Part shown: positions 1 to 64,000 of the stretch, piece by piece
Position numbering within the stretch: position 1 is the first letter of the stretch
Layout: each line of letters starts with the position of its first letter
Assembly: GCA_014360645.1 (NCBI GenBank)
Contig: JACIXD010000002.1
Coordinates: 1-64,000 of the forward strand
Direction: 5' to 3'
Length of the DNA: 64,000 nt
Origin: Actinomycetota bacterium
GTDB taxonomy: Bacteria > Actinomycetota > Geothermincolia > Geothermincolales > RBG-13-55-18
Program-made: the position numbers and the translations under genes
Notes under the pieces: model-generated
Seen by the model: the letters and a program-made list of their open reading frames with translations, nothing else
What the model was told of the DNA's origin: nothing
The model's database searches: none

Positions 1-90
1 GGCGCCATGGAGATCAGGATATGGTGGAAGGATAAGATGGTCAAATCGATAGTCTATCCATTGGGAGAGTTTCCCAGGGTCCACTTTTGA
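1..90 (+). pseudogene. C-terminal fragment of a DDE/integrase-type transposase (cut by the window edge)
   Basis: The first reading frame is open from base 1 to a TGA at 88-90 and would encode about 29 residues ending in PRVHF. The fragment is basic and aromatic (IRIWWKDK). Short basic/aromatic tails ending like this are, from memory, seen in integrase-core transposases. The stop codon lies inside a motif that looks like an insertion-sequence end (GTCCACTTTT), as expected for a transposase running to the edge of its element. Whether the gene is intact upstream cannot be seen. The call rests on the tail and the adjacent terminal repeats only. Confidence 0.4.
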
Positions 91-125
91 ATTTTAAAGT
101 GTCTACTTTTCAATTTTTCCTAACA
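75..125. mobile_element. Probable right end of an insertion sequence (IS21/IS481-like terminal repeats)
   Basis: Two direct copies of a GTCnACTTTT motif occur here, GTCCACTTTT and GTCTACTTTT, separated by an A/T-rich stretch. This is much more AT-rich than the surrounding chromosome. Multiple short terminal repeats of this kind are a feature of IS21-like elements. The element would extend left out of the window. The exact boundary and target duplication cannot be fixed without the other end. Confidence 0.4.
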
Positions 126-585
126 CCCCGTCGGGCTCACACGGGAGACAAACCCCTCCGGAGAGAGCTCTTGCGGACGGCGGTCTCCGGCTCCGATCTC
201 CCTCAAGAGAAGACGGACAGGACAGCGATATTTCCTATAACAATTAGTCCGTCAGCTCATGAAGGGATGACGCCGGCAAGGCATAAATGTGGGAATCCAC
301 AAATGGGATTGCTCCCTCAGGGGATTGATTATATTGTTAATGGAAAACAATCGATAAGGGAGTTCCAAGAGCGTTTTGAAGACGTTCTGGGGCTTGACCC
401 GACATGAGGTTGCATCACGGGCTGAAACACCAAAATTTGGCGTGTTACTGAGCAGGCGTCATAATCGTTTTTTCTATTGATCCTCATGTGCGTCAGCGAA
501 TGGTTTCTGGCGTAGAATCTTTCCTCCAAGCAACGGGCCTCGTACAGTCATTATGCGGGGCGGCTCGGCGGTCTCGCTTTTTTCA
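126..585. other. Intergenic region without a supported gene
   Basis: This stretch lies between the presumed insertion-sequence end and the response regulator. Parts are AT-rich (around 300-360 and 460-480). The only sizeable open frame (87-407, plus) begins inside the insertion-sequence end, has no ribosome-binding site and shows no recognisable domain, so I do not call it. No RNA gene or clear terminator was seen. Confidence 0.5.
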
Positions 586-975
586 TCATCGGGGGTGGGG
601 ATTCTGGCTCTCGCCCATGACGCGGTTCACGGCGTCCAGGAGTTCTCCTATGGTGAAGGGTTTGACCAGGCACGCGGCCACCTTTATCTTTCCCTCTCTC
701 TCGATCTCCTCCACCGCCCTCTTCATGGCCGAGATGATGATCACCGGCACGCCCTCCATGTCGGGGTTGCCTTTAAGCTCGCGATAGACCTCCAGCCCGT
801 CGACGTGGGGCATCATGAGGTCCAAGAGGATGAGCTCGGGTTTCTCAGATTCCAGTCGCGGTATGATGCCCCGGCTCTCCGTGAAGCCGGTCACCCGGTA
901 GCCGTGCTTCTGGAGGATGATGGACACGAGGTCTATCATGTCCGGGTCATCCTCGATGTATGCTATCGTCTTCAT
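586..975 (-). CDS. Single-domain response regulator (CheY-like receiver)
   Basis: A 129-residue protein consisting only of a receiver domain. The acidic pocket is E8-D9-D10, the phospho-acceptor is D52 in LLDLMMP, the switch residue is S82 in IIISA, and the conserved lysine is K105 in the KPF motif. There is no output domain, so it probably acts by protein-protein interaction or in a phosphorelay. It is transcribed alone, with no histidine kinase nearby. The ATG at 975 has a GGAG about 8 bases upstream. The receiver assignment is secure; the pathway is unknown. Confidence 0.88.
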   Translation of the reverse strand: MKTIAYIEDDPDMIDLVSIILQKHGYRVTGFTESRGIIPRLESEKPELILLDLMMPHVDGLEVYRELKGNPDMEGVPVIIISAMKRAVEEIEREGKIKVAACLVKPFTIGELLDAVNRVMGESQNPHPR

Positions 976-1094
976 CTTTGCGAGCTCCGCTTTTGTGCGA
1001 TGACCTCGCTATTAATATCGTTCCCTCTTGCCGCCACCTTGAGCGCGGCTTCCAGAAATTTCTTCATCTCCGCGTCCCCGCGCTTTTTCCCTCC

Positions 1095-1964
1095 TCACAG
1101 GCCCCGCATGTATTCCGGGCGCAGGAGCTCCGGCCTGCGCCTCGCCTCATCGATGGCCGCCAGGATCCCTTCCCTGTCCCGGCTCAACACCCCCCTGAGG
1201 GCCAGGTAGTTGGAGGCGTGATTGCTCCGGAACACGCAGCCGTCCAGCTCGCTGGCGGACACCAGGGTGGCCAGCTCGTCCAGGAGCTCCTGCTGGTCCG
1301 GGAGCTCGAACTCGCCCCTCATCATCTCCCGGTGGAGAGGGGTCCCAGGGACCACCATGAGGGTGAGGGCGCTGAGGTAGTCCGGGTTCATCAGGGACAC
1401 CGCGCGCGCGCTCTCCAGGGCATGGCGCCGCGAGCCCTCCCTGCCTCCCAGGCCGAGGAGGACGATCACCGAGACCTTCATCCCGCATCCCTTCGCCTTG
1501 AGCGCCGCCTCCACCATCTCCCCGCTGCTGTCCTTCTTGCGCACCCTGCGCAGAACCTCGTCGTCGCCGCTCTCCAAGCCGAGGTAGACCATCCCCAGAC
1601 CCAGGCGTGAAAGGCGGGCGAGCTCGTCCTCGGACTTGGCGTTGATGTCGGCTCCGTTGGCGTAGATGCCCACCCTCTCCAGGGCGGGAAAAGCGGCGCG
1701 CAGCAGTCCCAGGACCTCTTCCAGGTGGGGGGCGGGAAGGCATAAAGCGTTGCCGTCGGCGAGGAACACCCTCCGCGTGTGGGGCATCAGCCTCGACGCC
1801 GCCGTTATGTCCTCGCGCACCTCCTCCAGATCACGCACGGAGAACCTCGTCCCCTTGTAGGTGGGACAAAACGTGCAGGCGTTATGGGAACACCCGTAGG
1901 TGATCTGCAGGATATAGCTCCCGGCCTCGCTGGGTGGCCGGATCACCACGCCGCGGTATCGCAT
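1095..1964 (-). CDS. Radical SAM protein
   Basis: A 289-residue protein with an N-terminal cluster motif C25-X4-C30-X2-C33 (GCSHNACTFC). This has one residue more than the classical CX3CX2C spacing, a variant I know from one Elp3-like radical SAM subfamily. Further family features are the LADGNAL and GLESGDDEVL segments, corresponding to the SAM-binding part of the TIM barrel. The C-terminal third has no extra cysteine cluster, so an auxiliary Fe-S cluster is unlikely. It stands alone on the minus strand, so the substrate cannot be inferred. A GAGGATGAG ribosome site precedes the ATG. Confidence 0.85.
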   Translation of the reverse strand: MRYRGVVIRPPSEAGSYILQITYGCSHNACTFCPTYKGTRFSVRDLEEVREDITAASRLMPHTRRVFLADGNALCLPAPHLEEVLGLLRAAFPALERVGIYANGADINAKSEDELARLSRLGLGMVYLGLESGDDEVLRRVRKKDSSGEMVEAALKAKGCGMKVSVIVLLGLGGREGSRRHALESARAVSLMNPDYLSALTLMVVPGTPLHREMMRGEFELPDQQELLDELATLVSASELDGCVFRSNHASNYLALRGVLSRDREGILAAIDEARRRPELLRPEYMRGL

Positions 1965-2129
1965 CTCTCATCCTCAACCATTTGCCCTCAACCGGCAGGC
2001 ATAAAAAAGTATAGCACGAGATCCCTTTTCGGGAGCGCATGAACCGCGGGTTCGCTCTCCTTCAGCGGAGCTGGCATCCAAGGGCCTCCGTCGCCCAACG
2101 GCTCCAGCCCGTCTCGTGCCGCCCTCCCC

Positions 2130-2861
2130 TCACTCCCGGGCCTCTTCGTCCCCCCTGCTCCCTCTCCCCCCGCTACCCCCCAGAACATCGGCGATGGTGC
2201 GCGGGCGCCCGCGGAAGTCGGCCCAGGCCTGCTCCTGGAAGAGCAGCTGCTCGAAACGCTCGTAGAGGTCCGCCCCCACTCTGGGGCCCACGCGCGCGGT
2301 GAAGAAGTTGGCGGCGTCCAGGTTGACGTTGGGCTCGTCGGTCTCGTAATAGAGAAAGCCCGCTTTCTCCAGGTACCTCAGGAGCATGCGGCGGTATTCC
2401 TCCTTGCTCAGCCCGCTGTTCTCCAGGTCCCAGTGCCAGGAGTAGCCGGTGCAGATCACGATCTTATCGTCGAAAAAGGGGTCGCCCATCCCCGCCTCCA
2501 TCATCTTGTCAGCGATGCCCAGACCCCTCCATCCCCTGCTGACCTCTATGGCCATGGCCTCGATAAGGCCCTGTCCTGCCAGCCTGCCCCATCTCTCCGC
2601 CTGGCTGGGAGGGGCCACGGCCACGAATCCCACGATCCTTCCGTCCTCGGTGTAGGCGAGGATGACGTTGCTCTCAGGGTTGGCGGCGATACGCTCCAGC
2701 GCCTTTTTCTCCCTGGAGGGAGGGTAATGGGGGGCCGCGAAGATGCCCATCCCCTCATCCAGCCGGAGGGAGGCGATGAGCTCGGGCTCGGCCTTGGCGA
2801 CTATCTTCACCCGGCCCTGCGGCGTATCGTAAACCTTTTCCCTCGTCGCTTCCTCGTTCAA
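2130..2861 (-). CDS. acuA: GNAT acetyltransferase, AcuA-like (acetoin utilisation / acetyl-CoA synthetase acetylation)
   Basis: The protein contains a GNAT core (acetyl-CoA loop around RGWRGLGIADKMM) followed by the signature WHWDLENSGLSKEEYRRM and TDEPNVNLDAANFF. These closely parallel the C-terminal half of Bacillus AcuA, which acetylates and inactivates acetyl-CoA synthetase AcsA. I place the start at a TTG (2861) preceded by a GGGCGGGG tract, giving 243 residues; the frame stays open to 3008, and that extension looks non-coding. A 281-aa unknown gene and an AcuB-like CBS protein lie divergently next door. No acsA or acuC is in the window. The family call is fairly firm; the substrate is inferred. 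Confidence 0.72.
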   Translation of the reverse strand: MNEEATREKVYDTPQGRVKIVAKAEPELIASLRLDEGMGIFAAPHYPPSREKKALERIAANPESNVILAYTEDGRIVGFVAVAPPSQAERWGRLAGQGLIEAMAIEVSRGWRGLGIADKMMEAGMGDPFFDDKIVICTGYSWHWDLENSGLSKEEYRRMLLRYLEKAGFLYYETDEPNVNLDAANFFTARVGPRVGADLYERFEQLLFQEQAWADFRGRPRTIADVLGGSGGRGSRGDEEARE

Positions 2862-3050
2862 CCAACCCCGCCCTTCATGCCCCGCGGATGCAGTAGCCTT
2901 CACGCGTTTCCCATGCCTCCAAATGATTTTCCACCATGCTTTCCCGGGGAGCAAGTTCCGCGCGGCCGCGAAAACTCGCATCGACGACGCGAAACACCCT
3001 TCCACCATTGCCCCACGGGTGCCTGACGCGGAGTCGGCATGACGGGGGCG

Positions 3051-3079
3051 GTGCCACGGCTTGCGGTATTGTCTATAAT
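3051..3079 (+). promoter_or_regulatory. Candidate sigma-70-type promoter for the 3145 gene
   Basis: A perfect -10 box TATAAT (3074-3079) lies 17 bases downstream of GTGCCA (4 of 6 matches to TTGACA). It predicts a transcript start near 3086 and a leader of about 59 bases before the ATG at 3145. It lies in the divergent gap between the AcuA-like gene and the unknown gene. Confidence 0.45.
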
Positions 3080-3144
3080 GGTCATGCAGGGTTCATTGTC
3101 ATCTGCGGACCCGTGGTTGACCTGCGAGACGGAACGGAGTATTT

Positions 3145-3990
3145 ATGCGCAGCACCAGGACTCGTATGGTCGAGGAGGAGCTCAAGAGGCTGGTGGGCGA
3201 TTCGCCGCACCACAACATCCATTCCCTCAACCAGCTGGACTCCGAGACCAAGGAACAGGTCTATTCCCTCCTCATCCCGGAAAAGATCTTCGAGCTCTTC
3301 CACATCAACCGCCGCACCTTTCTGAACCGTGAAAGGGAGAAGGTCCTGAACCTCGTGTCGCCGCGGCAGGCAGGTTTTGCCATCGTGGAGGTGCGCGAGC
3401 ATCCCGAGGACCGCGACTGCATCTTCTTCCTGGAGATCGCGGACACGCCGTTCTTCAAGGTGGAGATAACCTTCCTCATCGTCAACGACCCCAGGTCGCC
3501 GAGGTTCAACACCGACATCGACGATTCCGGGCGGCGCACCAAGTTCGGCACCGCGAGGCGTAACCTCGAGGAGGAGGTGCGCGCCATGCAGGCGGGGCTG
3601 GCCCCCGGCCAGGTCAGGCGAGGCCTGCACGTGCTGCGCGATTTCATGCCCCTGGTCCTCGAGTTCCTCTCCGCCATGGGCCAGGACATGCTGGTGGCGG
3701 AGCCCCTGGCCTATCACGACGCCGTCATCTTCGAGAAGTACGGCTTCAACTATATCCGCGGCAGGAAGAAGATGGAGGACATCAACCGGGGCTTTCAACC
3801 CGGCGGGGAGCTCTTCCTCAGGCTGGACGGCAGCACCCCCTTCCGCATGCCCGGCGCCGAGAAGACGGTGCGCGGAAGGAGCTGGGCCATACACGACGGC
3901 ATACTGGGAGAGCCCTGGAAGGACGTGGAGATGTACCGTCCCGTTGGCCAGCCCGCCGAGGTGTGCACCTTTCCCGGTTGGGTATACTGA
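3145..3990 (+). CDS. Conserved-looking protein of unknown function next to acuA/acuB-like genes
   Basis: A 281-residue soluble protein with no signal peptide or membrane segment. I do not recognise the family. The N-terminal 60 residues are helical and charged, and the middle carries a beta-rich segment (FAIVEVREH, FFLEIADTPFFKVEITFLIV). The C-terminal part (IFEKYGFNYIRGRKKM, then RGRSWAIHDGIL) faintly resembles the end of a GNAT fold. GGAG sits 5 bases before the ATG. The CBS protein starts 36 bases downstream, so the two are probably co-transcribed. Position between acuA-like and acuB-like genes suggests a role in the same acyl-CoA control circuit; this is inference. Confidence 0.75.
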   Translation: MRSTRTRMVEEELKRLVGDSPHHNIHSLNQLDSETKEQVYSLLIPEKIFELFHINRRTFLNREREKVLNLVSPRQAGFAIVEVREHPEDRDCIFFLEIADTPFFKVEITFLIVNDPRSPRFNTDIDDSGRRTKFGTARRNLEEEVRAMQAGLAPGQVRRGLHVLRDFMPLVLEFLSAMGQDMLVAEPLAYHDAVIFEKYGFNYIRGRKKMEDINRGFQPGGELFLRLDGSTPFRMPGAEKTVRGRSWAIHDGILGEPWKDVEMYRPVGQPAEVCTFPGWVY

Positions 3991-4026
3991 TAAGATATCG
4001 CCACCTGCGCGGAAAGGAGCGGGGAT

Positions 4027-4443
4027 ATGCTGGTCAGGGAGCGCATGAGCGGGGACCCCATCTTCCTCTCGCCCGACGATACCCTGAGGGAAGCCCGCAG
4101 GGTGATGCGAGAGAACGGACTGCGCCGCCTGCCCGTGGTGGAGGAGGGACGTCTGGTGGGCATAGTCACCGACCGCGACGTGAGGCAGGCGGACATGAGC
4201 TCCGCCGTGGTGCAGGAACGCCGCTACGTGGAATACGTCCTCGACCGCATCCAGGTGCGCGGCATAATGACCCCCGACCCGGTAACCGTCACCCCCGACA
4301 CCCCCCTGGAAGAGGCGGCTCGCATCATCCTGGAGAGGAAGATCGGGGGACTTCCGGTGGTGGAAGCCGGCAGGCTGGTGGGGATCATCACCGAGACCGA
4401 CCTGGTGAGCACCCTCATCGAGCTGCTCCGGGGCGGCGGTTGA
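4027..4443 (+). CDS. acuB: Tandem CBS-domain protein (AcuB-like)
   Basis: A 138-residue protein made almost entirely of two CBS motifs: residues about 1-60 (VRERMSGDPIFLSPDDTLREA, LPVVEEGRLVGIVTDRDV) and 75-135 (VRGIMTPDPVTVTPDTPLEEA, LPVVEAGRLVGIITETDL). The pair would form one Bateman module that binds an adenine nucleotide. Bacillus AcuB contains CBS domains (plus an ACT domain, absent here). The gene is 36 bases after the unknown gene and has a good site (AAGGAGCGGGG). Many CBS-pair proteins look alike, so the AcuB label relies on the neighbouring AcuA-like gene. Confidence 0.75.
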   Translation: MLVRERMSGDPIFLSPDDTLREARRVMRENGLRRLPVVEEGRLVGIVTDRDVRQADMSSAVVQERRYVEYVLDRIQVRGIMTPDPVTVTPDTPLEEAARIILERKIGGLPVVEAGRLVGIITETDLVSTLIELLRGGG

Positions 4444-4461
4444 TCTCATCGCCAACGCCGT

Positions 4462-4490
4462 TTGACACCCCCAACGGCCGGTGCTAATTT
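4462..4490 (+). promoter_or_regulatory. Candidate promoter for DAHP synthase
   Basis: A perfect -35 TTGACA (4462-4467) is followed after 17 bases by TAATTT (4485-4490, 3 of 6). The predicted start near 4497 leaves a 22-base leader containing GAGGT before the ATG at 4519. Confidence 0.45.
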
Positions 4491-4518
4491 TTCCTTACCC
4501 TGAAAGCGAGGTAACGTC

Positions 4519-5532
4519 ATGATCGTGGTCATGTCCCGGGACGCGACCCGCGAGCAGATAGACGCGGTGTTGCGCAAGATCGAGGAGTTCGGCCTCAAGA
4601 CCCACCCCATCTACGGGGTGCAGAAGACGGTGATCGGGGTCATCGGGGACGACAAGACCAAGGTGGTCGAGACCATGGCCGGATACCCCGGCGTGGAGCA
4701 GATCATCCCCATCCTCAAGCCGTACAAGTTCGCCTCCCGCGAGACCCACCCCCAGGACACGGTGATCGAGGTGCGCGGGGCGAGAATAGGGGGGGAGAGG
4801 ATCGCGGTCATGGCGGGGCCTTGCGCGGTGGAGAGCAGGGAACAGATCCTCAACGCCGCCCGCCTGGTCAAGATGGCGGGGGGCGCGGTACTGCGGGGAG
4901 GCGCCTTCAAGCCGCGCACCTCCCCCTACAGCTTCCAAGGCCTGGGAGAGGAGGGGCTGCGTTACCTGGCCGAGGCCCGCGAGGAGACGGGGCTGCCGGT
5001 GGTCACCGAGCTGACCGACCCCCGCATGATCGACCTCTTCTGCGAATACACGGACATCATCCAGGTGGGAGCACGAAACATGCAGAACTTCGTGCTGCTC
5101 ACGGAGATCGGGCGCAGCGGACATCCCGTGCTCCTCAAGCGCGGCCCCAGCGCCAAGATCGAGGACCTCCTCCTCGCCGCCGAATACATCATCAAGGAGG
5201 GGAACCGCAACATCATCCTCTGCGAGCGTGGCATCAGCACCTTCGAGACCTATACGCGCAACACCCTCGACCTCTCGGCGGTGGCCGCCCTCAAGAGACT
5301 CTCCCACCTGCCGGTGGTGGTCGATCCCAGCCACTCCGCGGGTATCGCCAACCTCGTGCCCGCCATGTCCCTGGCCGCGGTGGCGGCGGGCGCGGACGGC
5401 CTGCTGGTGGAGATCCATCCCAACCCCAACGCCGCCCTGTGCGACGGGCCGCAGTCTTTGGACTTCGAGACCTTCACCGGCCTCATGAACAGAGTCCGAA
5501 AGGTGGCGCAGGCGGTGGGAAGGGACCTCTGA
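4519..5532 (+). CDS. aroF: 3-deoxy-7-phosphoheptulonate (DAHP) synthase
   Basis: The 337-residue protein catalyses the first step of the shikimate pathway, condensing phosphoenolpyruvate with erythrose 4-phosphate. Residues 1-70 form a ferredoxin-like regulatory domain (MIVVMSRDATREQI), typical of the Thermotoga-type enzyme and likely to mediate feedback by aromatic amino acids. The barrel carries GPCAVES, KPRTSPYSFQG, LKRGPSAKIED and VDPSHSAG, the substrate and metal-binding segments of this family. It has its own candidate promoter. The later pathway genes aroC, aroK, aroB and aroQ lie about 56 kb away in this window. Confidence 0.95.
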   Translation: MIVVMSRDATREQIDAVLRKIEEFGLKTHPIYGVQKTVIGVIGDDKTKVVETMAGYPGVEQIIPILKPYKFASRETHPQDTVIEVRGARIGGERIAVMAGPCAVESREQILNAARLVKMAGGAVLRGGAFKPRTSPYSFQGLGEEGLRYLAEAREETGLPVVTELTDPRMIDLFCEYTDIIQVGARNMQNFVLLTEIGRSGHPVLLKRGPSAKIEDLLLAAEYIIKEGNRNIILCERGISTFETYTRNTLDLSAVAALKRLSHLPVVVDPSHSAGIANLVPAMSLAAVAAGADGLLVEIHPNPNAALCDGPQSLDFETFTGLMNRVRKVAQAVGRDL

Positions 5533-5559
5533 AAGAGCGGCGGATGCCATCGGCGGAGA

Positions 5560-6240
5560 TCAGAGGAAGTCGTAGAAGACCAGGCCCGGGATCCCGATGA
5601 GGGCCTGCACGAAATCCCCCTGCAGCTCCTCCTTTACGGGATGCCGGATCATGAACATGTTCACCTCTACCCTCTGGTCCCGGTCCTCGGTACGCAGGGG
5701 ATTGGGTATGGTCAGGTAACGCTGCAGGGACGAAAGCCCCGCATACAGCTCGTCAAGCAGGTTGCGGTCCTGGTCCCGGTACACGCCCACCAGGGAGACC
5801 TGGGTCGCGTATTCGAAAAACACCACCCTGGACACCCCGATCACCTTGCCCTGGTAGGCGAAGCAGTAAACGCGCATCGGCGAGATCTCCTCCGTCCTGG
5901 CCATCTCGCCGCTTTCCAGGGCATGGAAGGGGGGGAGCCCCTTTTCGAGGTCCGAGAGCAGATCGGCGGCGGATACCCCCTCCCCCGCCAGGCAGGTCAA
6001 TCCCTTGAAGACCACCCCCCCGGCGATGACCACCCTCGACTGCGCTGGACGGGCGGCCAGCCTCCCCCTGGCCGTGAGGTCCGCCTCGCAGGCGACCTCG
6101 ATGGCCTTCTGGAGGTTGTCCACGTCCACCCCGAAACCGTAGAGGTTGAGGCGCTGCCATCCCTCCTGCCGGTTGGAGGCGAGGATCCCCAGCCCCGGCA
6201 CCTCTCCGTAACTATAGAAAAAGGCCTTGTGCTTCACCAA
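5560..6240 (-). CDS. Hypothetical protein
   Basis: About 226 residues, soluble, of a family I do not recognise. It ends in an aromatic, hydrophobic tail (GIPGLVFYDFL). The sequence has alternating hydrophobic strands (SRVVIAGGVVFKG, MRVYCFAYQGKVIGVSRVVFF, VEVNMFMIRH), suggesting a mixed alpha/beta or beta-barrel domain. The frame is open to an ATG at 6372. However, an AAGGGAG site favours a TTG at 6240, and an AT-rich promoter-like stretch sits near 6362-6372. It converges on aroF with only 27 bases between the two stops. Confidence 0.6.
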   Translation of the reverse strand: MVKHKAFFYSYGEVPGLGILASNRQEGWQRLNLYGFGVDVDNLQKAIEVACEADLTARGRLAARPAQSRVVIAGGVVFKGLTCLAGEGVSAADLLSDLEKGLPPFHALESGEMARTEEISPMRVYCFAYQGKVIGVSRVVFFEYATQVSLVGVYRDQDRNLLDELYAGLSSLQRYLTIPNPLRTEDRDQRVEVNMFMIRHPVKEELQGDFVQALIGIPGLVFYDFL

Positions 6241-6463
6241 CGGGATCGCTCCCTTATCTTCACGGGGTGCGCGCTCCACTTCTCGAAGCGGGGATACCGT
6301 GAGTGCCCGCCCGTGCCGGCCCGCCACGGGAGATCGTCCGTAGCCACACCCTCTTCCCACTGATATTATCATCTATGACCGGCGAGGTCTAAACGCCCCC
6401 GTGTAAGGATGCGGGGCGCCGGAAAATGCGGTGAACGGCAGAGGCGAGGAGGTGGGGGGATTG

Positions 6464-7063
6464 ATGATCCGGTTTCTGATCGGGTGGCCCATATTCCGGG
6501 TGGTCGCCATGTTCTACCACTTTCGCGTCTCGGGGTACGAGAACGTGCCGCGCCGGGAGCCCCTCCTGGTGGTCGCCAACCACAACAGCCGCAAGGACGC
6601 CGTGGCCATCAACCTCGCCCTGAAGAGGCCGGTACGCTTCATGGCCAAGCGGGAGGCCTTCGACCCCCGCAACAGCCTCTTCGAGTGCCTCATGGTGCGC
6701 ATCTTCTTCGCGTATCCCGTGGACCGCGAGCGCCCCGGGCCGGATGCCATCAGGCGTACCATGACCTACCTGGAGAAAGGGGACTGCGTGGGCATCTTTC
6801 CCGAGGGCACACGCCACGACGACACCGCCCTGCATCCCTTCACCCACGGCGCCGCCTATTTCGCCTGGAAGACCGGGGTGCAGGTGCTGCCGGTGGGCAT
6901 CACCGAGGACAAGGGAGAGGACTACCACATCAACATCGGCAGGCCCTTCCGCGTCCCCAGGCTCGAGGGGCGCCCACACAAGGTTCTCCCGGTGATCACC
7001 GGCATCATCCGGGAGAAGATCCGGGAGCTGCTCCCCGCGGACTGGGAAGATATTGCAGAGTAA
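6464..7063 (+). CDS. plsC: 1-acyl-sn-glycerol-3-phosphate acyltransferase (PlsC family)
   Basis: A 199-residue membrane-associated acyltransferase that would acylate lysophosphatidic acid in phospholipid synthesis. The catalytic HX4D motif is HNSRKD within ANHNSRKDA, and the acceptor-binding motif FPEGTRHDD follows about 85 residues later. The N-terminus (MIRFLIGWPIFRVVAMFYHF) is an amphipathic or membrane helix. I start at ATG 6464, which follows GGAGGTGGGGGG; an upstream GTG (6431) adds 11 residues without a better site. It is the last plus-strand gene before the tandem repeat array. Confidence 0.88.
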   Translation: MIRFLIGWPIFRVVAMFYHFRVSGYENVPRREPLLVVANHNSRKDAVAINLALKRPVRFMAKREAFDPRNSLFECLMVRIFFAYPVDRERPGPDAIRRTMTYLEKGDCVGIFPEGTRHDDTALHPFTHGAAYFAWKTGVQVLPVGITEDKGEDYHINIGRPFRVPRLEGRPHKVLPVITGIIREKIRELLPADWEDIAE

Positions 7064-7120
7064 TGGGGTCAGCCCCGGACATGGGACATTTTGTATGTGC
7101 GGGGGTAGGCGTATGTGCGG

Positions 7121-7718
7121 GCGTATGCGTGCCAGGCCTGGACCTCGCTGCGCTCCGTCCAGGCGCTGGACACCGTAGCGCCTGCGGCGCTATCGCTTTC
7201 GCGATGCAGGCTCTCGCGCGATAAAGGATGACACCCCACCTAGCCAGGCGCTGGACACCGTAGCGCCTGCGGCGCTATCGCTTTCGCGATGCAGGCTCTC
7301 GCGCGATAAAGGATGACACCCCACCTAGCCAGGCGCTGGACACCGTAGCGCCTGCGGCGCTATCGCTTACGCGATGCAGGCTCTCGCGCGATAAAGGATG
7401 ACACCCCACCTAGCCAGGCGCTGGACACCGTAGCGCCTGCGGCGCTATCGCTTACGCGATGCAGGCTCTCGCGCGATAAAGGATGACACCCCACCTAGCC
7501 AGGCACTGGACACCGTAGCGCCTGCGGCGCTATCGCTTTCGCGATGCAGGCTCTCGCGCGATAAAGGATGACACCCCACCTAGCCAGGCACTGGACACCG
7601 TAGCGCCTGCGGCGCTATCGCTTTCGCGATGCAGGCTCTCGCGCGATAAAGGATGACACCCCACCTAGCCAGGCACTGGACACCGTAGCGCCTGCGGCGC
7701 TATCGCTTTCGCGATGCA
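7121..7718 (+). repeat. Tandem array of an 85-bp unit, about 6.5 copies, with a 40-bp leader
   Basis: Units begin at 7161, 7246, 7331, 7416, 7501, 7586 and 7671 (the last truncated), an exact 85-bp period with only a few base differences. Each unit holds two adjacent hairpins. The first is TAGCGCC-TGC-GGCGCTA. The second has stem ATCGC/GCGAT, with the loop varying between TTTC and TTAC while the stem is constant. A wider pairing GCCTGC/GCAGGC is also possible. The period is not a multiple of three, so the array is non-coding. A 40-bp leader (7121-7160) is identical to that of the array at 25713. It lies between convergent genes. Confidence 0.95.
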
Positions 7719-7735
7719 TTCCGCCGATACCGTTT

Positions 7736-9472
7736 CTATGTTTCGCAGTAGGGGGTGTCGCAGCCCTGGAGCCAGAGGTCCACGATCATGCTGAAGAGGA
7801 CCGGCACGTCAAGGTTGGCCTCGCGGTCCACCTGGGCGTCGATCACCGTCATCACTTCCGAGGCCGCCGCCTCCTCCAGTGCCGGCCTGATCTCGTCCGG
7901 GCTCTCCACCCGGATGCCGCGCGCTCCCATGGACTCCGCCAGCTTGTCCAGGCGCGTCTCCCCGAACTCCACCCCGCAGTATCTCTGTCCGAAGGCGGCA
8001 TGCTGCGCCCCCTTGATCATCCCCCAAGCGCTGTCGTTGGAGACGATGTCGATGATGGGCAGCTTGAGGCGTACGGCGGTCTCGATGTCCTGGCAGTTGA
8101 TCATGAACGAGCCGTCCCCGTGGAGCACGTAAACGGGGCGTTCGGGGTTGGCCATCTTGGCGCCCATGGCGAAGGGCAGCCCCACTCCCAGCTGCCCCGT
8201 GCCCTCGGCGAAGAGATAGGAACGGGGATGGTAGACCCTGCCGGCTATGTTCACCCACAGCGCGGTGTTGCCGCCGTCCATGACCATGATGCCGTCGCGC
8301 CCCAGGAACTCCACCGCCTCGCTGATGAGGCGCAGGGGATGGATGGGCCTGGCGTCCGAGCGAGCCATCTCCTCATATGCCTTGAGGGCCTGCTCCTCCA
8401 TCTCGCGGTATGCCGCCAGAAAGTCCCTCCCCTCTACCGGGGGGGTTGACTCCTTGACCCTGGCGATGATCTGGCGCAGGACCATCCTGGCGTCCCCCAC
8501 GATGCCCAGGTCGAACTGGCGGTTGAGCCCGATCACCCGGGGGTCGATGTCCACGTAGATGAACTTCTGCACCGCGGGGTCGCCCCACATATTCGGCTTG
8601 CCCCAGAAATCGAGCTCGGACATGGTGCATCCGACGTTCAGCACCACATCGGAGGAGGATTCCGCCATGATGGCCCCCATGCCCTTGGGCAGGAAGAGCA
8701 AGGGGTGGTCCTCGGGCAGGGTACCGCGCCCGGAAACGCTGGTGGTGACGGGAATCTGGAGATATTCCGCAAGCTCCCTCACCTCGTCCCAGGCCTTGGA
8801 GCGCATCACTCCCCCTCCGGCGTGGATGAGGGGCTTCTCCGCCGCCAACAGCATCTCCACCGCCCGGTCCACCGCCTCCGGGTCACCGCAGGGCTTCACC
8901 ATGGTGCGGTACCTCTCGGGAGGCAGGAACGTGTCCTCGTCCACCTCGCCGTTGGCGAAGAGCACGTCCACGTTGATGTCGAGGTGTACCGGGCCCGGCC
9001 GCCCGCTGACCGCTTCGCGGAAGGCCCACTGCACCATCTCCGCGATGCGGTCGAAGCGGTTCACCAGAGCGTTCCACTTGGTTATGGGTCGGAAGAGGTT
9101 TATCTGGTCCAGCTGCTGCTGCGACCCCTTGAAGGGATAGGAGCGGTTGGAATGGATCTGCGGGGTGATGACCACCATGGGTATGCTGTCGTTGTAGGCG
9201 GTGTAAACGCCGGTGACCAGGTTAACCGCCCCGGGACCCACGGTGCCCGTGCACACCCCCACCATGTCCGAGGTGCGCGAGACCGCGTCCGCCATGTGCG
9301 CCGCCACCGCCTCGTGGTGGGTCATGACGAACTCCATGCCGTTGGGGCGCCCCACCCGGGCGATGGCGTCCGTGAAAGTGCACAACTGCCCTCCCGGGAT
9401 GCCGAAGACCCAGCGCACTCCCTCCTTGAGCAGAGCCCTGACCAGCACTTCGCCGCCGTTCATCAATGCCAT
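7736..9472 (-). CDS. Thiamine-diphosphate-dependent enzyme, acetolactate synthase-like
   Basis: A 578-residue protein with the three-domain layout of the acetolactate synthase/benzoylformate decarboxylase group. The pyrimidine domain carries the activating glutamate E54 in THHEAVAA. The C-terminal domain has the cofactor motif GDGS (about 452-455) with the partner asparagine about 27 residues later (VSNDSAWG). It may make acetolactate or decarboxylate another 2-oxo acid. No small regulatory subunit (ilvN) or other ilv genes are adjacent, so a catabolic or specialised enzyme is as likely as IlvB. A GGAGGAGGGG site precedes the ATG. Confidence 0.82.
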   Translation of the reverse strand: MALMNGGEVLVRALLKEGVRWVFGIPGGQLCTFTDAIARVGRPNGMEFVMTHHEAVAAHMADAVSRTSDMVGVCTGTVGPGAVNLVTGVYTAYNDSIPMVVITPQIHSNRSYPFKGSQQQLDQINLFRPITKWNALVNRFDRIAEMVQWAFREAVSGRPGPVHLDINVDVLFANGEVDEDTFLPPERYRTMVKPCGDPEAVDRAVEMLLAAEKPLIHAGGGVMRSKAWDEVRELAEYLQIPVTTSVSGRGTLPEDHPLLFLPKGMGAIMAESSSDVVLNVGCTMSELDFWGKPNMWGDPAVQKFIYVDIDPRVIGLNRQFDLGIVGDARMVLRQIIARVKESTPPVEGRDFLAAYREMEEQALKAYEEMARSDARPIHPLRLISEAVEFLGRDGIMVMDGGNTALWVNIAGRVYHPRSYLFAEGTGQLGVGLPFAMGAKMANPERPVYVLHGDGSFMINCQDIETAVRLKLPIIDIVSNDSAWGMIKGAQHAAFGQRYCGVEFGETRLDKLAESMGARGIRVESPDEIRPALEEAAASEVMTVIDAQVDREANLDVPVLFSMIVDLWLQGCDTPYCET

Positions 9473-9654
9473 GGAAACCCCTCCTCCAGCCTCATGTACT
9501 ACCGTCTTTCACGCCTTCCCCTGTGCACCGCCGCCATACCCGCCCCCGATGCACGAGCGGAGCCCCGGAGACCGGTGTTTCCCGGGGCGGCGGCGATTAT
9601 CCGAACAGCGTTAGATTATCATCATCGTTCGCCGCGGTCAACGGCGCTTTCCCG

Positions 9655-10449
9655 TCACCTCCAGGCCACGAACTGCAGCCTGCGCGTGCGGAGCGACGGC
9701 CTTCCCAGCCCCCGCGCGTCATAGGCCTCCACCCCGCGGAAGCCGCGGCGGAGCGCCTCCCGCACCACGAACCCCTCCTCATATCCCCTTTCGCGGTGCA
9801 CCTCCACCACGCGGCCGCCGTCCTCCCCTTCGCACTCCATCCACAGGGTCGCGATGGCGTCGGCCTCGTCCCACCGGCTCGTCCAGCGCATGGCATTTCC
9901 TTCCACCTCGAAACACCATGTCTCGCTGTCGCATCCCTCGCGCAACTGCCATAACGTGTTGAGGTCGAAGAGGGCGTGACCTCCCTCCACGAGGGCGTCC
10001 CGGAACGCGCCCAGGGTCATGGACAGGTCCTCCTCCTCAAGGAGGTGGTTGAGGGCGTCGGTGGCGCAGATCAGCAGGGTGACGCGCCGGGGCAGGCACA
10101 GCCTTCTCATATCCTGCCTGAAGAACCTCACCCCTTCATGTCCCGCCGACGCGGCTCTCAGCATCCGGGGCTCGATATCGCACGCCAGCACCTCGGCGCC
10201 GCGCTGCGCCAGGTAGCGCGCCGCCAGCCCGGTACCGCAGGCCACGTCCGCGGTGAGAGAGGCGTCGATGGGAAAGAGGCGGCAGAGCCTCTCGAAATTC
10301 TCTCTCCACATATCGAAGGCGAAACGCCCCACCATGGCGTCGTACAGAGCGGCGGTACGGGAGTACGGCGGGACGGCCCTCGCCCCTTTCCAGGGCCCGG
10401 CCCCGAGCGCGCCGGTCCCCCCATCACGGCGGGCGCGCCCCTCCTTCAT
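9655..10449 (-). CDS. Class I SAM-dependent methyltransferase
   Basis: About 264 residues. Motif I is ADVACGTGLAARYL; the acidic residue that binds the ribose follows in LACDIEPRML. Motif IV-like LLICATDALNHLL and the motif after it (LVEGGHALFDLN) fit small-molecule methyltransferases of the ubiquinone/sarcosine type. The substrate cannot be inferred. I prefer the ATG at 10449, preceded by GAGAGG, over 10476. It is downstream of a flavodoxin-like reductase gene on the same strand. Confidence 0.8.
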   Translation of the reverse strand: MKEGRARRDGGTGALGAGPWKGARAVPPYSRTAALYDAMVGRFAFDMWRENFERLCRLFPIDASLTADVACGTGLAARYLAQRGAEVLACDIEPRMLRAASAGHEGVRFFRQDMRRLCLPRRVTLLICATDALNHLLEEEDLSMTLGAFRDALVEGGHALFDLNTLWQLREGCDSETWCFEVEGNAMRWTSRWDEADAIATLWMECEGEDGGRVVEVHRERGYEEGFVVREALRRGFRGVEAYDARGLGRPSLRTRRLQFVAWR

Positions 10450-10542
10450 CCTCTCTTCCTCTCCCTTCATCTCCATAGACGGCCGACGCGGGCTTGACTC
10501 GAGATTCCCGCCGTCCGGCCAGGCGTGGCGCGGCCGGAGGGG

Positions 10543-11133
10543 TCAGGAACGCGGGCGCAGCGAGCGTCCGAGCTCGCGGGCTCCCTCGAGCGCTCCCTCC
10601 ACCTCCCTTATCCTCCCCGCCTCGTCAACGCCCGCGAAGGTGAGGGAGGTCCAATCGCCCACGCGGATCATGTAGAAGAAATAGGCCATCACCGGTCGCG
10701 TGCAATCGAAGGTCTGCGGTTTGTCCCTTCCGCAGCAGGAGAGGAAGAAACCCCTCCTCAACGCCGCACGCTCAGGCTCCACCAGCTCCCGTCCCAGGAC
10801 GTAGCGGGCGGACCAGAAGCGCTGGCAGCGGTCTATGAGGGCCTTGGCCTGCGCGCAGATGTTCATGGAGAAGATGGGCGCGGCCATGGCCACCGCTTCG
10901 GCTCCCAGCAGGTGGGGATAGATCTCCTGCATGTCGTCTTTCTGCACGCACTCGCCGTCCCTGAAGCAGGCATTGCACGCCCGACAGGGGCGCAGGTCCA
11001 TGTCCGCCACGCGGAAGGCCCTTACCTCCAGTCCCGCCTCCCCTGCCCCCTCCGAAAGGGCGTCCAGAAGCAGTGAGGTGTTGCCGTTTCTGCGCGGGCT
11101 GGTGTACAGCGCCAGCAGATATTCTCCCTCCAT
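10543..11133 (-). CDS. Flavodoxin-family NAD(P)H-dependent FMN reductase, iron-sulfur flavoprotein type
   Basis: A 196-residue flavodoxin-fold protein. The FMN phosphate loop is YTSPRRNGNTSLLL. Residues about 48-62 hold a cysteine cluster (CRACNACFRDGEC), as in archaeal and clostridial iron-sulfur flavoproteins, although the spacing here may bind a cluster or be a disulfide/thiol site. APIFSMN matches the second FMN loop of the family. It probably reduces quinones, aromatic or other small acceptors in the cytosol. The ATG at 11133 follows a GGGG/GGAG stretch. Confidence 0.82.
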   Translation of the reverse strand: MEGEYLLALYTSPRRNGNTSLLLDALSEGAGEAGLEVRAFRVADMDLRPCRACNACFRDGECVQKDDMQEIYPHLLGAEAVAMAAPIFSMNICAQAKALIDRCQRFWSARYVLGRELVEPERAALRRGFFLSCCGRDKPQTFDCTRPVMAYFFYMIRVGDWTSLTFAGVDEAGRIREVEGALEGARELGRSLRPRS

Positions 11134-11190
11134 CTCCAGCCCCTTTCCGCCTTCGCGGCCGCCTCTCCCCTGCGTCCTCCTCCGCTTGCA

Positions 11191-11898
11191 TCAGCCCACG
11201 GGACGGGAGAGGTCCGAGAGCAGGCGGCCGAGGTCGTCGATCTTCATACGCACCCTCTGGTACTGGCGGCGGCGCTCATCAAGCCTTGCCTGCAGGCCCT
11301 CTATCTCCTCCAGGAGCGCCGCGGCCTCCGTCTCCAGGTCCCTCAGCTCCAGACGTGCCGCCTCGATGCGCCTGCCCCGCGCTATGGCCGAGGCGATGAG
11401 CCGGGTGAGGGCGTTCAGGAGAAAGAGGTCCAGCTCGTCGAACGCGCGGTCCCTGCGCGTGTTGAGGTTGAGGACCCCGAGGAGCTCTCCTTCCTCTACG
11501 ATGGGCACGCTCAGGGCATCCGTCACCTTGCGCCGCGTACGCAGGCGGGGGTCCAGGAGGTCGTCCAGAAGGAGCATGCCCTCGCGCCTCTCCGCCACCA
11601 GCCCCGCGATGCCCTCCCCCACCCTGCGCTCCGCCTTCTCCACCACCTCGCGGCGCAGGCCGAAGGAGGCCTTTATCCTCAGGGTGTCACCTCTCGGCGG
11701 GTCGATGAGCATGATGGATCCCGAGGTGGCCCCCATTACCTCCACCGCCCCCTCCAGGATCCTCTGCAGGAACTCCGGCAGGCTGGTAAAGGAGACGATC
11801 TCCTCGTTCAGCTTCCATACCAGCTCGAGCTCCTTGATCTTCTCGCGGTAGCGGTCCTCGTCCCTTCCTCTCTTCTCTCTCTTCTCCTCCCCGACCAT
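11191..11898 (-). CDS. GAF-domain sensor protein with C-terminal coiled coil
   Basis: About 235 residues from ATG 11898 (the frame is open to 11979). A short charged N-terminal helix leads into a GAF domain, residues about 30-175, with GSIMLIDPPRGDTLRIKASFG, GEGIAGLVAERRE, and LSVPIVEEGELLGVLNLN. The last 60 residues are a charged coiled coil (ARLELRDLETEAAALLEEI). There is no kinase, cyclase or DNA-binding output domain, so it probably signals by partner binding. The ligand is unknown. No two-component gene is adjacent. Confidence 0.82.
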   Translation of the reverse strand: MVGEEKREKRGRDEDRYREKIKELELVWKLNEEIVSFTSLPEFLQRILEGAVEVMGATSGSIMLIDPPRGDTLRIKASFGLRREVVEKAERRVGEGIAGLVAERREGMLLLDDLLDPRLRTRRKVTDALSVPIVEEGELLGVLNLNTRRDRAFDELDLFLLNALTRLIASAIARGRRIEAARLELRDLETEAAALLEEIEGLQARLDERRRQYQRVRMKIDDLGRLLSDLSRPVG

Positions 11899-12129
11899 GA
11901 CGCACCCCCGAAACCCGAGAACTCCCGACGCCGCCGGCCGCGCCTGCACACCCCTCACACCACGCCCGTCGACGCGCAAAAGCTCGCACGCAACCGTAAA
12001 ACCGGCCCCGCTCCCCTCATCCGGAACGCCTCCGACAGCCCTCGCTCCATCCCGGGAGCCGACCGCGCGTCGCCCGCCTTGCGCCCTTTTCCCCTTTCCG
12101 GCCTTGTTACGGCTCTCCCGCCTCGGCGC

Positions 12130-12936
12130 TCAGGTCGCGTCCCCCTCGGCGAGGCGGCGTTCCGCGATCAGCGCCGCTCCCAGTGCCCCGATAACCTGCG
12201 GGTCCACGCCCAGGCCCTTAACCTCCATCCCTAACTTCTCCTCCAAGGCCGCGACAAGCCCACGGTTCTTCGCGCAACCCCCCGACACAGTGACCTCCTC
12301 CTCCAGCCCCACCTTGCGCGCCAGGGAGGCTAGCCGTGCGGCTATGGCCTCGTTTATCCCCGCGGCGATGTCCGCGATGTCCACCCCTTCATTGAGGAGG
12401 GTGATGACCTCCGACTCCGCGAATACGCTGCACTGGCTGGTTATCCGCGCCGGGCTGGCGGAGCGCAGGGAGAGCTCTGACAGCTCCTCCAGCGACAGCT
12501 CCAGCACCCTCGCCATGGCCTCGAAGAATCTCCCTGTCCCCGCGGCACACTTGTCGTTCATGGCGAAGTCCACCACCTTTCCGGCGGGGCTGAGGCGGAT
12601 CACCTTGCAGTCCTGTCCTCCGATGTCGATGAGGGTGCGGTCCGCGGGGTTGAGGTGGAAGGCCCCCAGTCCGTGGCAGGTAATCTCCGAGACGTTCTCG
12701 GATGCAAAAGGGATGCGCACCCGGCCGTAACCCGTGCCCACGATATAGGCGGGCTCCACGTCCTTTTCCAGGCCGGCGTTCTCGAGCGCCTCTTCCAGCG
12801 CCGTTCGCGCCGTGACCTCCGGCCTCACCGCGCAGGGCACGATGGAATATCCCAGCACCTCACCTCCACACATGAGCAGGGCCTTCCCAGTGGTGGAGCC
12901 CACGTCGCATCCGCATACCAGCCGCGCCTCGCCCAT
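12130..12936 (-). CDS. BcrAD/BadFG-type ATPase: activator of a 2-hydroxyacyl-CoA dehydratase-like enzyme
   Basis: A 268-residue ASKHA-fold ATPase. The phosphate-1 motif is CDVGSTTGKALL and phosphate-2 is LIDIGGQDCKVI. The bridging [4Fe-4S] ligands are the cysteines in NDKCAAGTG and SQCSVFAESE, the residues used by HgdC-type activators at the dimer interface. Such proteins inject one electron with ATP into 2-hydroxyacyl-CoA dehydratases or benzoyl-CoA reductases and are oxygen-sensitive. No dehydratase A/B genes are adjacent here, so the partner is encoded elsewhere. GGAG and GAGAGG precede the ATG. Confidence 0.9.
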   Translation of the reverse strand: MGEARLVCGCDVGSTTGKALLMCGGEVLGYSIVPCAVRPEVTARTALEEALENAGLEKDVEPAYIVGTGYGRVRIPFASENVSEITCHGLGAFHLNPADRTLIDIGGQDCKVIRLSPAGKVVDFAMNDKCAAGTGRFFEAMARVLELSLEELSELSLRSASPARITSQCSVFAESEVITLLNEGVDIADIAAGINEAIAARLASLARKVGLEEEVTVSGGCAKNRGLVAALEEKLGMEVKGLGVDPQVIGALGAALIAERRLAEGDAT

Positions 12937-13134
12937 CTTCCTCTCCGCTCCTTCCCTCGCCCACGCCTCGCCCCGCCTACGCCCGGTGATATTCTACCAG
13001 AAGGCGAGCCCGCTCCGGCCGCCCCGCGTGAGCCGCTCATGTCATGCCGGGATGCTATGATGCTCTTCGGCGAAGGATAAACGACGGTCGGGTGGAAATC
13101 AGGTAAAGAGAAGAGATATCAGCCGGGAGGCGCC

Positions 13135-13797
13135 ATGGACGTGACCTATATAGAGGCCAGGGATCTGCCGGACGCGTGGTTCCAGTGCGTGTACAACATC
13201 TTCGAGAAAGGGCGGGAGTACCGTATCGACCGCGGGAGTTTCAAGGGCAGCCACCGCAAGGAATACGACTTCGTGGTGGTGAGGATAAGGTATCCGGAGA
13301 CCCGCCCTCTCATCCCGGACATACCGCCGGGGATCGGCCTCCCGCCTCCCACGGACATGGAATACGTGCACGAATACCTGGAGAAGCTGTGTTCCTCCAC
13401 CTCCAAGGCGGACAACGAGGATTACACCTACGGCATGTACCTAGAGCACCAGATAGCCGAGGTGATCCGCATCTACCGCGAGGAGGGATTCGGCACCAAC
13501 CAGGCGTGTATGGCGGTGTGCGACCCGGATGCCATCTACCTCGAGGACCCGCCGTGCCTGCGGCAGATAGACACCCGCATCTTCCCCGAGGAGCGCAAGC
13601 TGCATTTCGTGGTCTATTTCCGCTCCTGGGACCTCTGGGCGGGATTCCCCAGCAACCTCGCGGGCATCCAGCTCCTCAAGGAATACATGGCGGAGGAGAT
13701 CGGGGTGGAGCCCGGTGAGACCATCGCCCTCTCCAAGGGCATGCACCTCTATGACTACGCCTGGGATATCGCCAGGATCAGGTTGGGCAGGTCCTGA
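13135..13797 (+). CDS. thyA: Thymidylate synthase, short archaeal-type (putative)
   Basis: A 220-residue protein whose C-terminal half matches thymidylate synthase signatures. C141 in DPPCLRQID is the expected nucleophile. R163-S-W-D (FRSWDLW) matches the RSxD dUMP-phosphate/ring motif, FPSNLAGIQLL the N-binding helix, and KGMHLYDYA the conserved histidine-tyrosine segment. The length and spacing resemble the archaeal ThyA described in methanogens rather than the 264-residue bacterial enzyme. It would make dTMP from dUMP in the cytosol. A GGGAGG site lies 5 bases before the ATG. The family call is good; activity is inferred. Confidence 0.75.
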   Translation: MDVTYIEARDLPDAWFQCVYNIFEKGREYRIDRGSFKGSHRKEYDFVVVRIRYPETRPLIPDIPPGIGLPPPTDMEYVHEYLEKLCSSTSKADNEDYTYGMYLEHQIAEVIRIYREEGFGTNQACMAVCDPDAIYLEDPPCLRQIDTRIFPEERKLHFVVYFRSWDLWAGFPSNLAGIQLLKEYMAEEIGVEPGETIALSKGMHLYDYAWDIARIRLGRS

Positions 13798-14108
13798 GAG
13801 GCTACGGAAAATCCCCCGGGCACCCCGTCAAGATGAGGCGTGATCGGTTTGACCCCACGTCCGCTTGGCAGCAGGCGCACGGGACGGATGTGCGGCGTCT
13901 ACCCCACTCAAGGAGTAAGGACAGCTTTATATATAACGTCCTGTCTGCATATCCGCCCCGCCGCCGACCCTCCCTCGGGTCGACACCTCCGCCGAGATCG
14001 GACTCTTGTTGCCGTGTGCTTCATCGTTATATACGCCCCCATGCGCTTCCTTTATAATGTTTTAACAATACGGTAAGGAGCCGCGCCGTCTCTGCCGTTA
14101 CGCGCGGC
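13798..14108. other. Intergenic region with a candidate promoter
   Basis: The gap precedes the aminotransferase gene. A perfect TATAAT occurs at 14053-14058, with TATACG (weak) 17 bases upstream, in the plus orientation. It predicts transcription from about 14065. Short open frames here (13833-14076) have no ribosome site and are not called. Confidence 0.4.
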
Positions 14109-15470
14109 TTGAGAGACGGGTATCTGTGCGCACCATCACGGGAGGTGTTGACCATCGATCCGCTGGCCATAGAGCTCAACGAGATCATCCGCGAGAACGC
14201 TCCCGCGACCTACCAGGCGCTTTCCGCCCTGGGACGGGAGCTCTATTTCCCCCGCGGCATCCTGACCCAGACCGCGGAGGCCAAGATATCCGCCTACCGC
14301 TATAACGCCACTATAGGCATCGCCACCCAGGACGGCAAGCCACTGTACCTGCGCAGCCTGCGCAAATATGTCAAGCGGCTGAAGCCCGAGGAGACCTTTC
14401 CCTACGCCCCCACCACGGGCAAGATGGAGTTGCGCAAGCTCTGGCGCGAGCACCAGGTGGAGCTCAACCCCGACCTCTCCTCGACGAGCTTCTCCCTGCC
14501 CATCGTCACCAACGGCCTCACCCACGGCCTGAGCATCTTCGCCGACCTCTTCTGCGACGCGGGAGACGTCCTCCTCCTGCCCGACAAGATGTGGGGCAAC
14601 TACCGCATGGTCTTCGGGGTGCGGCGGGGAGCCGATATCCGCACCTACCCGTTCTTCTCGCCGGAAGGCGGACTGCACGTCGAGGCCTTCCGGGAGACCC
14701 TGTTGCGCTTCCGGGACCGCAGCAAGGTGCTGGTGCTCTTCAACTTCCCCAACAACCCCACGGGATACTCCCCATATCCCGATGAGGCCCGGGCCCTCGC
14801 CGAGGCCGTCTGGGAGGCCGCAGAGGCGGGCGCCAACATAGCCGCCTGTGTGGACGACGCCTACACGGGCCTGTTCTACGATGACCGTGCCTACAAACAG
14901 TCCCTCTTTTCCCTGCTGGCCGAGTCCCACCCGCGCGTCACCGCCGTCAAGGTCGACGGCCCCACCAAGGAGGACTACGTATGGGGCTTTCGACTCGGCT
15001 TCATCTCCTTCTCCATCGCGGGAGGAGGAGACCACGAATCCGTCTACGAGGCCCTGGAGAGCAAGGTGGGAGGGCTCATCCGGGGCACCATATCCAAGAG
15101 CTCCACTCCATCCCAGTCCCTGCTCATCCGCGGATTCCGGTCGCCTGGCTACCGGGAGGAGAAGAAGGAGAAATTCGAGCTGCTCCGCGAGCGCTACCTG
15201 GAGATCAAGAGAGTGGCGGAAAGCCCGCGCTACGCCGATGCCTTCATCCCATACCCCTTCAATGCCGGTTACTTCATGTGCCTGCGGCTGCTGCGCACCG
15301 ACGCGGAGAGGCTGCGCCGGCATCTCCTGGACGCCTACGGCGTAGGGACCATTTCCATCGGGGAGAGCGACCTGCGCATCGCCTACTCCTGCCTGGAGCG
15401 GGAGCAGATAGGAGACCTCTTTGATATACTTTACAGAGCCGTCAAGGACCTCGACGAGAAAGACGCCTGA
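14109..15470 (+). CDS. PLP-dependent aminotransferase, class I/II
   Basis: A fold-type I aminotransferase of about 450 residues. NFPNNPTGY is the PLP-ring/carboxylate motif, DDAYTGLFY holds the aspartate that pairs with the pyridine nitrogen, and the lysine in KVDGPTKEDYVWGFRLGF is the expected Schiff-base residue. A second lysine region around GTISKSSTPSQS is also characteristic. The start is uncertain: TTG at 14109 lacks a ribosome site, while GGGAGG at 14140-14145 is too close to TTG 14148. It lies 16 bases before the homocitrate-synthase-like gene, suggesting that the product 2-oxo acid is transaminated by this enzyme. Confidence 0.85.
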   Translation: MRDGYLCAPSREVLTIDPLAIELNEIIRENAPATYQALSALGRELYFPRGILTQTAEAKISAYRYNATIGIATQDGKPLYLRSLRKYVKRLKPEETFPYAPTTGKMELRKLWREHQVELNPDLSSTSFSLPIVTNGLTHGLSIFADLFCDAGDVLLLPDKMWGNYRMVFGVRRGADIRTYPFFSPEGGLHVEAFRETLLRFRDRSKVLVLFNFPNNPTGYSPYPDEARALAEAVWEAAEAGANIAACVDDAYTGLFYDDRAYKQSLFSLLAESHPRVTAVKVDGPTKEDYVWGFRLGFISFSIAGGGDHESVYEALESKVGGLIRGTISKSSTPSQSLLIRGFRSPGYREEKKEKFELLRERYLEIKRVAESPRYADAFIPYPFNAGYFMCLRLLRTDAERLRRHLLDAYGVGTISIGESDLRIAYSCLEREQIGDLFDILYRAVKDLDEKDA

Positions 15471-15486
15471 GATCCGGAGGGTATAG

Positions 15487-16812
15487 ATGTCTCGATCCGG
15501 AACGCCCGGAACCGGCGCAGCCGGAGGCTCCGGGGACAACAAAAAGATATATATCGTGGACGTGACCAACCGGGACGGAGTCCAGACCTCCCGCCTGGGG
15601 CTGGCCAAGCTGGAGAAGACTATCATCAACATGCTCCTGGACGAGATGGGGATATGGCAGAGCGAGTTCGGCTTCCCCACAACGCGCCACGAGGTAAATT
15701 ACCTGCGGGCCAACCTGGAGCTGGTTGAGATGGGGGCCATCCACCACACCCGCCTTTCGGGGTGGGTGCGCGCCATACCCGAAGACGTGGCCCTGGCGCG
15801 TGAGCTGGTCCCCGAGCTGAAACATATCAACGTATCCATCTCCACCAGCGACCAGATGATCCGGGGAAAGTGGAACGGCCGCTACGGCTTCGAGGACGTG
15901 GTGCGCATGATGTGCGATGCCCTGGACGCCGCCGCCGATCTCGGCTTCGTGGACGTGGGCGTGAACGCCGAGGACGCCTCCCGCACCTCCGACCAGCACC
16001 TCATCGCCTTCGCGCAGGCTGCAAGGGAGCACGGAGCGGTGCGCCTCCGTTACTGCGACACCCTGGGCTTCAACGACCCCTTCACCATCTACGACCGTAT
16101 CAGGTTGCTGGCCGAGGAGTCGGGCATCGACATCGAGCTGCACTGCCACAACGACCTGGGCATGGCCGTGGCCTGTTCGGTCTGCGGCGCCAGGGGGGCG
16201 CTGGACGGCGGGGTGAACGCCTTTATCAACACCACCATCAACGGCATGGGGGAGCGGGCCGGAAACGCCGACCTGGTCTCCGTGATCCTGGCCATCAAGA
16301 AATCGTCCCTTTTCGACGGCGAGGACGTGCTGGACGACTCCATCAACCTCATGGCCGCCTGGAAGACGGCGAAATACGCCTCCTATGCCTTCGGCGTCCC
16401 CATCCCCATCAACCAGCCCGGCGTGGGCGACAACGCCTTCGCCCACGAATCCGGCATCCATGCCGACGGGGCCCTGAAGAGCCGGCGCAACTACGAGCTT
16501 TACGACTACGAGGAGCTGGGACGGGGAGAACCGGAGATCATCGAGACCGGACGCAACATCACCCTCGGCGAGTACTCGGGCATCAAGGGTTTTCGCAACG
16601 TCTACGAGAAGCTGGAGGTGGAGTTCCAGTCCGACGAAGAGGCCAGGGATATCCTCGAACTGGTGAGATACGCCAACGTCTCCACCCAGAAGCCGCTGGT
16701 CGAGGACGAGCTGCTCTTCATCGCGCGCTATCCGCAGCAGGCGCGCAAGATCCTCACCCTGGACCCTTCCCACGTGAAGATAAACCGCAACCTCCAGGAG
16801 GGGATAGCATGA
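15487..16812 (+). CDS. Homocitrate synthase / 2-isopropylmalate synthase family enzyme (DRE-TIM metallolyase)
   Basis: A 441-residue Claisen-condensing enzyme using acetyl-CoA and a 2-oxo acid. The N-terminal motif is DVTNRDGVQ (residues 25-33), with Asn instead of the usual Leu of TLRDG. The metal ligands are H219 and H221 in HCHNDLG, and FAHESGIHADG is the second family signature. It lacks the C-terminal LeuA regulatory domain, and its length suits homocitrate or citramalate-type synthases. GGAGGG precedes the ATG. It is co-transcribed with an aminotransferase and a small downstream gene (ATGA overlap). The exact substrate is unknown. Confidence 0.85.
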   Translation: MSRSGTPGTGAAGGSGDNKKIYIVDVTNRDGVQTSRLGLAKLEKTIINMLLDEMGIWQSEFGFPTTRHEVNYLRANLELVEMGAIHHTRLSGWVRAIPEDVALARELVPELKHINVSISTSDQMIRGKWNGRYGFEDVVRMMCDALDAAADLGFVDVGVNAEDASRTSDQHLIAFAQAAREHGAVRLRYCDTLGFNDPFTIYDRIRLLAEESGIDIELHCHNDLGMAVACSVCGARGALDGGVNAFINTTINGMGERAGNADLVSVILAIKKSSLFDGEDVLDDSINLMAAWKTAKYASYAFGVPIPINQPGVGDNAFAHESGIHADGALKSRRNYELYDYEELGRGEPEIIETGRNITLGEYSGIKGFRNVYEKLEVEFQSDEEARDILELVRYANVSTQKPLVEDELLFIARYPQQARKILTLDPSHVKINRNLQEGIA

Positions 16813-17210
16813 AAGAGGTGCCGGAAGAGATATTGAGGAAGCTCGCCTCCTACTACAACCTCTCCAAGCACGGCGAGGCCTCGGAGGCCATCCCTCCATG
16901 GATACGCAACATCAACTATATGAGCAAAACGGACCTGGAGTACGAGACCCGCGACGCCATCCGCACCTGCCGCGACCTGCGCCGCAAGATCAACGACCTG
17001 GAGTACGAGGGCGAGCGCCTCATCCCCGTGAAGAGCAAGCGAGACAAGTTGATGCAGGACCTGCAGCGGGAATGGACCTATATGAGCTATTACCTCTATA
17101 CCCTTTTCCTGCACTCGGGCGTGGAGGTCAGCGAGGAGGACTTCGACGAGTACCTACGCGAGGAGACGGGGAGCAGGTCCTTCATCACCAACCTCTCTAC
17201 GCAACGTTAG
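16809..17210 (+). CDS. Small protein of unknown function, translationally coupled to the synthase
   Basis: The ATG at 16809 overlaps the synthase stop by four bases (ATGA), giving 133 residues. An upstream open frame continues in this phase inside the synthase gene, so only the overlap defines this start. The protein is charged and mostly helical, with a likely coiled-coil centre (ETRDAIRTCRDLRRKINDLEYE) and a conserved-looking aromatic patch (REWTYMSYYLYTLFLH). There is no signal peptide or metal motif. Tight coupling suggests a subunit or stabiliser for the synthase; I do not recognise the family. Confidence 0.7.
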   Translation: MKEVPEEILRKLASYYNLSKHGEASEAIPPWIRNINYMSKTDLEYETRDAIRTCRDLRRKINDLEYEGERLIPVKSKRDKLMQDLQREWTYMSYYLYTLFLHSGVEVSEEDFDEYLREETGSRSFITNLSTQR

Positions 17211-17461
17211 GCCCCTGCCCTCGACGCCGGCCCAGCAGCGACAATCCCCTTCGTGGGCCGAAACCGGGTCGTGCTGGATCCCCGGTCAGGAGTCAAGTCC
17301 TTCCACGTGAGGCCCGCGGCATCCCCCCTTTTCTTTTCCGTCTAATCCGCAAACGGAGCGCTCGTCCCTATACAGCCTCGGGCCGCGGTGCTGTACCGCC
17401 GGGCTCCGGCGTCCGGCGCTCTCTGTGTTTTCCGCTTCTACCCTCTCCACACGTGACTCGA
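17211..17461. other. Intergenic region without a supported gene
   Basis: GC-rich sequence after the small coupled gene, leading into the duplicated block. Overlapping open frames on both strands have no ribosome sites and extend into the duplication, so I treat them as chance. Confidence 0.5.
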
Positions 17462-17759
17462 GGCCGCTCCGGCCAGGCGGGCCGGCGGTGGGCCCCACCC
17501 CCCCGCGTGGGAACCGGCGAGGCGGACCGCGCCCGTCTGATGGTAAGAACCGTGCCCACTGGCGAGAAGGGCTAAAACAGGCGGCGCGCCCTTCCCATAT
17601 GGCTGCTTCTCGAGTATCGGGGCCGCTCCGGCCAGGCGGGCCGGCGGTGGGCCCCACCCCCCCGCGTGGGAACCGGCGAGGCGGACCGCGCCCGTCTGAT
17701 GGTAAGAACCTTGCCCACTGGCGAGAACGGCTAAAACAGGCGGCGCGCCCTTCCGATAT
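17462..17759. repeat. Near-identical direct duplication of a 139-bp non-coding block
   Basis: Bases 17462-17600 and 17621-17759 are the same sequence with only a handful of mismatches (for example CGTGCCC/CTTGCCC and CCCATAT/CCGATAT), offset by exactly 159 bp. The block starts GGCCGCTCCGGCC and contains short inverted GC-rich segments (GGTGGGCCCCACC). The second copy ends 38 bases before the next gene. It is not related to the 85-bp arrays. Confidence 0.9.
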
Positions 17760-17797
17760 AGTTTAAGGTCGAGACTCAGTCGAAGGGGTGTTGCGGC

Positions 17798-18175
17798 TTG
17801 GACGTGAACGAACTGGCGGAGAAGATCGCCTGCCTGATCCTCGAGCGGGGTCACCTGTACGACGAGGATATCCTGGACGAGCTGCCCATAGACGACTTCG
17901 AGCTCATCAAGGCCAAGAACCTGCTCTGCCGCTACCACGGCATCGCGGTCGAGAAATGGCACCGGGACGGCGAGGAGAGCCGGCAGGCGCTTTTCCTCAC
18001 CCCCGAGTTCTGCGGCGAAGACGCCGGGGAGCTCATCCGCCGCGTCTTCCACGACCCCGGATTCAAGACCAGGCGCCGCATGAAGGAGGAGTCGCGTAAG
18101 TCGGAGCTGCGCGGCGAGGTGCGTGAGCTCCTGGGCCGCCTGCAGGAGGAATGGGGCGATCTCCCGCGCCGCTGA
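17798..18175 (+). CDS. Small hypothetical protein
   Basis: 125 residues from a TTG preceded by GAAGGGG. An acidic N-terminal half (DVNELAEKIACLILERG, DEDILDELPIDDFELIKAKNLL) is followed by a basic helical C-terminus rich in Arg and Glu (TRRRMKEESRKSELRGEVREL). There are no membrane segments and only two or three scattered cysteines. I do not recognise the family. It is convergent with the next minus-strand gene, 43 bases away. Confidence 0.65.
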   Translation: MDVNELAEKIACLILERGHLYDEDILDELPIDDFELIKAKNLLCRYHGIAVEKWHRDGEESRQALFLTPEFCGEDAGELIRRVFHDPGFKTRRRMKEESRKSELRGEVRELLGRLQEEWGDLPRR

Positions 18176-18218
18176 GCACGGGGAAGCTCCGGACACACGG
18201 GATGGGGCGGAAGACCCC

Positions 18219-19271
18219 TCACAGAAAATGCAGAGTGACCTCCAGCCGCCCCGGCATGGACCTCTCCCACTCGAAGGACACCGGCCTTCCGCGGGCGAGA
18301 AAGGAAGTGGTGATGCCCGCCACCATGGGGTAGTTGAAGGGGTTCTCCACCCGGGCGCGCATCCCGTCGCCGGTGGGCTCGGTGAAGATGGGATTGCCCA
18401 TGCCCCTGTAGGCCAGGAAGAAGAGGTCCCTCACCCGCTCTTCGGGGCGCCTCCTCTTCCACTCCAGCCCCGGAAGAAGGGTATCCACCATCTCCTTGAC
18501 CTCCGTGGCCAGGAAATCGTCCACCCAGCTCCCGAACCGGGAGCGCGCCTCCAGGTAGGCGGCGTTTATGCCCGCGACGTCTATGAGGGTTACCGGCTCG
18601 CCGTTGAAGGTGTCCACCATGAGGCCGGCGGCGGTATCCCAGGACAGAAAACTGACCGGGAACGGGGTGCCGCAGCTCTCGCAGCGCTTGTAGCTGATGT
18701 AGCCGGGCAGGGGCACTTCCCACGAGAACGTGTACCTCTCGATCTCCTCGCAGCGCTCATTCCCCGTGGCCCTGACCGTGAAGACGGTCTCTCCGCCGTC
18801 CTCTCGGACGTCGATCTCCCCCTCCTTCTCCTCCACGGCGTAGTAGGCGCCCAGGATGTCGCCTGCGAACAGATGCCGGTTGTAACACTGGGTGCAGGAG
18901 ATCACGCGCTCCCCTCCCCTGGAATATTCCCTGAGAACGGCGTCGGCCATGCCCAGGATGCGCGCCTGATCGCACAGGAGCTCGTAAAACGGCTTTCTGT
19001 AGCGGATGGAGGATATCATCAGTTTCTTCCATCCCGTCATGAGCGAGCGCACGTACTGCCAGGCGTCGAAGGCCTTGGCGTAGGTGATGGTGCGCTCGAA
19101 CTCCCGCCCCATCTTCTCCCCCACCCTGGCGATGACGCCGTTGATGATCTTGCGCTCCACGATGATCAGCCGCTGCGCCCCGTCTCGGCTCATGATGCGC
19201 CCCTGCTCCTCCCAGCGATGGCTGGCGGCCACCGCGAGGGGCACGCCGCATTCCCGGCAAATGGAGATCAC
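18219..19271 (-). CDS. Unknown protein with three CxxC pairs (probable zinc or Fe-S binding)
   Basis: 350 residues beginning at a GTG (19271). Three paired-cysteine motifs are evenly placed: C5/C8 (CREC), C126/C129 (CTQC) and C197/C200 (CESC), two of them followed by short turns typical of zinc knuckles (CGVP, CGTP). The rest is mixed alpha/beta, with no membrane helix. I do not recognise the family. The start lacks a strong ribosome site. It could be a rubredoxin-like metal-binding or nucleic-acid-binding protein; nothing nearby narrows it. Confidence 0.7.
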   Translation of the reverse strand: MISICRECGVPLAVAASHRWEEQGRIMSRDGAQRLIIVERKIINGVIARVGEKMGREFERTITYAKAFDAWQYVRSLMTGWKKLMISSIRYRKPFYELLCDQARILGMADAVLREYSRGGERVISCTQCYNRHLFAGDILGAYYAVEEKEGEIDVREDGGETVFTVRATGNERCEEIERYTFSWEVPLPGYISYKRCESCGTPFPVSFLSWDTAAGLMVDTFNGEPVTLIDVAGINAAYLEARSRFGSWVDDFLATEVKEMVDTLLPGLEWKRRRPEERVRDLFFLAYRGMGNPIFTEPTGDGMRARVENPFNYPMVAGITTSFLARGRPVSFEWERSMPGRLEVTLHFL

Positions 19272-19659
19272 GGGGCTCAGACGAGAGAGTCCGCTGCCCC
19301 GCAGCCATCTTCTTCCCCTGGGGCGGCCCGCGCCGCCCGCCTCCGATCCTCTTTTTTCCAGGTCGCTCCTCCCTTGCCCGTTTCTCTACGCCGCAGAAGT
19401 GGGAGATGTGCTCCTGGTCGAGGCCATGACCGCGCTCCCTCCCACAAGGTATCGCATCCACCTGCATACGGCACCGTCATCGCCACCATCCAACGCCGCC
19501 CCTATTCTATCAGTTTCTGGTCCGTAAGGCGTATGCTTACAGCGAGGGGTCGCGTCCGCCCTTAACCGCTTCCGCCGGCGCGGGTGGACACCTCGCGCCT
19601 CTTCGCCGCCGAAGGTCGAAAGCCCCCCTGATCGGATCATGCGACCAGGGGAGCGCACA
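19272..19659. other. Intergenic region without a supported gene
   Basis: 388 bases between the CxxC protein and the terminator of the acyl-CoA dehydrogenase genes. The open frames present are GC-rich shadows lacking ribosome sites. No RNA gene or repeat was seen. Confidence 0.5.
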
Positions 19660-19692
19660 TATAAAAGGGCGCCTCCTCCGCGGAGGCGCCCC
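19660..19692 (-). terminator. Rho-independent terminator of the acyl-CoA dehydrogenase operon
   Basis: A 10-bp perfect stem GGGCGCCTCC/GGAGGCGCCC (19667-19676 with 19682-19691), 5-base loop TCCGC. On the minus strand it is followed by TTTTAT. It lies 23 bases after the stop of the 19715 gene. Confidence 0.85.
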
Positions 19693-19714
19693 TCGATACC
19701 GGGTTGGCCGCAGA

Positions 19715-20971
19715 TCACTTGAGCTGTTCGCGGGTGAAGCCCAGCACTCGCCTGGCGGTCACCAGCAGCTGGATCTGCCCGGTGCCCTCGAAGATGTCGT
19801 TGATCTTGGAATCGCGCATCCACTTCTCGAGCAGGAGCTCGCGGGAATACCCCAGCGGCCCCATGATCTCCACCGCCTTTTGGGTGATGCGGGTGACCGC
19901 CAGTCCGGCCTTGGCCTTGGCCATGGAGGCCTGGAGGTCATTGCGAAGACCGTTGTCCAGCATCCACAGGGCCCTCCAGGTGAGCAGGCGTGCGGCCTTG
20001 AGATCCGCCTCCATCTGCATGATGTCCCTCTCCAGGGAGGTCATGCGGTGGGGGTTGATGCCGTAGCGCAGCTCCACCCCTTCCTCGGTGAGGTATTCGC
20101 GCAGGAAATCGAGGGCTGCCTGCCCCACCCCGATGGCCATGGCCGCCACCAGAGGCCGGGTGGCGTCGAAGGTGGCCATGACCTTCTTGAAGCCCTCGGT
20201 CTTGGTCTTGTCCACCACCTCCGGGCTGCCCAGGATGTTCTCTTTGGGGATGCGACAGTCCATGAAGGAGATGGAGACGGTGTCCGAGCAGCGGATGCCC
20301 ATCTTGTCCTCGATCTTGGTGATCTGCATGCCCGGGGTTCCGTGCTCCACGATGAAGGGCTTGATCCCCGCGCGCCCCGCGCTCTTGTCCACGGTGGCCC
20401 AGACCACCACGAAGCCCTCGGAGTCCTCCAGGGCGCTCTTTCCCGAGGTGACGAAGATCTTCTCCCCATTGAGCACCCACTCATCCCCGTCCAGGACGGC
20501 GGTGGTCTTGATGTTGGCGGTGTCGGAACCCGCCTCGGGCTCGGTGATGGCCATGGCTCCCCAGACCGGCTTGTCCCCCGTGAAGCGAGCCAGGAACTTC
20601 TCCTTCTGCTCCGGCGTGCCGCTGGCCTGCACCGCGGCGCCGCCCAGCCCCGGACCCGGGAAGGAGAGGGCTATGCCGGCGTCGCCCCAGAAGATCTCCT
20701 CCACGGTCACCGCTCCCGCCAGGTTGGTCTCCTTGGGTTTCTTCTCCTTGGGTTCTCCCTCACCTTCTCCCTTGTCCTCTTTCTTCTCGGTGCCGAAGGC
20801 GCCGGCAATCCCGCCGCCCATGACCTTCTGCACCATGTTGAGGAGGTCCCAGGGCTTCTCGTGTTCTTGCTCGTCGTACTGGCGCGCGAGGGGCCTGACG
20901 GCGCTCTCCGCGAACATGTGGATCATGTTCCGGGTGGCCTTGATGCGCGGCGAGAGTTCAAAGTCGATCAT
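19715..20971 (-). CDS. Acyl-CoA dehydrogenase with an internal charged insert
   Basis: A 418-residue FAD enzyme that oxidises acyl-CoA to the 2-enoyl-CoA. Family motifs include MAITEPEAGSDTANI, WVLNGEKIFVTSG and the C-terminal IFEGTGQIQLLVTARRVLG, with the catalytic glutamate expected in IFEG. Unusually, residues about 62-82 are a lysine/glutamate-rich low-complexity insert (TEKKEDKGEGEGEPKEKK) in the N-terminal helical domain. A GGAGGTGGAAG site precedes the ATG. It is 10 bases downstream of a second acyl-CoA dehydrogenase gene; the two may form a heteromeric enzyme. Confidence 0.92.
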   Translation of the reverse strand: MIDFELSPRIKATRNMIHMFAESAVRPLARQYDEQEHEKPWDLLNMVQKVMGGGIAGAFGTEKKEDKGEGEGEPKEKKPKETNLAGAVTVEEIFWGDAGIALSFPGPGLGGAAVQASGTPEQKEKFLARFTGDKPVWGAMAITEPEAGSDTANIKTTAVLDGDEWVLNGEKIFVTSGKSALEDSEGFVVVWATVDKSAGRAGIKPFIVEHGTPGMQITKIEDKMGIRCSDTVSISFMDCRIPKENILGSPEVVDKTKTEGFKKVMATFDATRPLVAAMAIGVGQAALDFLREYLTEEGVELRYGINPHRMTSLERDIMQMEADLKAARLLTWRALWMLDNGLRNDLQASMAKAKAGLAVTRITQKAVEIMGPLGYSRELLLEKWMRDSKINDIFEGTGQIQLLVTARRVLGFTREQLK

Positions 20972-20981
20972 CTTCCACCTC

Positions 20982-22091
20982 CTATACCATCACGAAGCCC
21001 TCGAAGGCGGCGAAACCGCGCGCGTTGCGGAACCAGAGCTCCACGGGATTGTCTCGCACGTAACCGTGTCCGCCCATGATCTGCACGCCACGGTCACAGA
21101 CCATCATGGCCATGTCGGCGGCGTAGTTCTTGGCCAGCGCCGCTTCCTTTTTGAAGTCGATGTTGCGGTCGCAGCGCCATGCCGCCTCCCAGGCCAGCAG
21201 CCTGGTGGCATCCACCTCGATGGCCATCTCCGCGATCATGAAGGCGATGGCCTGGCGCGAACCTATGGGCTCCCCGAAAGCGATCCTCTGGGTGGCGTAA
21301 TCGCGCGAGTGCTCCAGGGCCCTGCGGCTCATCCCCACCGCCAGCGCCGCCAGGGCGAGGCGAGAACGGGAGAGCAGGCGCAGGAAATCGCACCCCGCCT
21401 CTCCGCCGAGGCGGGCGGCGGCGGGCACGCGGCAGTCCTTGAAGGTGACGGGATAGGTGGCCAGGGCCTTGATGCCCATGTTCTTCTCGCGCTCCCCCAC
21501 CTTAACGCCCTTGGCGGATACGGGGACGATGAAGGCGTCGACGCCCGCAAAGCCCATGCCCGGGGCCGTGGCCGCGAACACCAGCATGTTCTCGGATTCC
21601 TCCGCCAGGGGGACCAGGCATTTCTTGCCGTTGAGCACGTACTCGTCGCCGTCGTTCACGGCGGTGGTGCGCAGGGCCGAGGCGCAGAAGTTGTAATAGG
21701 GCTCCACGAGGGCACAGGACGCCGCTTTGAACTCCTCGCCGCAGAAGGCGGGCAGGATCTGCTTCTTCTGCTCCTCCGTGCCCTGGTCAAGCACGGAGAT
21801 GGCCAGCACCGAGGGGGCCATGAGGTGGAGGGCCATGGAGAGGTCGCCCCAGCCCAGTTCCTCCAGGGCGATCACCCCGGTGACCGCGGATATCTCCTCC
21901 CCGAAACCCTCGTACTCCTCGGGGATGCATCCGCCGAGCAGTCCCAGCTCCCAACCCTTGGAGATCACCTCCGCGGGGATGGCGTTCTGTTCGTCGCACT
22001 CCCTCATGATCGGCTCCATCTGGTCGGCCGCGAAGGAGTTGACGGTCTCCTGGACCATCTTCTGCTCGTCGCTAAGCTCGAAAGAAACCAT
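20982..22091 (-). CDS. Acyl-CoA dehydrogenase with a short C-terminus
   Basis: 369 residues from ATG 22091 (AAGGGGTG upstream). The middle domain (CALVEPYYNFCASALRT, YVLNGKKCLVPLAEESE) and the C-terminal helices (FKEAALAKNYAADMAMMVCDRGVQIMGGHGYV) are typical. The chain stops only five residues after AAFEG, where the catalytic glutamate would sit, so the usual final helix (as in GTSQIQRLVIAREL) is missing. The third residue of the EPEAGSD motif is also altered (EPYYNF). This suggests a partner subunit of the neighbouring dehydrogenase, as in the alpha2beta2 acyl-CoA dehydrogenases of mycobacteria. That is inference. Confidence 0.88.
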   Translation of the reverse strand: MVSFELSDEQKMVQETVNSFAADQMEPIMRECDEQNAIPAEVISKGWELGLLGGCIPEEYEGFGEEISAVTGVIALEELGWGDLSMALHLMAPSVLAISVLDQGTEEQKKQILPAFCGEEFKAASCALVEPYYNFCASALRTTAVNDGDEYVLNGKKCLVPLAEESENMLVFAATAPGMGFAGVDAFIVPVSAKGVKVGEREKNMGIKALATYPVTFKDCRVPAAARLGGEAGCDFLRLLSRSRLALAALAVGMSRRALEHSRDYATQRIAFGEPIGSRQAIAFMIAEMAIEVDATRLLAWEAAWRCDRNIDFKKEAALAKNYAADMAMMVCDRGVQIMGGHGYVRDNPVELWFRNARGFAAFEGFVMV

Positions 22092-22269
22092 AGACTTCAC
22101 CCCTTGCTCTCATCTCGCTTCCATGTCTTTATCACACGGGACCCGGTTGCTTCTCGGCTCTCTCCGTCCCTCCTTTCGACTCAATGGCGCCCGCGCGCCT
22201 CTCCTGCAAGACCACACATGATGCCCCGCGCCGCAGACGGCCTTCCGCCTGCCGCCCCTCGGCCCGTTC

Positions 22270-22935
22270 TCATGCCCTTCCCAGGGCGCTGCGCAAGGCC
22301 CTCCTCACGTCCCCCTCGTCGGGGATGAGTGCCCTGATATGGTATTCCACGATCATGTCCGTCAGCTTCTCCGCGTCCACGCGGCTGCCGTTCTGCAGGT
22401 GCTCCATGAGCAGGTAGACGGTGGACCCCATGACGATGGAGGTGACCATCTCCACGTCGCAATCCCGCATCATCCCTCGGTCGCGCATCATGCGGAACTC
22501 CTCCACCAGTTTCCCGCGCGCGAAACGCGAGAGCACCTCCACCCGCTCTGAGAAGTCCTCGTCCCTGCCCAGGGCCTCCCGGTACACGATATCGGTGAGG
22601 TAGGGGTTCTCCCGGTGGTAGTCGAAAAGGCGCATCATGTTGTCGCGCCACGCCCGCAGCACCGCGCCTCCTTTACCAAAAGCTTCCTGCAGGTGGATGT
22701 GGTTCTCCTCCAGGATCTCGGCGTAGCCGCGGAAGAACTCCTCGATGAGCTCCAGGAAGATGTGGCGCTTGGATTCGAAATAGAGGTAGAAGGTGCCCCT
22801 TCCCACCTTCGCCGCCTCCACGATGTCCGAGACCGAGGCCATGCGGTAGCCCTTGCGGGCGAACACCTCCGCCGCGGCCTTCATGATATGTTCGCGCCTC
22901 TCGACGGCGGGCATGCGCTTTTTTGGTACTGACAT
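22270..22935 (-). CDS. TetR-family transcriptional repressor
   Basis: 221 residues with an N-terminal helix-turn-helix (residues about 15-60: IMKAAAEVFARKGYRMASVSDIV, VGRGTFYLYFESKRHIF) typical of TetR. The C-terminal ligand domain is helical (WRDNMMRLFDYHRENPYL). It sits 180 bases upstream of the acyl-CoA dehydrogenase pair on the same strand, so it likely controls them in response to an acyl-CoA or fatty acid. Its ATG has no ribosome site; instead a promoter predicts transcription from the A of the ATG (leaderless). A palindrome at the start codon could be its own operator. Confidence 0.9.
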   Translation of the reverse strand: MSVPKKRMPAVERREHIMKAAAEVFARKGYRMASVSDIVEAAKVGRGTFYLYFESKRHIFLELIEEFFRGYAEILEENHIHLQEAFGKGGAVLRAWRDNMMRLFDYHRENPYLTDIVYREALGRDEDFSERVEVLSRFARGKLVEEFRMMRDRGMMRDCDVEMVTSIVMGSTVYLLMEHLQNGSRVDAEKLTDMIVEYHIRALIPDEGDVRRALRSALGRA

Positions 22936-22939
22936 GTCA
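22930..22939. promoter_or_regulatory. Candidate operator: perfect 10-bp palindrome over the TetR-family start codon
   Basis: TGACATGTCA spans the start codon of the TetR-family gene (22933-22935) and overlaps the predicted transcription start. A perfect palindrome centred at the start site would suit autorepression. Ten bases is short for a full TetR operator. Confidence 0.35.
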
Positions 22940-22941
22940 TT

Positions 22942-22970
22942 ACAATAATATCGGCCCGCCTATCTGTCAA
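22942..22970 (-). promoter_or_regulatory. Promoter for the TetR-family gene, predicted leaderless
   Basis: On the minus strand TTGACA (22970-22965) is followed by a 17-base spacer and TATTGT (22947-22942, 4 of 6). Counting from the -10 box places +1 at base 22935, the A of the ATG. The absence of a ribosome-binding site fits a leaderless transcript. Confidence 0.55.
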
Positions 22971-23095
22971 ACCGTAACCTACGGCCGGCGATCGGCAATG
23001 CGTACATCTTCACGCGTCGCCGGCGGCGGAGCGCTATGCCCGCGGCCCTCGCCCCGCGGGCGCCCGGCGCTGCGAGCCCCCGCCGCGAGCCGCTC

Positions 23096-24643
23096 TCAGG
23101 CCAGCTTCTTTGGCCAGTCGTTGAGCAGGAGGCTGGCCACCGCCATGCCCGAGATCATGGCTCCCGGTACCCCCAGGCCCGGGTTGGTGCTCTGCCCCGC
23201 CTGGTAGAGATGGTCGATGAAGCGCGAGCGATAGTTGGGGCGGAAAGGCCCCATGTTGGGCAGGCTCATCTCGATGCCGAAAAAGGCGCCCTCGGCCACG
23301 TTCAGCCTGCGCTCCAGCTCGGGGGGGGGAACGGAGTCCAGCCACTCCACGCGCTCCTTGAGACCCGGGAAGCAGCGCTCGTCCAGGTATTCCACGCACT
23401 CCTCCGCCCATACCCCGGCGATATCGTCCCAGTCGTCGTACTTCAGCCGGTAGGGAGCGATATAGATGACGTAGAGCGACTGCTTTCCGGGCGGCGCCAT
23501 CTGAGGGTCGTCGAAGGTGTTGTCGATGACCAGGTAGACCCCGTCCCTGGCGCGGTAGAGGAGCCCGCGGTCGTAGAAGTCCGTCCAGATATTGTCAACC
23601 CTCTCCTTCTTGTGGGCCACCAGCGACATATGGGCCTTGACGCTTTCCAGCCTCTCGGAAAGACCCACGTAGAACATGGGAGCCGGTATGGAACACGGCT
23701 GGCGACGTACGGTGCGCGTGACCCAGCCCGGCAGGCCCGCGTCCCTGAGCAGGTTGAAGTAGGTGAAGCGTGAATGCGTGTTCGAGATCACCGATCTCGC
23801 GGTGATCACCTCGCCTCCGGAGAGCCTGACGCCCCTGGCCTCCCTTCCCTTAAGGACGATGCTGTCCACCTCCGCCTGCAGGCGCAGTTCCGCCCCGTTG
23901 TCCCGGGCGATGCGCGCCAGGGCCTTGGGGATGGAGACCATCCCTCCTCGGGGATAGTAATAGCCCATGTGTCCCATATAGGTGATGAGGGCGAAAAGCC
24001 CCATGCAGCGGTGGGCGGGGAGGCCGGCGTAGAGATTCTCCCAGCCGAAGATGAGCTGCGTGCGGGGGTCGGAGAAATAACCCTTGACGAACCTCTCCAG
24101 GTTGTTGAGGCCCATCTTGAGGTTCACGGGTATGGCCCGTACCAGGGCTCCGGTGTCCACCAGCTTCGCCAGGCCGGTGATCTTGGTGAGGTTCCTTATC
24201 TCCGGCATGGGCTTGGCGGAGACGGCGGTGAGGAGGTCCTGCACTTTGGCCATGTCCCGGCAGTAGCGGTAATAGCCGTCCACGTCCTGGGGGGCGAGCT
24301 GTCTCACCACCTGTGCCATCTCGTCCACGTCCCGGGGCAGGGCGACGTCGGTCCCGTCCTCGAAATAGACCTGGTATACGGGATCGATGAGGTCCCACTG
24401 CAGATAATCCTCAAGGCGCAGGTCCAGGAGCTCGAATAGCTTATAGTAGAGCTCGTGCCCGATGACGAACACCGCTCCCACCTCGGGCTTGAAGCCCTTG
24501 ACGTCGTAATTGGAGCAGCAGCCCCCCACGCGCTCCAGCCTTTCCAGCACCAGCACCTTGAGGCCTTCCTTGGCCAGGATAGAGGCGGCGGTCAGGCCCC
24601 CCACTCCCGCTCCCACGATGATGGTGTCGTAAACGTAAGACAT
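23096..24643 (-). CDS. Phytoene desaturase/CrtI-family FAD oxidoreductase
   Basis: 515 residues. The N-terminal dinucleotide fold is DTIIVGAGVGGLTAASILAKEG with the acidic end of strand 2 in LVLERLERVGG; GGCCSNY follows as in CrtI and retinol-saturase relatives. The C-terminal FAD segment is GQSTNPGLGVPGAMISGMAVASLL. It probably desaturates, saturates or isomerises a polyene or lipid, possibly membrane-associated. No phytoene synthase is nearby, so a carotenoid substrate is not supported. GAGGAGG precedes the ATG. A 57-aa membrane protein is encoded 13 bases upstream. Confidence 0.85.
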   Translation of the reverse strand: MSYVYDTIIVGAGVGGLTAASILAKEGLKVLVLERLERVGGCCSNYDVKGFKPEVGAVFVIGHELYYKLFELLDLRLEDYLQWDLIDPVYQVYFEDGTDVALPRDVDEMAQVVRQLAPQDVDGYYRYCRDMAKVQDLLTAVSAKPMPEIRNLTKITGLAKLVDTGALVRAIPVNLKMGLNNLERFVKGYFSDPRTQLIFGWENLYAGLPAHRCMGLFALITYMGHMGYYYPRGGMVSIPKALARIARDNGAELRLQAEVDSIVLKGREARGVRLSGGEVITARSVISNTHSRFTYFNLLRDAGLPGWVTRTVRRQPCSIPAPMFYVGLSERLESVKAHMSLVAHKKERVDNIWTDFYDRGLLYRARDGVYLVIDNTFDDPQMAPPGKQSLYVIYIAPYRLKYDDWDDIAGVWAEECVEYLDERCFPGLKERVEWLDSVPPPELERRLNVAEGAFFGIEMSLPNMGPFRPNYRSRFIDHLYQAGQSTNPGLGVPGAMISGMAVASLLLNDWPKKLA

Positions 24644-24656
24644 CTTTCCGCCCTCC

Positions 24657-24830
24657 TCAGATGAAGACCCTGAACGGCATCTCGCGCAGTTCGAAGAGGT
24701 TCTTCTTGATCCGCCGCTGCTGCTCCTCGTCGAGGCGCAGGGCCCATGCGGCGCCCAGCAACGCCCCCGCCAGGAAGAGCAGGATCTTCAGGGCTGTGGA
24801 CGGGTCTTTGTGATGACGGCGTTCCTTCAT
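24657..24830 (-). CDS. Small membrane protein (57 aa) upstream of the CrtI-like gene
   Basis: A minus-strand frame from ATG 24830 to TGA 24657 encodes 57 residues. Residues about 12-31 (STALKILLFLAGALLGAAWA) form one transmembrane helix, flanked by a basic N-terminus (MKERRHHKD) and a charged C-terminal half (RLDEEQQRRIKKNLFELREM). GGGAGG lies 6 bases before the ATG. The next gene follows 13 bases later, so the two are likely co-expressed and the peptide may anchor or assist the oxidoreductase. The family is unknown to me. Confidence 0.65.
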   Translation of the reverse strand: MKERRHHKDPSTALKILLFLAGALLGAAWALRLDEEQQRRIKKNLFELREMPFRVFI

Positions 24831-24903
24831 CGGCAGCCTCCCGCGTTCGGCCCCCTCCTAGGACGCCTGCTCATGATAATAACCTTTTTGCACGCAAGAT
24901 GCA

Positions 24904-25689
24904 TCATGTGTTCGCTCTTCCCTCCCCGCGACGCCGGACAACATCCTCCGCCCGCCGGTGTTCCGGAACAGCGGCCTGGACCTCGAAGGTCAGCTCCAGC
25001 GCTGTGCTCGGTTCGGTGAAACCCGCGTGTTCACTCCAGTAGAGGACCGGCCAGCCTTCCGCCAGTGCGATCTTTCTCAGTCCCCTCTGGGGGTTCACCG
25101 CCACCGGATGGCCCACCGCCCTCAGCAGCGGGAGGTCGGGGACGCTGTCGGAGTAGAAATAACAGTCCGCGAGATCGACCCCCCGCGACGCCGCGTATCC
25201 CCTGGCCAGATCGGCCTTGCCCTCCCCGTAGGGAAGGGGGCGCTCGAGCTCGTCGGTGAGGTAACCGTCCCTCACCGGGGCCTTGGCGGCTATCTTGTCG
25301 TCGGCTCCCAGCTGTACCCTCACCTTCTCGCACATGTATTCGCCCGCGGCGGTGGCGATGACCGTGAGGTGACCGCGCTCCCGGTGCTCGGCTATGCGTT
25401 CCGCCCCCTCCCGGAAGAGGCGGGGCATCACGCATGCCTCGTAGGCCTCGTCGAGCATGCGCACCAGCTCCTCTATGGGGTATTTCCCGCACTCCCGGAA
25501 AGTCCAGCGGTACACCTCTTCGCGCGGAAGGCGGTTAAGGCGGTAGAGGGTAGTGAACTTCACCGCCTTCCAGATGGCCTCCAGCCCCAGGAGCCTCTTC
25601 TTCACCATGTACAGGACCACCAGGTTTCCGTTGGCGCCGTCCAGCAGGGTGTGGTCGAGGTCGAAAAAGGCTATGGGTCGAGACTGCAT
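24904..25689 (-). CDS. HAD-superfamily (subfamily IB) phosphatase
   Basis: 261 residues. Motif I is FFDLDHTLLDG with nucleophile D10 and acid/base D12; motif II is the serine/threonine in VIATAAG; motif III/IV is YFYSDSVPDLPLL with the metal-binding aspartates. This layout matches SerB-like and CicA-like phosphatases acting on small phosphomonoesters, with a helical cap of type C1. ATG 25689 follows AAAAAAAGGAG. The frame stays open upstream through the repeat array to 26379, but that extension is repeat sequence, not protein. Confidence 0.88.
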   Translation of the reverse strand: MQSRPIAFFDLDHTLLDGANGNLVVLYMVKKRLLGLEAIWKAVKFTTLYRLNRLPREEVYRWTFRECGKYPIEELVRMLDEAYEACVMPRLFREGAERIAEHRERGHLTVIATAAGEYMCEKVRVQLGADDKIAAKAPVRDGYLTDELERPLPYGEGKADLARGYAASRGVDLADCYFYSDSVPDLPLLRAVGHPVAVNPQRGLRKIALAEGWPVLYWSEHAGFTEPSTALELTFEVQAAVPEHRRAEDVVRRRGEGRANT

Positions 25690-25712
25690 GTGATCTCCTT
25701 TTTTTCTAGAGA

Positions 25713-26052
25713 GCGTATGCGTGCCAGGCCTGGACCTCGCTGCGCTCCGTCCAGGCACTGGACACCGCAGCGCCTGCGGCGCTGTCGCTTCCGCGATGCA
25801 GGCTTTCGATGGAGAAATGATAACACCCGGCCCCCCGTGCACCGGCACCGTAGCGCCTCCAGCGCTGTCGCTTCCGCGATGCAGGCTTTCGACTGAGAAA
25901 TGATAACGCCCTGCCCCCGTGCACCGGCACCGTAGCGCCTGCGGCGCTGTCGCTTCCGCGATGCAGGCTTTCGATGGAGAAATGATAACACCCGGCCCCC
26001 CGTGCACCGGCACCGTAGCGCCTCCAGCGCTATCGCTTCCGCGATGCAGGCT
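25713..26052 (+). repeat. Second tandem array, four units of 82-83 bp, same leader as the array at 7121
   Basis: The first 40 bases (25713-25752) are identical to the leader at 7121-7160. Repeat cores begin at about 25763, 25846, 25928 and 26011. Each has two hairpins matching those of the first array. The closing pair of hairpin 1 is C-G in the first unit (CAGCGCC/GGCGCTG) but T-A in array 1, a compensatory change. Two units replace the loop region with CTCCA. Hairpin 2 keeps its stem with a TTCC loop. A degenerate fifth copy may lie near 26093. It separates the alcohol dehydrogenase stop from the HAD gene start. Confidence 0.93.
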
Positions 26053-26150
26053 GCCGTTCAGCACCGGATGACGCCGCGCCCCCATTTCGGTCGGCACCGC
26101 TGCGCATCCCCGCGATCGTCTTCCTGCAAAGGGACTGCCGTCAATTTCCA

Positions 26151-27368
26151 TCATATGGTGAACACTATCTTGATCGCTTTCTCGCGGCCCTTGTTGAGGG
26201 CGGTATCCAGAGCCTTCGGCCACTCGTCCAGGGTGAAGCGGTGGGTGATGAGATGCGAGAGGTCGGCCCTGCCCTCCGCGAACAGCTTCAGGGCCAGCTC
26301 GAAGGCATGCATCCTCTCCCCCTCCACCTCCTCGCTCCCGTAGACGTAGATACCCCGGAGGGTGAGCTCCTTGAGCCATACCGGCGTCCAGTCCACCTTC
26401 CTGACGGGGCTGATGCCCAGTAGGTTGTAGGTGCCCGCGTGGGCGAGCACGCGCAGCGAGAAATCCAGGGTCTCCGTGGACCCCACGGCGTCGAACACCC
26501 GGTCCACTCCGCCGATGAGGATGGGCTTGGCCATGAGGGGGGTGTACATCTTAGCTCCCGTCAGCTCCGCCACGCGCCGGTAGGTCTTCTTTCCCCCGGG
26601 CCTGATCACTTCCTCCACCCCCATGCCCTTCGCCACCTCGCTGTGGAAGGGGTCCAACTCCACGCCCAGGATGCGCGCGTCCGGGTGGAGGGCCTTGACG
26701 GATGCTATAGTGCACAGCCCCATAACGCCGAGCCCGATCACCATCACCGTCTCTCCGGGACGCATGCGGTTCCCAACCACCATGTGCAGGGCTACCGCGA
26801 AGGGCTCCGTGAGCACCGCGTTCTCGTCGCTCACGTTCTCCGGCACCCTGTAGAGCTGGTCGGCATGGGCCACCCCCATCTCGCTGATGAATCCGGGTAC
26901 CCCCGCGGTGTTGCCCACGAACATCCCCGCCGCCAGCTCTCCCTCCGTCCAGTTCTCGCATATACCGTGGCTCCCGTCCGCGCATACGCGGCAGGGAGGG
27001 TCGATGCGCCGCTGCCGGCATCCCAGGGCGGGCATCACCGTCACCCTGTCCCCCACCTCGAATCCCTCGACCTCCTCCCCTTTCTCCGCTATCTCGCCGC
27101 ACACCTCATGTCCGATGACGAAGGGGAAGGAGGCGAAGGGCTGCAGGGTCAGGCTCTCGTGGCACTTCACGATGCTGAGGTCGCTGCCGCAGAAACCCGC
27201 GAGCTTCGGCCTCACCTTGACCCAGTCGGGTCCCGGCAGCCCCGGCTCCTCCACCTCCCGCACCCGGGCTGGGGCCAGCCGCGAGGTGAGGACCTCGGGC
27301 CGGCGGTCACAGAGAGCCCCCGTGAGCAGGTATTTCGGTATGCTGTACTCGAAGGTGAGCGCCTTCAT
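26151..27368 (-). CDS. Zinc-dependent alcohol dehydrogenase (medium-chain dehydrogenase/reductase)
   Basis: 405 residues from ATG 27368 (GGGGGAGAGG upstream). The catalytic zinc ligands are the cysteine in GFCGSD, the histidine-glutamate in IGHEVCGE, and a glutamate in LTEPFAVALH. The structural-zinc lobe is present but altered: four cysteines in CRQRRIDPPCRVCADGSHGIC, with longer first spacing. The nucleotide fold is VIGLGVMGLCTI. It oxidises an alcohol or polyol using NAD(P). The group resembles threonine/sorbitol/glucose dehydrogenases more than ethanol dehydrogenase. Its neighbours are lipid genes, but the substrate is not evident. Confidence 0.87.
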   Translation of the reverse strand: MKALTFEYSIPKYLLTGALCDRRPEVLTSRLAPARVREVEEPGLPGPDWVKVRPKLAGFCGSDLSIVKCHESLTLQPFASFPFVIGHEVCGEIAEKGEEVEGFEVGDRVTVMPALGCRQRRIDPPCRVCADGSHGICENWTEGELAAGMFVGNTAGVPGFISEMGVAHADQLYRVPENVSDENAVLTEPFAVALHMVVGNRMRPGETVMVIGLGVMGLCTIASVKALHPDARILGVELDPFHSEVAKGMGVEEVIRPGGKKTYRRVAELTGAKMYTPLMAKPILIGGVDRVFDAVGSTETLDFSLRVLAHAGTYNLLGISPVRKVDWTPVWLKELTLRGIYVYGSEEVEGERMHAFELALKLFAEGRADLSHLITHRFTLDEWPKALDTALNKGREKAIKIVFTI

Positions 27369-27633
27369 CCTCTCCCCCTTTCCGCCCCGCACGCCGACGG
27401 CATCACTCGCCTCGGACCTCGCCTTCGACGCACGGGACAACCCTCACCGGATCCCGTTCCGGCGATCTCCCGTCTCCCCGTCCATCCTCGACGCCTTGAC
27501 GGCCATCTCACCCTGCACGGCGCCGGGCTAGGAGCGGGGAAGACTCCCCGTCCGTCTTCCGCTCTCGATCCCGCCGGCCCGGCTCCGTAATCCGAACGTA
27601 TCCGCCGTCGACTCCCGCCGCGAGACGGTCTCC

Positions 27634-28419
27634 TCACTGGCCCTTGAACTCCGGGGGGCGCTTCTGTAGGAAGGAGGTTATCCCCTCCATGACGTCGGCG
27701 GTGCTCACCGCGATCCCCTGCATGGAGGCCTCCATCTCCAGGCAGGTCTCCAGGTCCGACTCAAAGGAGCGGTTGAGCATGCGCTTGATCATCCCGATGG
27801 CGCGCGTGGGCCCGGTGGCCAGTTTCCGCGCCTCCTCCATGGCCTCCTCCATGAGGCGCTCGTGGGGCACCACCCGGCTCACCAATCCCAGCTCCAGCGC
27901 GCGCCGGGCGTCCACGGGCTCGCCCGAGAACATCAGCTCCTTGGCCCGCGAGAGCCCTACCAGGCGCGGCAGGAAGAAGGTCCCGCCCGCGTCCGCCACC
28001 AGCCCGCGGCGCACGAATATCTGGATGAAGCGCGCCTTCTCGGAGGCGATGAGGATGTCGCAGGCGAGGGCGAAATTGCAGCCCGCGCCGGCGGCGTCCC
28101 CGTTGATGGCCCCGATGACCGGCTTCTCCATAAGCGCCAGGGACCTGATGCAGCGCGAGTAGATATGGGTGGAAAGCCGCATGCCCATGGGGGTGTGGGC
28201 GTCCGCCCTCGCGCCTCCCCCCGTGAGGTCGGCCCCGGTACAGAACCCCCTGCCCTCGCCGGTGATCACCACCGCCCTGGCGTCGTCGTCCTGGTGCAGC
28301 TCCTCGAAACGCTGGATAAGGGCATAGAGCATGTTGTAGTTGAAGGCGTTCATCTTCTCCGGCCGGTTCAGGGTTATTACCTCCACCTGTCCCTCGCGCC
28401 GGAACAGGACCTCTTCCAT
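27634..28419 (-). CDS. Enoyl-CoA hydratase/isomerase family protein
   Basis: 261 residues of crotonase fold. The oxyanion-hole segments are GEGRGFCTGADL and INGDAAGAGCNFALACDILIA. Typical crotonase helices follow (RLVGLSRAKELMFSGEPVDARRALELGLV). It would hydrate or isomerise an enoyl-CoA in beta-oxidation, a role in keeping with the acyl-CoA dehydrogenases and acyl-CoA synthetase in this region. AAGGAGGGAG precedes the ATG. The specific reaction cannot be assigned; the usual catalytic glutamates are not obvious by eye. Confidence 0.9.
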   Translation of the reverse strand: MEEVLFRREGQVEVITLNRPEKMNAFNYNMLYALIQRFEELHQDDDARAVVITGEGRGFCTGADLTGGGARADAHTPMGMRLSTHIYSRCIRSLALMEKPVIGAINGDAAGAGCNFALACDILIASEKARFIQIFVRRGLVADAGGTFFLPRLVGLSRAKELMFSGEPVDARRALELGLVSRVVPHERLMEEAMEEARKLATGPTRAIGMIKRMLNRSFESDLETCLEMEASMQGIAVSTADVMEGITSFLQKRPPEFKGQ

Positions 28420-28503
28420 GTCTCCCTCCTTGTTCGCCGCCGCTGCCTCATACTCTTCCCGGGCCGGCCCCGGACCCCTCCGCTGGCACCGGGGTTTCCG
28501 TCC

Positions 28504-29160
28504 TCAGACCTCCTCGACCCTCCCGGAGTCCCGGGGGACGAGGGCGAGAAGATCGGGGCCCAACAACCTCTGTACCGCTTCCCTGATCTCCCGTGCCGTG
28601 TTGCGCAGGAAGTCCATGGACTGCCCCAGGGGATCGTCTATGCTGAAACGGTGGTCGTAGAGGTGGAAGTAATGCAGGAAAAAGGACTGCAGCCTGGCGT
28701 TGAGCCCCGCTCCCCCCACCAGCTCCTCGAGACCCTCGATATGCCGTATCCATCTCCTCAGCTCGCGCAGTCGTTTTTCGGGGTCCCGCTCGTCCAGGCC
28801 GCGCCCCTTCACCTCACCCTGCAGCACGAACTCCTTGAGGGTGAACACCCTGTCCACCGCCTCCTGATGGCGGGTCAGGAGGCGGGAGCTGTTGTGCATG
28901 GCCATAGCGAGGATGAGATCCGACTCCGCAATGTCCTCCTCCTCAAGAGGCCTCGCCCTGTGCCCGGAGACGTCGAGGCCCAGGGACCGCATCACCTCCA
29001 CCACTTCAGCGGGAGGGGCCTCTCCCGGCACCGCCTCCAGCCCTGCGGAGGCCAGCCGGACCTCGCATCCGCCGTTGCGCCCGGCCAGCAGAGCACGGGC
29101 GAAGGCCTCGGCCATGGCGCTGCGGCAGATGTTTCCCGTGCACACGAACAGTATCTTCAA
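28504..29160 (-). CDS. Low-molecular-weight protein tyrosine phosphatase family (possibly arsenate reductase-like)
   Basis: 218 residues starting at TTG 29160. The P-loop C7-T-G-N-I-C-R13-S immediately after the first strand (KILFVCTGNICRSAMAEAF) is the hallmark of LMW phosphatases. A DP motif, DERDPEKRLREL, would supply the general acid aspartate. The protein is about 60 residues longer than the usual 150-160, with an extra helical C-terminus. It may dephosphorylate protein tyrosine or arginine. Nothing nearby identifies a substrate. Confidence 0.8.
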   Translation of the reverse strand: MKILFVCTGNICRSAMAEAFARALLAGRNGGCEVRLASAGLEAVPGEAPPAEVVEVMRSLGLDVSGHRARPLEEEDIAESDLILAMAMHNSSRLLTRHQEAVDRVFTLKEFVLQGEVKGRGLDERDPEKRLRELRRWIRHIEGLEELVGGAGLNARLQSFFLHYFHLYDHRFSIDDPLGQSMDFLRNTAREIREAVQRLLGPDLLALVPRDSGRVEEV

Positions 29161-29374
29161 GCGTTCCGTCCTCGTGATCCCTCTCCCCGACGCGCCCCGC
29201 CTCTCACCGGGTGCTCGTTCCTTCTCCTTCCTCCGCTATTATCGCCTGCCGCGGCCGCGCGCTCAACGTTCGCCACCTGTGGCGCGGCTGCAGGCCGTCG
29301 CCCTCCGCCGCTCCGGGGTCAGCGAGCGGCCCATGTCCGCCGCGGCCGCGACCGTCCTGCGCGGCGGGCGGAGC

Positions 29375-31333
29375 TCACCGTCCGCCCCCCTTTCCCGCCA
29401 GGGAGAGGGCCGCCTCCCATCCCGTCTGTACCGCCTCCAGCAGCCGCGCGGGCTCGACTTCGTCGCCCACCTCCACGGTGGCCAGCCCGGCGGAGCGGGC
29501 TTTCTCCGCCAGCTCCCGCTCCGGCCGGGAGCCCACCGCCCACACCACGGCATCGGCCTCCATCTCCCGCTCCTCTCCCCGCATGGAGACCGTCACCGCG
29601 CCCTCTCGGACCTCCTTCACCCTTGCCGAGAGATAGAGTTCGCCGCGCTCTCTCAACTCGCGGTGCAGGAAGTATCCGTGGGAGGTGGCGGGCAGCACGG
29701 GAGGCTGGTCCCTCTCCTCCACCACCGTGACCGCGCAGCCCCTGGAGATGAGGTAATGGGCCGTCTCCATGCCCACGGGTCCAGCCCCCACCACCAGGAC
29801 CTTGCCGCGCACCTGGCGCCGCCCGAGCAGCACCTCCCTCGCCTCTGCGTTCATCTCCAGGTCCGTCCCCGGGAGCGGGGGGATGAAGGGTAAGGCGCCG
29901 CAGGCCGAGACCACCCCCGCCCAGTCCCGCTCGGAGAGTATGCCCTCGTCCGCCTCCCGGCCCGTCTCCACCTCGATGCCTAGGGAGCGCAGCCTCCGTA
30001 TCGCCCACTGCAGCCATTCCGCCAGGGACTCCTTGCCGGGAGGACGGGCGGCGGCCCGCAGCTGCCCGCCGGGCGAGCTCTCCCTCTCCACGATCCTCAC
30101 CGCGGATCCCCTCTCCCCCAGGGTCATGGCGGCCTGCAGTCCGGCCGGGCCCGCGCCCACCACCAAATAGGGCCCTCCACCCCTGCCGGTCGCCCTCCTC
30201 TCCTCCGCCTCCCGTCCGCAGGCGGGGTTGATGGTACAGGTCACCGGCTTGAGCTCGAACATGAGCCTCTCTATGCACCCCTGATTGCAGGAAAGACAGA
30301 ACCTGATGTCCTCGAACCGGCCTTCGGCCGCCTTGGCAAGGAAATGCGGGTCGGCGAGATGCTGTCGCCCGAAGGCCACCATGTCCGCCTTGCCCCGTGC
30401 CAACACCTCGCCGGCGATGCGGGGATCGTGAAGCTTTCCCACCACTATCACCGGGATCCCGACGTGCTCCCGTATGGCCGCGGCGCGCTCCACGTTTATC
30501 CCCGCCTGGTGATGGAACCCGGGGCAGGTGGGGTTGCCGGGCGAGTCGTAGACGCCGCAGGAGACGTGCAGCGCGTCCACCCCCTCCGCCACCAGCGAGG
30601 GCAGCAGGGGCAGCAGGTAGTCGAGGTCGTAACCGCCCTTCAGGAGCTCCGCCGACGAGAGTCGGAAGATCACCGGGAAGCCCGGCCCCACCTCGCGCCG
30701 TACCTCCCTCACCACCTCTCTGGCGAAACGCATCCTCCCCTCGCCGCTTCCGCCATAACCGTCCTCGCGCCGGTTGGAGTAGGGGGAGATGAACTGGCTG
30801 ATGAGGTAGCCGTGGGCGCCATGTATCTCCACCGCATCGAAACCGGCCTCGCGCGCTCTGCGGGCCGCGGCGGCGAAGGAGCGCGTAAGCTCCTCTATCT
30901 CCGCCACGCTCAGCTCCCTGGGGACCTGTCCCAGGGCGCGGCTGGGCAGCGCGGAAGGCGCCACCGGCTGCTCGCCGATCACCGCCGGGAAGGTCTCCCT
31001 CCCCGCGTGGTGGAGCTGCGCCGCCACCGCCGCGCCCCTGCGCTTCACCGCCGCCGCAAGCGCCTCCAGGCCCGGCAGGAAGGAATCGTCATAGATGCCC
31101 AGCTCGGAGAGGAAGCCCCTGCCTGAGGGGTGCACCGCGCACACCTCGGTGATGATCAGCCCCGCTCCCCCTTCCGCCCGGCGTTCCAGGTAGGTGAGGA
31201 GGCGCTCGGTGACCGTGCCCGACGTCGAGCCGTACCCCGTGCCCATGGCCGGCATCACCGCGCGGTTGCGCAGTCGCAGGCCGCCGATGCGGACCTCGTC
31301 CCACAAGGACACGCCCATGCGTCTCGCCTTCAC
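29375..31333 (-). CDS. NADH:flavin oxidoreductase / 2,4-dienoyl-CoA reductase-like (FMN, Fe-S, FAD)
   Basis: 652 residues, the length of the FadH/enoate reductase family. The N-terminal Old Yellow Enzyme barrel binds FMN and has IHGAHGYLISQFISPYSNRR, with the HGAH motif contacting substrate. The [4Fe-4S] ligands are in CLSCNQGCIERL and the later cysteine CGRE. The C-terminal half holds two nucleotide folds: VVGAGPAGLQAAMTL for FAD and VVGAGPVGMETAHYLI for NAD(P)H. It reduces enoyl- or dienoyl-CoA or other enoates. An internal ATG (31318) is an alternative start. It is followed by an SDR gene transcribed in the same direction. Confidence 0.92.
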   Translation of the reverse strand: MKARRMGVSLWDEVRIGGLRLRNRAVMPAMGTGYGSTSGTVTERLLTYLERRAEGGAGLIITEVCAVHPSGRGFLSELGIYDDSFLPGLEALAAAVKRRGAAVAAQLHHAGRETFPAVIGEQPVAPSALPSRALGQVPRELSVAEIEELTRSFAAAARRAREAGFDAVEIHGAHGYLISQFISPYSNRREDGYGGSGEGRMRFAREVVREVRREVGPGFPVIFRLSSAELLKGGYDLDYLLPLLPSLVAEGVDALHVSCGVYDSPGNPTCPGFHHQAGINVERAAAIREHVGIPVIVVGKLHDPRIAGEVLARGKADMVAFGRQHLADPHFLAKAAEGRFEDIRFCLSCNQGCIERLMFELKPVTCTINPACGREAEERRATGRGGGPYLVVGAGPAGLQAAMTLGERGSAVRIVERESSPGGQLRAAARPPGKESLAEWLQWAIRRLRSLGIEVETGREADEGILSERDWAGVVSACGALPFIPPLPGTDLEMNAEAREVLLGRRQVRGKVLVVGAGPVGMETAHYLISRGCAVTVVEERDQPPVLPATSHGYFLHRELRERGELYLSARVKEVREGAVTVSMRGEEREMEADAVVWAVGSRPERELAEKARSAGLATVEVGDEVEPARLLEAVQTGWEAALSLAGKGGGR

Positions 31334-31352
31334 CCTCTTCCCCGCCCAGCTT

Positions 31353-32123
31353 TCAGGCGGATATCTCCCTTCCGCCGTCGATGAGGATCACCTGGCCGGT
31401 CATGTACCTGGAGGCGTCGGAGGCCAGGAAGATGGCCAGCCCCACCATCTCCTCGGGCTCGGCCATCCGCCCCAGGGGGATGGAATTGAGGGCCGCCTGC
31501 AGGATGGCCTCGTTCCCCCACAGGGCCTGGCTGAAGTGGGTCTTCACCAGTCCGGGGGCGATGGCGTTCACCCTCACCCCCTTCGGCCCCCACTCCTGGG
31601 CGAAGACCTTGGTGAGCATGTTCACCGCCGCCTTGGACATGGAATATACGCCCAGGAAGGGCGTGGGACAGAAAGCGGCCTCGGAGGAGACGTTGATCAC
31701 GGAGCCGGAGCCTTTTTCGCACATCACCTTCCCCACCTGCTGGGTGAGGAAGAACACCCCCTTCACGTTCACATCCATGATCTTGTCGTAAGCCGGCTCC
31801 TCCACTTCCGCGGTGCCGCAGAAGATGGGATTGGTGGCGGCGTTGTTCACCAGGATGTCTATTGTGCCATATTTTTCCAAAGTGCCCTCTACCAGCCGCC
31901 GGATACCCTCCATATCGCCCATGTGGGTGGGGATGACGTAGGCCTCTCCTCCCGCGGCCTCGATCCCCGACTTCACCTTCTCCAGGTCCTCCGCCTTGCG
32001 GCTCGCCAGGACCACCTTGGCGCCCATCTCCGCGTATCCCTCGGCTATGGCACGCCCTATGCCCCGGCTGCCTCCCGTGACGATGGCTATCTTTCCCTCC
32101 AGGGAGAACTGCTCGCGGTACAT
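31353..32123 (-). CDS. Short-chain dehydrogenase/reductase (SDR)
   Basis: 256 residues. The NAD(P) motif is VTGGSRGIGRAIAEG, with NNAATNPIF as the second, and the catalytic residues are the serine in NVSSEAAFC and Y-x-x-x-K in YSMSKAAVN. An acidic residue after strand 2 is not obvious (ASRKAEDL), so NADP(H) is possible. It oxidises or reduces a hydroxyl, likely a hydroxyacyl-CoA or similar given the lipid-gene neighbourhood. AAGGAGG precedes the ATG, with 19 bases to the next gene (the enoate reductase). Confidence 0.93.
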   Translation of the reverse strand: MYREQFSLEGKIAIVTGGSRGIGRAIAEGYAEMGAKVVLASRKAEDLEKVKSGIEAAGGEAYVIPTHMGDMEGIRRLVEGTLEKYGTIDILVNNAATNPIFCGTAEVEEPAYDKIMDVNVKGVFFLTQQVGKVMCEKGSGSVINVSSEAAFCPTPFLGVYSMSKAAVNMLTKVFAQEWGPKGVRVNAIAPGLVKTHFSQALWGNEAILQAALNSIPLGRMAEPEEMVGLAIFLASDASRYMTGQVILIDGGREISA

Positions 32124-32504
32124 CTGTGGTTACCTCCTTCTCGCCATACCTACCTGCGCGCCCCGCCGGTGCGCTTGAGAGGATTCTACCACCGTTGCGA
32201 CCTCGCTGCATGGGAGGGGGGCATCCCGGCGGGGGCGGGACCGCCGCGCCCGTATCGGGCGATGCGCTTGTCCTCCATGCCGGAGGGCGTCTCGGGTCCT
32301 CGTGCACGGACCTCCGGCCATGTCGTACAATAGGACCCGACAGAGGCGGCGGAGAGGGAGGTCTCTCCGTCAAGCGATGGAGCTTCCGGCGGCCGGATGC
32401 CCGAGTCGCGGAAACGAGGCGGGCGGAGCGGCAAAGCCGGCTTTTCGCGATCGCACGGGCACGGGAACGAGCACGGGAGACACCGCGCCGGGGACACGGG
32501 CGGC
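32124..32504. other. Divergent intergenic region between SDR and DUF2207 genes
   Basis: 381 bases. A possible plus-strand promoter has TACAAT at 32326-32331 with TGCACG (3 of 6) 17 bases upstream. No gene or RNA is evident. Confidence 0.4.
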
Positions 32505-34886
32505 ATGAGGATTTCGGAACGGAGGGGAATGAGAACTCCCGCGGGCAGGGTCGCGGCGCTTTGGCTGCTCTTCGCGGCAGCGGTCTTCATACTTTCCCCG
32601 GCCCTCTTTCCGGACACCGTACGCTCGCAACCCGCCTATTCCTACGACTCCTTCCACACCGAGATCGAGGTATCCCGCGACGGCTCGGTGCTGGTGCGCA
32701 ACCGTGCCACCTACTCCTTCCAGGACGACTCGGGATGGGTGGGCATCTCAGTGCCCGCCGCCTACGGCAGGGTCACGGAGGGCAGGGTGCTGGCGGGCGA
32801 CGGATCGGAGCTGCCCCGGGAGAGGTGGGACTACGAGGAGGACGATGCCGGTTACACCCTCTGGTGCCTGGTGGAAGGAACGAGCCCCACCGCCACCTTC
32901 ATCTACGAATACAGGTTGCGGGGCGCGCTGAGCACGGAGCCCGAAAAAGTCGGGCTGGAGGACTGGTTTGCCGTTCCCTCCGAGAGGAGCTCCCCCATAA
33001 GGCAGACCTCCGTGACCATCCGCCTGCCCGCAGGCCTGCAGGCCTCGGATATAGAGCTGCGGACCACCCCCTACGATTACGCGGGGGAGATAAGCGCCAG
33101 GATCCAGGGCGACGACATGGCCATCGTGGAGGCAGACTGGCTGGACGCCTCCTCTTCCTACTCCATCGACTGTTACTGGCCCTCCAGGGTCATGGACCAG
33201 GGAGGCCTTGACTCCGGTTTCCCGGCGACCGCCGAGAAGAGCTGGGAGTTCGAGCGCTTCGACGTGGACATCACCCTGCACCCGGACTCCACCTACACCG
33301 TGCGGGAGACCCAGGTGGTCAACTTCCACGGCAGCTTCAGCTGGCTCAACCGCGACCTGAGCACCTCCTACGCCTCCTTCGGCGAGGGACGCACCTACGG
33401 GCGGGTGAGGGTGCGGGACATCGCCGTCTTCGATCTGGAAGGCAACCCCTACGACCGGAGCTCCTGGAGCGTGGAGGACTACAGCGGCGGAAAAACGGTG
33501 CGCATCCAGTTCGAAGCGCGCGACGAGCAGAGGGGCTGGATCATCGAGTACCGCATGAGCGGCGCCTTCATCTTCGCGGAGGACTACGACCGCCTGTACT
33601 GGAACGCCGTCTCCATAGACCGCGAGGTCCCGGTGAAGTCCTCGGCCATAACCGTCCACCTCCCGCCCGGCACGGACATGGGCTCCGTGCGGGCCACCCA
33701 GTACCTGGACATCTACAGCCCGCCCTCCACCTACGACTCCGAGGTCGAGGGGAACGAGCTGCGGTGGAGGGTGAGGGACATCGCGCCCCACACCACCTTC
33801 ACCATAGACGTCGCCCTGCCCAAGGGAACGGTGAAGGTGCCCTGGCAATACGGCAGGACCTGCGGCATCGCCGTCACGGCCTCCTCGGGAGCCCTACTAG
33901 CGGGGGTGTTCGTGTTCATGATCCTGCTGTGGTGGCGCAGGGGGAGGGACCTGGGGAGGACGGGCACCGGCATGGTGCGCTACGATCCCCCGGAAGGCAT
34001 GACCCCCGCCATGCTGGGGATGCTGGTGCGCGAAAAGCCGCGCGTGGAGGACATCACCGCCACCATCGTGGACCTCGCCCGCCGGGGATACCTGAAGATA
34101 AAGGAGGCGGAAAAGCGCTCTCTCATCCGGGTCACCGAATACGCCTTCCAACGCCTCAGGAAAGACCTTTCCGACCTCCTGCCCTACGAGAGGATGGTGT
34201 TGGAGGGACTCTTCGCGTCCGGGGACTTCGTGGAGGAGAAGGACCTCAAGGACAGTTTCTACGTCCACGTCAGGGGCATCCTCTCCGGGGTACGCCAAGA
34301 GGTCATGTCGCGGGGTCTCTTCGTGCACGACCCCGAAAGCGTGCGGAGATCCTACTATCTCGGCGGGTCTCTCCTAGCCCTGCTTCCCGCCGCTGCGGCC
34401 CTGCTGTCGCCGATCTGGGTGGACCCGGGCTGGTTCCTGGTCCTCCTCTTCTCCTTTCTTCCCATGGGAGCGCTGGTGGCCTTCGTGGGGCGCTTCATGC
34501 CGCGGCGGAGCCCCGAGGGGTCACGCCTCTACGAGCACGCCATGGGTTGGCGTGATTTCACCGTCACCGCCGAGGGCGAGGAGCTGGATAGCATGACCCC
34601 GGAGAACTTCCAGGCCGGCCTGCCCTATGCCATGGTGCTGGGCATCACCGAGGCCTGGGCGCAGAAGTTCAGGGACATCTACACCTCGCCGCCGGAGTGG
34701 TTCAGCGGCGCGTCGCCCACCTTCAGCGCCGTCTACCTCGCCTCCTCCCTGGACCGCATGACCGGACGGCTCAACTCCACCCTCACCTCTTCTCCCAGCT
34801 CCTCGGGTTCGGGGGGAGGAGGCGGAGGCTTCGGGGGCGGTTCCTCCGGCGGCGGTTTCGGAGGCGGCGGCTCCTCCGCGGGATGA
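32505..34886 (+). CDS. DUF2207-type membrane protein with glycine-rich tail
   Basis: About 793 residues. A signal/transmembrane helix (AALWLLFAAAVFILSPALF) is followed by two repeated extracytoplasmic beta-rich domains (YSFQDDSGWVGISVPAAYG and later NRDLSTSYASFGEGRTYG), then a transmembrane helix (SSGALLAGVFVFMILLWWRRG), a cytoplasmic winged-helix-like part, further helices (SLLALLPAAAALLSPIW, WFLVLLFSFLPMGALVAFVG) and a Gly/Ser-rich end (GGGGGGFGGGSSGGGFGGGG). This layout matches predicted DUF2207 membrane proteins of unknown function. The start could be 32505 or 32529; neither ribosome site is ideal. Confidence 0.83.
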   Translation: MRISERRGMRTPAGRVAALWLLFAAAVFILSPALFPDTVRSQPAYSYDSFHTEIEVSRDGSVLVRNRATYSFQDDSGWVGISVPAAYGRVTEGRVLAGDGSELPRERWDYEEDDAGYTLWCLVEGTSPTATFIYEYRLRGALSTEPEKVGLEDWFAVPSERSSPIRQTSVTIRLPAGLQASDIELRTTPYDYAGEISARIQGDDMAIVEADWLDASSSYSIDCYWPSRVMDQGGLDSGFPATAEKSWEFERFDVDITLHPDSTYTVRETQVVNFHGSFSWLNRDLSTSYASFGEGRTYGRVRVRDIAVFDLEGNPYDRSSWSVEDYSGGKTVRIQFEARDEQRGWIIEYRMSGAFIFAEDYDRLYWNAVSIDREVPVKSSAITVHLPPGTDMGSVRATQYLDIYSPPSTYDSEVEGNELRWRVRDIAPHTTFTIDVALPKGTVKVPWQYGRTCGIAVTASSGALLAGVFVFMILLWWRRGRDLGRTGTGMVRYDPPEGMTPAMLGMLVREKPRVEDITATIVDLARRGYLKIKEAEKRSLIRVTEYAFQRLRKDLSDLLPYERMVLEGLFASGDFVEEKDLKDSFYVHVRGILSGVRQEVMSRGLFVHDPESVRRSYYLGGSLLALLPAAAALLSPIWVDPGWFLVLLFSFLPMGALVAFVGRFMPRRSPEGSRLYEHAMGWRDFTVTAEGEELDSMTPENFQAGLPYAMVLGITEAWAQKFRDIYTSPPEWFSGASPTFSAVYLASSLDRMTGRLNSTLTSSPSSSGSGGGGGGFGGGSSGGGFGGGGSSAG

Positions 34887-35254
34887 CCCCGGAATCGCGG
34901 CGCAACCGCTTGCGCGCCCCCCGGCTGCGGCCCTGCATACGGAATCGGGGACGGACATGAGGCCCACGGACCCATGCGGAGCGCGGTCAAACTCTATCGG
35001 GCATCGCCGCAAGACCATGATGCAGGAGTGGTGACGATGGAGAGGCCGAAGGCGGCTGCGCACAGGGGTATCTGATTTCCCCATCGGCCTTTATGGGCTC
35101 CCGCCGTCCTTTGCCGACCTTATGGCAGGAGCACGGCCGACGAGCTGTCAGGGCGGCTTTTCGTGGCGGAGCGCCACGCGGGCAACGGCCTCCGGGCCCT
35201 GGCTCCGCAGCCGGCACCGCCCGATCGTGCCCCGTGTCTTCGGTTGAGCGAGGC
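34887..35254. other. Intergenic region without a supported gene
   Basis: 368 bases of GC-rich sequence between convergent genes. Short open frames (34987-35217, 35093-35638) are shadows without ribosome sites. No terminator was evident by eye. Confidence 0.5.
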
Positions 35255-35563
35255 TCACTCGTGCTCGTGCCCGTGCTCGTGGGGATGGCTGTGGGTATGG
35301 GTGTGCGGGTGCTCGTGGGCGTGGGCGTGCGCCGCTTCCGCTTGCAGCCTCACCGCTTCCTCCACCGCGTCCTCGGTCCTCTCCAGGGCCCGCGAGAGCG
35401 TCTCCCGCACCCCCGAGAGGGCGGTTGCCAGTCCCTCCCAGCCCAGGTTGCCGGCCAGCGCCTCGTACTGCGAGAAGGCCTCCTCCTCGTCCCGCATGCG
35501 GCGCAGCGCTTGGCGCAGGGCCACCTTGAGCAGCAAAGGCGATCTGTCATCGTGTTCACTCAT
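35255..35563 (-). CDS. Small protein with a regular histidine tail (probable metal binding)
   Basis: 102 residues from ATG 35563. The first 75 are helical and acidic/basic (DDRSPLLLKVALRQALRRMRDEEEAFSQYEALAG, LGVRETLS-like helices). The last 24 alternate His with another residue at every second position, twelve histidines in all, ending HEHGHEHE. Such His-rich tails store or buffer nickel, zinc or cobalt. Upstream in-frame starts exist (35596), but the His tail and helical body begin at this ATG; ribosome sites are weak. I do not recognise the family. Confidence 0.65.
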   Translation of the reverse strand: MSEHDDRSPLLLKVALRQALRRMRDEEEAFSQYEALAGNLGWEGLATALSGVRETLSRALERTEDAVEEAVRLQAEAAHAHAHEHPHTHTHSHPHEHGHEHE

Positions 35564-35888
35564 GGCATGAGTATATACCAACGCATGCCCGCTCATGAAC
35601 AGGATGACCTGACCGTGGCTGTTACGGGCGCGGATTAGGGGGTAAAATCTAGTTTGACCGCACGGCTGTCGGCCCGGATACGGAGAATCGGGTAGAGCGC
35701 AATGCCGCCATCTCGGGGCAGCGGTGTTGCTGATTCGGGGCACGGGATATACGGGCCATGCATGCCTCCCCCGCGGGCACCGCCCGCCCTAGCGGGGACG
35801 GCAGTCCGCCCGGCGCGCCCTCACGGCAGCGGGGTGCGGTAAGCAGTTCGGCGATACGGGAAAGATACGTGTGAAGGGGGTAGATAGC
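35564..35888. other. Divergent intergenic region upstream of the acyl-CoA synthetase
   Basis: 325 bases between the His-tail gene and the acyl-CoA synthetase. TAAAAT at 35643-35648 is a possible plus-strand -10 box, without a good -35. AAGGGGG at 35876-35882 is the ribosome site for the next gene. Confidence 0.35.
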
Positions 35889-37409
35889 ATGAACATCGGT
35901 GAATGGCCGACGCGCTGGGCCGCCAGGTATCCCGACGAGCCGTATATAAAATACGGGGACCTCACCCTGACCAAGGGGGAGTTCAACGCCCGCATCAACC
36001 GCCTGGCCCACGCCTTCCAGGACATGGGTATAAGGAAGGGGGACCGCTTCGCCGCCCTCCTCGCCAACAGCCATGTATTCCTGGAGGTGCTCATGGCCCT
36101 CAACAAGCTGGGCGCCATCATGGTCCCCCTCAACTTCCGCCTCGCGGTGCCGGAGCTGGAGTACATCCTCAACGACTCCTCGCCCCTCGGCCTCATCTAT
36201 TCCCCGGAGTTCGCCGCGGCCGCGGAGGAGCTGCGGGGCAAGGTCCCCTCGCTGCGCGTGTTCCTGCGCGAGCTGGAGGGCGGAAACGAGAACGACCCCC
36301 TCTACGAGGAGTGGACGGCGGGCAAACCCGAAGAGGAACCCGAACCCGACGCCGAGGTAACCCTGGACGACATCCAGTTCATCATGTACACCTCGGGGAC
36401 CACGGGCAAGCCGAAGGGGGCGGCCATCCTTCACGGCAACACGCAGTGGAACGCCATCAACTCCATCCACATGTACGCCTTCGACTCCGGCGACATCAGC
36501 ATCGCCTGCGCCCCTCTTTTCCATATCGGCGGGCTTGCCGTCTCCGCCTTCCCCGCCCTCTACGTGGGGGCGAAGGTGGTCATCCAGCGTTTCTTCAACC
36601 CCGTGGAGACCCTCAAGCTCATCGAGCAGGAGAAGGTGACCTTCATGTTCGGCATCCCGGTGATGTTCCTGCTCATGACCCAGGTGCCGGAGTTCGAGAC
36701 CACCGACTACTCCAGCGTGCGCTTCTTCATCGCCGGCGGGGCTCCCTGCCCGCGTTCCCTCATCGAGACCTGGCTCAAGCACGGCATCACCTTCAACCAG
36801 GGCTACGGGATGACGGAGACCGCCACCGCCATCACCGCCCTGCGCACCGAGGACGCCCTGCGCAAGCTGGGATCCTGCGGCAAGCCCGTCTTCCACACCG
36901 ACATCAAGATCGTGGACATGGAGGGCAACGAGCTTCCCCGCGGGGAGATGGGCGAGGTGTGGGTGAAGGGCCCCAACGTCATCCGCGAGTACTGGAAGCT
37001 CCCGGAGGCCACCGCGGAGTCCATCACCGACGGGTGGCTACACACCGGGGACATGGGGTACATCGACGACGAGGGCTACCTCTACCTCGTGGACCGGCGC
37101 AAGGACATGTACATCAGCGGGGGAGAGAACGTCTATCCCGCCGAGGTGGAGGACGTGCTCATGTCCTTCGACAAGATCGCCGACGCCGGGGTCATCGGCA
37201 TCCCCGACGATAAGTGGGGAGAGGTGGGCCTGGCGGTGGTGGTGCCCACGCCGGGGGTCGAGGTCACGGAGGAGGAGGTCATCGCCTTCTGCCAAGGCAA
37301 ACTGGCCAAGTACAAGATCCCTAAAAAGGTGGTCTTCGTGGAGGCGCTGCCCCGTACCGCCACGGGCAAGATCCTGAAGAAAGAGCTCAAGGCCCAGTTC
37401 ATCCCGTAA
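35889..37409 (+). CDS. Long-chain acyl-CoA synthetase / AMP-dependent ligase
   Basis: 506 residues from ATG 35889. ATP-binding motif YTSGTTGKPKGA (P-loop), then QGYGMTETATAIT, and the hinge GWLHTGDMGYIDDEGYLYLVDRRKDMYISGGENVYPAEVE, which carries the conserved aspartate and arginine. The adenylation lysine is in PRTATGKILKKEL near the end. It activates a fatty or aromatic acid to its CoA ester, feeding the beta-oxidation-type enzymes of this region. Acyl chain length cannot be read. It starts after AAGGGGG. Confidence 0.93.
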   Translation: MNIGEWPTRWAARYPDEPYIKYGDLTLTKGEFNARINRLAHAFQDMGIRKGDRFAALLANSHVFLEVLMALNKLGAIMVPLNFRLAVPELEYILNDSSPLGLIYSPEFAAAAEELRGKVPSLRVFLRELEGGNENDPLYEEWTAGKPEEEPEPDAEVTLDDIQFIMYTSGTTGKPKGAAILHGNTQWNAINSIHMYAFDSGDISIACAPLFHIGGLAVSAFPALYVGAKVVIQRFFNPVETLKLIEQEKVTFMFGIPVMFLLMTQVPEFETTDYSSVRFFIAGGAPCPRSLIETWLKHGITFNQGYGMTETATAITALRTEDALRKLGSCGKPVFHTDIKIVDMEGNELPRGEMGEVWVKGPNVIREYWKLPEATAESITDGWLHTGDMGYIDDEGYLYLVDRRKDMYISGGENVYPAEVEDVLMSFDKIADAGVIGIPDDKWGEVGLAVVVPTPGVEVTEEEVIAFCQGKLAKYKIPKKVVFVEALPRTATGKILKKELKAQFIP

Positions 37410-37698
37410 TAAAGGCGGCCGCGGAGGGATCGCACCGCGCGGGGGCGACAGCGCCGCAGGCGCCGCGGCTCCCCGCCGCTTCGGAGACTGCCCGTGTCGG
37501 AGCCCGGCACGCATGCATGCGGAGGACGGGGAGGAGCCGGGAGAGAGGCTTGAGGTCTGCCCCGTTCTTCCTGGCTGATTCCCGGCACGCATGCATGAGC
37601 AGAACGGACATGCGCCTCGGGTCCCCATATCCAGGCCGGGCAGCCGCGGGAAGGTACGGCGCGCTCCCGTCCCCCGTCATTTCCGGTGAGGACGTCAT
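37410..37698. other. Intergenic region containing a repeated ACGCATGCATG motif
   Basis: 289 bases between convergent genes. The string CCGGCACGCATGCATG occurs twice, about 77 bases apart (near 37505 and 37582). Nothing coding is supported. Confidence 0.4.
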
Positions 37699-38184
37699 TC
37701 AGCCCACGCGCAGGTCCAGGTCCAGCAGCCAGAAGTCGGTGAGTCGGCCCTCCCTGTCCACCCCCGCCAGGAGGCAGTCCGCCACCTCGAACACCAACGC
37801 CGTCTCGCCGGAGATGGCTATACGCAGGGAGGCGGTTTCATCGTGCCAGAGGTATCTCGGCTCCGCCGGGAAAAAGGCCAGCTCCTCGGTATCCTCACCG
37901 GCGGGAAACGCGAGCACCCCGCGTGCGTCGGGGAGGGGCGGAGCCTCCGTGCCCTCGCTCTTCCACCTTCCCGTCTTCACGTAGGACTGCAGACCCACCA
38001 GCTCTCCTCCCTCGCCGTCCACCAGCACCACCAGCCTTCCCAGGCCGATGGTGCGCACGCGGGAGGGAGGTTTTTCCAGCCTCCTGAACTCCACCAGCTC
38101 CGGGAGGGGCTGGTAGATGTTCAAGCCGCGCGGCGGCTCCCGGTGGGTGAGCAGTGACACGCGGGGGTATTCCTCTTGCCGCAC
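37699..38184 (-). CDS. Hypothetical protein
   Basis: About 161 residues if started at GTG 38184, or about 153 from GTG 38160; the frame is open to 38298 with an Arg-rich extension that looks non-coding. The body is beta-rich (RTIGLGRLVVLVDGEGGELVGLQSYVKTG, SLRIAISGETALVFEVADCLL) and soluble, with an acidic C-terminus ending LLDLDLRVG. I do not recognise it. It is divergent from the epoxide hydrolase-like gene and converges with the acyl-CoA synthetase. Confidence 0.55.
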   Translation of the reverse strand: MRQEEYPRVSLLTHREPPRGLNIYQPLPELVEFRRLEKPPSRVRTIGLGRLVVLVDGEGGELVGLQSYVKTGRWKSEGTEAPPLPDARGVLAFPAGEDTEELAFFPAEPRYLWHDETASLRIAISGETALVFEVADCLLAGVDREGRLTDFWLLDLDLRVG

Positions 38185-38389
38185 CTCCGTCCTCCTCGTC
38201 GGAGCGAAAGCCTCCTGCCCACAACATTCTCCCCTCACCCGCCGGCCCCTGGCAACACCCTCCCGTCCGGGGCGACCCGGAGGACCTCGGGTGCGCATTC
38301 CCCGTTTTCATGCCCTCTGCACGGGGTATGATATCTCCGATATCTCCGCTGCGGCGGCCACGGCGAAAGGACCCGAAAGGAGCTTCGAG

Positions 38390-39274
38390 ATGGAAGAGGC
38401 GCTCAAGGCCCAGCATCATTACGCTCACGTCAACAACTTGCGTATGCATTACGTCGCCGCCGGCGAGGGCGCGCTGGTGGTGCTCCTGCACGGCTTCCCG
38501 GAGTTCTGGTATTCCTGGCGCCACCAGATACCCGTGCTGGCGCAGCGCTTCCGCGTGGTGGCACCGGACATGCGCGGCTACAACCAGACGGAGAAGCCGG
38601 TGGGGGTGGACAACTACCGCATCGGGGTCCTCATGGAGGACCTCGCCGGACTGATAAGGGAGCTGGGGGAGGAGAGGGCGGTCATCGTGGCCCACGACTG
38701 GGGAGGCGGGGTGGCCTGGCCCTTCGCCGCCCACTACCCCGAGATGGTGGAGCGCCTGGTCATACTTAATTGCCCGCCCCCCGCCGTGCTCATGCGCCAC
38801 CTCATGAGCAACCGCGCTCAGCTGCGCCGCTCCTATTACATGTTCCTCTTCCAGATCCCGCTCCTTCCCGAGATGGCCCTGCGTGCCCGAAATTACGAGA
38901 TGATCGAGCGAGCCTTCAGGGGATGGGCCATCGACAAGTCCGCCTTCAGCGACCGCGACATCGCCATGTTCAAAGAGGCCGCCGCCAAGCCCGGGGCGCT
39001 CACGGGAGGCATCAACTATTACCGCGCCGCCTTCCGCCAGTTCCTGCGCAACCCCCGCGGCGGCGGAGAGGGGCCCAAAGTGAGGTGTCCCACCCTGGTC
39101 ATCTGGGGGGAGGAGGACAGGGCCCTGGGCAAGGAGCTCACCTACGATTTCCACCAGGAGGTGGAGGGGCCGCTGGAGATACGGTACATCCCGCGCTGCA
39201 GCCACTGGGTACAGCAGGAACGGCCCGAGGAGGTCAACGCCCTGATCATGGATTTCTTGGGTCACCCCTGCTGA
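38390..39274 (+). CDS. Alpha/beta hydrolase, epoxide hydrolase-like
   Basis: 294 residues from ATG 38390 (AAAGGAG, 8 bases upstream). The oxyanion-hole motif HGFPEFWYSWRHQ is characteristic of soluble epoxide hydrolases and haloalkane dehalogenases. The nucleophile is the aspartate in AHDWGGG rather than a serine, which fits that group. A cap domain follows, then WGEEDRALG (acid residue) and the catalytic histidine in CSHWVQQERP. It would open epoxides, or possibly remove a halide, on lipid or xenobiotic substrates. Confidence 0.85.
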   Translation: MEEALKAQHHYAHVNNLRMHYVAAGEGALVVLLHGFPEFWYSWRHQIPVLAQRFRVVAPDMRGYNQTEKPVGVDNYRIGVLMEDLAGLIRELGEERAVIVAHDWGGGVAWPFAAHYPEMVERLVILNCPPPAVLMRHLMSNRAQLRRSYYMFLFQIPLLPEMALRARNYEMIERAFRGWAIDKSAFSDRDIAMFKEAAAKPGALTGGINYYRAAFRQFLRNPRGGGEGPKVRCPTLVIWGEEDRALGKELTYDFHQEVEGPLEIRYIPRCSHWVQQERPEEVNALIMDFLGHPC

Positions 39275-39367
39275 AACGCCTGATGGTAGGCCGCCCATGG
39301 GGCATGCCGAGAGGGGACGGTCGGCGTTCGCCGACGCCGCGGCGAGCTTCCCCGCCAGGGCGGCAAC

Positions 39368-39392
39368 AAAAAAGCCCCGGATTTCCCGGGGC
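39368..39392 (-). terminator. Rho-independent terminator after tRNA-Leu
   Basis: Stem GCCCCGG/CCGGGGC (39374-39380 with 39386-39392), 5-base loop, followed on the minus strand by TTTTTT. It lies 8 bases past the tRNA 3' end. Confidence 0.88.
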
Positions 39393-39400
39393 CAGATCCC

Positions 39401-39488
39401 TGGTGTCGGAGGGGGGACTTGAACCCCCATGAGGAAGCTCCTCACTAGGCCCTCAACCTAGCGCGTCTACCGATTCCGCCACTCCGAC
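39401..39488 (-). tRNA. tRNA-Leu, anticodon GAG
   Basis: 88 nt on the minus strand with a long variable arm (class II). The acceptor stem GTCGGAG pairs with CTCCGAC; the anticodon stem-loop is CTAGG-TTGAGGG-CCTAG, so the anticodon is GAG (reads CUC and CUU). The T arm holds GGTTCAAGTCC. The discriminator is A and CCA is encoded at 39401-39403. A terminator follows directly. Confidence 0.96.
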
Positions 39489-39508
39489 CCGTTACGGTAA
39501 ACCCGCCT

Positions 39509-39865
39509 TCAGCGGGAGGCCTGTTCGCCCTCCGCCGCCTCTCCGGGCTTGATCCTGCGGTTTCGGAAACCAGTATATACCTTCTGCCGGCGCGGGTCTA
39601 TTATCTTCGAGGCGTAAAACACGTCCCTGGACACCCTCCCGAACTTTCCCACCACCTGCACCCTGTCGCCGTCGTCCAGGGGGGGAGGGAACCGGAAGCC
39701 GCGGTAGAACCACACCTTGGTGCTGCCCCCGTCGTCCTCGACGAGGTCGAAATTGATGTCGAAGGTGAGGGTCTTGGACTTGCGGTTGGCGCGCCGGGGC
39801 ATGAGGGTGGGAAGGGGGTAGGTGGAGACGTTCAGGATTATCCCTCGCTTCGAGATCTTCGCCAA
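39509..39865 (-). CDS. Hypothetical protein with OB-fold-like pattern
   Basis: About 118 residues from TTG 39865, preceded by GGAGGAGAG. The frame is open to 39919, but the extension looks non-coding. The beta pattern KTLTFDINFDLVEDDGGSTKVWFYRGF and GDRVQVVGKFGRVSRDVFYASKII resembles an OB fold, so nucleic acid or ligand binding is possible. It ends 20 bases before the tRNA-Leu and is downstream of coaBC. No function can be assigned. Confidence 0.55.
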   Translation of the reverse strand: MAKISKRGIILNVSTYPLPTLMPRRANRKSKTLTFDINFDLVEDDGGSTKVWFYRGFRFPPPLDDGDRVQVVGKFGRVSRDVFYASKIIDPRRQKVYTGFRNRRIKPGEAAEGEQASR

Positions 39866-39955
39866 CTCTCTCCTCCAACACCCAGGGGCCATGCCCCTCC
39901 GCCCCGCCCGGCATGACACTATTTTATCGTCAGTGCGCCGGGCGCGCTTGAGACC

Positions 39956-41158
39956 TCAGGTCGCGGCCTCGCCCTTCAGGAGCCCAGCCACCTCTTCCCA
40001 TATGCGCACCGCGAGATCCGCCTTCGGCATGAGGTCCAGGCTCAACTCCCTGCCGTCGGCGAAGAGCAGCACCGCCAGGTTGTTGTCGGAATCGAACCCC
40101 GAACCGGGCGAAGACACGTCGTTCGCCACCAGCATATCCACCTTCTTCTCGCGCATCTTGGCGCGCGCTCTGGCGAGCAGCTCTCCGGTCTCGGCCGCGA
40201 AGCCCACCAGCACCTGCCCCTCCGCCTTCGCCTCCCCGAGCTCCGCGAGGATGTCCGGGGTGCGCACCAGCTCCAGCACCAGCCTCTCGCGCCCGCCCCT
40301 CTTTATCTTCTCGCTCTTCGCCTCCGCGGGGGTGAAGTCGGCCACCGCCGCCGCCATCACCACCACCCTGCACCGCGGCGCCCTCTCCATCACCTCGCGC
40401 CTCATATCCTCCGCCGTCTCCACCATCACCCTCTCCACCCCTCCGGGACAGGAGAGGGCGCTCGGTCCGCTCACCAGCTGCACCTCCGCTCCCATGCGCG
40501 CCGCCGTCGCGGCCAGGGCGTATCCCATCTTGCCGCTGGAGCGGTTGCCGATGAAGCGCACGGGGTCTATGGGCTCACGCGTGCCCCCGGCGGTCACCAG
40601 CACCGGCACCCCCGCCAGGACGCTCCCCATGCCCAGCACCCCGAGCACCGCCTCCACCACCGCCTCCGGCTCCGACATCCTCCCCGTACCCTCCTCTCCG
40701 CAGGCAAGGGGACCGCTCTCCGGGCCCACCACCGTGACCCCCCTCTTCCGCAGGGTCTCGAGATTGGACACGGTGGCGGGGTGCGACCACATCTCCCGGT
40801 TCATGGCCGGGGCCACCACCACCGGCGCACGGGTGGCCAGAAGGGTTGTGGACAGGAGGTCGTCGGCGAGGCCGTGGGCCATCTTGGCGATGATGTTCGC
40901 GGTGGCCGGCGCCACCACCACCACGTCCGCCTCCCTCGCGAGGTCGATGTGCTCCATGGGGGCCCCGCCCTCGGCGAAGAGGGCGAGGGCCACGGGGTTG
41001 GAGGTCACGGCGCGGAAGGTCGCCGGGCCCACCAGCCGCGCGGCGTTCTCGGTCATCACCACCTTCACCCGGAAGCCCCGCAGTACCAGACGGCGCGCCA
41101 GGTCGACCGCCTTGTAGGCGGCGATGCCGCCGCTGACGCCCATAAGGATGTTGTTCAT
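39956..41158 (-). CDS. coaBC: Bifunctional phosphopantothenoylcysteine decarboxylase / synthetase
   Basis: 400 residues from ATG 41158 (GGAGG upstream). CoaC, the N-terminal flavoprotein, has GVSGGIAAYKAVDLARRL and the conserved PAMNREMW with APATANIIAKMAHG. CoaB, the C-terminal synthetase, has TAGGTREPIDPVRFIGNRSSGKMG and FAAETGE. Together they convert 4'-phosphopantothenate plus cysteine to phosphopantetheine in CoA synthesis. Position next to rpoZ and gmk is the classic order. Confidence 0.97.
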   Translation of the reverse strand: MNNILMGVSGGIAAYKAVDLARRLVLRGFRVKVVMTENAARLVGPATFRAVTSNPVALALFAEGGAPMEHIDLAREADVVVVAPATANIIAKMAHGLADDLLSTTLLATRAPVVVAPAMNREMWSHPATVSNLETLRKRGVTVVGPESGPLACGEEGTGRMSEPEAVVEAVLGVLGMGSVLAGVPVLVTAGGTREPIDPVRFIGNRSSGKMGYALAATAARMGAEVQLVSGPSALSCPGGVERVMVETAEDMRREVMERAPRCRVVVMAAAVADFTPAEAKSEKIKRGGRERLVLELVRTPDILAELGEAKAEGQVLVGFAAETGELLARARAKMREKKVDMLVANDVSSPGSGFDSDNNLAVLLFADGRELSLDLMPKADLAVRIWEEVAGLLKGEAAT

Positions 41159-41318
41159 GTCCGGATGGCCTCCGCCCGCCGTCATGGCGATGCCGGCCTT
41201 CACGCCGGCAGCCCGTGCCCCCTCGGGGGATCCGCCACGGATCGCCCTTTCCCGGGTTTTCCCGCCGCCCTGGACCGGCGCCGGGGAGGGTCCACTCTGT
41301 CCCCGGGGGACCGACGCC

Positions 41319-41564
41319 TCATTTCAGGCTCTCCTCCGGGAGCTCGTATTCCAACTTGTCCGCGGCGATCTCCTCGAGGGCGAGGGAGAGGGCCTTGTTG
41401 GACGCCGACCTTATCTGCGGTCCCGCGTCGTGCCCAAGCCCCTCGCCGAGGTGGCGGAAATAGTTGTTGATCTGCCTCGCCCGCTTGGCGGCGGTGATGG
41501 TAAGGCTGAACCTGGAATTGTCGATCCACTGCAACAGGTCGTCTATCTTCGTCTTCATCAACAC
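41319..41564 (-). CDS. rpoZ: RNA polymerase omega subunit
   Basis: 81 residues or slightly fewer (GTG 41564, or ATG 41558). The family core is RFSLTITAAKRARQINNY, near the N-terminus, followed by acidic helices ending in LEEIAADKLEYELPEESLK. It stabilises the beta-prime subunit during RNA polymerase assembly. It lies 17 bases downstream of gmk; coaBC follows after 160 bases. GGGAGG sits 10 bases before the GTG. Confidence 0.92.
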   Translation of the reverse strand: MLMKTKIDDLLQWIDNSRFSLTITAAKRARQINNYFRHLGEGLGHDAGPQIRSASNKALSLALEEIAADKLEYELPEESLK

Positions 41565-41581
41565 GCCGGCAAAACCTCCCG

Positions 41582-42166
41582 TTATCGATTCTTATCCGCC
41601 TTCACCAGCGGACTCTCATCCTCATATATAGCACACAGCTCTTCCCTCGCGCGATGCAGATCGTCGTTTACCACCACGTAGCGGTATTCCTCGGCCGCCC
41701 TGCTCTCCTCCCTCGCGTTGCGCAGTCGGCGTTCCAACTCGCGGCCGCTCTCGGTGCCCCGACCCCGCAGGCGCCTTTCCAGCTCCTCCAGGGAGGGAGG
41801 CTTCACGAAGATCCCCACCGCATCCGGCACCTTCTCCCTCACCTGCCGCGCGCCCTGCACGTCGATCTCCAGGATCACGTCCCGGCCGCCCTCCAAACGC
41901 TCCATCACCTCGTCGCGCGGCGTGCCGTAGAGGTTTCCGTGCACCTCCGCCCACTCCAGGAACTCCCCACGGCCCGCCCGCTCGCGGAAGGTCTTTTCGT
42001 CCAGGAAGAAATAATGCACGCCGTGTCTTTCGCCCCTCCGGGGCCTCCTGGTGGTGGCGGATATCGACAGCCAGGCCGTGGGGTGCCGCCTCAGCAGCTC
42101 CTCGATGAGCGTGCCCTTTCCCGCTCCCGACGGTCCCGCGACGACAAAAAGACGTCCCCTGGGCAT
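41582..42166 (-). CDS. gmk: Guanylate kinase
   Basis: 194 residues from ATG 42166 (AGGAG, 5 bases). The P-loop GPSGAGKGTL is at the N-terminus. SISATTRRPRRGERHGVHYFFLD contains the GMP-binding residues, and GNLYGTPRDEV and DVILEIDVQGARQV follow as in the family. It phosphorylates GMP to GDP. mihF is upstream and rpoZ is downstream on the same strand. Confidence 0.97.
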   Translation of the reverse strand: MPRGRLFVVAGPSGAGKGTLIEELLRRHPTAWLSISATTRRPRRGERHGVHYFFLDEKTFRERAGRGEFLEWAEVHGNLYGTPRDEVMERLEGGRDVILEIDVQGARQVREKVPDAVGIFVKPPSLEELERRLRGRGTESGRELERRLRNAREESRAAEEYRYVVVNDDLHRAREELCAIYEDESPLVKADKNR

Positions 42167-42230
42167 TGCCACTCCTGCGGGTTTTGCGGCTGCGGCGGCT
42201 GTTTGATGCGGCCTCTTGTTCCCGTATGGT

Positions 42231-42548
42231 TCAGGAGAACTTCTCCTTGAGGGCGCTGATCTGTTTGGGTCCGAGCCCCTTGACGCGTCGCGTGGTGCTG
42301 ATGCCTATCTCCTCCATTATCTTCGCCGCCCGCAGCTTTCCCACGCCAGGGACCGACTCGATCACCGACTTCACCGTCATCTTGCCGTATATCTCATCAT
42401 CCGCCTTCTTGAGGATGTCGCTCACCTTGAGCTTGCCTTCCTTGAGCCTTTTCTTGATCTCCGCGCGCTCCTTACGCACCCGCGCCGCTTTCTCTAGGGC
42501 CGCCTTGCGCTGTTCCGCCGTCAGTTCCGGGAGCTCCTGCTTGGCCAT
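42231..42548 (-). CDS. mihF: Actinobacterial integration host factor (MihF-type)
   Basis: 105 residues. A basic, helical N-terminus (AALEKAARVRKERAEIKKRLKEG) is followed by a helix-hairpin-helix-like segment VIESVPGVGKLRAAKIMEEIGIS, the DNA-binding core of MihF. It ends KGLGPKQISALKEKFS. The protein bends DNA and in mycobacteria is essential for nucleoid organisation. The gene family is characteristic of Actinomycetota and supports the host assignment. GAGGAGG precedes the ATG, and a separate promoter lies upstream. Confidence 0.95.
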   Translation of the reverse strand: MAKQELPELTAEQRKAALEKAARVRKERAEIKKRLKEGKLKVSDILKKADDEIYGKMTVKSVIESVPGVGKLRAAKIMEEIGISTTRRVKGLGPKQISALKEKFS

Positions 42549-42596
42549 CTTAACCCTCCTCGAGTCAAAGCCAACCCTACAGCAACGGTCCTACCT

Positions 42597-42625
42597 AGTA
42601 TAATCCCACCTCTACCGGCACACAA
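42597..42625 (-). promoter_or_regulatory. Candidate promoter for mihF
   Basis: On the minus strand TTGTGT (42625-42620) and TATACT (42602-42597, 5 of 6) are separated by 17 bases. It lies in the 94-base gap between pyrE and mihF and would give a leader of about 40 bases. Confidence 0.5.
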
Positions 42626-42642
42626 GCGGGCCGCCCCGCGAC

Positions 42643-43215
42643 TCAACCTCCGTATCTGCTCCCGGGCGTGACCAGTTCCACGCCCTCCCGGCAGAGAGGA
42701 CACTCCGCGGGGTCCCAGGCCTTCGCCTCCAGCTGCAGCAGCACCTTCTTGGGCACGCCGAAGTCCCTGTCACCGCCGCGCTCGATGAGGGCGGCCAGTC
42801 CCCGCACCTCGGCTCCCGCCCCCCGCACCAGCTCCATGACCTCGCCCACCGACCCCCCCGTGGTGATGACGTCCTCCACCACCAGGACCCCGGCTCCCGC
42901 CGGTATGGCCTGTCCGCGGCGCAGCGCCAGCTTCCCTTCCCTGCGCTCGGCGAAGAGCATGCGCCTGCCCAGGGAGAGGGCCACCATGTAGCCGATGATG
43001 ATGCCCCCCAGCGCCGGGCTGACCACCAGGTCTATGTCTTTCTTCTCGAATCCCTTGGCCAGTGCTCCGGCCAGGCTCTCCGCGAGGTGGGGATGCTGCA
43101 GCACCAGGGCGCACTGCACGTAGGTGTCGCTGTGCAGCCCCGAGGTGAGGAGAAAATGTCCCCTCTGCACCGCCCCCTCCCGCTCGAAGATCTCCATCAC
43201 CTCAGCCGGGTTCAT
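42643..43215 (-). CDS. pyrE: Orotate phosphoribosyltransferase
   Basis: 190 residues from ATG 43215, overlapping the pyrD stop by four bases (ATGA). The PRPP motif is VLVVEDVITTGGSVGEVM, and LTSGLHSDTYVQ matches the family N-terminus. A C-terminal extension has two cysteines (DPAECPLCREGVEL), a CxxC-like pair found in some OPRTases. It adds ribose-5-phosphate from PRPP to orotate to give OMP. Last gene of the pyr operon. Confidence 0.96.
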   Translation of the reverse strand: MNPAEVMEIFEREGAVQRGHFLLTSGLHSDTYVQCALVLQHPHLAESLAGALAKGFEKKDIDLVVSPALGGIIIGYMVALSLGRRMLFAERREGKLALRRGQAIPAGAGVLVVEDVITTGGSVGEVMELVRGAGAEVRGLAALIERGGDRDFGVPKKVLLQLEAKAWDPAECPLCREGVELVTPGSRYGG

Positions 43216-44207
43216 ATCATCTCCCCCTTTCCGTGCCTTTCGGTCCGTTCCTGGCTCCCCGCGCCCCCTCCGTCCGCCTGCTCTCCGAAGCCTCCGCGGT
43301 GCGCCACGCCCACCAGCCCGGCTACGCCGGCGATCCCCTTGCGCGAGAGGAAGTCCGCGATGCCCTCCGCGACGGCCAGAGGAGCCCAGGGGTCCACGAA
43401 GTTCAGGGTGCCGACCGCCACCGCGCTCGCCCCCGCCATGATCAGCTCCACGGCATCCTCCCAGCCCCAGATGCCCCCCATGCCGATGATGGGGATGTCG
43501 ACGCTCGCGAACGCCTCCCACACCGCGAGCACCGCCACGGGGTGTATGGCCGGTCCCGACAGCCCCCCCGTCGCGTTACCGAGTCCGGGCACCCCTTTCT
43601 CTATGTCTATGGCCATGGCCGGCAACGTGTTGACCAGGCTCAGGCCGTCCGCCCCCGCCCGCGCCACCGCGGCGCACATGCCCTTCATGTCCGCCGTGCG
43701 CGGGGAGAGCTTGACGAACAGCGGCAGATCGCAGCGCTCCTTCACCCTGCTCACCAGCCTGGCCGCGTCTTCGGCGCTCGCGGAGAAATGCATCCCCCCT
43801 TTCCTCACGTTGGGGCAGGAGATGTTCAGCTCCAGCGCCGCCGCCAGGCCCGCGGCGCACACCTCTCCCGCCACCTTTGCGTATTCCTCCTCGCTGAAAC
43901 CGGCCACGTTGACCCATACCGGGACTCCCATCCCCGCCAGCCAGGGCAGATCCCGTTCCAGGAAGACCTCGAGGCCGGGGTTCTCGAGCCCGATGGAGTT
44001 GAGCATGCCGCAGGGGGTCTCCCACAGGCGCGGCGGGGGGTTTCCGGCGCAGGGACGCAGGGTGACGGACTTGGTGATGATTCCGCCAAGGCCGCCGGGG
44101 TCCATCCATTCCGCGTACTCCCTGCCGTTTCCCCAGGTGCCGGAGCAGACCAGCACCGGGTTTCGCATGCGGATACCGGCTATCTCCGTGCCCAGCAGGG
44201 CCTCCAT
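43212..44207 (-). CDS. pyrD: Dihydroorotate dehydrogenase B, catalytic subunit
   Basis: 331 residues from ATG 44207. FMN-binding barrel of class 1B: NPVLVCSGTWGNG, the lysine in ITKSVTL, ELNISCPNV (with the catalytic cysteine in NISCPN), and GMGGIWGWEDAVELIMAGASAVAVGT. It oxidises dihydroorotate to orotate, passing electrons to PyrK and NAD. It starts one base after the pyrK stop and overlaps pyrE by 4 bases. The C-terminal 25 residues are Gly/Gln-rich and unusual. Confidence 0.96.
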   Translation of the reverse strand: MEALLGTEIAGIRMRNPVLVCSGTWGNGREYAEWMDPGGLGGIITKSVTLRPCAGNPPPRLWETPCGMLNSIGLENPGLEVFLERDLPWLAGMGVPVWVNVAGFSEEEYAKVAGEVCAAGLAAALELNISCPNVRKGGMHFSASAEDAARLVSRVKERCDLPLFVKLSPRTADMKGMCAAVARAGADGLSLVNTLPAMAIDIEKGVPGLGNATGGLSGPAIHPVAVLAVWEAFASVDIPIIGMGGIWGWEDAVELIMAGASAVAVGTLNFVDPWAPLAVAEGIADFLSRKGIAGVAGLVGVAHRGGFGEQADGGGAGSQERTERHGKGEMI

Positions 44208-44208
44208 C

Positions 44209-45030
44209 TCACCTCGCCCCATCGCCTTGCCCCGATCGCCGCGCGGGGGCGTCCTGGAACCTCTCCCAGTCCAGCTCGCCTGCGAAGAACACCGGGCCGT
44301 CCCTGCAGGCGGCAAGGTAGGAACCGCCGCCCCCCTCCGCCGGAACCGCGCATCCCCTGCAGGCCCCCACCCCGCAGGCCATGCGTTCCTCCACACTCAC
44401 CTGCGTGCGCTCCAGCTCCTCCTCGCCGAGGCCGCCCACCAGCCCGGAGAGCATCTCCCGCGGCCCGCAGGCGTACAGGGCCGCCCCGGGGCGTCCCCCG
44501 CTCTCACGGAGCAGCTCGAGGACCGTGCCCCGGTATCCCGCGCTCCCGTCCCGGGTGGCCAGGTCGAGTCGGCATTCCATCGCCAGGAGCTCCGGGAGGG
44601 TTCCGTAATCTCCGGCGCCCTCCACCCCCCAGTATAGCGAGAACCGAAGCTTCCGGCCGCGCATGACGCGGGCCAGGAAGCGCAGGGGCGCGATTCCCGC
44701 TCCCCCCGCCACCAGCAGGTGCTCCCTCGCGCCCTCGAGGACGGCAAATCCCCTTCCCAGCGGCCCCAGGAGGTCCAGGGTCTCGCCCGCCTCCCGTGCG
44801 CACAGCCACCTCGATCCCGCCCCCGCCGGGCGCACCAGGAGCGCCAGCTCGCCGCTACTCGACACGGTGAGGCTGAAGGGCCGCCTAAGGATGCGGCCGT
44901 CGCCTCCGCACAGCACGTGCAGGAACTGGCCGGGAACGGCCTCCAGGTCGCGCGGCAACTCCAGGACCAGCTCGGTGGCGCAGCCGAAGAGGTTCTTCTC
45001 CGCGATGGCGACCCGGTATCTCGCCGGCAA
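44209..45030 (-). CDS. pyrK: Dihydroorotate dehydrogenase electron-transfer subunit
   Basis: 273 residues from TTG 45030. FAD/NAD ferredoxin-reductase fold (RPFSLTVS for FAD, LVAGGAGIAPLRFLARVM for NAD). The [2Fe-2S] ligands are in CGVGACRGCAV and a later cysteine in AACRDGPVF. It links PyrD to NAD. It begins 3 bases after the CarB-like stop, indicating translational coupling. Confidence 0.96.
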   Translation of the reverse strand: MPARYRVAIAEKNLFGCATELVLELPRDLEAVPGQFLHVLCGGDGRILRRPFSLTVSSSGELALLVRPAGAGSRWLCAREAGETLDLLGPLGRGFAVLEGAREHLLVAGGAGIAPLRFLARVMRGRKLRFSLYWGVEGAGDYGTLPELLAMECRLDLATRDGSAGYRGTVLELLRESGGRPGAALYACGPREMLSGLVGGLGEEELERTQVSVEERMACGVGACRGCAVPAEGGGGSYLAACRDGPVFFAGELDWERFQDAPARRSGQGDGAR

Positions 45031-45033
45031 CCC

Positions 45034-47871
45034 TCAACGCCCCCCCGCTCTCCCGGCGGCGGGCAGATATTCCGAGAGCGCCCTGGCCTCCCGCGGCGTC
45101 GTGGCGGCCTCCCTCAGTCCCAACGCCAAGGCCATGGCCGCCTCCATGCTGGTGACGCAGGGAACGCCGTACCGCACCGAGGCCTCGCGGATGTAGAAAC
45201 CGTCGCAGTGGGGATGCCTGCCGCGCGGGATGTTCACCACCAGGCTCACCTCGCCGTTGCGTATGTGGTCGAGGATGTTGGGGCGCCCCTCGCGCAGCTT
45301 GCACACCGTCTCCACCTCCAAGCCCGCCGCGGAGAGGGTGTGCGCCGTTCCCCGCGTGGCCATGATGCGGTATCCCGCCTGCACCAGCTCCCTCGCCAGC
45401 AACACCGCCCGGCGCTTGTCGCGGTTGGCCACGCTGAGGAGTGCCGCGCCCCCGAGTCTTGGACGTATCCCCAGGCTCACCAGGGCCTTGCCCAGGGCGG
45501 TCCCGTAATCCGGCGCCGTGCCCATCACCGACCCCGGGGTGCGGCGCGGTGACGTCGGCAGGATGTCCGCGTCCGCGAGGTCTCCGCCGGGGGGCAGGGG
45601 AACGCGTACCGACACCCGCGCATGCGCCTCTTCGGCGACCGCGCCCTCCTCGCCGAGCAGAGCGCAGATCCCCAGGTACGCCAGCGGCACGCCGGAAGCC
45701 CTCTCCAGGAAGGAGAGGTCCTCCGAGGCCCCCGGCTCCGCCGACCATATCCTCATCCCCTCACCGTCGGCCGCCAGGCGAAGGGAGAGATTGCCCCTCC
45801 AGCCCAGCGCCTCCACGGCCCCGCGCGCCAGCCCCGCCGCCAGCAGCCTCTGCTGCGTGGTGAGGGATACGGGCGGAAAGACCGCCATGCCCTCGCCGGG
45901 CGACAACCCTGCGGCGCCGAGCTGTTCCCACACCAGGGCCGCCAGGCAACCCCGCAGGCCTCCCACCGCCTCCACCCTCACCTCCCGCGTCTCCTCGTCG
46001 AGGGAGCGCCAGAGGGTCCGCGCCCCCATCTCCGACGCCAGCCTCTCCGCTTCCCGGGGCGTGAAGGCTATGGCCGTGGTCCCCACCCTTCCCCCTGCGG
46101 CGCCCTGCACATGCAGGGGATAGGCAAGGCCCTCCGGGGGGCCGGCGCACCCTTCGCGGCCGGGATAGAAGTCCACCACGGGCAAGCCCGCCGACCGCAG
46201 CCTCTCCAGGACCTGCGCGGGGCGCTCCGCGTCCAGGAGCTCCTCCGCCCCCAGGACCTCCAAGCCCCTATGCCCCGCCTCGCGGGCGCAGGATGCCGCA
46301 CCGTCCCCGCCGTAGTGGGCCACCAGCCGTGTGCATCCCAGCTCGCGGGCGGCCGACGCCACCTCCTCCGGGTGCAGCTCCCCTATGAAGACCGCGTCCA
46401 TCACCACTGCCGCCAGCATGGCCAAGCCGGGGTCGGGGGTGTACAGGGCCGTCCCCAGCCCCATCTCCCGCGCCGCAAAGGCCGCCCGCAAGCACCCCGC
46501 CTGCCGGTCGTGCCCCCCGCCCTCTCCCGTTCCGCCGTCGAGGAACATGAGCCCCCCCGCGGACAGGCCGCCGGCGGGGCGGGTCACGCACCTCCATGTG
46601 GGGGAGGGGTTTCCCGCCTCCTTCTCCTTGTCGGACATCTCCCGCAGGCGCTGCCATCCCTCCGGATCCGGGGTCCTGCAGCCGCCCCCCTTCCGCTCCA
46701 TGTATTCGCGGGCCAGGGAGGCCGCGCGGGCCGGGCTGTCCGCCACCCAGGCCCTCCACGAATCGGAGCGGCGCGCCGTCCACAGGGGCCCCTCGCCGCC
46801 GTCCTCCCCCGCCTCTCCGCGTACCGGCACGGCGACCAGGAAGCCCCGCGGGTCCTCGCGCCCCACCCTTCCCGCCGCCTCCTCCACGCCCGCGCCCATG
46901 GCCAGGAGCGCCTGCGCCCGCACCAGATCCGCTCCCAGGAGGGTCTCCATCAGAGCCAGGGAGCTCCCGCCCGCGGGGTTGATGTCCAGGACGTATATCT
47001 CCTCCCAGGCCGGGGAGGCCGCCAGCTTCACCTCGCTGACCCCCGTCAGGCCCGCGACCTCCGCGGCGCGGAGGGCCATCTCCCCCAGAGCGTAGGCGGC
47101 CTCGCGTCCCGCGCTGCGCGGCGGCGCCACCAGCACCGCGTCCCCCTCGTGCATGGTCAGGGGCGAGAGCTGTTCCAGCATGCCCGCCACGCGCGCCTCT
47201 CCGCCCTCATCCCGCATCACCAGCGCCACGAACTTGGTCCACCCCTCCAGGGCCTCCTCCACCAGGAGCTCCCCTGTGAGGCTCTCCCGCAAGGCCTTCT
47301 CTACCAGTTCCTGGTAATCCTCCCGGTTATAGGCCAGCCCCGTCCCCCTGCCTCCCTCGGAGAAGTACGCCCTGGCCACCAGCGGGAATCCCAGGCGGTC
47401 CGCGGCCGCCTGCGCCTCCCCCATGCCGCGCACCGCCTGGCCGCGGGGATTGGCGATGCCGCCCGATTCCAGCGCCTCGCGGAGCAGGGAACGGTCCCCG
47501 CACGTCCACCAGGCGCGGTCGTCCCAGCCGGGGGTGGTCACGCCCAGGCGGTGGTGAACCCCCTCCGCGCTGAGGCGCGACGCCAGCGCCCCCGCCCTCC
47601 TTCCCCCCGCCCCGTACCAGATGGAGCTCACCCCCCGGCTCTCCGCGATGGCCTCGACCACCTCCGGCAGGGGGGGCTCCACGTAGAGGTCGTCGCCGGC
47701 CGCCCCCAGGTCCATGAGCGTGGAGGGGTCGTCCTCCAGCACCAGCACGCGGTGCCCGGCGCGGCGCAGCAGCGCGCAGAGACGCGCCGCCTGCCACTTC
47801 AGCCAGGTCCCCTGCGCGGGCATAACCGGCCCGGGCCCCACCACCAGGGCAACGGATCCATTCCGCTCCAT
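45034..47871 (-). CDS. Carbamoyl-phosphate synthase large-subunit homologue with a degenerate second active site
   Basis: 945 residues in one uninterrupted frame, versus about 1070 for CarB. It has the full domain plan. The first half keeps the glycine loop EGGRG (172-176), MHEGD (240-244) and DINP (296-299), where CarB has E-x-N-P-R, so Arg is Ala here. In the second half the metal site corresponding to EVNPR reads SAEPG (710-714), and the LGG loop and HSGDS motif are lost. The C-terminal MGS domain (about 805-920: SVANRDKRRAVLLAREL, LREGRPNILDHIRNG, NIPRGR) is well conserved. No carA is present in the operon. It starts 60 bases after pyrC and is coupled to pyrK. It is probably a pseudoenzyme or regulator; catalysis is doubtful. 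Confidence 0.75.
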   Translation of the reverse strand: MERNGSVALVVGPGPVMPAQGTWLKWQAARLCALLRRAGHRVLVLEDDPSTLMDLGAAGDDLYVEPPLPEVVEAIAESRGVSSIWYGAGGRRAGALASRLSAEGVHHRLGVTTPGWDDRAWWTCGDRSLLREALESGGIANPRGQAVRGMGEAQAAADRLGFPLVARAYFSEGGRGTGLAYNREDYQELVEKALRESLTGELLVEEALEGWTKFVALVMRDEGGEARVAGMLEQLSPLTMHEGDAVLVAPPRSAGREAAYALGEMALRAAEVAGLTGVSEVKLAASPAWEEIYVLDINPAGGSSLALMETLLGADLVRAQALLAMGAGVEEAAGRVGREDPRGFLVAVPVRGEAGEDGGEGPLWTARRSDSWRAWVADSPARAASLAREYMERKGGGCRTPDPEGWQRLREMSDKEKEAGNPSPTWRCVTRPAGGLSAGGLMFLDGGTGEGGGHDRQAGCLRAAFAAREMGLGTALYTPDPGLAMLAAVVMDAVFIGELHPEEVASAARELGCTRLVAHYGGDGAASCAREAGHRGLEVLGAEELLDAERPAQVLERLRSAGLPVVDFYPGREGCAGPPEGLAYPLHVQGAAGGRVGTTAIAFTPREAERLASEMGARTLWRSLDEETREVRVEAVGGLRGCLAALVWEQLGAAGLSPGEGMAVFPPVSLTTQQRLLAAGLARGAVEALGWRGNLSLRLAADGEGMRIWSAEPGASEDLSFLERASGVPLAYLGICALLGEEGAVAEEAHARVSVRVPLPPGGDLADADILPTSPRRTPGSVMGTAPDYGTALGKALVSLGIRPRLGGAALLSVANRDKRRAVLLARELVQAGYRIMATRGTAHTLSAAGLEVETVCKLREGRPNILDHIRNGEVSLVVNIPRGRHPHCDGFYIREASVRYGVPCVTSMEAAMALALGLREAATTPREARALSEYLPAAGRAGGR

Positions 47872-47931
47872 CTCAGTCCTTCCCCCCTTCGCCGCTCTCC
47901 ACCGCCGGCGGCCGGCTCCGAGCTCCGACCC

Positions 47932-49248
47932 TCATCCTCGTCGCCCTCCGCCCCCGCCCCCGTGAACCACCCTGCCGCCCTTGATAGTGCAGGCCACACG
48001 GCCCTTCACCGCCCTGCCGTGGAAGGGACAGTTCCTTCCCTTGGACGCGAAGCGCGTCGCGTCCAGCGTCCATTCCTCCTCCAGGTCCAGGAGGACGAGG
48101 TCGGCCCTGGCCCCGACCACGATACCGCCTCCGTAATCCGGCGGCTCCAGGCCCAGCACCGCCGCGGGCCCGCGGGTGAGCGCCTCCAGCAGTCGCATGA
48201 GCGTGAGCTCCCCGCCCTCCACGAGCTCGCGGTAGAGCACCGGGAACGCGCTCTCCATGCCCACCACCCCGAAGGGGGCGTAGTCGAACTCCTTTTCCTT
48301 GTCCTCGCGCCTGTGGGGCGCGTGGTCGGTGGCCACGGCGTCTATGGTGCCGTCGCGCAAGGCCTCGCGCAGCGCCGCCACGTCGGCGGGGGTACGCAGG
48401 GGAGGGCTCATCTTGTACGAGGTGTCGTAATCCCCGATGTCCCTCTCGCTCAGTACCAGGTGATGCGGCGTCACCTCGGCCGTCACTCTGACCCCTCGCT
48501 CCTTGGCCTCCCTGACCATGGCCGCGGAGCGCGCGGTGCTGATATGGGCGAGGTGCAGCCGGCCCCCCGTCTCCTCCGCGAGGAGGATATCCCGCGCCAC
48601 CATCACCTCCTCCGCCAGCGAGGGGATGCCGCGCAGGCCAAGGGCCACCGACGCCGCGCCTTCGTTGACCTGCCCACCGCGCGAGAGCCGGGCGTCCTCG
48701 GGGTGGGAGATGATCAGGCCTCCGAAGGCGGAAGCGTACTGCAGCGCCAGGCGCATGATGCCCGCGTCCTCCACCCCCGCCCCGTCGTCGGAAAAAGCCC
48801 TCACGCGGGCCTCGCAGGCGTGCATGAGGCCCAGGTCCGCGAGGTCCCGACCCTCCCTGCCCCTGGTGATGCACCCCACCACGTAGAGGTCCGCGAGCCC
48901 CAGGGCCCGGGCCCTGGCCGCCAGGCCGGAAACCACCGCGGGGTGGTCCAGGGGCGGTCGGGTGTTGGGCATGCAGCACACCGCGGCGTATCCGCCCCTC
49001 AAGGCCGCCTCAAGGCCCGTCTCCAGGGTCTCGGCGTCCTCGTCCCCGGGTTCCCTGAGGTGGGCGTGCAGCTCGAGGAAGGCGGGAGCGAGCACCAACC
49101 CGGACGCCTCCAACACCTCACGCCCCTCGCGCCCGATGCCCCTGCCCACCTCCGCGATGCGCCCCCTGGACACCAGCACATCGGCGTGCTCGTCCGTGCC
49201 CTGGAAGGGGTCCACGACCCTGGCGCCGGCTATGAGCAGCTCAGGCAA
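47932..49248 (-). CDS. pyrC: Dihydroorotase
   Basis: 438 residues from TTG 49248, overlapping pyrB by 8 bases. Amidohydrolase motifs: ELHAHLREPG (metal histidines, with Glu for the usual Asp), MPNTRPP, EVTPHHL (histidines) and ATDHAPHRREDKE with the catalytic aspartate. It closes carbamoyl-aspartate to dihydroorotate. The tail is Gly-rich (GGGGGGRR). It belongs to the class I type with a binuclear zinc centre. Confidence 0.96.
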   Translation of the reverse strand: MPELLIAGARVVDPFQGTDEHADVLVSRGRIAEVGRGIGREGREVLEASGLVLAPAFLELHAHLREPGDEDAETLETGLEAALRGGYAAVCCMPNTRPPLDHPAVVSGLAARARALGLADLYVVGCITRGREGRDLADLGLMHACEARVRAFSDDGAGVEDAGIMRLALQYASAFGGLIISHPEDARLSRGGQVNEGAASVALGLRGIPSLAEEVMVARDILLAEETGGRLHLAHISTARSAAMVREAKERGVRVTAEVTPHHLVLSERDIGDYDTSYKMSPPLRTPADVAALREALRDGTIDAVATDHAPHRREDKEKEFDYAPFGVVGMESAFPVLYRELVEGGELTLMRLLEALTRGPAAVLGLEPPDYGGGIVVGARADLVLLDLEEEWTLDATRFASKGRNCPFHGRAVKGRVACTIKGGRVVHGGGGGGRRG

Positions 49249-50176
49249 CTTCGCTCCCTCCTTCCGCGCCCCCCAGGAGGGTGAACAGCGCCGCCATGCG
49301 CACCGCCACCCCCGCCGTCACCTGCGCGGTCACCGCGGCGTAGGGCGCGTCCGCCACCTCCCCCGCGATCTCCACCCCCCGGTTCATGGGTCCCGGGTGC
49401 ATCACCAACGCCCCCGGCCGCGCCCGACCCATGCGCTCCGCGTTCAACTGGTAGAACCTGGTATACTCTTCCAGGGACGGCACCCTCCCTTCCTGCTGGC
49501 GTTCCCTCTGCATGCGCAGCATGTAGATGACGTCGCAGCGGGGCAGCGCCGCCTCGAAGTCGTGGACGTACTCCACCCCCTCCACGGGAGCGGGCGGCAG
49601 CAGGGTCGGGGGCCCCACCGCCAGCACCTCCATGCCCACGGCCCGGCAGGCCTTCATCCCGGAGCGCGCCACGCGCGAGTGCAGCACGTCCCCCACGAAG
49701 GCGACGGTCCGTCCTTCCAGGTCACCCAGCCTCTCCCGCATGGTGAAGAGGTCCAGTAATGCCTGGGTGGGATGGGCATGCATACCGTCCCCCGCGTTGA
49801 GGATGGTGGCCTCCGTCCAGCGTCGAAGCAGCCAGGGCGCTCCCGCCACCGGATGCCTCACCACCACCGCGTCCACCCCCATGGCCTCCAGGGTGAGGGC
49901 GGTGTCCTTGAGGCTTTCCCCCTTCTCCACGCTGGAGGCGGAGGCGGTGAAGTTGAGCACGTCGGCGCTGAGGCGTTTGGCGGCGAGCTCGAAGGAGAGC
50001 CGCGTGCGCGTGGAGGGCTCGTAGAAGAGATTGGCCACCGTCTTGCCGCGCAGGGACGGGACCTTCTTGATGGGGCGCCGCAGCACCTCGGCGAAAGAGC
50101 GCGCCATGTCCAGCATCCGCTCTATGCCGTCGCGGTCGAGGTCATCGATGTCCAGCAGGTGGCGTCGCTCCGCCAT
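49241..50176 (-). CDS. pyrB: Aspartate carbamoyltransferase catalytic chain
   Basis: 311 residues. Carbamoyl phosphate is bound by YEPSTRTRLSFELAAKRL and HPTQALLDLFTMRE; the conserved HPGPMNRGVEI closes the aspartate site. It commits carbamoyl phosphate to pyrimidine synthesis. AAGGGG precedes the ATG, 67 bases after the pyrR stop. No pyrI is present. Confidence 0.97.
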   Translation of the reverse strand: MAERRHLLDIDDLDRDGIERMLDMARSFAEVLRRPIKKVPSLRGKTVANLFYEPSTRTRLSFELAAKRLSADVLNFTASASSVEKGESLKDTALTLEAMGVDAVVVRHPVAGAPWLLRRWTEATILNAGDGMHAHPTQALLDLFTMRERLGDLEGRTVAFVGDVLHSRVARSGMKACRAVGMEVLAVGPPTLLPPAPVEGVEYVHDFEAALPRCDVIYMLRMQRERQQEGRVPSLEEYTRFYQLNAERMGRARPGALVMHPGPMNRGVEIAGEVADAPYAAVTAQVTAGVAVRMAALFTLLGGAEGGSEVA

Positions 50177-50243
50177 CTCCTCACCCCTTCACTGCCCCCG
50201 GGTCGCACCGCCCCCGGGACCCCGCTCCCGGTTTCGGGGGCGG

Positions 50244-50852
<609 letters not shown>

Positions 50853-50867
50853 TTATGTTCCCTTGCC

Positions 50868-50881
50868 AGCCTCACGGGACT
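50868..50881 (-). promoter_or_regulatory. PyrR-binding RNA motif
   Basis: On the minus strand AGTCCCGTGAGGCT matches the PyrR-binding consensus ARUCCNGNGAGGYU at every defined position. It lies about 80 bases upstream of pyrR, between a candidate promoter and the attenuator hairpin. Confidence 0.85.
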
Positions 50882-50899
50882 GATTTAAAGGTCTTTTTT

Positions 50900-50928
50900 A
50901 CTGTATCACCGCTTCTTCCGGGGGGCAA
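50900..50928 (-). promoter_or_regulatory. Candidate promoter of the pyr operon
   Basis: On the minus strand TTGCCC (50928-50923) and TACAGT (50905-50900), each 4 of 6, with a 17-base spacer. The predicted start is near 50893, just upstream of the PyrR site. Confidence 0.5.
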
Positions 50929-51465
50929 ACCCCCAAGATTCCGCCGCACAAACCGGACTTTCATGCCGCAGGGCTGCCTGAATCTTCTGAAAGTCTTTTT
51001 CGCCGCCGCCGCGCTCCTTCCCTTCCGGAAGTTCGGCGCCCTCGCGGATTACCTGCATGCTCCGGCGGGCGGCGACGGACAGGCACGCTTTCGCGGCGGT
51101 TAGCGGTCATCGCCCTCGCACGTCTTGCGCCCTTTCCCGCCGACTCAGCCAGGTGGGCTTGCGGGGTCGTTATGCACGCAAGGTCGCCGCCCGTGCCGAA
51201 CGGAGACGCGCAGGCACCCTATAACCGCTCAAGCGACTTCATATCGACGCGCGCGTGAAAATGCGGCGTTCCTCTCGGGTGAGGCTGCGACCCATTCTCC
51301 GTTCTCCGGAGATGAGGGGACATCCGGTTGCCGGAAACGGAGCCGGCATAGGCCTTCCGCCTCAAGCGGTACCGCAAGCCACGCGCGCCCACCGGCGCGC
51401 GCGGGAGACGAGCCTCCAGGTCGGCGGGTTTCGCGTCCTCCGCGCAGGCCCGCACGCGTCGGGAT
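50929..51465. other. Intergenic region between nusB and the pyr promoter
   Basis: About 540 GC-rich bases. Short open frames overlap on both strands, none with a convincing ribosome site or domain. Besides the promoter at its edge I see nothing supported. Confidence 0.5.
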
Positions 51466-52041
51466 TCATCGACCATCGCCGCCGTCCCCGGCGGCGTGAT
51501 CGCGGGCGATGCTGCCCAGGACCCCGTTCACGAACTTGCCCGAGTCCTCAGTGGAAAAGGACTTTGCCAGCTCCAGATACTCGTTGATGGTGACGGTGAC
51601 GGGGATGTCGGAGCGGAAGAGCAGCTCCGCGATGCCCAGGCGCAGGAGGTTGCGGTCCACGGCGGGCATGCGTTCCAGGGACCAGCGGTCGGCGTATTCC
51701 CGGATGAGGCCGTCGATCCTTTCCCGGTTGCCGAGGTAGAGGAAGACCAGCTCGCGCGAGAACTCCGGGATCTCCTCCGGGTAGGAAAAAGACGCCGCTC
51801 CGAAGGAGGTGAGCTCCTCTACGCAGGCCTCTCCTCCCAGGGAAAAACGCACCTGTTCCAGGGCCGAGTCGCTCACTCCCTCGGGAGGAGAGGGTTCCTC
51901 GGACACCCCCTCGCGCAGCATGCGCTCCAGGCTCTCCAGCGCGGAATCCACGGCATCGCCGACCACGTCCATCTCGTAGAGGACCGCGCAGGCGACCATG
52001 CGCGCCAGGGTACGCTTAGCGAGGGGCTTGGGCTCCTTCAC
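51466..52041 (-). CDS. nusB: Transcription antitermination factor NusB
   Basis: 191 residues from GTG 52041, directly after the stop of the Asp23 gene (TAGGTG). The RNA-binding C-terminal half is typical: MPAVDRNLLRLGIAELLFRSDIP and TINEYLELAKSFSTEDSGKFVNGVLGSIAR. The middle is longer than usual, with an acidic insert (GVSEEPSPPEGVSD). It binds boxA with NusE and promotes rRNA transcription. Confidence 0.95.
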   Translation of the reverse strand: MKEPKPLAKRTLARMVACAVLYEMDVVGDAVDSALESLERMLREGVSEEPSPPEGVSDSALEQVRFSLGGEACVEELTSFGAASFSYPEEIPEFSRELVFLYLGNRERIDGLIREYADRWSLERMPAVDRNLLRLGIAELLFRSDIPVTVTINEYLELAKSFSTEDSGKFVNGVLGSIARDHAAGDGGDGR

Positions 52042-52380
52042 CTAGAGGGCGTTCACCCCCACCACGGTCACGTTGACCTCCTTTACCTCCCACCCGGTCA
52101 TTTGCGCGACCGCGCGCGCCACCTCGCGCTGCACCTCTTCAGCCACGGCCCGGAAATCCTTCCCGTATTCCATGTGCGCCTCGAGGTCGATGGAGACCGT
52201 GCCGCCCTCCACCTCGGCCCTTATCCCCTTTACCAGGTGCTTCCTCTTTCTCCTCTCCTCGGGGTGGTCGGGCCTCACCGCCACCCCGGAGGCGCCCCCC
52301 ACGGCGTTGAGGGCGATGCCCGCGATGAGCTCCAGCACGCCCTGGCGAAGCTTGAAATCACCGGCATCCAGCACCGTCAA
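52042..52380 (-). CDS. Asp23/Gls24 family envelope stress protein
   Basis: 112 residues from a TTG overlapping the efp stop by four bases (TTGA). [21 protein letters not shown] and [34 protein letters not shown] are typical of the Asp23 (alkaline-shock) family. Members link to the cell envelope; the copy between efp and nusB is the common arrangement in Firmicutes and Actinobacteria. Confidence 0.92.
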
Positions 52381-52937
52381 TCGACCCTCTCCACGTATTC
52401 CCCGCTGCGCGTGTCGACCTTTACGCGGTTCCCCGCCTCGATGAAGAAGGGCACGTTGACCACCAGCCCCGTCTCCAGAGTGGCCGGCTTGCTGCCGCCG
52501 CTGGCCGTGTCCCCCTTGACCCCCGGGGCCGTGTCCACCACCTCCATCTCCACGAACACCGGGGGCTCCACCCCCACTATCCTGCCCTCATAGAGGGGGA
52601 CCTCCACCGTCACCCCCTCGACCAGGTACTTCGCCGCCTCCCCCACCTCTCCTTCCGCGATAGGCATCTGCTCGAAGGTCTCCTGGTCCATGAAGATGAA
52701 GTCGTCGCCCTCGCGGTAGAGATACTGCATGCGGCGCTTGTCCAGCACGGCCAACTCCACCTTCTCCCCCGCCCGGAAGGTCTTCTCGATCACCGCCCCC
52801 GTCTTGAGGTTCTTGAGGCGGGTGCGCACGAATGCTCCTCCCTTGCCCGGCTTCACGTGCTGGAAATAGACGAGGTTGAAGAGGTTTCCGTCCAGCTCGA
52901 TGGTGATGCCGTTGCGAAAATCCGCCGTGGTGATCAT
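52377..52937 (-). CDS. efp: Translation elongation factor P
   Basis: 186 residues. The N-terminal KOW-like domain has [16 protein letters not shown] and the tip lysine is K32 in [13 protein letters not shown]. The C-terminal OB domain ends with the signature [31 protein letters not shown]. It relieves ribosome stalling at polyproline. The modification state at K32 is not known from the sequence. It precedes the Asp23 and nusB genes. Confidence 0.97.
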
Positions 52938-53346
52938 ACCCGCACCTCTCGCTGCTGTCCCGCGGTCCAGAGTCGTGTGATATCTATTCTAGCACAGGCC
53001 GATCACGTCCTCCGCATCCCTTAAGCGCAGACATCCTCGCCACGTCTGGACCCCGGCGGCGCAGTAAGAGCGGCTTGTGCCCTTCCCCTTCCTTGCCCCT
53101 TCGGTCATGCTCCGGGCATCGCCGCCTCCCATGGTCGCCAAGACGGCGCTCCTCCGCCCCCGCGCGACGGGGACCGAACAAGACCGTGAGCGAGATTCCC
53201 GATATGGGCGCGGCACCATCAGGCCTAAGGATCCTCCGTTGAGCGGCGCGCCCGGATCCTTCGCGACCCATGGTTGGGAGCGCGCGATCAACGCCGGCGG
53301 ACCGGGTGCCCGTTCACCAATTGGATTGCCTTGACCGCCGTCGCTC
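52938..53346. other. Intergenic region between pepQ and efp
   Basis: 409 bases without a supported gene. An open frame at 52989-53291 (minus) is arginine- and glycine-rich, with no ribosome site or domain. A promoter for efp might lie here, but no convincing box was found. Confidence 0.5.
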
Positions 53347-54651
53347 TCAGACGTAATCGGAGATGTCGAGGGTGCGGGGAAGGGTGGTAAGGAGCTCGGC
53401 GCCGTCCCGCGTCACCACCGCCATGTCCTCAACCCGCACGCCCCCCACGCCCGGGAGATAGATGCCCGGCTCCACGGTGAAGACCATCCCCTCCTCGAGC
53501 ACGTCGCGGCTGGCCGCGCCCACGTGAGGCCGCTCGTGCACCTCCAGCCCCACCCCGTGCCCGAGGCCGTGGCCGAAGGCTTTGCCGTAACCGGCCTTCT
53601 CTATGAGATCGCGCGCCGCCCCGTCCACCTCGCGCGCCCTCACGCCCTGACGGGCCACCTCCAGCGCCCTTTCCTGGGCCTCGAGCACCAGGGCATGAGC
53701 CCTCCTCAGCTCGGTAGGCACCCTGCCCACAGCCAGGGTGCGGGTGCAGTCGGTGCGGTATCCCTCATGCACCACCCCCCAGTCGATGACCGCCGCCCCG
53801 GCCAGCCTTGACCGCGAGGGCCGGGCATGCACCAGCGCCCCCCTCTTTCCCGAGGCCACGATGGTCTCGAAGGAGGGGGCCTCCGCCCCCAGGCTTCGCC
53901 CCACCGCGTCGATGGCGGCGGCCAGGGCGGTCTCGGTGGTCCTGCCGTCGATGCCCCTCAACGCCTCTCTGAAGGCTCTCTGGGCGATGTTTATGCCCCT
54001 GCGTATCAGCTTCAGCTCGGAGGGGCTCTTGGGCGCCCTCAGCGCCGCCAGGGAGCTCTTCAGGGGCACCAGCCGTGCCATCCCCCTGAGGGCGCGCCTG
54101 AGGCGGACGACCTCGGCATAGGGCAGGTGTTCCGGGTCGAACCCGAGCGCTATCGGGGCGCCCTTTTTCGCCCCTCCGCCACCGCCGCCCGGGTCGGAGG
54201 CCGGCCGCTTTCCCTCCTCGAGTCTGCCGCCGGCGCCGGGCACACCCCCGCCTCCGGGCCTGCCAACCCCTTTCTCTTCGCCGGCTCCCCCTGCCCGAGC
54301 GGCCTTTTTCCCAATGGCAACACCCGCCTCGGCCCCGGAGCCTTTCCTCTTTCTCCCATGGGCCTCTTTTCTCGCACGCTCTGCCAGGACCTCCCTCAAC
54401 GCCTTTTCTATTCCCGCGTCCTGCATGACCGTCCTCGCCCCTACGACCTCGAGGCGCGACTGCTCGCGGTAGCGAAAATCGGTTACCAAATACGCCCCGT
54501 CCGTCAGGAGCAGGAGCACGCCGCTGGAGCCGCTGAAGCCGCACAGGTAGCGCACGTCGGGAAGGTGGGTGACCAGCAGCCCGTCCAGGCCCAGGTCCGA
54601 GGCCATGCATTGAAAGCGGGATATCCTCGCGGTATATTCGCTTTTTCCCAT
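53347..54651 (-). CDS. pepQ: Xaa-Pro aminopeptidase / PepQ-type M24 peptidase
   Basis: 434 residues. The C-terminal pita-bread domain carries the dimetal ligands: aspartates in IDWGVVHEGYRTDCTRTL, histidine in GHGLGHGVGLEVHE, and glutamates in FTVEPGIY and VRVEDMAVV. The N-terminal domain is typical for about 90 residues. Residues about 92-166 are then an unusual low-complexity Gly/Ala/Lys/Arg-rich linker not found in PepQ. It cleaves N-terminal residues before proline. GGAGAAAGG precedes the ATG. Confidence 0.93.
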   Translation of the reverse strand: MGKSEYTARISRFQCMASDLGLDGLLVTHLPDVRYLCGFSGSSGVLLLLTDGAYLVTDFRYREQSRLEVVGARTVMQDAGIEKALREVLAERARKEAHGRKRKGSGAEAGVAIGKKAARAGGAGEEKGVGRPGGGGVPGAGGRLEEGKRPASDPGGGGGGAKKGAPIALGFDPEHLPYAEVVRLRRALRGMARLVPLKSSLAALRAPKSPSELKLIRRGINIAQRAFREALRGIDGRTTETALAAAIDAVGRSLGAEAPSFETIVASGKRGALVHARPSRSRLAGAAVIDWGVVHEGYRTDCTRTLAVGRVPTELRRAHALVLEAQERALEVARQGVRAREVDGAARDLIEKAGYGKAFGHGLGHGVGLEVHERPHVGAASRDVLEEGMVFTVEPGIYLPGVGGVRVEDMAVVTRDGAELLTTLPRTLDISDYV

Positions 54652-54805
54652 GCCTTTCTCCCGTCAAACACGCAGAGAGTCATAGATTACAGATCGATTA
54701 TGCTACAGGAACCATAAGAGGTTTGCGGGGGCTCCGGCCACCATGCTCCCAGACGAGCGGCTAACCGCACTGCCGTCCGCTTGCCGGGTGCGCCCCTAAC
54801 ACGTC

Positions 54806-56371
54806 CTAGGAAAATCTCTTCCGCCTCGTCTCCACGGCGAATATGTCCGGGGGTGAAAGCGCCTTTGTGCCGGCCGAAATAAGGCCGGAAAGATATCCGT
54901 CTCCCCCGATATTCCATCCCTGAAGGTATGACTGCTCGCTTGGTAGCTCTCTCCAATTCCTGACCGTGAGCTCCACCGGGAACCCGGCAACGTCCACGGT
55001 CGGCGGCAAGTGGTTTATAGATCCCAGGGATACCCCGATAAGCGAGAATTTTTCGATGTTGACGTCACGAAGCGCGGTCACCTGGCAGGACTGGCCTGCG
55101 AAATAAATGAATCCCAGGTTGACATCGCGACCGGAATATATAAAGAACTTGGTGGAGGCCGGGTCAGTGAGATCAAACGCCGTTAGGATATTGGCATCGC
55201 CTTTGGCGATGACCTGGAACTCGCAGTTGCTGCGCAGCTGGAGGCCGTTTCTGGCCGTGAAGTCCCCCTCGCATACAAAGATCCCCTTCATGTTGGGTTG
55301 ATTCCAAAGCAACCCGTTCAGAGTCAGATTCCCGGTGCAGTAGACCACGGTAACGGAGGAATGAGAATAATCTCCCAGGTTTCCTGTAAGTGTTTTGTTG
55401 CCCACGAAATAGTTGCCCTGCTCCTTGGCCAACGCCTTGTAATATTCGTAATTGGGCTTGGGTAGGTATATCTCCTCACAACCGCTGGCATTTACCACGG
55501 TCCCGGTATTTATATACCCAAGTAGTCCTTGGCCGCTCTTACGCACTTCCCGTGCATAAATACGCTTGCCGTTCGTCGCAGCGTTTATAGTGGCCACAGC
55601 GAGCACCGGGATAACGGCGAGGTTCACCACCCCCGTGCTCCCCGTTTTCTTCAGGCCCGTGAGGATATCGCCGAAGATGTTCACCTCGGCGGCTGCCAGC
55701 AAAGCGGAACCCGCTGTAATATCGACACCGGCCACGCCCTCAAGGTTGCCGTTGTGAGTCAATCTCGAGAGCGACAGTATGCCGTTCCTGAAATCAATGT
55801 TCGCCTTATGCTCTGCGCGGATGTTCCCGTTGATCACGAAATCCGAGACATTGATGAGACCGTCTACAGAGTCCCAGTTGAAATCATTCCCGGCATAGAT
55901 CACGTAGTTTCTCAGGACGTCCAGGGCCTGGGGGCCGCTGTAGGACACCTCCTCCCTTATCTTGCGGCGGTATTCCCTTCCCCCTCTGGCATAGAGTCCC
56001 TCCGCCGTAACCACGTAATCGAAGCCTCCGGATTTCTGTATCCATATCTTGTATGAGCCGCCGAAAGCGGACCCGGTCACGGGCTGCGCATCGGGGGCGG
56101 GGATGGCGTCGTTTACGATCATGGCGTGGGCGTTGTATATCGCCGTTTCGGTGATCTGAAAGGCCAGTTCCTCGGGTTTGGCGTTCACCACGCCCTGCAG
56201 TGCAGAGGTCATGAGCAAGAGACTGGCCGCACCGAGCATGGAGAGAAGAGTGAGGGCCACCAGTACGACGGCCATGGCGAAGCCCGCCTCACTCGCCCTA
56301 CCGCATATCATGCGGGCCCTCTTCCGCTCGCCTCTGTGCTTGTTCTTCAGCCTCTTCTTTTTTCTGTTCAT
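54806..56371 (-). CDS. PilX-like secreted/assembly protein with prepilin-type N-terminus
   Basis: 521 residues. A positively charged N-terminus then EAGFAMAVVLVALTLLSMLGAASLLLMTSA, a class III signal-type helix. The rest is a large beta-rich passenger with many hydrophilic turns (NGNIRAEHKANIDF, GNLTLNGLLWNQPNMKG, NILTAFDLTDPAST), suggesting a right-handed beta-helix-like domain. It lies last in a four-gene pilin cluster and may be a PilX-type minor pilin. Base composition is less GC-rich than its neighbours. Confidence 0.78.
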   Translation of the reverse strand: MNRKKKRLKNKHRGERKRARMICGRASEAGFAMAVVLVALTLLSMLGAASLLLMTSALQGVVNAKPEELAFQITETAIYNAHAMIVNDAIPAPDAQPVTGSAFGGSYKIWIQKSGGFDYVVTAEGLYARGGREYRRKIREEVSYSGPQALDVLRNYVIYAGNDFNWDSVDGLINVSDFVINGNIRAEHKANIDFRNGILSLSRLTHNGNLEGVAGVDITAGSALLAAAEVNIFGDILTGLKKTGSTGVVNLAVIPVLAVATINAATNGKRIYAREVRKSGQGLLGYINTGTVVNASGCEEIYLPKPNYEYYKALAKEQGNYFVGNKTLTGNLGDYSHSSVTVVYCTGNLTLNGLLWNQPNMKGIFVCEGDFTARNGLQLRSNCEFQVIAKGDANILTAFDLTDPASTKFFIYSGRDVNLGFIYFAGQSCQVTALRDVNIEKFSLIGVSLGSINHLPPTVDVAGFPVELTVRNWRELPSEQSYLQGWNIGGDGYLSGLISAGTKALSPPDIFAVETRRKRFS

Positions 56372-56391
56372 GACCGCACCTCGCCTGTTAG

Positions 56392-56991
56392 TCAGGACCG
56401 CAACCTGTTCCTCAGGGTCACGCTGCCGTCATAGGTCCTGCCCAGCCTCAGCTTTCCGGCCTGGCGTGAGAACCGGATCTCGAAATCCACCCTCTCCACC
56501 AGGGCGTTCCAGCCCGAGGAACCGGGGGTTATCTCTACCATCTGCCTGGTATCGGGATTGTAGCGGTAGTATCTGAAGGTTATGCTCTCCACCCCTTCGA
56601 CCCAGGACTGGAGCGCATCGGGCGAGCTTCCGCGCACGAGGGACCCGCCGGAAACCATGTAGATCATAGGGCGCATGTTGCCGTCCCCCGTCAGGTCTCC
56701 AGAAAAATAGAGTACGCTCCCGCTGCTTGACGGGTTTATATACTGCGCCACGCGTACCTGGCGGGTCAAGGAATCGATCACCGTATTGGCGTCCTCGTCT
56801 ATCCTCGTCAGGGCATAGGAGGCCATGGATCCGCTGCTCCCGGATTCGATCATCGCCCCCACCCCGACCATGAATACCGCCATGATCATCACCACCACCA
56901 GGAGCTCGGCCAGGGTGAAGCCGGCTTCACAGCCTTCCCCATGGAGAATCTTCCTCCGGCAATAACGCATTCGAAATAATCTGTACATCAT
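56392..56991 (-). CDS. Prepilin-type minor pilin (PilW-like)
   Basis: About 199 residues from ATG 56991, whose A is also the last base of the preceding stop (TAATG). The leader ends CEAG followed by FTLAELLVVVMIMAVFMVGVGAMI, a prepilin peptidase site with the conserved +5 glutamate. The C-terminal globular part has TRIDEDANTVIDSLTRQVRVAQYI and SITFRYYRYNPDTRQM, as in PilW/PulJ-like pseudopilins. GGAGG lies 11 bases before the ATG. It is transcribed with the large pilin upstream. Confidence 0.85.
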   Translation of the reverse strand: MMYRLFRMRYCRRKILHGEGCEAGFTLAELLVVVMIMAVFMVGVGAMIESGSSGSMASYALTRIDEDANTVIDSLTRQVRVAQYINPSSSGSVLYFSGDLTGDGNMRPMIYMVSGGSLVRGSSPDALQSWVEGVESITFRYYRYNPDTRQMVEITPGSSGWNALVERVDFEIRFSRQAGKLRLGRTYDGSVTLRNRLRS

Positions 56992-59396
56992 TAGTCGATC
57001 AACCTCCAACGGGTGGGGTAGCTGTCAACATAGGAATCCCCCAACCTCTGAACCGAAATCCCCGCGTCTCCCGATGAAATATTTGGCATATTCCAATCCG
57101 AAGAAGTCAGTCTCACGATCTTATTGGCACGATCCATGTAGCAGGAATAATCTCCGGAAGCCGACCAGCTGTCTTTCCAAACAGTCAGTCTCGTTTGCCC
57201 GCTAACTGGGAAACCCATTCCCAACACCTCGAAACGAGCCTTCGCCGTTCCAAACCAATAAGACCTTATTGCCTGTGCCTTGGTGCTCGTGGTCTCATTA
57301 CTCCATGAATCAGTGAACCACCAACCCATCCGATAGATCCTTATGGCGTACTTGGTGTTGCTGGGGGGCAGTATCTTAGCCGGCCCTAGAGATACAGTAA
57401 AGGCTCTCTCCAGATAATAGCTCGGGCCGAAATAGACTCTCACCTTCCAGGCATCGGTGCTCCTGCACCCTATGAGATTGAGGTTCACGGCGATCTCGTT
57501 ATTGTTGGTCACGGTGTATTCCCCAGTTAGGTCATGTTCAACCGTGCCGTTGGTTATGGTGACGCGGGTCGCCGAGAGAAAGCCGTTGCCGGTGATTTTG
57601 CTGGGGATGTCGTAGTAGTTCTCGTAAAAAGCGTAGCCGGCATTGGGCACGAAGCCGCCGATGTTCGCGTTGAACTCCGTGACCTGGAAGGGCGAACCTG
57701 CCGTCCACCCGGCCTTGTTGTCGTTGAGGTTCTTGAGATACCCCTTATAGAACCCGACTGGCAGGGATGAAAGATCGAAATCCGCCACGGCCACCGTGGG
57801 CGAGACGGCATAAACGGTGCCCTTGATGTAATTGCCGGCGGGGTTCCCGTCCACCACATCGCTGCACAGGTACATCTCCACCGAGGGGCTTCCTGAGATG
57901 TTAAAATACCTCCCCTCGAACACCAACCTCCAGGGGTTACCGACGTTATAGGGCGCCTCGTGAAGATGCGTCGAATATGTATATACGTCATCGACCTCCG
58001 GGGTCACCTCTATGACCGTATATATCTGATCCGACGGATCCGACTCCCTGTTCCCAATCATCTTCCACTGGGTGGGATCGTTACAGCTGTTCACCACCAT
58101 CATGCGGTACTCCCCCGCCGGCGCCTTGGTCATGTCGAAGGTAGCGGTGATGACGCAGTTGGGGCTGGGAGAATACCCGCTGGTTCCGGCCGGAACCGAG
58201 ACGCTGGTGACGTTGCCAACAATCTCATATGGGGTCTCACCTTCGTCCACGACCTGCACGAGCTTAACGGCGGGGTTCTGGGCCACGGTACAGAACGGGC
58301 CTCCCTTTATGAGCAGCGTGGCGGCACCCACGTTGTTGGTGATGGTCTTGCCGTAGTCGGGGCTGTTGCCAAAATCCGCGATCACCGGCTTGGGATACTC
58401 GACCACGAATCCGTTGTACAGATATACGGCCACCACCTGCTGCTGATTTATCCTCACCGTCCAGTACCCGATGGCGGCCTTTGGGTTCCAAGGATTGATG
58501 GAGCTGGATTCATTATGTCCGGTGTAAAGTCTCAAGGTCCCCCGGAGCTCGGTCCCGGAACGATAGGTCAGGTCGATGGGTATGTCGTAGTGCTTGTCGC
58601 GGACCAGACTGGCCTGCACCACGCCGTCCGCATCATTGACGTCGTCAAACCCATACCCCTTTATGGTGACTTGGACATCGACGTTGGGATTGGACCAGTG
58701 CGCCGCGGCATTGTACCTGGCGGGATTCATTATGGACGCCGGGCCGGTGACGCTGATCTCGGAGATGCCTACATTGTAAAGTGCCTCGGTATCCGAGACC
58801 ACGCCCTCGAGATAATATTCAGGTTGGTCGGATTGCTGCTGCCAGTAGACGTTGACCCTCACCAGAAGCAGGTGGAGGGGTATGTTGTCCTTGTTCCTGG
58901 GTCGGTCCCTGCCCATGGCCTTGGGCGCCCAGTCGCTCTTCATCTCGGCGACTCCGGTGCTGTCCTCGAGATAACACAGCTGGATGGTGATGTAGTAATT
59001 TTCGTAGCTTCTGAGGGCGTTTCCTATCCCCTGGGGGAATTTCGCCCTGAACTCAACCTCCGGGATGCTGTCCCAATCCGGGCCACCCTCCGCCTTTGCG
59101 GGGTTGAAGGTGGGGTTGTCCGCAGGCCTTCCCCAGTAGCAGTCGTCTATGTCGAAATCCTGATTCTGGTTCTCGTCAGTATGCGGTTCGTAGAAAGGTA
59201 TCGAGCGCACCAGCTCCATGGTCGCCTTGGCGCAGCCCACGCCGCCCTGCACCCTCTCCAACTGCCTGAGGCCCGTAAAGGAGACGTCGAACATCCTGGA
59301 GATGGGCACGAGGGCCAGAGCCAAGATAACCCCCGCAACAAGGATCTCGGCCAGCGAGAATCCCGCCTCATGATTCAGGCTCTTTGTAAGCCGCAT
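56991..59396 (-). CDS. Very large multidomain pilin with tandem Ig/TIG-like domains
   Basis: 801 residues. The leader HEAG then FSLAEILVAGVILALALVPISRMF is a typical prepilin processing site and helix (PilV-like). Residues about 200-800 are a string of about four or five 100-residue beta-sandwich units. They share recurring starts of the type TIKGYGF, LLIKGGPFC, VFEGRYF, ITGNGF and FEVLGMGFP, and ends such as YWTVRI, YRMMVVN and YKGYLKN. That pattern is characteristic of IPT/TIG Ig-like repeats. It would be displayed on a pilus or pseudopilus as an adhesin-like minor pilin. Confidence 0.83.
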   Translation of the reverse strand: MRLTKSLNHEAGFSLAEILVAGVILALALVPISRMFDVSFTGLRQLERVQGGVGCAKATMELVRSIPFYEPHTDENQNQDFDIDDCYWGRPADNPTFNPAKAEGGPDWDSIPEVEFRAKFPQGIGNALRSYENYYITIQLCYLEDSTGVAEMKSDWAPKAMGRDRPRNKDNIPLHLLLVRVNVYWQQQSDQPEYYLEGVVSDTEALYNVGISEISVTGPASIMNPARYNAAAHWSNPNVDVQVTIKGYGFDDVNDADGVVQASLVRDKHYDIPIDLTYRSGTELRGTLRLYTGHNESSSINPWNPKAAIGYWTVRINQQQVVAVYLYNGFVVEYPKPVIADFGNSPDYGKTITNNVGAATLLIKGGPFCTVAQNPAVKLVQVVDEGETPYEIVGNVTSVSVPAGTSGYSPSPNCVITATFDMTKAPAGEYRMMVVNSCNDPTQWKMIGNRESDPSDQIYTVIEVTPEVDDVYTYSTHLHEAPYNVGNPWRLVFEGRYFNISGSPSVEMYLCSDVVDGNPAGNYIKGTVYAVSPTVAVADFDLSSLPVGFYKGYLKNLNDNKAGWTAGSPFQVTEFNANIGGFVPNAGYAFYENYYDIPSKITGNGFLSATRVTITNGTVEHDLTGEYTVTNNNEIAVNLNLIGCRSTDAWKVRVYFGPSYYLERAFTVSLGPAKILPPSNTKYAIRIYRMGWWFTDSWSNETTSTKAQAIRSYWFGTAKARFEVLGMGFPVSGQTRLTVWKDSWSASGDYSCYMDRANKIVRLTSSDWNMPNISSGDAGISVQRLGDSYVDSYPTRWRLID

Positions 59397-59423
59397 CTCA
59401 TCTCTCCCCCTCGCTGCAGATCT

Positions 59424-59960
59424 TCACTGTGCCTTGACCTTTCCCTGCGAGTTTACGGTCACGCTGGAGGACGCGGAGCCTCTTTCCAGGTAGACCACCG
59501 CCTCCGTCACCTGTAACGTGGTACCGGAAGGGACAATATCGATGGTCACGACACTGTTGTTGGTCAAGTTCACCCCACCCTCAAGCTTGATGTAATAATG
59601 ACCGCCGTCTGCGGTCACCCTTTCTCCCGAGACTGAACCGTCGAACGGTTGCATGCTCCAGGAGCCGGAGGATTCAACGTTGCGCAGGAACTCGTACGAA
59701 TTCGGATGCGCGGCGTCGGTTCGGGGATAGAACACGATCCGGTAGCTCACGTTCTCCTGCCTTGACGAGGTTATGGCTCGATTGATCGCCGTTTCCACCT
59801 GCCTCTTCGCGCCGGTCATAGAAACGCCGTCACTGGTCCTGGCGTAACTCACAGCTGCGACGCTGAGGATTATTCCCAGGATGATCACCGTTATGGTCAC
59901 TTCAACCAGCGTAAAGCCGTTTTGGTGATGTCTCCCTTTATATACGCTTAACATCCCCAT
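59424..59960 (-). CDS. Pseudopilin/pilin GspH/FimT-like
   Basis: 178 residues. NG^FTLVEVTITVIILGIILSVAAVSYA is a prepilin leader with the +5 glutamate. The C-terminal part includes VETAINRAITSSRQENVSYRIVFYP, as in GspH/FimT proteins. It is the first gene of the pilin cluster, with two promoter candidates upstream. No assembly ATPase or inner membrane platform gene is in the window. Confidence 0.88.
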   Translation of the reverse strand: MGMLSVYKGRHHQNGFTLVEVTITVIILGIILSVAAVSYARTSDGVSMTGAKRQVETAINRAITSSRQENVSYRIVFYPRTDAAHPNSYEFLRNVESSGSWSMQPFDGSVSGERVTADGGHYYIKLEGGVNLTNNSVVTIDIVPSGTTLQVTEAVVYLERGSASSSVTVNSQGKVKAQ

Positions 59961-59974
59961 CCTGCCTTACTCGG

Positions 59975-60003
59975 CTGCTAGAAACCATCGTGCCGCCTGT
60001 CAA
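59975..60003 (-). promoter_or_regulatory. Possible promoter just upstream of the pilin cluster
   Basis: On the minus strand a perfect TTGACA (60003-59998) is 17 bases from TAGCAG (59980-59975, 3 of 6). It would start transcription only about 8 bases before the first ATG. Confidence 0.3.
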
Positions 60004-60038
60004 CAGCATCGCCTCAAAGCGCCTCCTTCTCTTAGAAG

Positions 60039-60047
60039 ATTATCGCA
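60039..60047 (-). promoter_or_regulatory. Extended -10 promoter candidate for the pilin cluster
   Basis: On the minus strand TGC directly followed by GATAAT (5 of 6) forms an extended -10 box. No good -35 is needed for this class. The leader to the first ATG would be about 70 bases. Confidence 0.4.
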
Positions 60048-60095
60048 CAATCCTCCGCGGTACTTTATGCGCGGGAGGAAAAAAAGCCATTAACT

Positions 60096-60113
60096 ATGTT
60101 ACGAATATGTTAC
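60096..60113. promoter_or_regulatory. ATGTTAC direct repeat at one helical turn (possible regulator site)
   Basis: ATGTTAC occurs at 60096-60102 and again at 60107-60113, an 11-base spacing, in an AT-rich gap upstream of the pilin promoter candidates. Repeats on one face of the helix are typical of response-regulator binding sites. Confidence 0.35.
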
Positions 60114-60200
60114 ATCCACTGCTTTATCAGGTATTTTATTTCTACATGACCTTTTTGGCGCTACCACGGAGACCACGACATGACCCTGTCCACTCCCCGA

Positions 60201-60638
60201 TCAATCCTTCAGCATGTATGACAGTGCTGCTTCATAACCGTAAGCGCCCAAACCCGAGATCACGCCTCTCGCTACCGGGGAGACCACTGACAAGGACCTC
60301 CAACTTTCCCTCGCATAGATGTTGGACATATGCACTTCCAGCACCGGCATATCCAGCATGGACAGCGCATCCCTGAGGGAATATGAATAATGGGTCAGGG
60401 CGCCGGGGTTGATGATCAGGCCTCGGGCCCTGCCTCGCAAGCCCTGCAGGTAGTCGATGATGGCGCCCTCGTGGTTGCTCTGGAAGAACTCCAGCTCCAC
60501 TCCCCGGCCCTCCGCCGCCTTCAGCAGGTCTTCCCTGATCTCCTCCCAGGCGGTACGGCCGTAGACGTCGGGCTCACGCTCTCCCAGCAGGTTGAGGTTG
60601 GGCCCGTTCACCACCGCGATGAGCTTCGTCTCCCCCAC
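60201..60638 (-). CDS. aroQ: 3-dehydroquinate dehydratase, type II
   Basis: 145 residues from GTG 60638, which follows GGAGG and lies 4 bases after aroB. Type II motifs: NGPNLNLLGEREPDVYG (the tyrosine is the base), SNHEGAIIDYLQ, INPGALTHYSYSLRDAL and VEVHMSNIYARESWR. It dehydrates 3-dehydroquinate to 3-dehydroshikimate. The frame is open to 60677, which would overlap aroB. Confidence 0.96.
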   Translation of the reverse strand: MGETKLIAVVNGPNLNLLGEREPDVYGRTAWEEIREDLLKAAEGRGVELEFFQSNHEGAIIDYLQGLRGRARGLIINPGALTHYSYSLRDALSMLDMPVLEVHMSNIYARESWRSLSVVSPVARGVISGLGAYGYEAALSYMLKD

Positions 60639-60642
60639 CGCC

Positions 60643-61791
60643 TCACCTCCCCGTCTCTCTTGTTGTGGAACATCCATGCTCCCGTCCGTCGGACAGTTCC
60701 CGCAGGGTCTCCTCGACAGCCCTTCCGACCACCTCCCATGGAGGCCCCTCGACCAGGAGGGGGCGCTGCGGCCCCGCGAGGAGCACGAACCTGTCCCGGC
60801 TCTCCCTCTTCTTGTCCGAGCGCATGGCGGCCAGGACCTCCTCCGCGGTCACCCCGCGCAGGGAAGGCGCCTCCGCCAGGAGCGGGAGCAGTAGCTCCCG
60901 ATGTAGTTCCTTCAATGGTGGGCTCGCGGTCCCCAGGGCCTCCGCCGCCCTCGCGGCCATGATCATCCCCGCGGCCACCGCCTCCCCGTGCCGGAGCAGG
61001 GCGTATCCGGTGGCGGACTCCAGGGCGTGCCCGAAGGTGTGCCCGTAGTTGAGCATGGCCCTCTCGCCGCTCAGGTCCCTCTCGTCCTTTTCCACCACCG
61101 CCGCCTTCAAGCGCACGCACCGCGCAATGGCCTGCGTCCTCTCCCATTCCGTGAGCCGCACCCAGCCCTCGCAGCCTCCCCGGATGGAGAGCAGGGAGGG
61201 TTCGTAGAGAAAGCCGTACTTGAGGACCTCCGCGAGACCCCCCATCAGCTCCCTCCTGGGCAGGGTGGAGAGCAGGTCGGGGTCGCAGAGCACCGCCTCC
61301 GGCTGGTGGAAGGCTCCCACGGCGTTCTTGGCCCCCGGCATGTCCACCCCCACCTTCCCTCCCACGCTGGAGTCCACCATGGCCACGAGGGTGGTGGGCA
61401 GTTGTATGAAATCCATTCCCCGCATAAAGGTGGCGGCCGCGAAGCCCGCCAGGTCCCCTACCACCCCGCCCCCGAAGGCCAGGATGACGCCGCTCCGCGT
61501 CACCCCCCACTCCAGGAGCAGAGCGTGGAGGGCGCCGACGGTGGACGGCCTTTTCCATTCCTCGCCCTCCGGGAAGAGGAAACACCTCTTCTCCCACCCC
61601 CTATGGCCGCCTTCCCGCAGCGCCGCGTCCAGGGCATCGCCGTGCAGCGCCAGGATGCCGGGGTGGGACACCACCACCACCTGTCCCTCGCCGCGCCGCG
61701 AAACCAGGCCAGGGAGGAACTCCTCCAGCGCTTCCTCGCCCACGTACACGCGGTATTCTCTTGAGGCGGCCCTTACCTGTATCTCCTCCAT
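60643..61791 (-). CDS. aroB: 3-dehydroquinate synthase
   Basis: 382 residues. NAD/zinc sugar-phosphate cyclase with FGGGVVGDLAGFAAATFMRGMDFIQLPTTLVAMVDSSVGGKVGVD and NYGHTFGHALE (zinc ligands), GEAVAAGM. It converts DAHP to 3-dehydroquinate. It overlaps aroK by 19 bases. Confidence 0.97.
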   Translation of the reverse strand: MEEIQVRAASREYRVYVGEEALEEFLPGLVSRRGEGQVVVVSHPGILALHGDALDAALREGGHRGWEKRCFLFPEGEEWKRPSTVGALHALLLEWGVTRSGVILAFGGGVVGDLAGFAAATFMRGMDFIQLPTTLVAMVDSSVGGKVGVDMPGAKNAVGAFHQPEAVLCDPDLLSTLPRRELMGGLAEVLKYGFLYEPSLLSIRGGCEGWVRLTEWERTQAIARCVRLKAAVVEKDERDLSGERAMLNYGHTFGHALESATGYALLRHGEAVAAGMIMAARAAEALGTASPPLKELHRELLLPLLAEAPSLRGVTAEEVLAAMRSDKKRESRDRFVLLAGPQRPLLVEGPPWEVVGRAVEETLRELSDGREHGCSTTRETGR

Positions 61792-62309
61792 CTCCTGGCG
61801 ATCTCCTCCGCTATCTCCTCCGGCGCGGCGGCGTCCGCGTAGATCACCTCGTGCGCCGCGGAGGCGTAGGCCTCTTTTCTCTGTTCCATCAAGCGCCGCG
61901 CCCTGGCCGCGGGATCGCCGCCGGCGAGCAGGGGACGGGCCTTACCGCCTTCCTCCGTCCTGCGAAGCGCCTCCTCCAAGGACACCTCGAGGTGGAAGAC
62001 CACCGCTCTTTTCCTGAGAAGTGCGATGTTCTCCTCCACCGTGACCACCCCACCGCCGCAGGCGATGACCGCTCCGCCCTCCGCGAGCGCCCGTTCCAAG
62101 GCCCGCGATTCCCTCTTCCTGAAGCCCTCCTCTCCCTCCCGCGAAAAGATCTCGGGGATGTCCCGGCCCGCCTCTCGCTCGATCTCCGCGTCCAGATCGC
62201 GAAAGGGCATGCCCAGCCTGCCTGCAAGCAGGCGGCCCACGGTGCTCTTCCCCGCCCCCATGAACCCGATGAGGGCGATGCTCTTCTCGCGCGCGGAAGT
62301 CTCGCTCAA
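61773..62309 (-). CDS. aroK: Shikimate kinase
   Basis: 178 residues from TTG 62309, preceded by AAAAGGG; the frame is open to 62345. P-loop GFMGAGKSTVGRLLA, then FRDLDAEIEREAGRDIPEIFSREGEEGFRKRE and VIACGGGVV match the family. It phosphorylates shikimate at the 3-hydroxyl. Confidence 0.95.
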   Translation of the reverse strand: MSETSAREKSIALIGFMGAGKSTVGRLLAGRLGMPFRDLDAEIEREAGRDIPEIFSREGEEGFRKRESRALERALAEGGAVIACGGGVVTVEENIALLRKRAVVFHLEVSLEEALRRTEEGGKARPLLAGGDPAARARRLMEQRKEAYASAAHEVIYADAAAPEEIAEEIARRWRRYR

Positions 62310-62398
62310 CGCGCGTCCCTTTTCTTGCCTTTCGCCGGGAAGCAACAGGAACGCCGCTTACTCTCGCCGAGCATGGAGTCCGGAATGTACATGAGCCC

Positions 62399-63553
62399 TC
62401 AGAACCCCCGCACGTACTCCAACATCTCCCGGTAGCGCCGCTCTACCTCCCCCATGAAGTCGCCTCCGGTCTTCTCGAGCACGGCGTCCGCCAGCACCAG
62501 GGCCACGGCGGATTCCGCGATCACCGCCGCGGCCGGCACGGCGCATACGTCGGCGCGCTCGACGGCGGCCTTGACCCTCTGCCTGCTGACGAGGTCCACG
62601 GAATCGACCGCCTTCCTCATGGTGGGGATGGGCTTCATGGCGGCCCGCAGGACCACGGGCTCGCCGTTGCTCACCCCCCCCTCCATGCCCCCGGCGTGGT
62701 TCGAGGTGCGGCGGAAACCGCTGCCGTCATGCACCATCACGTCCACGGCACGCGAGCCCGGAAGCTCGGCCAGGCGAAAACCGTCCCCTATCTCCACGCC
62801 CTTCACTGCCTGTATGCCCATCACCGCGGCGGCCAGGCGGGCATCCAGCCTGCGGTCCCAGTGTACGTGGCTCCCCAGCCCCGGCGGGACGCCGAACGCC
62901 AGCACCTCGAAGATACCTCCCAGAGAGTCCCCTGCCTCCGCGGCCTCATCGACGCGCGCCCGCATGCGGGTCGAGGCCTCGCGGTCCAGGCAACGCATGG
63001 GATCCTCGTCCACGCCCTCCAGATCTTTGACGGATAACCTACCCTTTTTTTCCGCCCCTATCCCTCCCACCGCCAGAACGTGGGAAACCACATGAATGCC
63101 AAGCCTTTCCAGCAACGCCTTCGCCAGGGCGCCGGCGCATACCCTTCCCACCGTCTCGCGCGCCGACGCTCGCTCCAGGATGTCGCGCAGATCCCTGGTG
63201 CCGTATTTGATGGCCCCCGCGAGGTCCGCGTGTCCCGGTCTCGGCGCGGTCAGCGGCTCCCCGGCCACCGCGCCCTCCACCCGCATCACCGGCTCCCACT
63301 TCCCGTGCTCGGCGTTCTCCACTACCAGCGTAACGGGGCTTCCCAGGGTCCTTCCGCCCCTCACCCCCGAGAGTATCCGCACCCTGTCCCCCTCCAGACG
63401 CATGCGCGCGCCCCTCCCGTAACCGAGCCTCCTTCGTGCCAGCTCCCTTTCCACACGCGCGGCGCTGACCTCAAGGCCGTGGGGAAGGCCCTCCACGATC
63501 ACCGCCATCGCCCTGCCGTGCGACTCTCCCGCGTCGAGAAACCTCAATCCCAT
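62399..63553 (-). CDS. aroC: Chorismate synthase
   Basis: 384 residues. The N-terminal signature GESHGRAMAVIVEGLPHG and RPGHADLAGAIKYG, with GGVSNGEPVVLRAAMKP further on, are typical. It makes chorismate from EPSP using reduced FMN. It is the promoter-proximal gene of the aroC-K-B-Q set (aroA and aroE are not in the window). Confidence 0.97.
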   Translation of the reverse strand: MGLRFLDAGESHGRAMAVIVEGLPHGLEVSAARVERELARRRLGYGRGARMRLEGDRVRILSGVRGGRTLGSPVTLVVENAEHGKWEPVMRVEGAVAGEPLTAPRPGHADLAGAIKYGTRDLRDILERASARETVGRVCAGALAKALLERLGIHVVSHVLAVGGIGAEKKGRLSVKDLEGVDEDPMRCLDREASTRMRARVDEAAEAGDSLGGIFEVLAFGVPPGLGSHVHWDRRLDARLAAAVMGIQAVKGVEIGDGFRLAELPGSRAVDVMVHDGSGFRRTSNHAGGMEGGVSNGEPVVLRAAMKPIPTMRKAVDSVDLVSRQRVKAAVERADVCAVPAAAVIAESAVALVLADAVLEKTGGDFMGEVERRYREMLEYVRGF

Positions 63554-63785
63554 CTTCCCACTCCGCCTTCACTGCCCGAACGTCTCCTGCCTGCCGTCAG
63601 ATCGACCGGATCACTCCGGCCGGTTCCGAACGCCGCCGCACGGCGTCATTTCAACCCGCCATCGTATGTCGCCGTCGGATTGCCCGGTTCCCTTATCTGT
63701 TTCCCTGCTCCATCTGCCCGCCATCGACCACCGAATCCCTTGGCGCCCAGGCTTCCTCCGGGCGCCCCGATCCTCCTCTCAATTT

Positions 63786-63810
63786 AAAAAGGGCGGCGTT
63801 TCCGCCGCCC
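63786..63810 (-). terminator. Rho-independent terminator of the gene at the right edge
   Basis: Stem GGGCGGCG/CGCCGCCC (63791-63798 with 63803-63810), 4-base loop, with TTTTT following on the minus strand. It lies 19 bases after the stop of the partial gene. Confidence 0.9.
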
Positions 63811-63829
63811 TTCCTCCCTCCTCGATCCT

Positions 63830-64000
63830 CTATATCTTCCTCAGCTCGTTCTTCTTCAGCTCGTAGGTCTCGTCCCCGCAAACCACCACCACGGTGTCGT
63901 CGCTCTTCACCTCCTGGACCTTGAAGACCTCCGCGAACTCGCTCCCCGCCTTGAGCTTGGTATAGGTGTTGTCGTTCACCTTGATGTCCGCATACCTGAT
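63830..64000 (-). CDS. Hypothetical protein, C-terminal fragment (partial)
   Basis: The minus-strand frame is open from the right edge to TAG at 63830 and encodes 56 residues. It is charged and beta-rich, with YTKLKAGSEFAEVFKVQEVKSDDTVVVVCG ending in LKKNELRKI. No family can be assigned from so short a tail. A terminator follows the stop. Confidence 0.7.
   Translation of the reverse strand: MRYADIKVNDNTYTKLKAGSEFAEVFKVQEVKSDDTVVVVCGDETYELKKNELRKI

Follow-up and report, generated by a model that had tools for sequence, protein, structure and literature searches.

The two tandem arrays in the window, a 64,000-nt stretch at the start of contig C2 of a 3.38-Mb, 34-contig actinomycetote genome, are members of a dispersed, hairpin-forming family whose elements span roughly 95–140 bases and occur in dozens of copies. 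Copies are spread over two genera in types specific to each genome, their stems covary, they lie between genes in a preferred orientation close to stop codons, and orthologous junctions free of the element exist. The explanation that we favor, and consider probable, is a mobile, dispersed non-coding repeat of about 95–140 bp, similar to REP and BOX, that would serve as a structured 3'-UTR RNA module.

Anatomy, fold, and strand of the element

The array at 25713–26052 (array 2) comprises four units. Their CACCG anchors, located by direct reading and by script, lie at 25763, 25846, 25928, and 26011; the spacings of 83, 82, and 83 bp agree with the 82–83-bp periodicity given in a preliminary description of this DNA, whose example of a diverged spacer in these units is also correct. 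Array 1, near 7121, has seven units spaced exactly 85 bp apart. TRF scores are 503–568 for array 2 and 1085 for array 1. Array sequence recurs at 14 loci of the genome, far beyond chance (49 blastn matches within the genome). The features of the two regions are:

7065–7092, plus strand: terminal repeat GGGGTCAGCCCCGGACATGGGACATTTT of a Y1-transposase element, adjoining array 1
7122–7216, minus strand: complete element at the outer end of array 1 (109.2 bits)
7217–7718, minus strand: six further 85-bp units of array 1
24904–25689, minus strand: HAD-family hydrolase gene (PF12710) after array 2, its start 23 bp beyond the array
25713–25756, unstranded: 'leader', consisting of a P1 strand and the arm A hairpin GCCTGGAC...GTCCAGGC; identical to 7121–7164
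25714–25808, functional strand probably minus: complete element of array 2 (closing stem P1 and arms A, B, and C); 107.9 model bits, 95 bp, model positions 1–98
25768–25785 (ends approximate), unstranded: hairpin of arm B in unit 1, closed by the compensated pair C-G
25786–25797 (ends approximate), minus strand: hairpin of arm C in unit 1; its minus-strand loop is GGAA (GNRA)
25830–26052, minus strand: three truncated units of array 2 that lack most of arm A (GTGCACCGGCAC remnant), with diverged linkers between them
26151–27440, minus strand: zinc alcohol dehydrogenase gene (PF08240, PF00107), its stop codon 98 bp before array 2 in the sense direction

The array 2 unit at 25912–25973 is matched by the covariance model with 43.5 bits. 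Between the last unit of array 1 and the stop codon of a thiamine-diphosphate enzyme gene (7736–9472) lie 17 bp.

In the orientation in which the window is read, the complete element consists of a P1 strand, arm A, arm B, arm C, and the second P1 strand. Arm A has the form GTGCCAG GCCTGGAC ... GTCCAGGC CTGG-CAC, with a variable inner stem and loop; arm B is xxGCGCC ... GGCGCxx and arm C is TCGC TTNC GCGA. Copy L035 from a relative folds exactly into this three-arm shape, with z about -5 whether treated as RNA or as DNA. For the window copies the gain over shuffles is only modest (z about -2 to -2.5), and their arms B and C can pair in an alternative way.

Units 1 to 4 of array 2 close the short stem with C-G, T-G, T-G, and T-A, respectively, whereas seven of seven units of array 1 close it with T-A, a change that had been read as the mark of a real stem. 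Covariation persists as copies are added. The covariance model gathered 148 copies, 142 of them distinct, and over the distinct copies this pair is UA in 74, CG in 46, UG in 18, GC in 1, and unpaired in 1. Two-sided changes occur in 24 of 32 pairs (13.2 in shuffles), 86.6% of cells are paired (80.7% in shuffles, 27–44% when partners are slid), and the covariation score is 0.151 as compared with 0.072. None of 500 shuffles reaches the observed value on any of these measures, counts that are not probabilities given an alignment fitted to the structure and related, non-independent copies. Arm B, placed by its flanking anchors only and independently of the model alignment, scores 0.771 against 0.694, with a maximum of 0.738 over 2000 partner shuffles. 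Because the stems covary across 142 distinct copies, we regard the stem as real.

Two features distinguish the strands. On the minus strand the loop of arm C is GAAA in 76 copies, GTAA in 47, GGAA in 12, and GCAA and GTGA in one each, i.e., GNRA in 137 of 148. At the three inner positions of P1, 61.7% of cells pair on the strand read and 90.0% on the opposite strand, where 131 A-C cells become G-U. The outer P1 pairs have poor support on both strands (55–62%), and stems outside P1 do not inform on the strand because their G-T and A-C counts are about equal. From the GNRA loop and the closing-stem wobble pairs we infer that the active molecule is probably an RNA of the opposite strand. The preliminary description had allowed a stem in either RNA or DNA; structured RNA is favored, although on the strand opposite to the one it read.

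Placement and dispersal

Genes were called with a simple home-made caller that was trained on these loci and then refined. No called gene is overlapped by any of 101 element clusters. Both neighbors are known for 93 loci: 52 lie between co-directional genes to which the element, in the orientation read, is antisense, 14 between co-directional genes in the reverse arrangement, 20 between convergent genes, and 7 between divergent genes, so that 86 of the 93 fall between co-directional or convergent genes. A stop codon is found within 35 bp of the sense-5' end at 60 of these loci. In the main class of 52, the median distance from the stop codon to the sense-5' end is 12 bp, with 90% within 35 bp, as compared with ~50 bp under random placement (0 of 10,000 simulations); at convergent loci it is 20 bp versus 49 bp (p 0.001). 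The 14 reverse co-directional and 7 divergent loci are exceptions to the rule. By orientation and stop-codon distance, the element is therefore probably sense-oriented 3'-UTR sequence in most cases. A link to one gene function was rejected, as the neighbors are a mixture of metabolic and ribosomal genes.

At loci of genomes G012 and G014 (e.g., L129, L177, L190–L193) a GAACCCCATCCGTCTGAGCAAYCCC stretch recurs just upstream of the sense-5' end, and the TGA within it appears to be the stop codon of the host gene at some of them.

At E up to 0.01 the model finds 35 matches in the genome of the window, 24 and 13 in two congeners, and 38, 41, and 40 in three species that belong to a second genus of the same family; when E is limited to 1e-4, the same six genomes, representing two genera, yield 16, 22, 9, 31, 32, and 25. 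Outside the family, 0 of 16 genomes of the class gave a covariance model match, and a wide distribution of the element was discarded since there are almost no copies elsewhere in the class. Among the other MAGs in the species-level collection, an exact 24-base core is confined to two, Actinomycetota SURF_21 and Ch49. A search of the window against Rfam release 15 matched only a tRNA, and at four element loci searched at E up to 1 the sole hit was to a snoRNA, at chance level and outside the elements. Contigs of the related MAGs G001, G002, G007, and G014 (e.g., L158, L162, L167, L180) often stop a few hundred bases from an element; because so many end there, copy numbers in these four are probably underestimated.

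The sequence types of the element are genome-specific, and near-identical recent copies are present. For 92 of 129 copies the nearest relative at another locus belongs to the same genome, as compared with 22 expected, a resemblance that may reflect ongoing dispersal or gene conversion. The test for vertical descent of copies at shared sites gave a mixed answer: orthologous copies have a mean rank at the 61st percentile, high in some pairs and low in others, and are only sometimes mutual best matches. Ancestral retention and re-insertion are not separable on this mixed similarity.

Junctions with and without the element provide a second view of its turnover. The alcohol dehydrogenase–HAD junction of congener G002 is about 20 bp long and element-free, and G005 and G013 have no element at the acyltransferase/thiamine-enzyme junction. 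G012 carries an element of its own at the alcohol dehydrogenase–HAD junction, and the junctions in G007 and G014 contain apparent element remnants. The element-free junctions belong to different species or genera, at a divergence too high for exact ends or target duplications to be read.

These data could also describe purely selfish mobile DNA, in which the hairpins would act as signals in replication or in transposition of single-stranded DNA, and the location at 3' ends would reflect only where insertions are least harmful; we regard this as a possible but rather unlikely alternative. The genome-specific types, the near-identical recent copies, and the element-free junctions agree with it, as does the terminal repeat of a Y1 transposase that adjoins six arrays of the genome, and similar placement of BOX, RUP, and IS elements has been read as tolerance (PMC3049150). 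Tolerance alone, however, leaves unexplained the 52:14 orientation bias, the 12-bp distance to the stop codon, the GNRA loop, and the strand-specific wobble in P1. Y1-type transposase genes, moreover, are present in most of the family's genomes, whether or not these carry the element. Among 27 Y1_Tnp loci of the family and order, none is flanked by a credible copy (a single chance-level match, E 0.73), and mobilization by the Y1 transposases of the group was rejected on this ground despite the terminal repeat that abuts six arrays.

The terminal repeat itself, GGGGTCAGCCCCGGACATGGGACATTTT, has 87 copies in the genome of the window (up to 3 mismatches), several as close, MITE-like inverted pairs and six adjoining arrays. 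Inverted GGGGTCAGCCCCGGACATGGGACATTTT also bounds a Y1-type transposase gene (L051, C1:131093–132339). The repeat fits the GGGGWSAS class of terminal repeats, which belong to TIR-type transposases (PMC3733652), and GGGGTCAGCCCCGGACATGGGACATTTT and the array perhaps spread as one composite. A second Y1-type transposase gene of this genome (L050, C16:15926) is surrounded by another repeat, GGGGTCAKATCTTCATTCTTCGATC, in direct and inverted copies.

Possible functions and array growth

For the 3'-UTR module that we favor, a sequence of steps can be proposed. The element would insert, or be retained, just past stop codons; read in the same sense as the gene before it, it would present a short closing stem and three hairpins (GNRA-capped arm C, arm B, and arm A, which is long and variable). 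Co-transcribed within the 3' UTR and folded as RNA, it may slow 3'-to-5' decay or offer a processing or attenuation site between the genes of an operon. New copies would be made by an enzyme acting in trans, through transposition or recombination.

Copies in a ribosomal protein operon bear on these functions. An element lies between rplA and rplJ in G002 and G007, two genomes of different genera, and another follows rplL in G001, G002, and G007, with rpoB as the next gene in G002; gene identities rest on Pfam for G002 and G007 and, for G001, on similarity to these. The rplA-rplJ and rplL-rpoB positions suggest attenuation, processing, or an effect on stability, and they speak against a full terminator. 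That the element is a terminator cassette, stopping the preceding gene's transcript at its hairpins, is improbable for further reasons. Its position directly after stop codons and its strong GC-rich stems would suit such a role, but the flanks past the sense 3' end are devoid of a U-tract, the reason for rejecting a classic terminator, and no terminator-like site was found in 25500–26300. Within the rplA-rplJ-rplL-rpoB string of G002, full termination would silence rpoB unless it had its own promoter.

A more far-reaching form of the 3'-UTR reading, which we put forward with low confidence, is a mobile yet domesticated RNA module: orthologous copies in operons (after rplA and rplL) would be selected as portable attenuation or stability elements, with arm A altered, genome by genome, to keep pace with a trans-acting enzyme or RNA-binding protein by which it is recognized. 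The preferred orientation, the 12-bp distance to the stop codon, and the GNRA-capped, covarying fold make the element a test case for whether bacterial interspersed repeats are junk or portable 3'-UTR regulators, a question made testable by the existence of orthologous junctions with and without it.

The outer ends of the arrays had been interpreted differently, with the identity of a 40-bp leader taken to indicate its copying or a role for it. By script comparison the identity extends slightly further, over the 44 bp of 25713–25756 and 7121–7164, and many homologs exist beyond these two loci. A leader copied separately, with its own role ahead of the unit array, is nevertheless already contradicted by the anatomy of the element and most improbable: two arrays with diverged units do share 44 identical bases, but the same segment lies within every unit of other arrays, both in this genome (C4, C15, C1 near 91 kb) and in numerous arrays of relatives, where it pairs with the unit body as arm A, and the excess identity is marginal. 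The first units of both arrays (95 bp) have five differences, all outside the leader, yet under uniform divergence this would occur by chance in about 5% of cases ((52/95)^5), and leader identity alone is weak evidence. A change within the 'leader' is present in two sister arrays, at C5 and at C2 near 205 kb. Special copying is not needed. The leader is one part of the full element, a part that the window arrays retain once, at the outer end.

Head-to-tail arrays would expand by slippage or unequal recombination. Those of the window may have grown from a partial unit, in which case arm A would survive at the outer end only. A simple deletion between two CCAGG repeats was considered for the truncated units and rejected, as it fits the right half of the array 1 junction and not the left half.

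Relation to known repeats

REP and BIME sequences (GTAG and CGTC superfamilies) are extragenic palindromes that lie for the most part downstream of genes, where the neighboring ORFs are co-directional or convergent; they often occur in clusters and are thought to act as RNA (PMC3733652). A REP is a single palindrome of 20–40 bp that bears a GTAG or CGTC tag (PMC3733652), and REPs are often arranged in opposite orientations. The element resembles them in its placement downstream of coding regions, between co-directional or convergent genes (86 of 93 loci; 7 divergent). At 95–140 bp, with three arms and a closing stem, it is larger than a REP, and its arrays run head to tail. No constant GTAG or CGTC tag was seen at either end; the GTAG before arm B in the genome of the window is mostly paired and is replaced by GTTG, GCTG, or GTCG in other copies. 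GTAG-type REPs flank a RAYT gene, whereas the element flanks no transposase gene at the 27 Y1_Tnp loci. Among the defining REP features, placement is shared and size, tag, and transposase link are not.

BOX of Streptococcus pneumoniae is modular, has a variable number of an internal tandem module, folds as a multi-hairpin RNA, and is co-transcribed with its neighbors (PMC3049150). The modularity, the tandem module, and the multi-hairpin fold are common to both, a likeness by description. They differ in that BOX is built as boxA-(boxB)n-boxC and the present arrays repeat the whole element or part of it. ERIC (RU-1) elements of enterobacteria are 127-bp intergenic small mobile sequences (PMC2759123), which in one orientation can alter the stability of host mRNA (PMC3049150). 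ERIC has different hosts from the element and is likened to it by description only. The MIRUs of Mycobacterium tuberculosis, an actinobacterium, are intergenic head-to-tail tandem repeats; by description only they share with the element these traits and the actinobacterial host, and to our knowledge they are not described as multi-arm palindromes.

With REP and BOX as its closest known counterparts, we file the element as a new form of small interspersed structured repeat that is probably mobile and probably folds in mRNA and tunes it. Elsewhere in the window, 17458–17759 holds a 159-bp tandem duplication (1.9 copies, 97% match) that is unrelated to the hairpin element.

Follow-up and report, generated by a model that had tools for sequence, protein, structure and literature searches.

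The locus described here raises the question of what a homologue of CarB, the large subunit of carbamoyl phosphate synthetase (CPS), does in a pyrimidine operon in which it has no carA beside it. The open reading frame at 45034-47871 of the window (the whole stretch of 64,000 nucleotides that was analysed) is such a homologue and lies between pyrC and pyrK. A first-pass annotation of the same DNA had described a CarB-like protein with a dismantled second active site and a conserved effector domain, and had proposed a retained pseudoenzyme that may sense UMP. We refer to this protein as psiCarB (pseudo-CarB).

The psiCarB gene in the pyr operon

Inspection of the window's pyr operon, whose order is pyrR-pyrB-pyrC-psiCarB-pyrK-pyrD-pyrE, agreed with what had been read from the gene at first sight: the frame on the minus strand is intact over 945 codons (945 amino acids), its stop is 3 bases away from the start of pyrK, and no carA adjoins it. 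On the 3' side of pyrE there are genes for a small mIHF-like protein, which we take to be the actinobacterial-type integration host factor, and for gmk and coaBC. The features of the locus are the following.

50244..50843, minus strand: pyrR
49241..50176, minus strand: pyrB, aspartate transcarbamoylase
47932..49248, minus strand: pyrC, dihydroorotase, upstream neighbour (synteny and homology in relatives)
45034..47871, minus strand: psiCarB, 945 aa, intact frame, with same-slot orthologues in the order; catalytic ligands lost
46837..47871, minus strand: psiCarB N-terminal carboxyphosphate-type half, aa 1-345; nucleotide contacts R127, R167 and H241 retained; K282, D296 and A300 for Gln285, Glu299 and Arg303 of E. 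coli CarB
46561..46836, minus strand: psiCarB short variable linker replacing the oligomerisation domain (E. coli 401-552), as seen from alignment, gaps and dN/dS
45547..46560, minus strand: psiCarB degenerate carbamoyl-phosphate-type half; S657, R698, S710, E712 and G714 for His788, Gln829, Glu841, Asn843 and Arg845
45097..45471, minus strand: psiCarB MGS (allosteric effector) domain, aa 801-925, PF02142; effector-site residues invariant in 13 complete copies
44209..45030, minus strand: pyrK, downstream neighbour, 3 bases past the psiCarB stop
43212..44222, minus strand: pyrD (start approximate)
42643..43221, minus strand: pyrE (start approximate)

In psiCarB, Pfam searches recognised the CPSase preATP-grasp and MGS domains and a single CPSase ATP-binding domain. 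The NCBI model of the CPSase large subunit (TIGR01369) gave 271 bits, far below its cut-off of 1027, so that the protein is not assigned to this family. Since psiCarBs do match carbamoyl phosphate synthase models, they would easily be named carB and represent an annotation trap.

Other peculiarities of the operon were observed. In the window's genus (G000-G002), pyrF is gone from between pyrD and pyrE (window 42548-43212), while it is there in the other carriers of psiCarB; an OMP decarboxylase match was found at G000:C4:278875-279525. Genomes G003 and G016 (L050 2900-5100 and L056 2700-5200, respectively) have an extra frame of 215-230 codons, HEAT-repeat-like in appearance, between pyrD and the mIHF-like gene. 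A 12-pair terminator-like hairpin at window 50811-50839, on the minus strand, overlaps the listed pyrR start; it is possibly an attenuator, or a hint that the true pyrR start sits further in.

Catalytic sites, effector domain and selection

For ligand mapping, 13 complete psiCarB orthologues were aligned onto E. coli CarB, with ligand numbers that we take to be those of the E. coli CarB structures. Where CarB has EVNPR in the second ATP-grasp site, psiCarB has SAEPG (aa 710-714), and the counterpart in the first site is DINPA (aa 296-300); the alignment is gapless and unambiguous, and confirms both motifs as they had first been read. In the carbamoyl-phosphate half of the window protein none of Arg715, His754, His788, Gln829, Glu841, Asn843 and Arg845 is kept, so that this ligand set of CarB is absent; Glu761 and Gly786 are the sole survivors among the ligands tested. 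A glutamate at position 841 was found, among the 13 copies, only in family f3 (G016 and G017). The possibility that the second-site ligands are present at shifted positions was rejected, because around 829-848 all copies align without gaps and between conserved flanks, which indicates that the ligands are not merely displaced.

The damage extends beyond the second site, which the first-pass annotation had described as dismantled. In the carboxyphosphate site of the window protein Gln285 is replaced by Lys, Glu299 by Asp, Arg303 by Ala and Glu215 by Lys. The metal-ligand positions Gln285/Glu299/Asn301/Arg303 thus read Lys/Asp/Asn/Ala, and they vary among orthologues, so that the ligand set of a CarB is not found here either. 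Position 285 is Lys, or Glu in the f3 copies, Glu299 is replaced by Asp in f1, Asn301 varies and Arg303 is lost in 10 of the 13 copies; by family, the first three positions are Lys/Asp/(Asn or Asp) in f1 and Glu/Glu/(Phe or His) in f3. In the same half, Arg129, Arg169 and His243 are invariant in the 13 copies. In addition, the oligomerisation domain (E. coli 401-552), which a CarB possesses, is for the most part deleted. That all 13 complete copies have lost metal and catalytic ligands in the two sites strongly supports the view, drawn from sequence comparison, that psiCarB is catalytically dead.

An AlphaFold2 model of psiCarB (mean pLDDT 77, pTM 0.79) matched E. coli CarB along its length in Foldseek, with a TM score of 0.88-0.92. 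The input alignment of the model consisted mostly of CarBs, and therefore this match speaks for compatibility with the CarB fold and is not an independent proof of it.

The MGS domain, described as conserved from the start, was recognised by Pfam PF02142 at 9e-21. Ligands of such domains vary, being UMP, IMP and ornithine in E. coli and NAG in human CPS1. Residues S813, K819, T839, T842, K858 and N880 of psiCarB correspond to Ser948, Lys954, Thr974, Thr977, Lys993 and Asn1015 of the UMP/IMP site of E. coli CarB, and all six are invariant in 13/13 complete copies, so that the UMP-site residues of an MGS domain are present throughout; Thr1042 is also among the retained sites. Importance for the binding of UMP and inhibition by it is reported for Thr977 and Lys993, for the response to UMP and IMP in the case of Ser948, and for ornithine in that of Thr1042 (PMC6245113). 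The idea that the extra arginines of the pocket point to a new ligand was rejected, since Arg952 and Arg955 are frequent among working CarBs; the only unusual pocket residues with respect to these are Arg1018 and Tyr1028. The sensing of UMP that had been proposed for psiCarB is supported indirectly, by the invariance of all the published UMP-site residues that were checked in the 13 complete copies, and the MGS domain is a plausible UMP sensor. Because MGS domains bind several ligands, UMP is not thereby proven.

The distribution of constraint along the protein is inverted with respect to working CarB, being strongest on the MGS effector domain. When the same species pairs within f1 were compared, the mean identity of N half, C half and MGS domain was 93, 90 and 84% in working CarB and 50, 42 and 71% in psiCarB. 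Sites were called canonical-invariant if 95% or more of 56 working CarBs agree on them. Of these, 11/14 in the MGS domain are retained by every psiCarB, as compared to 21/165 in the N half and 7/118 in the C half (Fisher p 3e-7 and 3e-9, respectively, which are guides, given that sites and sequences are related); in the oligomerisation domain 0/20 are kept, with 50% gap at such sites. The dN/dS values, whose pattern the first-pass annotation had proposed to test and which are rough (Nei-Gojobori, six pairs, dS 0.6-1.8), were 0.02-0.20 in the MGS domain, 0.14-0.23 in the N half, 0.15-0.38 in the C half and highest, 0.30-0.72, in the linker. psiCarB is under purifying selection, strongest in the MGS domain, and not in decay. 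Ligand loss, dN/dS and the contrasts in identity and invariant sites strongly support the original idea that psiCarB is a pseudoenzyme which was retained and whose effector domain is preserved. In fact, psiCarB combines homology to a pathway enzyme, loss of catalytic residues and retention under selection, as does a regulatory or assembly pseudoenzyme of the pseudo-dihydroorotase (pDHO) type.

Distribution of psiCarB and the working carA-carB

psiCarB is present in 15 of the 18 sampled genomes of the order, whose members are uncultured and deep-branching actinobacteria: in 13 as a complete copy (open frames of 945-1029 codons, about 38-62% identical within the family) and in two, G007 and G009, truncated where the contig stops. 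In the incomplete genomes G004 and G008 the pyr slot was unreadable. The arrangement pyrC-psiCarB-pyrK is identical in all carriers whose contigs span it. SURF_21 (contig QZKE01000065.1), a MAG placed in clade RBG-13-55-18 (PMC7325909), is among the carriers (G012), and the window belongs to the same family. The gene was not found in the other 13 genomes of the class, nor in about 378 other Actinomycetota at a threshold of 1e-95, at which very divergent copies could be missed. Six matches outside the order at E <1e-95 were rejected as psiCarB: they are working CarBs with carA adjoining, and of the catalytic residues tested they lack only His754, a position that is variable among working CarBs as well. 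A single-protein search of wider genome contigs gave no matches; an alignment-based search gave a single orthologue (L103), besides 79 loci whose matches were weak, like those of working CarBs.

Canonical carA-carB occupies the place between pyrC and pyrK in the five class-mates (families f4 and f5) that were read completely, which bears out the claim that psiCarB stands where these genes would be expected. The earliest branch of the order in an eight-gene tree, G015 (family f2), has neither carAB nor psiCarB in its pyr operon (L083 7559-9692), where pyrC overlaps pyrK. psiCarB characterises the clade f1+f3 (support 85), in keeping with a single origin. In tree tests, neither the grouping of psiCarB with the order's CarB nor that with the CarB of class-mates was rejected; it is the position of the gene that suggests descent from the native operon CarB.

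A search of the rest of the genome, as had been advised, retrieved the true CarAB that was suspected to exist: a complete carA-carB pair lies on another contig of the psiCarB genome (G000:C20:8211-12688, L042), and its CarB scores 1529 bits against the TIGR01369 cut-off of 1027. Loss of CPS from this genome is therefore rejected, and so is the earlier alternative that the lineage had rewired its only enzyme. The pair is not contamination, since carA-carB is conserved across the order: a canonical CarB match is present in every carrier, and wherever the region was read, carA and carB are together and outside the pyr operon. In a full-length tree the order's working CarBs fall among those of Myxococcota, Elusimicrobiota and Desulfobacterales, apart from actinobacterial CarBs. 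Forcing them together with the latter was rejected (AU p 0.0025, on a reduced set with LG+G4, the group having been named after seeing the tree), while a test of the same question on short columns was not significant (p 0.29). Tree position and AU rejection suggest that the working pair was probably imported horizontally from outside Actinomycetota. PyrI was searched for and is absent from the order, and OTCase matches occur in 18/18 of its genomes; for this reason, the single canonical CarAB found, outside the pyr operon, probably serves both arginine and pyrimidine synthesis. A single shared CarAB is not peculiar to carriers, as class-mates seemingly also have one, inside the pyr operon.

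Possible role of psiCarB and comparison with known systems

We lean, with some reserve, towards psiCarB being a dead CPS large subunit that the pyrimidine pathway has retained as an effector-binding (probably UMP-binding) regulator or scaffold. Its being locked in the pyr operon, with the UMP pocket as its most conserved part, is best read as the mark of a sensor acting in trans. The MGS domain would still bind a phosphorylated effector, most likely UMP, and the two degenerate ATP-grasp halves would form a body able to change shape or to dock on another protein. The co-expressed aspartate transcarbamoylase (ATCase), with or without dihydroorotase, would be the most probable partner, because ATCase is the first pathway-specific step and is encoded in the same operon; psiCarB would then put end-product feedback on this step, if control runs in that direction. 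Carbamoyl phosphate would be supplied by the separate carA-carB, which would also have to feed arginine synthesis. Several observations count against such a reading: MGS domains have various ligands, the N half is clearly constrained and keeps Arg129, Arg169 and His243, so that nucleotide binding or some other chemistry may persist there, the early-branching f2 genome does without psiCarB, and class-mates seemingly also make do with a single CarAB.

psiCarB might instead be a structural partner that assembles or stabilises PyrB or a PyrB-PyrC complex and senses no effector. Its place beside pyrB and pyrC, and by analogy the pDHO of Pseudomonas, which is inactive yet required for ATCase (PMC7053772), would agree with this, but the strongest constraint, that on the effector pocket, would be left unexplained, and we consider such a role unlikely. 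Control of the true CarAB, with psiCarB joining CarA or CarB and bringing UMP regulation to the imported enzyme, would fit both its homology to CarB and the location of the working pair outside the operon. However, the working CarB retains its own MGS residues, and little is left in psiCarB of the oligomerisation domain, with which CarA makes contact in E. coli (PMC6245113); this loss argues against a role through CarA, and we consider this function rather improbable.

Similarly low is the probability that we give to a new enzyme, in which the N-terminal ATP-grasp half, under MGS control, hydrolyses ATP or phosphorylates another substrate: the retained Arg129, Arg169 and His243 and an N-half dN/dS of 0.14-0.23 would suit it, whereas the difference in metal ligands between f1 and f3 leaves no common catalytic constellation. 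The high divergence of the family could finally be taken as that of a decaying pseudogene kept merely by its operon location. This is very improbable and already contradicted by the long open frames of the 13 complete copies, by dN/dS values well below 1 and by site-specific conservation.

The reading of psiCarB as an effector-binding regulator can be taken one tentative step further, to an undescribed class of trans-acting allosteric subunits; we regard this extension as possible and rather doubtful. The imported carA-carB would have taken over catalysis, and the native pyr-operon CarB, having lost both active sites and its CarA, would have become a UMP receptor regulating aspartate transcarbamoylase, an independently evolved counterpart of PyrI. 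If the regulatory reading were true, psiCarB would be a natural split of the catalysis and the allosteric control of one enzyme into two genes, and would offer an explanation, open to experiment, of how genomes that lack PyrI match the demand for pyrimidines with carbamoyl phosphate made by an enzyme encoded outside the operon. No earlier description of psiCarB was found in the open-access literature, in which it would be the first CarB pseudoenzyme.

Among known systems, psiCarB shares with CarB/PyrAB (TIGR01369; PDB 1JDB, 1BXR and 1CE8) the domain order, fold, MGS effector residues and operon slot. It differs in that both catalytic sites are dismantled, the oligomerisation domain is largely missing, no CarA goes with it, and the constraint is inverted. 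The MGS-like domains of human CPS1 and PurH belong to the same fold family, while that of psiCarB is fused to two dead ATP-grasp halves. PyrI, the regulatory chain of enterobacterial and archaeal ATCase and absent from the order, is an unrelated protein, similar only in the role proposed here of a nucleotide-sensing regulatory subunit for PyrB. Like psiCarB, the Pseudomonas pDHO (PyrC') is homologous to an enzyme of the pyrimidine pathway, is inactive and is nevertheless retained there (PMC7053772); unlike pDHO, which derives from dihydroorotase, psiCarB derives from CPS and has an effector domain.
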